Origin: Candidatus Parcubacteria bacterium
Lineage (GTDB): Bacteria > Patescibacteriota > Minisyncoccia > Phycocordibacterales > PALSA-1337
Direction of reading: 5' to 3'
Assembly (NCBI GenBank): GCA_028286835.1
Contig: JAQBQT010000013.1
Coordinates: 1-37,198, forward strand
DNA length: 37,198 nucleotides
A program made the position numbers and the translations under genes. The notes beneath the pieces were generated by a model. The model was not told where the DNA came from and did no database searches. It saw only the letters and a list, made by a program, of their open reading frames with translations. Position 1 is the first letter of the stretch; every line of letters starts with the position of its first letter. Shown one piece after another: positions 1 to 37,198 of this stretch.

Positions 1-363
1 GGCATTGATGAAGAAGAGCGTCCACGACTTCCCTTCCCAGCCGGTCAAGTTGAGATATACCGGCATCATGAATCCGAGCCAGATCGCGAACGCGAACGAG
101 AGTGCGGCCCCATAGCCCATGATTCCGAAGAACGCATTATGGAACGTGAGGACGGCCGAGAACATATAGCTCATCAATCCTGAAGCGATGAAGGACATGA
201 TGATCGGCTTGATCATAGTCGACATTCCCGGCTTCACGTCAGGCATGACTATTCCCGAGAGAGCCATCCACTTCTTGCCGAAGAGAGGGCCGTACCATAC
301 GAAACCGATAACGACTGAAAGGACCATCGAAGCGACAACTGCCCATATATTGATGTCTGGCAT
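1..363 (-). CDS. DUF1761-like membrane protein (3' part missing, runs off window start)
   Basis: Reverse-strand ORF absent from the ORF track because it has no stop in the window: MPDINIWAVVASMVLSVVIGFVWYGPLFGKKWMALSG...; WYGPLFGKKW is typical of DUF1761 proteins. Confidence 0.8.
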   Translation of the reverse strand, partial: MPDINIWAVVASMVLSVVIGFVWYGPLFGKKWMALSGIVMPDVKPGMSTMIKPIIMSFIASGLMSYMFSAVLTFHNAFFGIMGYGAALSFAFAIWLGFMMPVYLNLTGWEGKSWTLFFINA

Positions 364-381
364 GATATTTTTGATTACCTG

Positions 382-795
382 TTATTTATCCTGTAAGTCT
401 ACCACTTCTACGTAATAATCGCTGCTGCCATAGATGCTGTAATCTCCCTCGGGAGTGGTCGTGGCGTACACGTTGGCGTGCTGGCCTATCTTCTGCTCAA
501 GGTCTCCGATCGAGTCGACGCCGAGGAGCCTGCCGACGGTCGTAGTCGGCGAGAGTCCCCTTCCTCCTTTGACCAGAATGACTTTTTTGGTATCGACCAT
601 GACGCTGCAGATGCCATCAGAGAAGCACGATGTATCCACTGCGGAAATGGTGCCCGAGAATGTTTCGGCATCGGAGCCCGTGACAAGCTTTCCATGCGGG
701 CCCGAAACGGATCCCGGCGTTGCATTCATCGCTACGCATACTCCCACGACGAGAATGACAGCTAACCCAAGGACGACATATATGTTTTTCTTCAT
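382..795 (-). CDS. hypothetical protein with N-terminal signal/TM segment
   Basis: MKKNIYVVLGLAVILVVGVCVAMNA start at 795; -10-like TACACT 6 nt upstream; longer ORF to 873 is probably over-extended. Confidence 0.65.
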   Translation of the reverse strand: MKKNIYVVLGLAVILVVGVCVAMNATPGSVSGPHGKLVTGSDAETFSGTISAVDTSCFSDGICSVMVDTKKVILVKGGRGLSPTTTVGRLLGVDSIGDLEQKIGQHANVYATTTPEGDYSIYGSSDYYVEVVDLQDK

Positions 796-819
796 TGAAT
801 AAGTGTAGCATGTATTCAT

Positions 820-1290
820 ATGGCGATATACGCAGCCTTCATCCGCGGCATCATGCCGACGAATCCGAACCATGCCAACGCGAAACTGCGCGCGGTTTTC
901 GAAGGGCTCGGCTTCACGAATGTGCGCACGGTCATAACGAGCGGCAATATCCTTTTTGAATCGGACTCGAAAAGCGTTGCGGCCCTTGAATCAAAGATAG
1001 AGAAGGCGCTCTCTGCTGAGCTCGGCATTACTGGCGCCGCGCACGTGCGGAGCAAGCAGGATCTGGAAGCGCTCATCAAAAAGGACCCGTTCAAGGGAAA
1101 GTCGCACAGCCGCGAGACCTACCTCATCGTGACGTTCATGAAAGAAAAGCCTCGCCAGACATTCAATACCATCAAAGTCACTGAGGGCGAGCCGCCAAAA
1201 TTCATGAATGATCTGGAGAAAAAGTACGGCAAGACCATAACCACGCGAACCTGGAAGACTATCGGGAGGATCGTAGATAAGATGCCGTAG
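820..1290 (+). CDS. DUF1697 family protein
   Basis: MAIYAAFIRGIMPTNPNHANAKLRAVFEGLGFTNVRTVITSGNILFES matches the DUF1697 N-terminal pattern. Confidence 0.85.
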   Translation: MAIYAAFIRGIMPTNPNHANAKLRAVFEGLGFTNVRTVITSGNILFESDSKSVAALESKIEKALSAELGITGAAHVRSKQDLEALIKKDPFKGKSHSRETYLIVTFMKEKPRQTFNTIKVTEGEPPKFMNDLEKKYGKTITTRTWKTIGRIVDKMP

Positions 1291-1358
1291 GCACCGGTTG
1301 TCATTGCCGCAAAAATCAGTAGTATTCCCTGCAGAACAATCAACCACATACAGATCCT

Positions 1359-2006
1359 ATGAAAACAGGCATCGACTACCCAGGCATTACTCTCGCTTTT
1401 TACTGCCACAATGGCGCCGGAAAATTTCTCATGAATCTGCGCGGAAGGAATTCCCGGGATGAGCATGGGCGCTGGGATATCGGCGCAGGCGGCTTAGAAT
1501 TCGGCTATGGCGTCGAGCACACTCTTCGTACGGAAGTTAAAGAGGAATACGGCACAGACGTTCTGGATTATTCTTTTCTCGGATTCCGCGAGCTTCACCG
1601 CCAGCATGAAGGCCAACCCACCCATTGGATTGCGCTCGACTTCAAGGTCAGGGTCGACCCTTCGAAGGTCAAGAATGGCGAGCCTCATAAGTTCGATAAG
1701 GTCAGCTGGTTCACGCTCGAGAGCATCCCAAAGCCCGTACATTCCCAGTTTTACAACTTTCTGGAAAAGTACAGGGCATTACTCACCGATGACAGGGAAA
1801 AACGTGTAGAGCTTGCGGAGATACTAGGTAAGGCTATCCACGAGAGGCTCGTCGGAACAGAGCTTCTAAAGGGCTCGGGTGAGACGACTCACGAATTCAA
1901 CGATGAGAACTTGCGTCATTCCGATGTGAATTTCGCGAAGATGAGCGCCTACGATATCCTCGATATGCTCAGGCGAGATGGATACGAGATCATTAAGAGG
2001 CCGTAA
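1359..2006 (+). CDS. NUDIX hydrolase with C-terminal extension
   Basis: Nudix-box-like GGLEFGYGVEHTLRTEVKEEYG; ~70 aa additional C-terminal region. Confidence 0.8.
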   Translation: MKTGIDYPGITLAFYCHNGAGKFLMNLRGRNSRDEHGRWDIGAGGLEFGYGVEHTLRTEVKEEYGTDVLDYSFLGFRELHRQHEGQPTHWIALDFKVRVDPSKVKNGEPHKFDKVSWFTLESIPKPVHSQFYNFLEKYRALLTDDREKRVELAEILGKAIHERLVGTELLKGSGETTHEFNDENLRHSDVNFAKMSAYDILDMLRRDGYEIIKRP

Positions 2007-2092
2007 CACAGATATGCCGTTCTACAAGCCGCCCGCGTCCAAGTTGGCGGTTTTTTATTTATTTAATTGCATAAAGGCGCTACTATACAGAT

Positions 2093-2509
2093 ATGAAAAA
2101 CCCAATTACCGTAGAAACGATCATCCAGGCCCCCATCGAAAAGATCTGGGACGCATGGACTGAACCGGAGCACATAAAAGCGTGGAGCCATGCATCCGAT
2201 GACTGGCATACGCCGGCAGCGACCAATGACCTGAGGACCGGTGGCCGATTCAGCTACACTATGGCGGCCAAGGATGGCGCCGAGAGCTTCGATCTTCAGG
2301 GCACATATATCGAAGTCGAGAAATATGCGAGGATCGAATACGTCATGGATGGGAGCGATGCCCGCCGCGTGATCGTCGAATTCGCGCCTGTCGAGGGCGG
2401 ATACAAGGTGACCGAGACATTCGATCCGGAGGATATCAATCCGATCGAGATGCAGCGCGGGGGCTGGCAAGCGATCTTGGACAACTTCAAGAAGCACGTA
2501 CTAAAATAA
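2093..2509 (+). CDS. SRPBCC/AHSA1 family protein
   Basis: TIIQAPIEKIWDAWTEPEHIKAW...GGRFSYTM...GGWQAILDNFKKHV. Confidence 0.88.
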   Translation: MKNPITVETIIQAPIEKIWDAWTEPEHIKAWSHASDDWHTPAATNDLRTGGRFSYTMAAKDGAESFDLQGTYIEVEKYARIEYVMDGSDARRVIVEFAPVEGGYKVTETFDPEDINPIEMQRGGWQAILDNFKKHVLK

Positions 2510-2525
2510 TCATAAGAATAAACCC

Positions 2526-3014
2526 ATGCATAAGATCACACCATTCCTCTGGTTCGACACGCAGGCTGAAGAAGCAGCTAACTTCTACGTTTCTCTATTC
2601 AAGAATTCCAAGATCACGAATGTGAGCCGCTACAGCAAAGAGAACACGGAAGTTTCCGGAATGCCTGAAGGCACCGCAATGGTCGTCGCATTCGAGCTCG
2701 AAGGACAGGCGTTCTCTGCCCTGAATGGCGGACCGCTCTTCAAATTCACCGAAGCAATTTCATTCTCAGTCAGCTGCAAGGACCAGGCTGAAGTCGACCA
2801 TTTCTGGAACGCCCTCATCGCCAATGGCGGCGAAGAAAGCCAGTGCGGATGGCTCAAGGACAGATTCGGCCTTTCATGGCAGATCGTCCCAGAAGCTCTG
2901 GGCGAGCTCATGAGCGATCCTGACCCGGTCAAAGCCGGCCGCACCATGGAAGCCATGCTCACGATGAAAAAGCTCGATGTAGCGAAGCTGCAGGCTGCTC
3001 ACGACGGGAAATAG
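2526..3014 (+). CDS. VOC family protein (PhnB-like)
   Basis: HKITPFLWFDTQAEEAANFYVSLFKNSKI...FGLSWQIVPEAL. Confidence 0.9.
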   Translation: MHKITPFLWFDTQAEEAANFYVSLFKNSKITNVSRYSKENTEVSGMPEGTAMVVAFELEGQAFSALNGGPLFKFTEAISFSVSCKDQAEVDHFWNALIANGGEESQCGWLKDRFGLSWQIVPEALGELMSDPDPVKAGRTMEAMLTMKKLDVAKLQAAHDGK

Positions 3015-3055
3015 GTTGAATAATTCGGATCTTAATGTAGACTGGATGCGGAATC

Positions 3056-3658
3056 ATGAAAATCATACTCTCTACACGAAATCCGTCTAAGGCTCTTCAG
3101 ATCAAAACGCTCTTCAAGGGATCTAATATTGAAATACTCACTCTCGACCAGGCTGGCATTGAAGGAGAAGTTATCGAAGATGGTGCGACTTTGAACGAAA
3201 ACGCTCTTAAAAAGGCTCGATTTGCTTACGAACAGGCAGGTGGAAATGTCTGGACCATGGCAGATGACACGGGACTATTCATCAACGCCCTAGGTGGACA
3301 ACCGGGTATCAAAGCCGCAAGGTGGGCAGGTGAAACCGCTACAACCGAAGAGATTACCTTGCATACCCTGAAGTCACTTCAAGGAAAATCTGACAGATCG
3401 GCAACCTTTGGGACAGTCGTAGCGATCATATCGCCTGAGGGAAAGGAATATGTCTTTGGCGGTGAATGTTCGGGAATGCTTCTGGATACTCCTCGTGTAG
3501 CACCCCAACCGAAAATGCCTTATAGCCCGCTCTTTGTTCCGGATGGTTCCCATAAGGTCTGGGGAGAGATGTCTGTGGAAGAAGAAAATTCTATCTCTCA
3601 CCGAGGAAAAGCATTTGGTCTTGCACGTAATTTCCTCGAGACTCAAGCTGCTTTGTAA
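3056..3658 (+). CDS. non-canonical purine NTP pyrophosphatase (RdgB/HAM1 family)
   Basis: ILSTRNPSKALQIKTLF...ADDTGLFINALGGQPGIKAARWAGE...SHRGKAF. Confidence 0.87.
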   Translation: MKIILSTRNPSKALQIKTLFKGSNIEILTLDQAGIEGEVIEDGATLNENALKKARFAYEQAGGNVWTMADDTGLFINALGGQPGIKAARWAGETATTEEITLHTLKSLQGKSDRSATFGTVVAIISPEGKEYVFGGECSGMLLDTPRVAPQPKMPYSPLFVPDGSHKVWGEMSVEEENSISHRGKAFGLARNFLETQAAL

Positions 3659-3724
3659 GCAAGATTATCACACCCCCACAGCATCTGCTGCGGGGATTTT
3701 TATTTTCAGATTTCTTCCATTCCT

Positions 3725-4756
3725 CTATTGAGGCAGCTGATTCTGAAGGTTCGCTATCTGCGCCTTGAGCGCTTCTATCTGCGCGCGGATGGCTGCCACG
3801 CGGGCGGCTTCAGTCGTGCTCGCCTGTGAAGGTTGAGGCGCAGGTGCTGGTGCCGGCATTAGAGCTGGCGATGGAACGGGAACCGGAACGCTTCCGCCAG
3901 CGGAACCGCTTGCGAGGGCGAGGAGCGCTTGCCTCGTGCGAGGACCGACGACTCCATATGACGTCGTATATTCATCGCCGCCGCAGATTATATTCTTCGC
4001 GCACTGGAACTGTCTCACCGCTGCGCGGGTAAGGGCGCCGAAGCTTGTGGTCTCGTTCCCGAGCGAGCCCGGACCTGAAGCCGCGATCTGGAATCCGTGC
4101 GTGTTGAGTATCCTCTGGACCGTCTGCACTTCCGGATGGGACATGCCAAAGGTGAGCGATACGCTCAAAGTCATTCCCGGCGCAGGAGGAAGTACGCTTC
4201 CCTCTTCGACTGGCTTTGAATTCCAGCACTGGATCGAGTCCATCCAAGGATTCGTACGGTCGCGCGTATAGAGATAGCGTGCGTAGCGCATATTGCCATC
4301 GATCGTATCTATGTCCATGCCGAGAGAAAGCGCGGTAGCACGGTGGATCGTACTGTATATCTGGAATATGCCGATCATCTGGCTATTCGTGCCGCCATGA
4401 AAGACATTGCCGCTGTCGGCGAACTGCCTGAATTTCGATTCGCAGCGCGCGATATCGATCATGATCGGAATGTCAGCGAAATACGCGCGCACCTGCCTTT
4501 CGACATCCGCTGCATTGTGGACATTGCGCACGGGCGCGATAGGAGGGATGGTCGCAGTCGTCGTGGCAACCGTAACCACCGTGATCGTGCTGGTGCTCAG
4601 CGCCGACACGGTAGTTGATGCGAGCGTAGACGTGGCGAGAGCCGTGCCCAGGGTCGTCGTGCCCGAAGTCTGGGCGGAGATCCGGCTCGCGCCAAGAATG
4701 AGGAACGGGCATATCATGCCCACCCCGAGGAGGAATGCGAACGTGCTATTCTTCAT
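3725..4756 (-). CDS. secreted transglycosylase-like protein with peptidoglycan-binding domain
   Basis: Signal peptide; ARCESKFRQF...GIFQIY (SLT-like); C-terminal PG_binding_1-like HPEVQTVQRILNTHGF...LTRAAVRQFQ...VGPRTRQALL. Confidence 0.75.
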   Translation of the reverse strand: MKNSTFAFLLGVGMICPFLILGASRISAQTSGTTTLGTALATSTLASTTVSALSTSTITVVTVATTTATIPPIAPVRNVHNAADVERQVRAYFADIPIMIDIARCESKFRQFADSGNVFHGGTNSQMIGIFQIYSTIHRATALSLGMDIDTIDGNMRYARYLYTRDRTNPWMDSIQCWNSKPVEEGSVLPPAPGMTLSVSLTFGMSHPEVQTVQRILNTHGFQIAASGPGSLGNETTSFGALTRAAVRQFQCAKNIICGGDEYTTSYGVVGPRTRQALLALASGSAGGSVPVPVPSPALMPAPAPAPQPSQASTTEAARVAAIRAQIEALKAQIANLQNQLPQ

Positions 4757-4773
4757 CTCTCCAGTATACCAGA

Positions 4774-5130
4774 CTAGTTACCCTGTTCGTCCAGTTTGAC
4801 TGCGGCTTCCGGCGTCGATACGTCCTTGCTCATGAGGAAGAGCTTGATGATGCCGAATGCGATGACCCAATACACGAACATAGCGAGGATGGTGGTCCAT
4901 TCGAATATCTTGCCTGAGACCTGGCTGATGCGGAATACGTTCAGGAACGGCGCGGCGAATATATGCGTAAGGCCGTAGATGAAGCGGGTGAATCCGGCGG
5001 CTGGATTCGCCCCGAGGAGCTTCAAGACGAAACGGAACGCGAGAGCTATCTCTATAAAGCCCAAAATATACCAGACAACCTGGGTTCCCCTGTAAAGCGG
5101 CTTGGTGCGCGGTGAGATAGATGAGTCCAT
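4774..5130 (-). CDS. YggT family-like membrane protein
   Basis: Start at MDSSISPRT; hydrophobic segments, IEIALAFRFVLKLLGANPAAGFTRFIYGLTHIFAAPF. Confidence 0.65.
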   Translation of the reverse strand: MDSSISPRTKPLYRGTQVVWYILGFIEIALAFRFVLKLLGANPAAGFTRFIYGLTHIFAAPFLNVFRISQVSGKIFEWTTILAMFVYWVIAFGIIKLFLMSKDVSTPEAAVKLDEQGN

Positions 5131-5257
5131 ATATGTATGTTTAATGTTGGATAATGACGATGATAACTCTATCATATATGACGATTCGAGCGGTATTTCC
5201 TTGCGGCACTTTCGCGGCATTTTCTTTTTTGCCATCCCGTGCCTATAATGACTCTAT

Positions 5258-6133
5258 ATGAAAAAATACGCCTTTTTAACCATAGTCGGCTTAGTCATCA
5301 TTGGAGCGGTGCTCTATGCCTTTCTTCACGCTACCAAAAGCTCAGTTCAGAGCCCGCTTGCCGCAGAGGAGCAGTCGAACGGCCAGGCAACAGCAAGCAC
5401 GACCAAGATCTATAAGAACGGCACATACGGCTTCACGCTCGCTTATCCTGCAGCCCTTCAGGAAAAAGCTTACGGCCAGAGCGACGTCGTCTTCGGAAAC
5501 ATCACTGGCGAGAATGTTCAAGGCGTCGCCGAAGCGCAGGTCATGATCGTCCAAGGAAATGCCGGCGAGACGTTCGGCCAGGCGGCTGCGCGAGAGCTCA
5601 AGAATCTCTGTGATGCCGACGGACCGACAACCACATTCTCCTGCACTGCAGTTGAAAAGATCCAGCCATTCCCGTCAACATCGGGCACGCTCGGCCTGGA
5701 ATTCTATCTCCGCGGCGAGCTCAAGGCTCTCAAGACCGGCAAGATAACAGTGATCGAAAAAGGTCCGTACTATGCATTCTCGATACAGACAGGCGCCACA
5801 GGCTCGAGCGTCCTCGTCGTCCATCCGCCGCTCAATCAGAGTGCAGCCGAAGCGGCTTCCTCAACCATCGAAGCCATAGCCAAGAGCGTCCAGTTCGACG
5901 CGTCGCAGAAAGGCGATGTCCTTCTGCAGGCATATATCAGCCAGCATCTCTCCGAGCTCTCATCAGTCAAAGAAACGGTGGGCGGCAAGTTCTATGTGAC
6001 AAAGATAGAAGCCAAAGACGGCAAAGGCACAGTGAATTACGAAGACGGACATAATGCCTACGTCGCCGACTTCCTCTATTCCACAAATTCCTCGGGCACG
6101 ATGACGGTGACCTCATTCAAGGTAAGGAAATAA
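5258..6133 (+). CDS. hypothetical membrane-anchored/secreted protein
   Basis: N-terminal TM MKKYAFLTIVGLVIIGAVLYAFLHA; TATAAT 8 nt upstream of ATG. Confidence 0.7.
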   Translation: MKKYAFLTIVGLVIIGAVLYAFLHATKSSVQSPLAAEEQSNGQATASTTKIYKNGTYGFTLAYPAALQEKAYGQSDVVFGNITGENVQGVAEAQVMIVQGNAGETFGQAAARELKNLCDADGPTTTFSCTAVEKIQPFPSTSGTLGLEFYLRGELKALKTGKITVIEKGPYYAFSIQTGATGSSVLVVHPPLNQSAAEAASSTIEAIAKSVQFDASQKGDVLLQAYISQHLSELSSVKETVGGKFYVTKIEAKDGKGTVNYEDGHNAYVADFLYSTNSSGTMTVTSFKVRK

Positions 6134-6149
6134 AAGCGGATAATTGACT

Positions 6150-6167
6150 TTAGAACAAACGTTCTAA
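6150..6167. promoter_or_regulatory. LexA-type SOS box
   Basis: Perfect palindrome TTAGAACAAACGTTCTAA (GAAC-N4-GTTC core) between TTGACT (6144-6149) and the -10 region of the lexA-like gene. Confidence 0.88.
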
Positions 6168-6179
6168 TATACTTCCTGC

Positions 6180-6746
6180 ATGAAGGAAGCGTACAAGAAC
6201 AGCATTCTGAAATTCTATCGGACGCGGAAGCGCATGCCCGCCATCTCGGAGATCATGTCTCTCTGTTCCCTGCGCTCGCGCGGAGCGGCGGCATATGTGG
6301 CGAATCAGCTTGTCCGCGAAGGCATCGCTGAGAAGGACTCGACCGGACGCCTCATCCCTTCCGGCAAGCTTCATGAGCTGCGCCTTCTGGGCAATATCAA
6401 GGCGGGCTTCGCGGCGCCCGCGGAGGAAGAGCTGGCCGATACTATCACTGTCGGCGAATACCTCATCGGCAACAAGGACGCGAGCTACATGCTCCAGGTC
6501 GACGGTGATTCCATGCAGGATGCAGGCATCCGGACCGGCGACATGGTCATATTCGAACGCTCGCAGGACTACAAGCCGGGCGACATCGTCGTGGCCCTCA
6601 CCGAGGACGGATACACGCTGAAGTACCTGCGCAAGAAGGCCGGAAAATACTATCTCGAGGCCGCCAACGATTCGTATCCCGACATCCATCCCAAGGAAGG
6701 CCAGATCATCGGCATCGTCACGTCCACATTCAGGAAATATAAATGA
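6180..6746 (+). CDS. lexA: LexA-like repressor / UmuD-like S24 peptidase
   Basis: N-terminal LexA-like winged helix; A-G cleavage site in NIKAGFAAPAEEE; catalytic Ser (GDSMQDAG) and Lys (YTLKYL). Confidence 0.88.
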   Translation: MKEAYKNSILKFYRTRKRMPAISEIMSLCSLRSRGAAAYVANQLVREGIAEKDSTGRLIPSGKLHELRLLGNIKAGFAAPAEEELADTITVGEYLIGNKDASYMLQVDGDSMQDAGIRTGDMVIFERSQDYKPGDIVVALTEDGYTLKYLRKKAGKYYLEAANDSYPDIHPKEGQIIGIVTSTFRKYK

Positions 6747-8053
6747 CCATGCGACCGCCTTCCGATAATCCATTTCCCCGCGCCATCGTGCATTTCGATG
6801 GAGACTCGTTCTTCGCATCCGTCGAGCAGACCATGAATCAGGCATTGCGCGGCAAGGTGGTCATAACGGGCGGCGAGCGCGGCGCGCCCACATCGGTGAG
6901 CCTCGAGGGCAAGAAGCTCGGCCTCGGCCGGGGCATGAGCATGCAGCAGATACGGGAACGATGCCCCGAAGCCGTCATCGTGCCATCGGACTACACCGCA
7001 TATTCCATATACGCACACCGCATGTATCGCATCGCACGGAGGTTCACGCCCAAGGTCGAGGAATATTCGATCGACGAATGCTTTGCCGACATCACGGGAC
7101 TCGAAGAGCACTATCATGCGAGCTACGCCGAGATAGCGATGATGATCAAGCGAGCCCTCGAGACCGAGCTCGGCCTCACCTTCGGCGTCGGGCTTGCCCC
7201 AAACAAAGTCACGGCCAAGGCCGCCTCGAAGCACCGGAAGCCTGCCGGCTTCACCGTCATATCGGTGCAGGAGCTTCCGGCATTCCTGCGCGACCTTCCC
7301 ATCGGCAAGATCTGGGGCATCGGCACCGCTTCGAGCATAGAGCTCTCCAAGCTCGGCATCCGGACCGCGCTCGATCTGGCCTTGAAGGATGACGCTTGGC
7401 TCGCCGCGCACTCGGTCGCCAAGCCATATCGTGAGATCTGCTATGAGCTGCAGGGCCATTTCATTCGCGAGCTCAATCTGGAACCCGATTGCGAGATCGG
7501 CTCCATCATCAAGTCGCGCACCTTCTCCCCTCCCTCGAGCCGCCGCGAATTCATCTTTTCCCAGCTGTCAAAGAACATCGAGAACGCCTGCATCAAAGCG
7601 CGCAGGCACGGCGTCCATGCGCGCGAGGTCAGCTTCTACCTGAAGACCCAGCAATTCACGTACCACGGATTGGCCGTGCCGCTTTCATTCCCCACAGCAT
7701 CCCCGAGCGACCTTATCAGGCTGGCTTCCGATATGTTCGATAAGATGTATAGGCCGAATGTGCTCTACCGCGCCACCGGTGTTTCTCTGCGCGCCCTCAT
7801 TCCTGTCGATGAGTCCCCACTCGACCTGTTCGGCCAGAGCGCAGTGAATGAGAGGTCCTCGCAGGTACTAGAAGCGGTCGACGCCCTCGATCACCGCTAC
7901 GGCGCCAATACGGTTTTTCTGGCGTCGAGCATGAAGGCGTTCGCATTCAAGGAAAGAAAGCGCCGCGACCATACGGTTCGCGGCAGACTTTCCCTTCCCA
8001 GCGATATCTCTAAAAAGACTATCGATATCCCTTTTCTGGGTTTGGCGCACTGA
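6743..8053 (+). CDS. dinB: Y-family DNA polymerase (DinB/UmuC-like)
   Basis: IVHFDGDSFFASVEQ, YSIDECFADITG, FGVGLAPNKVTAKAASKHRKP; overlaps lexA stop by ATGA; clamp-like motif SPLDLFG. Confidence 0.9.
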   Translation: MTMRPPSDNPFPRAIVHFDGDSFFASVEQTMNQALRGKVVITGGERGAPTSVSLEGKKLGLGRGMSMQQIRERCPEAVIVPSDYTAYSIYAHRMYRIARRFTPKVEEYSIDECFADITGLEEHYHASYAEIAMMIKRALETELGLTFGVGLAPNKVTAKAASKHRKPAGFTVISVQELPAFLRDLPIGKIWGIGTASSIELSKLGIRTALDLALKDDAWLAAHSVAKPYREICYELQGHFIRELNLEPDCEIGSIIKSRTFSPPSSRREFIFSQLSKNIENACIKARRHGVHAREVSFYLKTQQFTYHGLAVPLSFPTASPSDLIRLASDMFDKMYRPNVLYRATGVSLRALIPVDESPLDLFGQSAVNERSSQVLEAVDALDHRYGANTVFLASSMKAFAFKERKRRDHTVRGRLSLPSDISKKTIDIPFLGLAH

Positions 8054-8054
8054 G

Positions 8055-8204
8055 CTATACAGGCCTCCTTCCCTGAATGATCCGAATCAGGAACATGACG
8101 ATGGCGAGCACAAGGAGGATATGAATGAACCAGCCAATGCTATAGACCCCCACAAGACCCAAAGCCCACAAGATGAGGAACAGAACCGCGATTGTTATAA
8201 GCAT
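8055..8204 (-). CDS. lmo0937-family-like small membrane protein (49 aa)
   Basis: MLITIAVLFLILWALGLVGVYSIGWFIHILLVLAIVMFLIRIIQGRRPV; below ORF-track cutoff. Confidence 0.8.
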   Translation of the reverse strand: MLITIAVLFLILWALGLVGVYSIGWFIHILLVLAIVMFLIRIIQGRRPV

Positions 8205-8228
8205 AGTAGTTTAAAAATTAGTACTTTA

Positions 8229-8783
8229 TTAATCACCACCACCGGCACTCTTGGCGTCGACTGGAAGATCGTCCTCTTCCATATCCATACCCATTGCGCG
8301 CTCGTCGATCACGCTATCGGCAAGGCCGGCGAGCTTGTCAGCCGCGCCTTCTTCTTCCTGTAAAGTTTCATCAAGAAGGTCAGCAACCTGGGTATAGTCG
8401 AGCATGCGAGCCCACTTACTCGCGGAAGTGTAGCCCGCCATCTCATAATGCTCGACGTAAGAGGCGGAAGCGATGAGCATGGAATCAAGCACTTCCTTGC
8501 CCGGCTTCTCCTGAACGATCCACTCTGTGTCGGCCACAAGGCCGCGGATGGCTTCGACTTTGACCTTTGCAGGCTTCAGATCGAGAAGCTCGAAGCATTC
8601 CTCGATCCTCTCTACATGGACTTCGGTCTCTTTGAGGTGTTCCTCGAAGGCCGCTTTGAGGTCTTCGTCTGTGGCTTTTTTCGCCATTTTCGGAAGAGCT
8701 TTTGTAAGTTCTTTCTCAATGTCATACAGTGCTTTTAGCTTAATGATAAGGGCATCGTTAAGATTTTGTATTTTGGTTTTCAT
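8229..8783 (-). CDS. DUF892/YciE ferritin-like protein
   Basis: NLNDALIIKLKALYDIEKELTKALPKMAKKATDEDLKAAFEEHLKETEVHVERIEECFELL. Confidence 0.88.
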   Translation of the reverse strand: MKTKIQNLNDALIIKLKALYDIEKELTKALPKMAKKATDEDLKAAFEEHLKETEVHVERIEECFELLDLKPAKVKVEAIRGLVADTEWIVQEKPGKEVLDSMLIASASYVEHYEMAGYTSASKWARMLDYTQVADLLDETLQEEEGAADKLAGLADSVIDERAMGMDMEEDDLPVDAKSAGGGD

Positions 8784-8890
8784 ATCAGTGCTGACGGACA
8801 GATTCTGGAATTATTACAGGGGCGATTCCACCGTCGCTTTTCTGTTATAATGACGGCGCTACGGCTTTCCTAAGGCCAAGGCTCATATTT

Positions 8891-8979
8891 GCCTGGGTGG
8901 CGAAACTGGTTATACGCGCAAGACTTAAAATCTTGTTTCCGTTTATTCGGAAGTGTGAGTTCGACTCTCACCCCAGGCA
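8891..8979 (+). tRNA. tRNA-Leu (anticodon UAA)
   Basis: Acceptor GCCTGGG/CCCAGGC, anticodon arm CAAGA-CTTAAAA-TCTTG, long variable arm, GTTCGACTC T-loop; no encoded CCA. Confidence 0.95.
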
Positions 8980-8982
8980 CAA

Positions 8983-9582
8983 TTACAGCAGTTTTGTCAG
9001 AAAGCTTCGGCGATGATCCGCAATAAGCCCATGCTTCTTTATGGCGGCATAATGAGCCTTAGTCCCATACCCTTTATGTACATCGAACCCGTACTGCGGG
9101 AACAGACGCGCCAATTTCTTCATACGCCTATCACGTAGGACTTTCGCACATATGGACGCCAGCGCGATGATCGGCTCCTTTGCGTCACCATCAATTATAG
9201 TAGTTTGGTCCACGTAACGAGCTGATGCATACAAAGACCCATCAAGTAGGATAGTGGCGTCAAAACATCGTATACCCTGTGCCTCAAGCCTGGAGAGCGT
9301 GCGATTCAGGGCCGAATATATGGCATGCGTCAATCCTCGTCCGTCTATAGTCTCTGACCGCGCGAACGCGACCGCATATGCGACTTCGCCCTTTTTGGCC
9401 ATAGCCTGAATGAGTGCGAACCATTCTTCGCGCTGTTTTTCGGATAACTGCTTGGAGTCTTTGACGCCGCGGAATTTGCGCAAGGTCTGGCGCGACTTCA
9501 CGGCGAAGGCACCCACTGAAACAGGTCCGGCCAGTGGGCCTCGGCCGGCTTCATCAATGCCGATAAGGCATGCATTCTTCAT
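8983..9582 (-). CDS. rnhB: ribonuclease HII
   Basis: CLIGIDEAGRGPLAGPVSVGAF...KDSKQLSEKQRE...DVHKGYGTKAHYAAI. Confidence 0.95.
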   Translation of the reverse strand: MKNACLIGIDEAGRGPLAGPVSVGAFAVKSRQTLRKFRGVKDSKQLSEKQREEWFALIQAMAKKGEVAYAVAFARSETIDGRGLTHAIYSALNRTLSRLEAQGIRCFDATILLDGSLYASARYVDQTTIIDGDAKEPIIALASICAKVLRDRRMKKLARLFPQYGFDVHKGYGTKAHYAAIKKHGLIADHRRSFLTKLL

Positions 9583-9647
9583 AATGAGAATATAACATTT
9601 CCGGGTATGAGTTGCCTTTTTGAGTCCGTATGGAATACTTGGTCGAT

Positions 9648-11069
9648 ATGAATACAGACAAAAGACGCTGGGTTGCCCTTATCATCCTGTGCTTGGGAGT
9701 CCTCATGATAGTCCTCGACACAACCATCGTTAATGTGGCGCTTCCTTCACTCCGCGTGGACCTCGGATTCACCCAGACCTCTCTAGCTTGGGTCATAAAC
9801 GCATACATCCTAACGTTTGGCGGCTTTCTCTTGCTGGGCGGACGCCTCGGGGACATATTCGGCAACCGAAAGCTGTTCCTCATCGGCCTCGCTTTTTTTA
9901 CGGCAGCATCGGTCGCGTGCGGGATCTCTGGCAGCCAGACCATGCTCATCGTTTCCCGAGCTATTCAAGGGCTTGGAGGAGCTATCGTCTCTGCCGTAGC
10001 GCTCTCGCTTATTATGAATCTGTTCACCATCCCAGCAGAGCGAGCCAAAGCAATGGGCGTATACAGCTTCGTAGCGTCCGCGGGAGGGTCGATCGGCGTG
10101 CTCCTTGGAGGCTTCCTCACCGACAACCTCAATTGGCACTATATATTCCTCGTGAATCTGCCGCTCGGGATTCTCGTATTCCTGCTCTGCTTCTTCATGC
10201 TACCGAAAGACGCAGAAGGATCGTCTGACAAGCATGTCGATACGTGGGGCGCGGTCACCATAACAGCTTCGCTCCTCCTCGCCGTATACGCCATCATCAA
10301 CGGGAACGAAAGGGGCTGGATATCGATCGCGACCATCGGCTTGCTTGCCATCGCGCTCCTTCTGCTTTTCATATTCATTCGCATCGAGAGTCGAGTCGGC
10401 TCGCCTCTTATGCCGCTGCACCTATTCCGCAAGCGTGCCGTCCTCATCGCGAATGTGGTGGGTATATTATGGTCAGCCGGGATGTTCGCGTGGTTCTTCC
10501 TGTCGGCGCTCTATCTTCAGCTCATTCTGGGTTATAGCGCCAGCCAGGTCGGGCTCTCATTCCTGCCATCCAACCTGATCATGGCAGCATTCTCGCTTGG
10601 ACTATCCGCCAAGATCGTCATGCGCTTCGGTATCCGAAAATCCCTGACATTCGGCCTGTCGCTCGTTACAATCGGCCTTCTGCTCCTGGCACGAGCGCCT
10701 GTCGGTGGCAGCTTCCTCATGGATATCTTGCCAAGCATGCTTCTTCTCGGCCTCGGCGCCGGAATATCGTTCAATCCGATGCTGCTCGCAGCCATGAGCG
10801 ACGTCGAGCCCTCGGAATCAGGCATCGCCTCAGGCATCGTCAATACGGCATTCATGATGGGCGGATCGCTCGGCCTCGCCATACTTGCAAGTGTGGCGGC
10901 ATCCCGGACGGCCAGCCTTACCCGCTCAGGCGTCGAAGCTATCGCCTCATTGAACAGTGGCTACCATGCTGCCTTCCTTGTGGGCACCGTCTTTGTGGCT
11001 TTGGCTGCCATTATCGCCGGAACATTCCTCCGATCGGACCAGGCTATTCAGAGCACAGAAGCACATTAG
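9648..11069 (+). CDS. MFS transporter, DHA2/EmrB-like (14-TM type)
   Basis: LIILCLGVLMIVLDTTIVNVALPSLRVDLGFTQTSLAWVINAYILTFGGFLLLGGRLGD; ORF open from 9630, internal ATG at 9648 preferred (-10-like AATACT 8 nt upstream). Confidence 0.9.
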   Translation: MNTDKRRWVALIILCLGVLMIVLDTTIVNVALPSLRVDLGFTQTSLAWVINAYILTFGGFLLLGGRLGDIFGNRKLFLIGLAFFTAASVACGISGSQTMLIVSRAIQGLGGAIVSAVALSLIMNLFTIPAERAKAMGVYSFVASAGGSIGVLLGGFLTDNLNWHYIFLVNLPLGILVFLLCFFMLPKDAEGSSDKHVDTWGAVTITASLLLAVYAIINGNERGWISIATIGLLAIALLLLFIFIRIESRVGSPLMPLHLFRKRAVLIANVVGILWSAGMFAWFFLSALYLQLILGYSASQVGLSFLPSNLIMAAFSLGLSAKIVMRFGIRKSLTFGLSLVTIGLLLLARAPVGGSFLMDILPSMLLLGLGAGISFNPMLLAAMSDVEPSESGIASGIVNTAFMMGGSLGLAILASVAASRTASLTRSGVEAIASLNSGYHAAFLVGTVFVALAAIIAGTFLRSDQAIQSTEAH

Positions 11070-11103
11070 AAAAACCAGGGTTTGGTATACTATCCTCACT
11101 TCC

Positions 11104-14100
11104 ATGCCCTCCCGCTTCGTCCATCTCCATACCCACTCCCACTACTCCCTCCTTTCCGCGTTGCCCCGCATAGACGAGCTGGTCGGCCAGGCAAAATCTC
11201 TCGGAATGGACGCCCTCGCCCTCACCGACAACGGCAACATGTACGGCGCCATCGAGTTCTATAAAGCCTGCAAGAAAAAAGGCGTGAAGCCCATCATAGG
11301 CGTCGATTTCTATGTCGCGGCCCGCACCCGCACCGACATGCAGCCAGGCATCGACAGCCGCCGCTACCGCCTCGTCCTTCTGGCCCAGAATGAGATCGGC
11401 TACAAGAATCTCATCCAACTCGTCACCCGCTCGCACATGGAAGGCTTCTACTATAAGCCGCGTATCGACCGCGAGCTCATGGAACAGCACACGGAAGGCC
11501 TGGTCGCCATCATCCCTTCATTCAGCGGCGAGATCCCAGTCCAGCTCAAAGGCCGCGGCCAGGAAAAAGCCGCCGAAGCCGCGGAATTCTACAAAAAAAC
11601 ATTCGGGCCGACTGAAGGCAAACCGAATCGCCTCTACCTTGAGATCACTCATCACCCAGAAATAGACGGCCATGAAGCCGCCATGAAGACCCTCATCGAT
11701 TTTGGCCGCGCGCATGACATTCCCCTCGTCGCCGCCCACGATGTCTATTATATAAAGCCTGAAGACCGCTTCGCCCGCGAGACCCTCATGCGCGTCAATT
11801 CCCATACCGATGCGAGCGACCGCATCTCCGACAGCGACGAAGACGACTTTTCATTCATCTCGCCCGAAAAGGCCGAAGACCTATTCAGGGATACTCCTGA
11901 CGCGCTCGATAACACCCGCGTCATCGCTGATTCCTGCAACCTCGAACTTGCCCTCGGTTCATGGGTCTTCCCCAACTATATAGTAGAGAGCGGCCGCAGC
12001 TACGACGATGAACTCCAGCATCTCGTCGAAGAAGGATACGCCAGGCGCAGCATCGAAAAAACACCGGAAGTTGTGAAGCGCGCAGAATACGAGCTCGACG
12101 TCATCAAGAAGAAGGGCTATGCGCCGTACTTCCTCGTGGTATCTGACCTCCTGCGATTCGCGCATGAGAACAAGATCCTCACGACCATCAGAGGTTCCGT
12201 CGCCGGCTCCCTCGTCACCTACCTTTCCGGCATCACCAACGTGAACCCGATCGAATACAAGCTTCCCTTCGAGCGCTTCCTCAACCCCGAGCGCCCTTCC
12301 GCTCCCGATATCGATATGGACTACGCCGATAACCGCCGCGACGAGATGATCGCCTACGCCCGCAAGAAATACGGCGCCGACAAGGTGGCGCAGATCGGCA
12401 CCTTCGGAACCATGATGGCCCGCGGAGCCGTGAAGGACGTGTCGCGCGCCATGGGATTCGGCTACGACATAGGCGACAGGATATCCAAGCTCATCCCGAT
12501 GGGCGCCCAAGGCTTCCCCATGACCATCACCCGCGCCCTCGAGATGGTGCCCGAACTCAAGACGATGTACGAGAATGAGCCCGACATCCGACGCATCATC
12601 GATATGGCTCTCAAGATCGAAGGCTGCGCCCGACACATCTCCGTCCATGCCGCCGGCGTCGTCATAGCGCCGCGCCCGCTCACCGACTTCACCCCGCTCC
12701 AGCCTGACCCGAAAGGCGAAGGCAAGATCATCACCCAGTTCGATATGCATGCCGTCGAGGACGCAGGCCTCCTCAAGTTCGACTTCCTCGGCATCAGGAA
12801 CCTCGCCATTCTCGCGGATGCAGTCGAGCGCGTGAACAAGATCGAGAACCTGAATATCGACATCGAGAACATACCCATCGATGACCCCAAGACCTACGAG
12901 ATGCTCGCCCGCGGCGAGACCATCGGCCTCTTCCAGCTGAACGGAACCGGCATGACCCGATTCCTGGTTGAGCTGAAGCCGTCGACTATCCATGACATCA
13001 ACGCCATGGTGGCCCTCTATCGCCCTGGCCCGATGGAATCCATCCCGCAATATATCGAGCGCAAGCACGACGCAGCGAAGGTCAAATATCTCGACCCGCG
13101 CATGAAGGACATCCTCGACCAGTCGTACGGCGTCATCACCTACCAGGACGACGTCATGATGATCGCCATCAAGCTCGCCGGCTACAGCTGGCTCGACGCC
13201 GACAAGCTCCGTAAAGCTATGGGTAAGAAGATTCCCGCAGAGATGGCCGAGCAGAAAGGCAAGCTCCTCGAGGGCTTCGTCAAGAATGGACTTGCAGAAA
13301 AGAAGGCCGACCAGCTCTGGAAGCTCATCGAGCCGTTTGCGGCCTACGGTTTCAACAAGGCCCATGCTGCCTCATACGGCAAGGTCGCCTACCAGACTGC
13401 GTACATGAAGGCCAACTTCCCCGAGATATATATGTCTGCTGTCCTCACCGCCGAATCAGGCGACATCGAGATGATCGGCGAGATCGTCACTGAATGCCGC
13501 CGCATGGATGTGCCCGTCTTGCCGCCGGACGTGAATGAAAGCTTCAGCCAATTCACGGTGGTCAAGATACCGTCAGAAGAAGGCGTGCCGAACAAGTACC
13601 GCATCCGCTTCGGGCTCGTCACCATCAAGAACTTCGGCCAGGGCATATCGACCGCCATCATCGACGAGCGCAAGCACGGCGGTCCATTCAAGTCGCTTGC
13701 GGATTTCCTCGACCGCGTCAAAGACCGCAACCTCAATAAGAAGTCGCTCGAGGCCCTGATCAAGTCCGGCGCCATGGATTGCTTCGGCGAAGACCGCGGC
13801 ACCCTGCTCGCCAACATGGATCTTCTCCTCGAATACAATAAGGAGAAGGGCGCCCAGCACAGCGACCAGGATTCCCTCTTCGGCCTCATGGGCGACTCGT
13901 CGAGCGTGCCCACCCTCAAGCTCGCCGAAGTCCCTCCCGCAGACATGGGCGACAAGCTGGCCTGGGAGAAGGAGCTTCTCGGCCTCTACATCTCCGGCCA
14001 TCCACTCGAGCGCTACCGCGAGGCCATCGCCAAGAAGGATATGAATATAAAAAAGGCCAAGGAGTCGGGCGCGGAAGGCTCGGCCGTCGTTCTTGCCGTC

Positions 14101-14322
14101 ATCATAACCGCTATCCGTCCAGTCCAGACGAAGAAGAACGAGACCATGCTCTTCATCACCATCTCTGACTTCACTGGCTCAGCCGATGCCGTCGTCTTCC
14201 CTCGCACCTATCAGGAATTCCGCAGCATCCTCGTACCCGACGCCTGCATCGCAGTCAAAGCGAATATAAATACCCGAAACGGCGAGAAAGGATTCGTCAT
14301 CGAGCGCGCTAAGAAGCTATAA
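11104..14322 (+). CDS. dnaE: DNA polymerase III subunit alpha
   Basis: PHP domain start FVHLHTHSHYSLL; PDIDMDYADNRRDEMI; C-terminal OB-fold. ORF track start 10957 overlaps the upstream MFS gene and is rejected. Confidence 0.95.
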   Translation: MPSRFVHLHTHSHYSLLSALPRIDELVGQAKSLGMDALALTDNGNMYGAIEFYKACKKKGVKPIIGVDFYVAARTRTDMQPGIDSRRYRLVLLAQNEIGYKNLIQLVTRSHMEGFYYKPRIDRELMEQHTEGLVAIIPSFSGEIPVQLKGRGQEKAAEAAEFYKKTFGPTEGKPNRLYLEITHHPEIDGHEAAMKTLIDFGRAHDIPLVAAHDVYYIKPEDRFARETLMRVNSHTDASDRISDSDEDDFSFISPEKAEDLFRDTPDALDNTRVIADSCNLELALGSWVFPNYIVESGRSYDDELQHLVEEGYARRSIEKTPEVVKRAEYELDVIKKKGYAPYFLVVSDLLRFAHENKILTTIRGSVAGSLVTYLSGITNVNPIEYKLPFERFLNPERPSAPDIDMDYADNRRDEMIAYARKKYGADKVAQIGTFGTMMARGAVKDVSRAMGFGYDIGDRISKLIPMGAQGFPMTITRALEMVPELKTMYENEPDIRRIIDMALKIEGCARHISVHAAGVVIAPRPLTDFTPLQPDPKGEGKIITQFDMHAVEDAGLLKFDFLGIRNLAILADAVERVNKIENLNIDIENIPIDDPKTYEMLARGETIGLFQLNGTGMTRFLVELKPSTIHDINAMVALYRPGPMESIPQYIERKHDAAKVKYLDPRMKDILDQSYGVITYQDDVMMIAIKLAGYSWLDADKLRKAMGKKIPAEMAEQKGKLLEGFVKNGLAEKKADQLWKLIEPFAAYGFNKAHAASYGKVAYQTAYMKANFPEIYMSAVLTAESGDIEMIGEIVTECRRMDVPVLPPDVNESFSQFTVVKIPSEEGVPNKYRIRFGLVTIKNFGQGISTAIIDERKHGGPFKSLADFLDRVKDRNLNKKSLEALIKSGAMDCFGEDRGTLLANMDLLLEYNKEKGAQHSDQDSLFGLMGDSSSVPTLKLAEVPPADMGDKLAWEKELLGLYISGHPLERYREAIAKKDMNIKKAKESGAEGSAVVLAVIITAIRPVQTKKNETMLFITISDFTGSADAVVFPRTYQEFRSILVPDACIAVKANINTRNGEKGFVIERAKKL

Positions 14323-14443
14323 GATCCGCACCGTTATCTGTAATAAGCCCGAGGCTCATTCGTCACTCTTTACAGAGCACACAAAATCTCCGCGACTTTT
14401 CATTCATAGGGGCTGTTGATTATCATCTAAATATTCATATACC

Positions 14444-14554
14444 ATGACCATCGACCGAGCCCAGATTTTTGCTTTGCAGGTATTCACAATCGCCCTCGTC
14501 AGCTTCATCGTCATCCTTTCTAATGTGACCAGGACCGTACTGGCGATGTATTAG
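14444..14554 (+). CDS. possible 36-aa membrane peptide
   Basis: MTIDRAQIFALQVFTIALVSFIVILSNVTRTVLAMY; single TM, no homology known. Confidence 0.3.
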   Translation: MTIDRAQIFALQVFTIALVSFIVILSNVTRTVLAMY

Positions 14555-14868
14555 AGCGCCCCTTCTTTTTTAAGAATTTTTATCTTGTTCGACATTCCGC
14601 GATTGTAGCCTCCCATTCCGCCATCGGAACGGATGACGCGATGGCATGGCACCTGAGGATCCCAATTTTTCGATAATGCAGTGCCTACCGCGCGTGCGGC
14701 TCCGGGCTTCCCGAGCGCCTTAGCCACCTCTCCATATGTCATGGTCTTTCCGGCAGAGATGCCGCGCACGAAATCATGCACGGCTTCTGTGAACGTCTTT
14801 GGGTTTTTGAGGATGAGTTTCTTCATGCGTTTATTCGGCGTCTGGTGCAATAAGTATACATCCGGCAT
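14551..14868 (-). CDS. methylated-DNA-protein cysteine methyltransferase-like (MGMT/Ogt fold)
   Basis: MTYGEVAKALGKPGAARAVGTALSKN...VPCHRVIRSDGGMGGY (PCHRV active-site motif); start may be 14826. Confidence 0.9.
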   Translation of the reverse strand: MPDVYLLHQTPNKRMKKLILKNPKTFTEAVHDFVRGISAGKTMTYGEVAKALGKPGAARAVGTALSKNWDPQVPCHRVIRSDGGMGGYNRGMSNKIKILKKEGAL

Positions 14869-14925
14869 CCTTCGCCCGCGACTTGAACAATCCTCATTTT
14901 AGATGTATTCTAATGGGCAGAAATC

Positions 14926-15177
14926 ATGCCCCAATCACATATCTCACCTCCCCCATCCGCCCGGGTAACCCGTAGCGTTCCCCCACCTTCTGTTCCTTTT
15001 GCTGAGATGCCTTGGACAAAAAGACGTATGAAGGATCCTCACAAGAAATCCACTGAAAAGCCCTCGGACGAACTTGTCAGTGTATGCGAGTACAAGGTCG
15101 AATCCATCAAGGTAATACATCCTCCAGGTACCATGCTTCAAGCCCTCTCTGACAAAGAAAATTACCGGGTCATATAA
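14926..15177 (+). CDS. hypothetical protein, 83 aa
   Basis: ORF followed by a good intrinsic terminator; no recognised domain. Confidence 0.35.
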   Translation: MPQSHISPPPSARVTRSVPPPSVPFAEMPWTKRRMKDPHKKSTEKPSDELVSVCEYKVESIKVIHPPGTMLQALSDKENYRVI

Positions 15178-15198
15178 GATCCGTTCAGCATCCTCTGC

Positions 15199-15230
15199 AG
15201 CGCCCCCTCTCACCTAGGCGGCGCTTTTTT
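15199..15230 (+). terminator. intrinsic terminator
   Basis: AGCGCC...GGCGCT then TTTTTT. Confidence 0.75.
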
Positions 15231-15261
15231 ATTTATCCCGATATGCTACTATACCTCTATC

Positions 15262-15467
15262 GGAAATTGCTGCGGTCACCACCCGCAGGCGGCATGAATG
15301 AAAGGCCGAGGCACAGCCCTAATCCGCAGAATGAGAGTCCGGCGTCCGGTGCGAAAGCGCCCGATATCCAGCCGGAAAGTCAGGTGGAACCACGGTCCGG
15401 CATCAGCCGAAAGATCGCCCTGACAAAGTCACGAATTTTTTCGCGATTTTGTCAGGGTTATTTTATT
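15262..15467 (+). promoter_or_regulatory. T-box riboswitch leader upstream of thrS
   Basis: T-box-like AGGTGGAACCACGG at 15382-15395; antiterminator GTCAGG(15379-15384)/CCTGAC competes with an 18-bp terminator hairpin CCCTGACAAAGTCACGAA-TTTT-TTCGCGATTTTGTCAGGG (15418-15457) followed by TTATTTTATT; extended -10 TGCTACTAT at 15244-15252. Confidence 0.85.
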
Positions 15468-15509
15468 ACCAGAATCAATGCATTTATCAGCGCTTCGGCG
15501 CCACACCCC

Positions 15510-17276
15510 ATGTCCACATCACTCGAACATATCCGCCACACCCTCGCCCATCTTCTGGCCGCCGCAGTCCTGGAACTCTATCCTGATGCTAAGCCGACCA
15601 TCGGTCCGGCCATAGACAACGGCTTCTATTACGACTTCGAGTTCCCCCTCGGTGCAGACGGAAAATCAACGAGCCCTGTCCAGACCGACCTGAAAGACAT
15701 CGAGAAGCGCATGAGGAAACTCCTGCCTTCGTGGAAAGAGATGGCCGGACAAGAAGTGACGCCGGATCAGGCCCGCGACGCATTCAAGGGCAATCCGTAC
15801 AAGACCGAGCTCATCGAAGAGATCCACGGCAAGGGCGAGAACATCACTCTCTACACCGCCGGACACTTCACCGACCTCTGCCGCGGAGGCCATGCCGAGA
15901 ACCCTGCCAAGGAGATTCCGGCCGACTCATTCAAGCTCTCCCGCATCGCCGGCGCATACTGGCGCGGAGACGAGAAGAACGCCATGCTCACCCGCATATA
16001 CGGCCTCGCCTTCGAGTCCAGGGAGGCGCTCGACGCCTACCTGACACAGCTCGCAGAAGCCGAGAAGCGCGACCACAAGAAGCTCGGCAAGGAGCTCGGG
16101 CTTTTCCTCTTCTCGGACCTCGTCGGTTCCGGCCTTCCCCTCTGGACTCCGAAGGGCACCATCATCCGCGAGCTCCTCAACGACTATGTCTGGGAGATGC
16201 GCCGTGCCAAGGGCTACCAGAAAGTCACCATTCCCCACATCACCAAGAAGGATCTCTATGAGACATCTGGCCACTGGGCGAAATTCAAGGACGAGCTCTT
16301 CAAGATAGAGACGCGCGAGAAGCATGTCTTCGCCATGAAGCCCATGAATTGCCCGCACCACACGCAGATCTATGCGAACGAGCTGCGCAGCTACCGCGAC
16401 ATGCCTCAGCGCTACGCCGAGACCACCATGGTGTACCGCGACGAGCAGTCGGGCGAGCTCTCCGGCCTCTCCCGAGTCCGCGCTATCACACAAGACGACG
16501 CGCATGTCTTCTGCCGCAAGAGCCAGATCAAGAATGAGATCTTCGCCATCTGGGATATCATCGACTCCTTCTACAAGACCTTCGGCTTCAAGGATCTGCG
16601 CATCCGCATCTCCCGCCACGATCCGGCCAAGTTCGAGAACTACATAGGCACGCCGGAAGTATGGAAGACCGCCGAGGACCAGCTTGTCTCGCTCGTGAAG
16701 GAGCGTGGCATTTCCGACGTCATCGATGGCCTGGGCGAAGCGGCCATGTACGGCCCGAAGATCGACTTTATCGCCAAGGACTCCATAGGACGCACGCTCC
16801 AGGTCGCGACCATCCAACTCGACTTCAATATGCCGGAACGCTTCGACCTTGCCTGTATGAATGAGAAGGGCGAGAAGGAGCGCATCGTCATGATCCACTG
16901 CGCCATCATGGGCTCCATTGAGCGATTCATGGCCACTCTCATCGAACACACCGGCGGCTTGTTCCCATTCTGGCTCTCCCCAGTCCAGGTCCAAGTCATA
17001 CCTGTCGCCGAGGCATATGCCGACGCCGCCCAGAAAGTCCATGAATCATTGCGTGCAGCCAACATCCGTTCAGAGATAGACCTCTCGAATGACAGCTTCG
17101 GCAAGAAGATCCGCGGAGCCAAGACGGCGCACACGCCATACTTCATCATTCTCGGCGAGAAGGATGTCGCCGCCGGCAAAGTGACCCTCGAATCGCGCGA
17201 CCAGGGCCAGATCGGCCAGGTTTCCATCGAGGGCGTCCTCAAAAAGTTCCAGGAAGAGGTGAAGGAGAGGAAATAA
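15510..17276 (+). CDS. thrS: threonyl-tRNA synthetase (lacks TGS domain)
   Basis: Starts in the editing domain (RHTLAHLL..., CRGGH); MKPMNCPHHTQIY; YRDEQSGELSGLSRVRAITQDDAHVFC; ORF-track start 15243 runs through the T-box leader. Confidence 0.93.
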   Translation: MSTSLEHIRHTLAHLLAAAVLELYPDAKPTIGPAIDNGFYYDFEFPLGADGKSTSPVQTDLKDIEKRMRKLLPSWKEMAGQEVTPDQARDAFKGNPYKTELIEEIHGKGENITLYTAGHFTDLCRGGHAENPAKEIPADSFKLSRIAGAYWRGDEKNAMLTRIYGLAFESREALDAYLTQLAEAEKRDHKKLGKELGLFLFSDLVGSGLPLWTPKGTIIRELLNDYVWEMRRAKGYQKVTIPHITKKDLYETSGHWAKFKDELFKIETREKHVFAMKPMNCPHHTQIYANELRSYRDMPQRYAETTMVYRDEQSGELSGLSRVRAITQDDAHVFCRKSQIKNEIFAIWDIIDSFYKTFGFKDLRIRISRHDPAKFENYIGTPEVWKTAEDQLVSLVKERGISDVIDGLGEAAMYGPKIDFIAKDSIGRTLQVATIQLDFNMPERFDLACMNEKGEKERIVMIHCAIMGSIERFMATLIEHTGGLFPFWLSPVQVQVIPVAEAYADAAQKVHESLRAANIRSEIDLSNDSFGKKIRGAKTAHTPYFIILGEKDVAAGKVTLESRDQGQIGQVSIEGVLKKFQEEVKERK

Positions 17277-17293
17277 AAAGTAGGTAAAAGAAA

Positions 17294-17319
17294 AACCCCG
17301 TGCTTAAAGCATCGGGGTT
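17294..17319 (-). terminator. intrinsic terminator for the minus-strand gene at 17338
   Basis: AACCCCGTGCT-TAA-AGCATCGGGGTT; T-rich tract on minus strand (TTTTTCTTTT). Confidence 0.7.
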
Positions 17320-17337
17320 GGTGTTGAGGGTTTACCG

Positions 17338-17706
17338 TCAGTCTTCAGATTCGTTCTGGAAGTCTAGCGGCGGTTGTGATTGCGGAATTTCTACTCTCTC
17401 TCCAGTAATTCCATTGAGCCTGATCACCTTCTTGAAGAAAGGACCGGCAACAGATTGCGCTGTGAGGTAGATATCCTGTTTAGCTGCGCCCGTAAGGACG
17501 AGCTCTTGACGATCGTCAGCAGGCATCTGGGAGACAATCTCCAGGATGTTCCTAGCGATGACCGCGACGGCGATACGAATCGGTGTTACGAGGTTATAAC
17601 GATCTTGTGAGACCCTTACCACCTCGCAGCCTTCATATACTGCGCGATTTGATGGAGTAAGATCCAAGATCATAATAGTTTCCTCACTTGTTACTGGATT
17701 TTCCAT
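17338..17706 (-). CDS. hypothetical protein
   Basis: 122-aa ORF between promoter/leader and terminator; no recognised domain. Confidence 0.6.
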   Translation of the reverse strand: MENPVTSEETIMILDLTPSNRAVYEGCEVVRVSQDRYNLVTPIRIAVAVIARNILEIVSQMPADDRQELVLTGAAKQDIYLTAQSVAGPFFKKVIRLNGITGERVEIPQSQPPLDFQNESED

Positions 17707-17716
17707 AGAGCAAATG

Positions 17717-17740
17717 AAAGGGCTTCCAGAGAAGCCCTTT
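17717..17740 (-). terminator. intergenic hairpin (terminator/attenuator-like)
   Basis: AAAGGGCTTC-CAGA-GAAGCCCTTT, perfect 10-bp stem. Confidence 0.55.
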
Positions 17741-17750
17741 CGAAGACTTG

Positions 17751-17906
17751 TCAGTTGGATTGGAATTCCTGAACGATGTTGCGAACGCGGTCGATGATTT
17801 CAGTCAGCTTGGGGACATATTGACTGTCCTCCTTGCGTTTCCTTACGTCTTCGACGATGTTTGAAACCGGTTCAATCGTTCCATCTGGCAATATGTATCC
17901 GGACAT
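17751..17906 (-). CDS. hypothetical protein, 51 aa
   Basis: MSGYILPDGTIEPVSNIVEDVRKRKEDSQYVPKLTEIIDRVRNIVQEFQSN; SD-like AGGAGA upstream (TATTAGGAGACAGTGTCATG). Confidence 0.6.
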   Translation of the reverse strand: MSGYILPDGTIEPVSNIVEDVRKRKEDSQYVPKLTEIIDRVRNIVQEFQSN

Positions 17907-18069
17907 GACACTGTCTCCTAATACCCCCAAGTTTCTACTGGGTGGGGCGCCAAGTGACTACCGGGCAGTCTTCCAGCTCGCTGTTGTGTGGGTCGCGAGT
18001 ACCTATTTGTAAAGAACTAACCTTGACATATACTATTATAGCATATTTAATATTAATGTCAAGCATACA

Positions 18070-18094
18070 AAAAGCCCCATTTCTGGGGCCTTTT
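18070..18094 (-). terminator. intrinsic terminator downstream of the 18192-19211 gene
   Basis: GCCCCA-tttc-TGGGGC with T-run on minus strand. Confidence 0.6.
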
Positions 18095-18191
18095 GGCACT
18101 CAATTTTAAGCCTTGGCGAGGCTAGACGTTTATTTGGAGCCGCACCCGTCGCACATTCGGACCGCTTCGATTCCCGTCGATTCCCTGCCGG

Positions 18192-19211
18192 TTAGATCTT
18201 CGTCTTGTTGAACGTGAGATACATGACCGCGGCGAAGAGGACGAGGATCACGAGGACCGCGACCCATCCCCACGGGACATTGTTGAGGGAGAAGATCGAG
18301 TTGGCGCCGAGATCGGTCTGGACCGGAGTAGGCTGAGGAGCCTGGACAACCGGCTTTGTCGGCTTCGGAGCGACATAGCCGCTGCGTACCGAGACCGTGT
18401 TGGAGCATGCCCATGTCGTGCTCCTGCCGTCGGCAGAAGTGACCGAGACAATGGCGCTCTTCGTGCCTGCGGACTGGTAGTACTTGATGGCCGTGGCGTT
18501 CGAGCCCGTGAGGCCGTCAGAACCGGTCCATGAATACGTGTACGGTGCCATGCCGCCCGTGACTTCGACATTCCATGTGACAGGCTGGTTTATGGAAGCC
18601 GTCGCAGGATCTGAATAGCATCCAACCTGGAGGCCGCTCGCATTCGAGGAGACGACCGTCGGATATGTGTATGTATTCTGCTGGTAGTAGTAGCCATTGT
18701 TATAGCTGTCGTAGACGTTCACTGATCCAGAGCATGAGACGGTGACTGTCTGTCCGCCTGAATAGACGGAGACTGTGGCTGTCTTGTAGCCCGGATTGTA
18801 ATACGTCATATAGGCTGTCGATCCTGAGCCATAGAGGCCGTCGGTGCCGGACCAGCTATACGAATAAGAGCCTGTGCCGCCCGATGCGTATGCATTCCAC
18901 TGGACAGACTGGCCTGTCGAGACAGATGAGTTTGCTGCATAGCATGAGACGCCGAGGTTCTGGTACTGAGGCTGCGGCTGCGGATATGGATACGGCTGCG
19001 GAGGCGGAACCGTGTTGGTTGCCGGCGTACCGCAGTAGTAATATCCGTTCGGATACGTATACGGATGCGGACACGGATAGCTGTTGCCGTTTCCGCCGTA
19101 CGCGACGTAGGCGTGGGCCTGAGCCGGGAAAGCAGCCACAACAAAGCTGAGGGCCAGCACCGTAAGGGCTGTTCCGATCGCTGCATACATTTTGATTACA
19201 GTGTTTTTCAT
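18192..19211 (-). CDS. surface protein with two PKD-like repeats and C-terminal TM anchor
   Basis: Signal peptide; two related ~85-aa repeats (SGGTGSYSYSWSGTDGLYGSGS / TGGMAPYTYSWTGSDGLTGSNA); C-terminal VPWGWVAVLVILVLFAAVMYLTF. Confidence 0.75.
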   Translation of the reverse strand: MKNTVIKMYAAIGTALTVLALSFVVAAFPAQAHAYVAYGGNGNSYPCPHPYTYPNGYYYCGTPATNTVPPPQPYPYPQPQPQYQNLGVSCYAANSSVSTGQSVQWNAYASGGTGSYSYSWSGTDGLYGSGSTAYMTYYNPGYKTATVSVYSGGQTVTVSCSGSVNVYDSYNNGYYYQQNTYTYPTVVSSNASGLQVGCYSDPATASINQPVTWNVEVTGGMAPYTYSWTGSDGLTGSNATAIKYYQSAGTKSAIVSVTSADGRSTTWACSNTVSVRSGYVAPKPTKPVVQAPQPTPVQTDLGANSIFSLNNVPWGWVAVLVILVLFAAVMYLTFNKTKI

Positions 19212-19349
19212 ATATTTGATGTGCCTGTTTTCCTCTCAAGCCCCGAAAGCCGTAATATGGCTTAACTGGGGCGCAGAACAAAACGAGCTGTTATTAATTG
19301 GGTAACAGGCAGTACTATATACTATAATTAAGAAAAAGTCAAGTGAGGG

Positions 19350-19422
19350 TGCCGAGGACCAGGATCGAACTGGTGACCCTTCCCTCTTCAGGGGAATGCT
19401 CTACCAACTGAGCTACCTCGGC
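19350..19422 (-). tRNA. tRNA-Phe (anticodon GAA)
   Basis: GCCGAGGTAGCTCAGTTGGTAGAGCATTCCCCTGAAGAGGGAAGGGTCACCAGTTCGATCCTGGTCCTCGGCA. Confidence 0.95.
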
Positions 19423-19662
19423 TTATTTGAAGAATGACGGGACTGAAGCGCCGGAAACCGAGCCGTATATGCCGACAAGCTGATTGATATACGGCTGGAT
19501 GAAATAATATGCTCCGACGCTGACCCCGAGGATGACGACCCAGTAGAGGATCCTCGCGAGAAGGGCCAGGCGGCCGGTGCGACGGATGCTCTTCAGCATG
19601 CCGTTATTCTCTTCCGCGATCGCATAGGTGCGTTCAAGCAAAGATTTCTCTTCAGGGGTCAT
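19423..19662 (-). CDS. hypothetical small membrane protein
   Basis: MTPEEKSLLERTYAIAEENNGMLKSIRRTGRLALLARILYWVVILGVSVGAYYF. Confidence 0.65.
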   Translation of the reverse strand: MTPEEKSLLERTYAIAEENNGMLKSIRRTGRLALLARILYWVVILGVSVGAYYFIQPYINQLVGIYGSVSGASVPSFFK

Positions 19663-19724
19663 CGCGAAAAGTCTAGCAGAAAATGTGCTATATTCCTAGT
19701 GCGCGCAGCCATGGCGCGAGACAA

Positions 19725-19796
19725 GCCCTCGTAGTTCAATGGATAGAACAACTCCGTCCTAAGGAGTGGATGTAGGTTCGATTCCTGCCGGGGGCA
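19725..19796 (+). tRNA. tRNA-Arg (anticodon CCU)
   Basis: GCCCTCG...CGGGGGC acceptor, anticodon arm ACTCC-GTCCTAA-GGAGT, GGTTCGATTCC T-arm. Confidence 0.93.
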
Positions 19797-19882
19797 CAGA
19801 ATATGAGGATTGAATAATGGGTGCATATATTGTAAGATATATCCGCACTCGTTCTTTTCAACCCTCAGTTAGGAGATTTCGT

Positions 19883-20272
19883 ATGAAATACAAGCTTCTC
19901 GAGCCGTTCGTAGTCATCGGCTCGCTATTGTATGGCGTGCTGCAGATTTCGATCTACTTCTGCCATTGCGGCGGAGTTTTGGCTGATATCAGTTCATGGT
20001 CAGGTTCCCTTTTGATCGTCGGCATCTGCTGCGGCGTATGGTGCGAGAAATACAGATTTCATCGCAATGTTCCTCTGGAGGGGCTCTGCCCGCTTTCCTT
20101 ATTTGGAACGCTAACAGCGATCCTGGCAGTCATCGTGATCGTAGGCATATATGTCCAAGAGATCGGGCCGATCGCCCGTTTTCTTCACGTCGCATACGGC
20201 ATAGGTCTCGTCGCAATAGCTTTGGCATACTTTCTAGCTCCCCATTATTTCAAAAAGGAGGAGCCTGAATGA
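19883..20272 (+). CDS. hypothetical membrane protein
   Basis: Multiple hydrophobic segments; SD AGGAG 7 nt upstream of ATG 19883 (better start than 19817). Confidence 0.6.
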   Translation: MKYKLLEPFVVIGSLLYGVLQISIYFCHCGGVLADISSWSGSLLIVGICCGVWCEKYRFHRNVPLEGLCPLSLFGTLTAILAVIVIVGIYVQEIGPIARFLHVAYGIGLVAIALAYFLAPHYFKKEEPE

Positions 20273-20282
20273 TTTACATAGC

Positions 20283-20313
20283 AAGCCCCGCACATAGGTA
20301 GCGGGGCTTTTTT
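20283..20313 (+). terminator. intrinsic terminator
   Basis: AAGCCCCGC...GCGGGGCTT TTTT. Confidence 0.85.
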
Positions 20314-20401
20314 ATCGCAGGGAATGCTGTGCGGCCATTTTCAGCCAATAAAAAAGCGCGATCCGTATCGCGCTTTGACTGATAGTAGATCCGTCGTAGG
20401 A

Positions 20402-21043
20402 CTACTGAGGAATCAGGTCTGCCTTCCGCATAGCATATTTGGTTTTCTCAACTTCGACATACATATTCTTATGTTTAGCGATATTCAGAGCCATCTGGAA
20501 GTGGCCATTCACTTCGCTAGGTAATCCCCCTTGGATCTTATGAAAAATCCCCAGGGATCGCTGATACCTCACATGTATGCGGGAAGAGACGCCGAGCATA
20601 CATAACCTGCGCGCCTCTTCATACAAAGCCTCCGCTTTTAATTCTTCCCCCTCATCGAGGTCCAGCAATGCTTCCGCTTGGCAGATAAGCAGCAGTGCGC
20701 GAGTATCGCGAGAAATATCTTCGGGCAATCCATGCGGAAATGTGCCCTCGATAAATTCCAGTGCTTCATCGCCGCCATATACCAAAAGCAGAAACTCCAT
20801 CCGTCTTACGATGTCTTCCGGAGCAAACGGGGCCAATCCATATTTTCTGGTGACCTCGCACATCAGGCGTTCTGCCTGGATGGCTTTGCTCTGCATTACC
20901 ATCCACCAGAGTGGTTTAAGCCAGAAGGATTTTACCATTTCCAGCGAGGCCATATCTGCACTTGCCATAAAGGAGTAGGAGGACTCCAGCAATTCGCGCG
21001 CTGCAACCGCTCTTTCCACTGAGCAATTTTCATTCGACTTCAT
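20402..21043 (-). CDS. hypothetical alpha-helical (possibly TPR-like) protein
   Basis: 213-aa ORF, helical repeats e.g. AEALLDLDEGEELKAEALYEEARRLC. Confidence 0.6.
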   Translation of the reverse strand: MKSNENCSVERAVAARELLESSYSFMASADMASLEMVKSFWLKPLWWMVMQSKAIQAERLMCEVTRKYGLAPFAPEDIVRRMEFLLLVYGGDEALEFIEGTFPHGLPEDISRDTRALLLICQAEALLDLDEGEELKAEALYEEARRLCMLGVSSRIHVRYQRSLGIFHKIQGGLPSEVNGHFQMALNIAKHKNMYVEVEKTKYAMRKADLIPQ

Positions 21044-21124
21044 ATAGAGTTGTATAGAACTGACGTTTTTGTGTTGTATGTGATTCGTGAACTGATGCTA
21101 GATTGTATATAACATCATTATTCC

Positions 21125-22111
21125 TTATTCGTCAAGGTCTGTAGCGGTCGATGCAGTTTTACCGCTCTTCTCGAATTCATGGAGCGCGTCTATGATGGGG
21201 CCCACCTTCCCTGCCAGAATGGCCGGAATGTTGTGCCAGGATTCCTTGATGCGGTGATCGGTGATGCGATCCTGAGGAAAATTGTATGTGCGGATCTTCT
21301 CGGAGCGGTCGCCTGTGCCGATCTGTCCGGAACGGAGGTCGGCAAACTTCTTCATCTCTTCTTCGGCCTTGATGACTTCGAGCTTGGCAAGAATAATGGC
21401 GAGGGCGCGCTCCTTGTTGGCGCTTTGCGAGCGCTCTGCGGTGGCGCGGACCATGATACCGGACGGCTTGTGGAGCATGCGCACGGCAGTCTCAACTTTG
21501 TTCACGTTCTGGCCGCCCTTGCCGCCGGAGCGCGAGGTCTCGATCTCGAGATCTGCGGGATTAATGACGATCTTGGACTTCTTGCGGATGGGCATGATGG
21601 CGACGGAGGCCGTGGAGGTATGGATGCGGCCGGACTTCTCGGTCTCGGGCACCCGCTGTACGCGATGAACACCGGTCTCCCAGCGGAGATCGTTATATAC
21701 GCCGATGCCTTTTATTTCCATCGACGCTTCCTTGTATCCACCGAGGTCATTCTTGGACTCGTCTATGATCTTTGTCTGCCATCCCTTTGTCTCGGCATAT
21801 CGCTGATACATCGTGAGGAGCTCGAAGGCAAAGAGAGCCGCCTCGTCTCCCCCGGCGCCTGCGCGGACTTCGAGGATGATCTCGTTTGGCTTCTCGTCCT
21901 CAACTTCTTCGGCCGCAACGATCTCCTTCATCTGGTTCTCGAGGCCGCTTTTCTGCTCAAGAATGGAGACGAGCTCATGCTCTGCCATTTCCTTCATGGC
22001 AGGATCGCTCGCAGAAAGAGCCCGCGTCTCGGCCTCATCGGCAGAGAGCTTTTCATACATGCCGGCGAGGAATGCAGTTTTGGGATTGTTCTTGTAGAGT
22101 TCGAGGTCCAT
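21125..22111 (-). CDS. prfA: peptide chain release factor 1
   Basis: GGKGGQNVNKVETAVRMLHKPSGIMV (GGQ), VQRVPETEKSGRIHTST, RTYNFPQDRITDHRI. Confidence 0.92.
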   Translation of the reverse strand: MDLELYKNNPKTAFLAGMYEKLSADEAETRALSASDPAMKEMAEHELVSILEQKSGLENQMKEIVAAEEVEDEKPNEIILEVRAGAGGDEAALFAFELLTMYQRYAETKGWQTKIIDESKNDLGGYKEASMEIKGIGVYNDLRWETGVHRVQRVPETEKSGRIHTSTASVAIMPIRKKSKIVINPADLEIETSRSGGKGGQNVNKVETAVRMLHKPSGIMVRATAERSQSANKERALAIILAKLEVIKAEEEMKKFADLRSGQIGTGDRSEKIRTYNFPQDRITDHRIKESWHNIPAILAGKVGPIIDALHEFEKSGKTASTATDLDE

Positions 22112-22143
22112 ATAGCAGAGGCTGTCAGATAGAAGTATAGCAA

Positions 22144-22165
22144 AAGCGCCCCAGAGAGGGCGCTT
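22144..22165 (-). terminator. hairpin between rpmE and prfA
   Basis: AAGCGCCC-cagaga-GGGCGCTT. Confidence 0.55.
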
Positions 22166-22171
22166 GGGCAG

Positions 22172-22438
22172 CTATTTCTTTGCGGGCGCCTTGGACTTCG
22201 ATTGGCGGGTCTTGAATTTCTCGACGCGGCCTGCGGTGTCGATGGTCTTCTCCTGGTTCGTGTAGAACGGATGGGAAGCGCTGGAGATTTCGACTGAGAA
22301 CATCGGATATTCCTTGCCGTCGGTCCACTTTCCGGTTTCCTTGGTCTCGATGGCCGAAGGAATGAGGAATTTGGCTCCGCTTGAGTTGTCGGAGAAGATG
22401 ACCTGGCGGTAGTTCTCCGGATGGATTTCTTTCTTCAT
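22172..22438 (-). CDS. rpmE2: 50S ribosomal protein L31 type B
   Basis: MKKEIHPENYRQVIFSDNSSGAKFL...SSASHPFYTNQEKTIDTAGRVEKF; no Zn-binding cysteines. Confidence 0.92.
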   Translation of the reverse strand: MKKEIHPENYRQVIFSDNSSGAKFLIPSAIETKETGKWTDGKEYPMFSVEISSASHPFYTNQEKTIDTAGRVEKFKTRQSKSKAPAKK

Positions 22439-22515
22439 AGTTATGACACGTTAGCATGAATTATGAAGGCGCGCAAGTAATTTAAACTTGTCCAAAAGAT
22501 CATGTTTTGCCTTTA

Positions 22516-22548
22516 TTGACACACTTGGAATATTATTATAATATCCAA
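22516..22548 (+). promoter_or_regulatory. sigma70-type promoter with overlapping imperfect palindrome
   Basis: TTGACA-N17-TAATAT; TTGGAATATTA-TTA-TAATATCCAA inverted repeat (one extra A) at 22525-22548. Confidence 0.7.
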
Positions 22549-22605
22549 AATAGTTTATGCACTTTAACATTCACATTTCTCAACCTACAACCCCAGGAGC
22601 AACAT

Positions 22606-23682
22606 ATGTCCAGAATGCAATGGAGCAAACAGATCGTGGTTCGCCACATCAAAATGCGACATCGGAATGGGCAAAGGCTTAATTCCAATTACATGCAGAC
22701 AAATTGTCGGCCGCTTTATTTAGCTGGCTGCAAATATTATGGAAGCTGGCGGAAAAGCATCACGGCTGCAGGTCTTTCCTATGATCAAGTACGTGTTCTT
22801 AAACGCACATGTCTAGTATGGAGTGAAGAAAAAATTCTAGCCTCAATTAATCTCAGAAATAACCTCAAGCAGCCTCTTAACTCAAATCATCTCCAAAAAA
22901 AGGAAACGCGCCTCTATATGGCGGCGATTAAATATTTTGGTGGGTGGGCACAAGCAATTGCAGCAGCTGGATTAAATTATTCCAAACTTCGCAAGAAGGA
23001 GCCAATGAGACGTTGGTCAAAAACCACAATTGTAAAGGAAATACTTCGGAGATACCGATGTGGCTTATCAGTCAGAGGCTTCGATGTCTCTCAGCAAGAC
23101 AGAGGACTTTATCAAGCGGCTCGACGGCATTTTGGTGAAGGAGGCTGGGCACAAGCTCGAATATGTGCTGGTTTTGATCCGACAGATCCTCTTCCCTGGA
23201 AAATCTGGGACAAAAAAACTGTTTGTATGGAAATTCAGCGCCTTCAGAAAATTGAAATACCACTCAGTACAGGCTCTTTGAGAGACAGTTCATACGCCTA
23301 CATTCTCAGTGCGGCTTCAAAAGTATTTGGCAGCTGGGCAAAAGCAATACGTGAGAGTGGCTTGGACTATTCAAAAATCAGAAAAGGACGCCAACCGGGA
23401 TGGTGGACAAAACCACGCATTCTTATGCGTATAAGGTATCTCGAGAAGTTAGGCATGCGCCTGAGTCACAGATCCATACAAGATAGTCATTGTGATTTGC
23501 TTGGAAGTGCTATAGCTCATTTCGGATGCTGGAGCCAGGCCGTTGAATCTGCGGGTATACCCTATCAGGCACATTGTCGAGTATGGTCAACCAAAGCCTG
23601 GCTACGCAGAATGCAAGATGACGAATATCTTCTAATGCTCAAAAAAGCAAAAAAACACGCAAGAAAAAGGAGTAACAAATGA
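22606..23682 (+). CDS. protein of five tandem ~63-aa HTH-like repeats (plus a partial sixth)
   Basis: Repeated pattern W[S/T]K..I...I......L...........LY.AA...FG.W..AI..AGL.Y; SD AGGAG before ATG 22606; ORF-track start 22507 overlaps the promoter. Confidence 0.75.
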   Translation: MSRMQWSKQIVVRHIKMRHRNGQRLNSNYMQTNCRPLYLAGCKYYGSWRKSITAAGLSYDQVRVLKRTCLVWSEEKILASINLRNNLKQPLNSNHLQKKETRLYMAAIKYFGGWAQAIAAAGLNYSKLRKKEPMRRWSKTTIVKEILRRYRCGLSVRGFDVSQQDRGLYQAARRHFGEGGWAQARICAGFDPTDPLPWKIWDKKTVCMEIQRLQKIEIPLSTGSLRDSSYAYILSAASKVFGSWAKAIRESGLDYSKIRKGRQPGWWTKPRILMRIRYLEKLGMRLSHRSIQDSHCDLLGSAIAHFGCWSQAVESAGIPYQAHCRVWSTKAWLRRMQDDEYLLMLKKAKKHARKRSNK

Positions 23683-24713
23683 AACGTCAGCCGGTACTAC
23701 TGAGTTCAGTAACAGATCAGATATGTCAGATTCCTATTGATAAGATCAGGGAATCTCTCGTGACTCTTCGTACAGAATATGACGAGGAAGGACTCAAGGA
23801 ATTGGGTGAGTCTCTCGTCGACCAAGGCCAACTTCAGACAATTGTTGTTCAACCAGATGACAATGGTTATTATGACCTTGTCATCGGATCACGTCGGCTT
23901 CGAGCAGCAAAGCTCAAGAAAAAGAAGGAGATTGCGGGATTCATCATAGAAGCAAGACGTCCCGTCGAACTTCTACTGATCGCTCTCGCTGAGAATCTGC
24001 ACCGTGCGGACCTCAACCCCTTCGAAGAAGCTCAAGGGTTTCTCAGACTCATGAAAGAATTTGAGTTATCTTTGGGTGAAATCGCCGAAGGTGTAAACAA
24101 GCCGGAAAGTTACATTCGTTCTCGCCTCCAATTACTTAGCATGCCAGAGGAAGTGATGAAAATGGTTTCAGAGAAAAATCTTCCCATCAACAGCGTACGA
24201 ATACTCGCACGACTGTCCAGTGGAAAAGACCAGGTACGTCATGCGCGTATGGCGGTGAAGCACCATCTCTCTCAACAAGAGTTGTCTGCTCAGGTACAAC
24301 AGGAACTCGAAGAGCCTGCAAGGAAGGAACGTGAGTCATATGAGCTCACTTCAGTAAAACTAATTGCCCGAGTGCGTCAATTCACTCAATTCATGGAAAA
24401 AGTACCTCGACGGATGAAGATGCACCACCTGAATGCTACAGAAAGACGCTTTGCGACAGAGGCTCTCAAAAAACTGGAAGACAAAGCAAAATTACTGCTG
24501 GAAATAATCAGCAATAACTCAGCAATGTCCATCCCCAGATCAGGAGACGCAGAACCTGAAGCTTCTAATCAAGGGCAAGAATGGACCGTAAAAGAGATTC
24601 GTCGAATATCCTCCGGTACTCGACCTTCGGACGAAATACTTTCTGCAGAACTGGGCCGTACAGTACAGGCCATTAGATCGATGCGAGCAAAGATTTCTGA
24701 GAAAGTAGGGTGA
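23679..24713 (+). CDS. ParB/RepB-like nuclease-fold/CTP-clamp protein with divergent C-terminus
   Basis: IPIDKIRESLVTLRTEYDEEGLKELGESLVDQGQLQTIVV; IGSRRLRAAKL; ENLHRADLNPFEEAQGF; HTH ELSLGEIAEGVNKPESYIRSRLQLLSMPEEV; C-terminal EWTVKEIRRI...ILSAELGRTVQAIRSMRAKI. Confidence 0.88.
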   Translation: MKRQPVLLSSVTDQICQIPIDKIRESLVTLRTEYDEEGLKELGESLVDQGQLQTIVVQPDDNGYYDLVIGSRRLRAAKLKKKKEIAGFIIEARRPVELLLIALAENLHRADLNPFEEAQGFLRLMKEFELSLGEIAEGVNKPESYIRSRLQLLSMPEEVMKMVSEKNLPINSVRILARLSSGKDQVRHARMAVKHHLSQQELSAQVQQELEEPARKERESYELTSVKLIARVRQFTQFMEKVPRRMKMHHLNATERRFATEALKKLEDKAKLLLEIISNNSAMSIPRSGDAEPEASNQGQEWTVKEIRRISSGTRPSDEILSAELGRTVQAIRSMRAKISEKVG

Positions 24714-24730
24714 AAAATGTGACTGGAGAT

Positions 24731-24764
24731 AACCGCTTAACGTAAGTTAGGCGGTTTTTTATTT
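24731..24764 (+). terminator. intrinsic terminator closing the repeat-protein/parB-like operon
   Basis: AACCGCTTAAC-GTAA-GTTAGGCGGTT then TTTTATTTT. Confidence 0.88.
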
Positions 24765-24776
24765 TGCCTGAATCGT

Positions 24777-24925
24777 CAGCAGAAGGAGGGCATATGGTTC
24801 TGAAGGACATTTCGGAGCTGACGCACACCGTCAGACAAATACCATCCTTCTATGCGTCAGCGAGAACTAGATGCGCCCAAAAGGCGACATCGTGTCCAGA
24901 AGAACCATATGCCCTCCTTCTGCTG
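24777..24925. repeat. ~149 bp element bounded by perfect 25-bp inverted repeat
   Basis: CAGCAGAAGGAGGGCATATGGTTCT (24777-24801) and exact reverse complement AGAACCATATGCCCTCCTTCTGCTG (24901-24925). Confidence 0.92.
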
Positions 24926-24950
24926 TGCCATCTGCTATAATTACGCCAAC

Positions 24951-26126
24951 ATGAGCCCTCGACAACGCCAAGCGCCGCGGAGCCACGTCATCTATACGAT
25001 CGCCATCATCGGCTTCATCTATACGCTGCATCTGGTCATCCCGATGTATTCAAATTCGAGCTTCCTCTCGCTCTTCGCGGACGAGAAGACGGTAGGCCTC
25101 ATCTATATGATGGGCGCGGCGCTCACAGTCCTAGGCTTTCTGGTTGCGCCCGCAATTATCCGCAGAATCGGCAACTATCGCACCTCGATGTGGTTCGTGG
25201 CTCTCCAGGCAGTGCTTTTCTACGGGCTCATGACCGCATCGTCCCCATATATCATCGCCCTGCTCTTTGCGGTAGAAATGGCTTCTGCTTCCATTCTCGG
25301 CCTCTGCCTCGACATATTCCTCGAGGTCTATACCGAAGGGACAAAAGTCGGCTCGGTGCGAGGCCTCTACAACTCCGTCCTGAATGCATCCTGGACCATA
25401 GGTCCGCTCATCGGCACCATGCTTATCAGCGGAACAGGCAATTACCGCAGCACCTATATCGCCGGCTTCGCCATGCTCCTTCCGCTCGCGTATCTCATGC
25501 ATAAGAATTTCCCTCGATTCAGGGATCCGAATTATATGCACCTGTCGCCGCTCCAGCTCGTGAAGCACGTATCGCATAACAGGGATTGGGTAGGGCTTTT
25601 CTTTGCCAACTTCATCCTTCAGACATTCTATGCCTGGATGGTGGTCTATAGCCCGATCTACCTCCACAACGTGATGAATTTCAGCTGGGAGTCTATCGGG
25701 CTCATCCTGACCATCATGCTCCTGCCGTTCCCTCTTCTCCAATATCCCCTGGGCGCGCTGGCGGACAGAAGGGGCGAGAAAGGCATGATGGCCCTCGGTA
25801 TCGGAATCATGTCGGTCTTCACCATCCTCCTCTCATTCATGACCTGGAACAGCGTGCCGGTCTGGGCGCTCGGGCTCTTCCTCACCCGCGTCGGCGCCGC
25901 AATAACCGAAGTGATGATGGAGACATATTTCTTCAAGACGGTATCCCCCCGCGATTCTGCCGCGCTCGGGCTATTCCGCGTGACGAGGCCGCTGGCATAT
26001 TTCTTCGCTCCGCTCATAACCGTCGTCGGTCTCATGTATACGACAGACGCATATCTTTTTGCAGTCGTCGGCGCCATATCGCTCGTCGCGCTTATTCCGA
26101 TACTTTCTATCAAGGACGCCAAATAG
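24951..26126 (+). CDS. MFS transporter
   Basis: 12-TM-like ORF from ATG 24951, extended -10 TGCTATAAT ending at 24941; ORF-track start 24852 lies inside the inverted-repeat element. Confidence 0.85.
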   Translation: MSPRQRQAPRSHVIYTIAIIGFIYTLHLVIPMYSNSSFLSLFADEKTVGLIYMMGAALTVLGFLVAPAIIRRIGNYRTSMWFVALQAVLFYGLMTASSPYIIALLFAVEMASASILGLCLDIFLEVYTEGTKVGSVRGLYNSVLNASWTIGPLIGTMLISGTGNYRSTYIAGFAMLLPLAYLMHKNFPRFRDPNYMHLSPLQLVKHVSHNRDWVGLFFANFILQTFYAWMVVYSPIYLHNVMNFSWESIGLILTIMLLPFPLLQYPLGALADRRGEKGMMALGIGIMSVFTILLSFMTWNSVPVWALGLFLTRVGAAITEVMMETYFFKTVSPRDSAALGLFRVTRPLAYFFAPLITVVGLMYTTDAYLFAVVGAISLVALIPILSIKDAK

Positions 26127-26242
26127 GGCGGCTGGCCACGTGAACTGCCCATTGCCAGCTTTCTTGAAGCACGATATGTTTATCTGCAGCGCACATTAAT
26201 TTTCAACACACGATCAAAATTCAATTCACAGGAGGAATCCTC

Positions 26243-26653
26243 ATGCTCCATCAAGCTACCCGCAAAAATAGATCCTTGTCCCGCACAGAAGAAATTCTGA
26301 GAAATCTGTACAACAAATCCCGCGATGAATACTATGAGTATTTTTCGCAATTACCAAAAGTCGCCGGCTCAGAACAGGTAATCGGGATATTCGATAGCGA
26401 TATAGGGATAAACGCCTATGGCGAATTCCTCAAATTGAAACGGGCACATGACTCCCTTCTTGGAAGCTCAGCCAAGGGCAAAACTGATATTTCTTTTCTT
26501 CCGGGACTGGCAGTACCTATGGAAATGGTTCATTGTCTTGAATGCATGGCCGTACACATAATCAAGGATACATATCCCGAGACCCGATCGCTCGAATGGG
26601 AAAAAGAAATGGGCCTGCGTACGGGATTGCAGGTCGTGACGATCCGAAAGTGA
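26243..26653 (+). CDS. hypothetical protein
   Basis: 136-aa ORF with strong SD (AGGAGGAATCCTCATG) and downstream terminator. Confidence 0.6.
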   Translation: MLHQATRKNRSLSRTEEILRNLYNKSRDEYYEYFSQLPKVAGSEQVIGIFDSDIGINAYGEFLKLKRAHDSLLGSSAKGKTDISFLPGLAVPMEMVHCLECMAVHIIKDTYPETRSLEWEKEMGLRTGLQVVTIRK

Positions 26654-26658
26654 TCGCT

Positions 26659-27462
26659 TTAGTTACCCCGGACCGCCCATGCGGTCCTTTTTATTGCTTC
26701 GATCATGAGGAACATCGGGATCTCCTTTCGGATGCGGTCCTCTTCGACAGAGCGGGGACCTTTCTGGCTTTCCTTGTGGGATATCCATTCCTCGAGGCGG
26801 GTGACGGCGAGGCCGGATTTGATCAGCGCTTTGAAATATGTCTGGAGCGGGCGGTGGAAAGTCGCTGTGAACTTCTTCTTGGCGGCCACTGGTTCGCCCG
26901 GCGTCATGTCGATCTTGGACTGGATGTCGGACATATACGCATCGATGCGGCGATACTGGAGAGCCTTCTCTTCATCCCAGTGCCAGCTTGATCGGCCAGG
27001 AATGCGGAATGCTGGATGATTGAGCACGAATACGAGGCGGCCTCCAGGCTTGAGGATGCGCCCGCATTCGGCCACGGTGCCTGCCAGATTCTCGATGTTC
27101 TGAAGGGCGAGGACTATCGTGACGGCATCCGCTGATGCATCGGCCATGAATGGCATCGAGTCGGCAGGGGCTGCATGGAATTGGAGCTCCTTCGGCGAGC
27201 GTTCGGCCGCAAAAGCGATGAGCTCAGGAGAGATGTCCGCGCCGATGACCTTCGCGCCCTTCTCAGCGAACGCGCGGGAGAAATATCCCTGGCCGCAGGC
27301 GGCATCGAGGACGGTCATGCCGGAAAGACCCGCGCGCATCTTAGGCTCCAGGATGCGGAGGATGTTCGGCAGGATGACTTTGGCCTGGAATGAGTCCGGG
27401 GATGTCTCAAGGAGATCATCGTACCAGCCCGCTACCCCGCCCCACGAAGTATCATTTTTCAT
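26659..27462 (-). CDS. class I SAM-dependent methyltransferase
   Basis: VLDAACGQGYFSRAFAEKGAKVIGADISPELIAFA...GRILKPGGRLVFVLNHPAF. Confidence 0.9.
   Translation of the reverse strand: MKNDTSWGGVAGWYDDLLETSPDSFQAKVILPNILRILEPKMRAGLSGMTVLDAACGQGYFSRAFAEKGAKVIGADISPELIAFAAERSPKELQFHAAPADSMPFMADASADAVTIVLALQNIENLAGTVAECGRILKPGGRLVFVLNHPAFRIPGRSSWHWDEEKALQYRRIDAYMSDIQSKIDMTPGEPVAAKKKFTATFHRPLQTYFKALIKSGLAVTRLEEWISHKESQKGPRSVEEDRIRKEIPMFLMIEAIKRTAWAVRGN
26670..26695 (+). terminator. intrinsic terminator
   Basis: GGACCGC-ccat-GCGGTCC-TTTTTATT, overlapping the 3' end of the opposing methyltransferase gene. Confidence 0.8.
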
Positions 27463-27527
27463 GAAAGCACTATACCACCTTGCGGCGCCGAACGGGAGCC
27501 TCTATAATGCCTGAACTTCATTAATAA

Positions 27528-28817
<1,290 letters not shown>

Positions 28818-28893
28818 AGCTGTTCACAGGTTGTCCACTGCTTTTCCCCAGTTTGCGCTTGACCGCCTCAGCACGCCCTCTAAAATACATATT

Positions 28894-29060
28894 AGGCACC
28901 TATCTATTCACGGAGTTATTCCTTAAAAAAGATTTCCAGGGTCCCGAACATCGCGCCTTATGGCCGAATAGAGGACACCGCCTTATGATCTTCGGAAATT
29001 TCTCCTGATGTAGGTCAGCCTACCCTATGGCAACAAAGCCCGCTCCTGCGGGCTTTGTTG
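28894..29060 (+). ncRNA. candidate structured non-coding RNA (family unknown)
   Basis: Promoter-like TTGACC-N16-TAAAAT (28859-28886), no good ORF, end-to-end helix AGGCACCTA (28894-28902)/TAGGTcaGCCT (29011-29021), inner helix AGATTTCC/GGAAATTT, then 13-bp hairpin 29031-29060. Confidence 0.5.
29031..29060 (+). terminator. terminator-like hairpin
   Basis: CAACAAAGCCCGC-TCCT-GCGGGCTTTGTTG, perfect 13-bp stem, weak U-tract. Confidence 0.65.
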
Positions 29061-29147
29061 CATATGGGTTTTACAGCCATGCTTTTTTATAGTACTCTAG
29101 CGCGCAGACTCTCGACTCAACACATTCCCTGTTCTTTACCTAGTTCT

Positions 29148-29729
29148 ATGAAAAATAAACTGCTCAAGTTGTCCCCCTTCTTGCTCGTCGCTTCTGTATT
29201 TATAGGATACGGATTCTATCGAATGGTGGAGCCTCTGGAATGGAAAGACCGTATTGTCGAAGCTAACTTCGGCTTAATTACTTCTTACATTCTGGTAAAT
29301 AAGCTACCTGATGGATCGTACTTCTTTCCTGAAGCTCTCTCGTTACGAGGGACCACCATAGCTGTTCCTCTGGATAAATTCAAGGCTCTGGCCGCTCAAG
29401 GAGAAAAAACCACTATCCTCATACTAAACAAGCCGATCATACAGATTTACTATCTGACAAGTATAAATGGGTTGACCTACCACGCGCATGCAGCCTTTCC
29501 CAGTTGGGAAGATAACCTCTCGCTCAATAGCGCCAAGACCACGATCAAGAATAATGACACTATCTCCTATTACTATTCTGTGTCTGGCTGGGATTCAATG
29601 CTCCATGCCCTTGGCGGCCTGGCAGTTGTTTCAATAGGAATTATAATAGTGACAATCGGAGTCATGGTTACAAGCAGTCGAGTCCATAAGAAAGTGAAAG
29701 CTTTTTTGGAAGTTCAAGCAGTATCTTAA
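29148..29729 (+). CDS. hypothetical protein with two TM segments
   Basis: MKNKLLKLSPFLLVASVFIGYGFYR...; C-terminal ALGGLAVVSIGIIIVTIGVMV; followed by terminator. Confidence 0.6.
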   Translation: MKNKLLKLSPFLLVASVFIGYGFYRMVEPLEWKDRIVEANFGLITSYILVNKLPDGSYFFPEALSLRGTTIAVPLDKFKALAAQGEKTTILILNKPIIQIYYLTSINGLTYHAHAAFPSWEDNLSLNSAKTTIKNNDTISYYYSVSGWDSMLHALGGLAVVSIGIIIVTIGVMVTSSRVHKKVKAFLEVQAVS

Positions 29730-29750
29730 ATTCGTTCATACCCAATTCCA

Positions 29751-29776
29751 GACCAGCCTCACCGCTGGTCTTTTTT
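29751..29776 (+). terminator. intrinsic terminator
   Basis: GACCAGC-ctcacc-GCTGGTC-TTTTTT. Confidence 0.88.
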
Positions 29777-29817
29777 ATTCCCGGAATACTGGAATAGTGC
29801 GGATCGAGCAAAAGAAA

Positions 29818-29833
29818 ACTCCCCGAAGGGAGT
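29818..29833 (-). terminator. small terminator hairpin on minus strand
   Basis: ACTCCC-cgaa-GGGAGT with TTTTCTTTT on the minus strand. Confidence 0.5.
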
Positions 29834-30111
29834 CTTCCCGCTCCTGCCTCCGCCCTTACTTATGCATTCTGCGGAGGAGTCTGCGGTGCCGGCTGCTGTG
29901 GAGCTGGCTTTGGCTGTTTGGCCATTGTTATAAGGGCGGGTGGGTTAGCTCCCGCACGGGAAAATAATACACCCGGCGCAAGCTTGCTCATGCGTCCGTC
30001 ATTCAGTTGACGCGCTGTCAAAACTGCATATGCAATAATGGCCTGAATGCGAACTCTCCTGCCATGGTGTAATTTTGGCAAAAATTACGAAACATATGAT
30101 ATGCTTTCGCA

Positions 30112-31674
30112 ATGAATACAAGGAATTCCGCCCAAAAACCCGTGATGCTCATCATCCTCGACGGCTGGGGCCAGCGCGAAGATACCAAAGACAACGCCGT
30201 CGCTGCCGCCAAAAAGCCTTTCTTCGATATGCTCTGGAATGAATACCCTCATTCCCTCCTGAAGGCATCTGGTGACGCCGTCGGTCTTCCTGAAGGCCAG
30301 ATGGGCAACAGTGAAGTCGGTCATATGACGATCGGCGCGGGCACGCCCATCGATACCGATCTTGTGCGCATCGACAAATCCATCCGCACAGGCGAATTCG
30401 ACGAGAATCCGCACATTCTCGCCCTCTTCGATCATGTGAAGAAGCACGGATCCACCCTTCACGTTCAAGGCCTCCTTTCTGACGGCGGGGTGCACAGCCA
30501 CCAGAACCATCTTTTTGCATTCCTGCGCCTGGCAAAAAAGCAGAATGTGCCGAAAGTGGCCATTCACGTCTTCACCGACGGACGCGATACGCCGCCCCAG
30601 AGCGCGTCGGCATTCCTGAAAGAGCTCGAGGCCGTGCTCGAGGAGCTGAACTCGGAGGAGCCGAAAGCCGGCGACCCTTCCAAGCCCCAATTCTTCATCG
30701 CCACGCTTTCAGGCCGCTACTACGCCATGGATCGCGACAACAATTGGGACCGCCTGGCCAAAGTCGAGCAGGCCCTCTTCGAATGCAAAGGCGCTGTCTG
30801 CGAGATCAAGCCTTCCCTTTATATGGAAGAGCGCTACAAGACCGGCGCAAAAGACGAGCTCATCGAACCTATCGTCATGACGACTCCGCATGGCGTCGGC
30901 GCACGGATCGGCACGAACGACGGCGTCTTCTTCTTCAATTTCCGCGCCGACAGGGCTCGTATGATCTCAGAGAAGCTCATCGCCGCAGCCAAGAAAGACA
31001 ATATCCATTTCCTTACCCTCACCGAATACAGCTCGGATTTCGACTGCCCTACGGCATTCACACCAAAGACCGTGGAAGCGACGCTCGGCGAAGAGCTGGC
31101 CAAGGCTGGCATGAAGCAGAGCCGCATCGCAGAGACAGAGAAATTCCCCCACGCTACATACTTCCTGAACGGCGGCCGCGATCTGCCCCACGAGGGCCAG
31201 ACGAATATCATGCTCGCCTCAAGGAAGGACGTGAAGACGCACGACGAGGCGCCCGAGATGCGCGCCGAAGCCATCGCCGACAAAGCCATAGAGGAGATCC
31301 GCCGGGGCGACGTCGACTTCATCTTCATGAACTTCGCCAATCCCGACATGGTCGGCCACACCGCCAACGTCCCCGCTATCATCACCGCCATCGAGACCGT
31401 GGACGCCCAGCTCAAGCGCGTCATAGAAGCTCTGAATGAGGCGGGCGGCGTCGCTATAGTCACCGCAGACCACGGCAACGCCGAGATCAATGTGGACCAG
31501 GAGACCGGCGAAAAGCACACGGCGCATACGCTGTCTTTGGTGCCTTGCATCATCACTTCGAAAAAATATGCGCTACGCGACGGCGGCCTCGCCGATCTCG
31601 CACCGACCGTCCTCGAGCTTCTCGGGCTCAAAAAGCATGCTTCGATGGAAGGATCGTCTCTGTTGGTGAAATAA
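30112..31674 (+). CDS. gpmI: 2,3-bisphosphoglycerate-independent phosphoglycerate mutase
   Basis: VMLIILDGWGQRED, LPEGQMGNSEVGHMTIGAG, FTDGRDTPPQSA, MVGHTANVPAII, TADHGNAE. Confidence 0.97.
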   Translation: MNTRNSAQKPVMLIILDGWGQREDTKDNAVAAAKKPFFDMLWNEYPHSLLKASGDAVGLPEGQMGNSEVGHMTIGAGTPIDTDLVRIDKSIRTGEFDENPHILALFDHVKKHGSTLHVQGLLSDGGVHSHQNHLFAFLRLAKKQNVPKVAIHVFTDGRDTPPQSASAFLKELEAVLEELNSEEPKAGDPSKPQFFIATLSGRYYAMDRDNNWDRLAKVEQALFECKGAVCEIKPSLYMEERYKTGAKDELIEPIVMTTPHGVGARIGTNDGVFFFNFRADRARMISEKLIAAAKKDNIHFLTLTEYSSDFDCPTAFTPKTVEATLGEELAKAGMKQSRIAETEKFPHATYFLNGGRDLPHEGQTNIMLASRKDVKTHDEAPEMRAEAIADKAIEEIRRGDVDFIFMNFANPDMVGHTANVPAIITAIETVDAQLKRVIEALNEAGGVAIVTADHGNAEINVDQETGEKHTAHTLSLVPCIITSKKYALRDGGLADLAPTVLELLGLKKHASMEGSSLLVK

Positions 31675-31683
31675 AAAGCCCAC

Positions 31684-31980
31684 ATGTCCAAATTCTCCGG
31701 CCTGCTTGGAAGCAAAAAGATAAACAGCCGCCACTCAACCATGACCGAGGACGCCAAGCTCCTCATTTCCATTGCGGATGCAGAGGAATCAGTCACGAAG
31801 ATAGTCCTGGGCGTGGTGAAGAACGTGAGCGGAGGCAAACCCCACCTCAAATTCAACGCCATCCCTGCCGGATTCAGCGTGAAGGTGCGCGGCCTCGGCG
31901 ACGTCCAGGAAGTCTTCATCTATACAAAAAATCCGAACGTACCAGCTAGCCTTCAGGAAGCGTTCGATCGGAAAAAATAA
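31684..31980 (+). CDS. small conserved-looking protein, possibly DUF2103-like
   Basis: RHSTMTEDAKLLISIADAEESVTKIVLGVVKN; 9 nt after gpmI stop. Confidence 0.5.
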   Translation: MSKFSGLLGSKKINSRHSTMTEDAKLLISIADAEESVTKIVLGVVKNVSGGKPHLKFNAIPAGFSVKVRGLGDVQEVFIYTKNPNVPASLQEAFDRKK

Positions 31981-31995
31981 GAGCGGATCGCGCAG

Positions 31996-33411
31996 CTAAG
32001 CGGTCTTCTGGGGCGACACCGGAGCTTCAGCGGCAGGTTTGAGTGCGCTCGCGGTCGCCGCTGCAGCAACTGCCGTAGCAGCCCTTATGTCTACCCTTTC
32101 CGTCACCAAAGCCGCGGCATATCTCACCACGAGTATGGACGAGGTCGCGCAGAAGATGCCCAAGGCCCAGCCAGCGAGGACATCGGAGGCCCAGTGCACA
32201 TTCAGGATGATGCGGGACAGGCCCACGGCGATCGTAGACACTGCGCAGAAGACGAACAGGAGCTCGCGCCTGACCCACGAGCGCATATATGGGGCGAGGC
32301 AATATGCCAAAAGGAAGAAGAACGCTGCGGCGAAGACAGAATGTCCGGACGGGAAGCTCGGATCCGCGGCCAGCCATGCCTGATCGAACATGAATTGAAG
32401 TCGCGGCGGGAACGTGAGCAGTATGATGTCATGGGGCCTCACGCGAACGAAGATCTCCTTCATCCAGCCGACGGCGATGGCGCACGAGCCGAGCGACAGG
32501 AGCACGATGGCGGACTTCCTCCACTTCTTCTGGTGCGCCAGTATGATGCTGCCGACCACGCCGTATGCCGTGACCGCGACGATGCCCCCGAGGGAGCTCA
32601 CGACCGTCGCCGCTGCCACGACGAGCACGCCATGCGGGCCTGCCGCAAGCGTCTTTGCCCACAGACTGACCTGCACGTCGAATGGCGCCATGAATGATCG
32701 CACCGCAAGCGTGTCCTGGATCATGCGTGCAAGGATGCCGAGCGACACCAGGTTGAAGCCGAGCGTGAAGAGCTCGTAGCGGCGGAACACATGGAAGCGC
32801 ATGTTCACGAATCGGTAGCCCCACACGATGAGCATGCCTGCGAGAACGGCGACCAGGATGATCTTGCCGAAGGCGTCGGCGGCGACATGGAATCCGAGGC
32901 CCAGGACATATCCGAGCGCGACGGATGTTACCACCCAGGCGATGCCGCCCAGCGAATTATATATCCAGAAATTGCGCGACGGCACATGGCTTGCCCCCAC
33001 AAGGAATGGAAATATGCCGCGGGTCACCGGATTGAAGCGTCCGATCATGAGGGCCTTGCCTGTGTGGACCTCAAGGAGGCGCTTGGCCTTCTCGAGATGC
33101 GTATCCTTCACGAAAAAGTACTTGCGCAGGCGGTCGATGAACGGCCAGCCGTACTTCCTGCCGAGCGCGAAGCTGAGATAGTCGCCGCAGATCGCCCCGA
33201 TGACGGTTACGATCGCTACGGTATAGACATTGAGCACGCCCACGCTTGAGAGGAAGCCTGCGGCGATGATGGCGACATGGCCTGGAATGAAGATGCCCAG
33301 GAGCGGAATGCCTTCCAAGAGTGTGGCGAGGAAAAGAGTGACGTAGCCGCCGCTCACGGCGACCGAAGCGAGGGTATGCGACAGGGCTGAAAAGAAGTCC
33401 AGATATGCCAT
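31996..33411 (-). CDS. DedA-family / PAP2 phosphatase fusion protein
   Basis: DedA part LLEGIPLLGIFIPGHVAIIAAGFLS...GRFNPVTRGIFPFLVGAS; PAP2 part PSFPSGHSVFAAAFFFLLAYC...ILNVHWASDVLAGW. Confidence 0.9.
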   Translation of the reverse strand: MAYLDFFSALSHTLASVAVSGGYVTLFLATLLEGIPLLGIFIPGHVAIIAAGFLSSVGVLNVYTVAIVTVIGAICGDYLSFALGRKYGWPFIDRLRKYFFVKDTHLEKAKRLLEVHTGKALMIGRFNPVTRGIFPFLVGASHVPSRNFWIYNSLGGIAWVVTSVALGYVLGLGFHVAADAFGKIILVAVLAGMLIVWGYRFVNMRFHVFRRYELFTLGFNLVSLGILARMIQDTLAVRSFMAPFDVQVSLWAKTLAAGPHGVLVVAAATVVSSLGGIVAVTAYGVVGSIILAHQKKWRKSAIVLLSLGSCAIAVGWMKEIFVRVRPHDIILLTFPPRLQFMFDQAWLAADPSFPSGHSVFAAAFFFLLAYCLAPYMRSWVRRELLFVFCAVSTIAVGLSRIILNVHWASDVLAGWALGIFCATSSILVVRYAAALVTERVDIRAATAVAAAATASALKPAAEAPVSPQKTA

Positions 33412-33537
33412 GGATTTCTCTCATTATAGCACGGCCGATCCGGCCTCATCATCCGCTTGCACGCCGGCGAAGCGGCATGATAGACTGAAAATCCGAACGG
33501 TTGATCTATTATTTTTAATACTAACGCCAACAATCAT

Positions 33538-33774
33538 ATGAAAGAGATAGTCATATATTCGACGCCGACGTGCGTGTACTGCAATATGGCCAAGACGTTC
33601 TTCAAGAGCAACGGAGTTGCCTACAAGGACTTCAACGTGGCGGCAGACCTCGACAAGCGCAAGGAGATGATCGACAAGACAGGCCAGATGGGTGTTCCCG
33701 TCATCGACATGGGTGGAGAGATCGTCGTAGGCTTCGACGAATCCAAGATCCGCGAAGTCCTCAACATCAAATAG
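33538..33774 (+). CDS. glutaredoxin family protein
   Basis: IVIYSTPTCVYCNMAKTFFKSNGVAYKDFNV...GQMGVPVIDMGGEIVVGFD. Confidence 0.92.
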   Translation: MKEIVIYSTPTCVYCNMAKTFFKSNGVAYKDFNVAADLDKRKEMIDKTGQMGVPVIDMGGEIVVGFDESKIREVLNIK

Positions 33775-33800
33775 GCCTTCCTAAATGATCCTTTCAAGAA

Positions 33801-33825
33801 ATTCGGCCTCTGTGCCGATTTTTTT
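33801..33825 (+). terminator. intrinsic terminator
   Basis: TCGGC-ctctgt-GCCGA-TTTTTTT. Confidence 0.7.
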
Positions 33826-33826
33826 G

Positions 33827-33897
33827 TGCGAGATGCGGGAATCGAACCCGCGCCCGATGCTTGGGAAGCACCAGTTCTACCACTAAACTAATCTCGC
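33827..33897 (-). tRNA. tRNA-Gly (anticodon CCC)
   Basis: GCGAGATTAGTTTAGTGGTAGAACTGGTGCTTCCCAAGCATCGGGCGCGGGTTCGATTCCCGCATCTCGC; loop TTCCCAA. Confidence 0.93.
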
Positions 33898-33924
33898 GGG
33901 CGGCCTGAACGGCTCAATAGTATG

Positions 33925-34329
33925 TCAGAGCCCGAAAGCGTGCAAGACGTTGCGCCACCAGGAGGAACCCTGCGCACCGGTCGTGCTTGCCGCGTTGATC
34001 GCGGCGGCGGTACCCGAGGCCGAAGGCAGGCTGTCGACGATGACAGCAACCTGCTCGCCTGGCTCGACGGCGTGATAGCGCTCGCGTATCTGGAAACGAA
34101 TGCCGGCGGGGGTCGAGAGCTGGTCCACGCGTGCTCCGAGCTCGGCTTGACTGCTCTGAAGCCTAGCCAGTTCGGCTGTAGCGACCTCGAGCCTCAGGGA
34201 GCTTTCGCGAGCCTTCTCGTGGATGCTCCATGCGGCGCGCGCGAGCACAATAAAGACGATAACTGCCGCAATGAGGGTGAACGGCGATGATAAAATGGAG
34301 TACAGGCTGGAGCGGTTGCGGCGCTTCAT
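33925..34329 (-). CDS. septum formation initiator-like (DivIC/FtsB) protein
   Basis: Single TM then coiled coil EVATAELARLQSSQAELGARVDQLSTPAGIRFQIRERYHAVEPGEQV. Confidence 0.75.
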   Translation of the reverse strand: MKRRNRSSLYSILSSPFTLIAAVIVFIVLARAAWSIHEKARESSLRLEVATAELARLQSSQAELGARVDQLSTPAGIRFQIRERYHAVEPGEQVAVIVDSLPSASGTAAAINAASTTGAQGSSWWRNVLHAFGL

Positions 34330-34336
34330 GCTACAC

Positions 34337-34344
34337 AGTATACT
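34337..34344. promoter_or_regulatory. palindromic -10 shared by divergent genes
   Basis: AGTATACT reads TATACT on both strands, 7 nt before the minus-strand ATG (34329) and 9 nt before the plus-strand ATG (34354). Confidence 0.6.
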
Positions 34345-34353
34345 ACACGCACT

Positions 34354-34467
34354 ATGTTATTCCATAAGAACACCAAGAAATTCGCCAACGTAGGCATAAT
34401 CATCATCAGCATTCTCGTCGTTATCAGCATGCTGCTGCTCTACTTCCCTGCGGTGAGCGGAAGATAG
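34354..34467 (+). CDS. 37-aa single-TM peptide
   Basis: MLFHKNTKKFANVGIIIISILVVISMLLLYFPAVSGR; below ORF-track cutoff; own -10. Confidence 0.6.
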   Translation: MLFHKNTKKFANVGIIIISILVVISMLLLYFPAVSGR

Positions 34468-34477
34468 CCTCTTCGCC

Positions 34478-36298
<1,821 letters not shown>

Positions 36299-36342
36299 AA
36301 GTGGGCAAACTATACCACGAAAGGCTATTTTTGAAAAAAGAA

Positions 36343-36370
36343 AACACCCTTACTTTAAAATAAGAGTGTT
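36343..36370 (-). terminator. intrinsic terminator for the 36390-36794 gene
   Basis: Minus strand AACACTCTTATTTTAAAGTAAGGGTGTT followed by TTCTTTTTTC. Confidence 0.8.
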
Positions 36371-36389
36371 AACTAATTTTAAATAAAAA

Positions 36390-36794
36390 TTAGCAAAAAA
36401 TTTCATTTTCCACATAATCGACTTCTTCCATATCACTTTTGTTTATATATTCCCCTGGAGCTGTCCCCTCATTCATACCTTTAAATGACCCACCTTCATG
36501 TACCTCATATAACATGTCATTAAAGTGTTTAATCCCTGGATAATTTTCTGTGCCCTCATAATCATTTATACTTCGTGAACAACATGCACATGCTCCGGGA
36601 TCTTTACGTTTTGTTTCTGCCAATATTTCAAATTTGTTCGCAGGTATTGCTTTCTCTTTGGCTAAAGGAATAAGGATAACATCTCCGACTTTCGTAGGAA
36701 TGTGCTGAATACCTGTAAAACCAGGACCACCACCACCAACACATTTAAGGATAGAATCTACTTTTGTTTTTATAATTAAACATTTAGTTTGCAT
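36390..36794 (-). CDS. hypothetical Cys-containing protein in an AT-rich segment
   Basis: 134-aa ORF with its own promoter and terminator; motif DPGACACCSRSINDYEGTENYPGIKHF. Confidence 0.65.
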   Translation of the reverse strand: MQTKCLIIKTKVDSILKCVGGGGPGFTGIQHIPTKVGDVILIPLAKEKAIPANKFEILAETKRKDPGACACCSRSINDYEGTENYPGIKHFNDMLYEVHEGGSFKGMNEGTAPGEYINKSDMEEVDYVENEIFC

Positions 36795-36881
36795 ATATTT
36801 AGTTTTAATTGGTTACCAGAAATCCTGTTTGTTATTGAATCTCTAGTCACCAATCAAAACTTTTTTGAAAGAACTTATTAC

Positions 36882-36910
36882 ATAATAGCACGATTATATA
36901 CAAAAGTCAA
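36882..36910 (-). promoter_or_regulatory. sigma70-type promoter
   Basis: Minus strand TTGACT-N17-TATTAT with extended TGC before the -10. Confidence 0.7.
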
Positions 36911-36972
36911 GCAAATGTACCATTATTTCTAAAGGTTTTTCTGCTATCTACTGCTTATAAATTACTATCTGA

Positions 36973-37198
36973 TTAAAGATCCGGCTGCTGAGCGACAAGT
37001 GGTTTTTGCTTCCAAAACTTGGATTTGAGGGTTGCGACAAAGAGCGAGATATCTTCGTTTTTGAGTGCACCAAGGATGATACCGTAGAGCGCCATACCGA
37101 TCACACCGGAGATAAGTCCTTGGAAAAGAATCCCCCAGAACGTCCCTTGGTCGACACCGCTCGAGACAAAGAGAAGCATGCCATATATTGCGACAGAT
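36973..37198 (-). CDS. C-terminal part of an integral membrane protein, possibly MurJ/MviN-like (runs off window end)
   Basis: Frame stays open through 37198: ...SVAIYGMLLFVSSGVDQGTFWGILFQGLISGVIGMALYGIILGALKNEDISLFVATLKSKF. Confidence 0.5.
   Translation of the reverse strand, partial: SVAIYGMLLFVSSGVDQGTFWGILFQGLISGVIGMALYGIILGALKNEDISLFVATLKSKFWKQKPLVAQQPDL

Follow-up and report, generated by a model that had tools for sequence, protein, structure and literature searches.

What might a ParB-like protein do when no parA lies beside its gene and that gene overlaps the end of another encoding a repeat-array protein? The question is raised by a pair of genes in a 37,198-nt stretch of DNA (GenBank assembly GCA_028286835.1, contig JAQBQT010000013.1, positions 1 to 37,198; hereafter the window) from a Candidatus Parcubacteria bacterium with a genome of 698 kb in 27 contigs. 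A first-pass annotation, made from the sequence of the window, had described the pair as a self-contained transcription unit and had left its role among silencing, partition, regulation and action against mobile elements. The present analysis points to a probable role for the cassette in gene control and not in chromosome segregation, since rare and distant relatives retain both genes and have an alternative sigma factor in addition.

Layout and insertion site of the cassette

The coordinates of the cassette and its expression signals are as follows.

22475–24925 (approximate extent): inserted cassette, between rpmE (L31, minus strand, start codon 22438) and an MFS gene (24954)
22516–22544, plus strand: sigma-70-type promoter-like site, TTGACA-17-TAATAT, its support being positional only
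22525–22549: imperfect AT-rich palindrome over the −10 region, a possible operator; weak, with arms pairing at 10/12 bp
22606–23682, plus strand: array gene (HNH_repeat protein, 358 aa), from the ORF call and a Pfam match
23679–24713, plus strand: accessory ParB-like gene (344 aa, protein P0002), from the ORF call and Pfam, NCBIfam and structure matches
24731–24756, plus strand: intrinsic terminator, 11-bp stem and T-tract
24777–24925: 149-bp foldback with 33-bp arms (91% complementary) and an 83-nt interior, assigned to the cassette by position only

Both open reading frames, their shared ATGA (23679–23682) and the Shine-Dalgarno sequence were present as annotated, with an AGGAG at 22595–22599, 5′ of the array ATG, and another 5′ of the ParB start. 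The strong terminator reported after the ParB gene is sound. The annotated promoter is plausible, being well placed 5′ of the array gene, but promoter-like sites are not enriched in the sequence (4 found versus 3.9 expected from shuffles). The palindrome over its −10 region was matched in score by 45 of 300 shuffles. The description of a self-contained unit was borne out but had omitted the foldback, which lies within the segment. This element (DNA fold z = −10.2) is the only close inverted repeat of at least 20 bp in the window and is single-copy in the host genome; it matched no Rfam RNA family, no plasmid and no viral sequence.

The 2.5-kb array–ParB segment is a laterally acquired insertion, as had been suspected from its base composition. 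This follows from the arrangement in 14 same-genus loci, where rpmE directly adjoins the MFS gene with a gap of about 60–210 bp; the remaining same-genus loci did not show rpmE within the locus limits. The separation of rpmE and the MFS gene in the window is 2.5 kb. The MFS gene is core in the genus (31 of 34 genomes, that of the window included), and the array was absent from all 33 same-genus genomes searched. The reported AT-richness relative to the neighbours was confirmed, the array and ParB genes having GC contents of 0.44 and 0.46 and GC3 values of 0.38 and 0.41, as against mostly 0.6–0.8 nearby; in codon usage, few genes of the window resemble the host less. No target duplication was found at the cassette ends, the exact positions of which are not defined. 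A viral or plasmid origin was considered and gained no support: searches of viral contigs and phage records yielded no closely related array, and those of plasmids only distant ones. Strongly atypical codon usage was also observed for two other window genes, at 36390–36794 (GC3 0.22) and 29055–29729 (GC3 0.45). Separately, a different HNH_repeat array in a UBP13 MAG (L044:7983–11263) adjoins rpmE near prfA, like that of the window, perhaps by coincidence.

Recurrence of the array–ParB pair

Relatives were sought by a scan of one genome per species. The first was found in G439 (locus L041, a 1.0-Mb MAG), where an array 39% identical over its full length is followed by a ParB gene starting 4–13 bp after it. 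A profile built on the window and G439 arrays led to two further members, in G445 and G484. With the window genome (G000), the array subfamily is present in four of the 384 sampled genomes of the window's class; these span three families, G439 and G445 belonging to the same genus. A ParB gene lies directly downstream of the array in all four, at spacings of −20 to +13 bp. No ParB match was obtained for about 30 other HNH_repeat loci (flanks of up to 8 kb, several being much shorter), and neither an array nor a sigma gene was found near 80 viral ParB loci. The array–ParB pairing is real, recurrent and genuinely conserved as a coupling within the array subfamily. A neighbourhood survey had been proposed with the first-pass annotation, which took rare co-occurrence as evidence against a functional pair; co-occurrence is the rule within the subfamily.

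The absence of a ParA and plasmid context described for the window extends to the relatives. Inspection of the ORFs of the window and of the relatives' operon neighbourhoods revealed no recognisable parA, and plasmid backbone genes were found beside none of the four copies, all of which sit among chromosomal genes. An operator or parS-like site common to the four operons was looked for upstream and none was found. A shared operator was rejected on three counts: the window palindrome is within chance, that of G439 is different and L084 and L085 have nothing comparable. The G439 operon is itself preceded by a perfect 12-1-12 palindrome (TTTGTCAAGGCACTGCCTTGACAAA, L041:2191–2215), unequalled in 300 shuffles and absent at the other operons. 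Nor was a foldback comparable to that of the window found at the other three operons.

Array identity across the three families is 27–41%, with the five-unit layout of the protein and the ParB pairing kept. Comparison of G439 with G445 gave identities of 41% for the array, 53% for ParB, 59% for the sigma factor described below and 69% and 80% for two flanking genes. The array therefore diverges fastest within this genus, as expected if the array target changes. This divergence also suits a role in defence or silencing of mobile elements, in which the array would recognise invading DNA and the clamp would coat and silence it, and so does the patchy, laterally acquired distribution. PADLOC matches for the array and ParB are, however, no better than marginal, and no defence-gene neighbourhood surrounds the operons. 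A defence role for the cassette is possible, has no direct support and is considered distinctly unlikely.

The array protein

The array protein matched the Pfam family HNH_repeat (PF18780) with E=5e-14 (52.7 bits versus a cut-off of 26) and consists of five full units and a basic C-terminal tail.

22618–22815, plus strand: repeat unit 1, aa 5–70, from the unit alignment and a four-helix unit in the AlphaFold model
22816–23010, plus strand: repeat unit 2, aa 71–135, unit alignment and AlphaFold model
23011–23202, plus strand: repeat unit 3, aa 136–199, with a distinctive FG(E/K)GGW insertion shared with G439 and G445, unit alignment and AlphaFold model
23203–23400, plus strand: repeat unit 4, aa 200–265, unit alignment and AlphaFold model
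23401–23580, plus strand: repeat unit 5, aa 266–325, unit alignment and AlphaFold model
23581–23679, plus strand: C-terminal basic helix, helix 329–357 in the AlphaFold model

The repeats noticed previously are statistically real, but they belong to this named family and are not an unrecognised module. Each unit is modelled as four helices at high confidence, with flexible linkers between units (mean pLDDT 81.8); the overall shape of the array and the orientation of its units are undefined in the model (pTM 0.30). All four subfamily arrays are strongly basic (pI 10.0–10.4, net charge +32 to +45), the window array having a pI of 10.4 and a net charge of +45. No solved structure in the PDB significantly resembled the chain (best E=0.06), and a demonstration of DNA binding by HNH_repeat units was not found in the literature searched. 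The GGW insertion of unit 3 and the end of unit 5 are conserved in three of the four arrays, indicating that at least three of the four are orthologous unit by unit.

The Pfam title of the family, 'homing endonuclease associated repeat', points to another origin, in which the array once served a homing endonuclease as its targeting part and the ParB gene is a hitchhiker. Some array-like matches on archaeal plasmids carry the annotation HNH endonuclease, and the inserted cassette has a foldback at one of its ends. Against this, domain profile searches of the array and ParB proteins gave no match to an HNH, GIY-YIG or LAGLIDADG nuclease domain, the cassette has no nuclease, integrase or transposase, its reading frames are intact and its foldback is single-copy and without a target duplication. 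A degraded fragment, as envisaged in the first-pass annotation, is also at odds with the five-unit layout shared by the relatives. Since this architecture and the ParB pairing are conserved across three families, at the array identities given above, without any nuclease, a homing-element remnant is very unlikely.

The accessory ParB protein

The ParB-like identity of the second gene product was confirmed by every comparison made. In the window ParB, domain matches were obtained to HTH_ParB (PF17762, 1.9e-18) and ParB_N (PF02195, 1.3e-14), and these two domains are present, in this order and well over cut-off, in the window ParB and its three relatives. Among NCBIfam models, TIGR00180 (ParB domain) matched at 5e-30 and Noc at 2.2e-35, the latter below the Noc cut-off, and solved ParB structures matched at 7.5e-30. 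The structure model of P0002 was poor (pLDDT 54) and was left out of the analysis.

23718–24002, plus strand: ParB_N CTP-binding domain, aa 14–108, PF02195 1.3e-14
23886–23897, plus strand: G-S-R-R motif, aa 70–73, with Ser replacing the Glu of GERR in an alignment with other ParBs
24009–24305, plus strand: HTH_ParB domain, aa 111–209, with a recognition helix unlike those of chromosomal ParBs, PF17762 1.9e-18
24564–24704, plus strand: extra C-terminal domain, aa 296–342, 47% identical to G439:C15:50559 and 40% to G050:C1

The four accessory ParBs were aligned with 37 others, mostly chromosomal proteins of Patescibacteria. The GERR position reads GSRR, GSRR, GSRR and GARR in the accessory proteins and GERR in 36 of the 37 others, the lone exception being a very divergent ParB-like protein with GEGR. 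In all four accessory ParBs, the first of the CTP-hydrolysis glutamates (GERR) is replaced by Ser or Ala and the second (EN) is retained, while the predicted nucleotide-binding motifs (the GxRR arginines and ENxxR) are kept. The equivalent glutamate of Bacillus subtilis (E78) is needed for CTP hydrolysis and dispensable for clamp closure, and segregation in the absence of Smc depends on this hydrolysis (PMC8494293). Loss of the GERR glutamate is a tendency and not a signature of accessory ParBs, as a third or more of viral ParB-like proteins also lack it.

The recognition helix reads NKPESYIRSR in the window ParB where chromosomal ParBs have GKSREYVSN; because of this replacement, binding of a canonical parS by the accessory ParB appears unlikely. 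The window contains no match to TGTTTCACGTGAAACA at up to three mismatches. An LG(R/K)GL N-terminal motif for ParA binding is missing from all four accessory ParBs and likewise from the Patescibacterial chromosomal ParBs (L003–L031). The host genome encodes a second ParB on contig C16 (G000:C16:19322), and derivation of P0002 from it was rejected on an identity of 34% and separate placement in the tree. In this tree, the accessory ParBs are separated from the Patescibacterial chromosomal ones, with weak support for their own grouping of four (61/40). The C-terminal domain of P0002 is absent from the other three accessory ParBs and is related to small stand-alone Patescibacterial proteins, such as those encoded at L075:1495–1767 and G050:C1:86043 (40–47% identity).

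Membership of the ParB family suggests a role in the segregation or maintenance of an integrated element, for which the array would bind a centromere-like site, perhaps the foldback adjoining the operon, and ParB would form the partition complex. A lone ParB could borrow the chromosomal ParA of the host. Such a role is nevertheless quite improbable, since neither a ParA nor a parS nor a plasmid context was observed, and all four accessory ParBs lack a residue for CTP hydrolysis, the reaction that ParABS relies on in B. subtilis (PMC8494293). The foldback, moreover, has no counterpart at the other operons, and partition leaves the sigma gene of the relatives unexplained.

A sigma-70 gene in third position

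The gene after ParB in G439, G445 and G484, that is in three of the four genomes and two lineages, encodes a sigma-70 factor with regions 2, 3 and 4, at a spacing of −17 to +13 bp from the ParB gene. A separate sigma gene adjoins dnaG elsewhere in each of these genomes. Location beside dnaG is the usual arrangement of a primary sigma gene, and the operon sigma-70 is, on account of this other gene, an alternative sigma factor. In G484, the third gene (L085:7504–9648, 714 aa) combines in one frame a full sigma-70 with a complete RNase III, including its dsRNA-binding domain. In the window genome, the only sigma match lies on another contig, and the cassette has no sigma gene. As a side observation, G439 gave seven sigma-like matches, a large number for a genome of 1 Mb, and two of its alternative sigma-70 genes lie close together at L131:2681–5260 (G439:C8).

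Fusions of HNH_repeat arrays to sigma-70 region 3-like domains occur at two other Patescibacterial loci (L033:1468–2991 and L034:334–1383), and a 2025 survey reported ParB-fold proteins fused to Sigma70 domains (PMC12704722). The array, ParB and sigma families thus meet repeatedly. The sigma genes found within a few kb of the L043 and L045 arrays were treated as neighbours by chance, and that beside the L035 array was set aside for its different architecture, L035 being a helicase fusion. In PADLOC, the operon sigma proteins matched MzaA; this match was discounted as probably due to the sigma domain alone, since it is confined to the sigma region.

Proposed role of the cassette

Transcriptional control is the closest mechanism, given that an alternative sigma-70 follows the pair in three of four genomes and that arrays are fused to sigma domains elsewhere. 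The first-pass interpretation is supported in part and is modified in this respect. As the window copy lacks a sigma gene, this link rests on the two other lineages.

The reading that we favour, at a little under an even chance, is control of transcription by a ParB-type clamp that the array directs to particular DNA. The five-unit array would be a modular DNA-binding protein reading an extended DNA address, on which the co-translated ParB may close as a nucleotide-dependent clamp. The array would load, position or lock this clamp at its address, and the clamp would then change the access of RNA polymerase to nearby promoters, blocking or helping it. In the fuller version of G439, G445 and G484, the operon would supply its own alternative sigma-70, the promoters of which would be steered or gated by the array–clamp pair. 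The laterally acquired version of the window, without a sigma gene, may act on the housekeeping polymerase.

A more specific proposal, which we regard as unlikely, is a transcription system of three parts, observed to date only in Patescibacteria: the array would specify the address, the nucleotide-switched ParB clamp would load at it, and the clamp would in turn recruit or gate an alternative sigma factor of its own. The window cassette would then be a reduced form that arrived by horizontal transfer. In function, such a system would be comparable to the clamp-coupled late transcription of phage T4, with a partition protein as its building material.

Co-occurrence of array and ParB in an operon, known from three independent lineages, is no proof of physical interaction. 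A serious alternative, if a rather unlikely one, is that the proteins are co-regulated and bind DNA independently, the array acting for example as a repressor of the operon and ParB and sigma as separate effectors. Arrays elsewhere stand alone or bear a different helix-turn-helix domain, and the array protein of a Brevibacillus plasmid is annotated as a helix-turn-helix regulator. Independence sits less well with the adjacency in fixed order that is kept across divergent lineages, and with the window genome, where the pair forms a unit without sigma.

Relation to known systems

The repeat, ParB and sigma families and ParB-type control of transcription are already known, and no description of the conserved array–ParB(–sigma) combination was found in the literature searched (open-licence papers). 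KorB of plasmid RK2 is a ParB-family clamp that controls transcription with the clamp-locking protein KorA (PMC11790492). The proposed clamp-based control of transcription resembles KorB–KorA in pairing a ParB-family clamp with a separate, co-encoded partner, for which DNA binding is predicted here. It differs in that this partner is a multi-unit HNH_repeat array without homology to KorA, the setting is a Patescibacterial chromosome, three genomes add an alternative sigma gene and contact between array and ParB is postulated. VirB of Shigella flexneri, a ParB-like transcription regulator and anti-silencer, has, like the accessory ParBs, only one of the two hydrolysis residues (PMC10770331), and also resembles them in retaining nucleotide-binding motifs and in having no paired ParA; unlike them, it acts from DNA sites of its own, has no array partner and controls a different regulon.

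The chromosomal proteins Noc and Spo0J/ParB gave the best NCBIfam alignments and structure matches of the window ParB, whereas the accessory ParBs have GSRR or GARR in place of GERR, an altered recognition helix and no parA gene nearby, and the window has no parS. With other PF18780 proteins the window array shares the repeat unit itself; it differs from them in having no HNH nuclease and in belonging to a specific subfamily tied to ParB. The ParB-fold–Sigma70 fusions likewise link a ParB-type switch to sigma-70, but these are reported to bind ATP (PMC12704722), and in the present operons the genes are separate and the array comes first.

ParB-type switches are increasingly seen beyond segregation, but for few of them has a partner been identified that directs them to their sites of action. 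The conserved array–ParB pair, together with the operon sigma factor, makes this question testable with just two or three proteins. Should the array units read DNA in modular fashion, this would also suggest a possible role for orphan HNH_repeat arrays, which occur across both bacteria and archaea.
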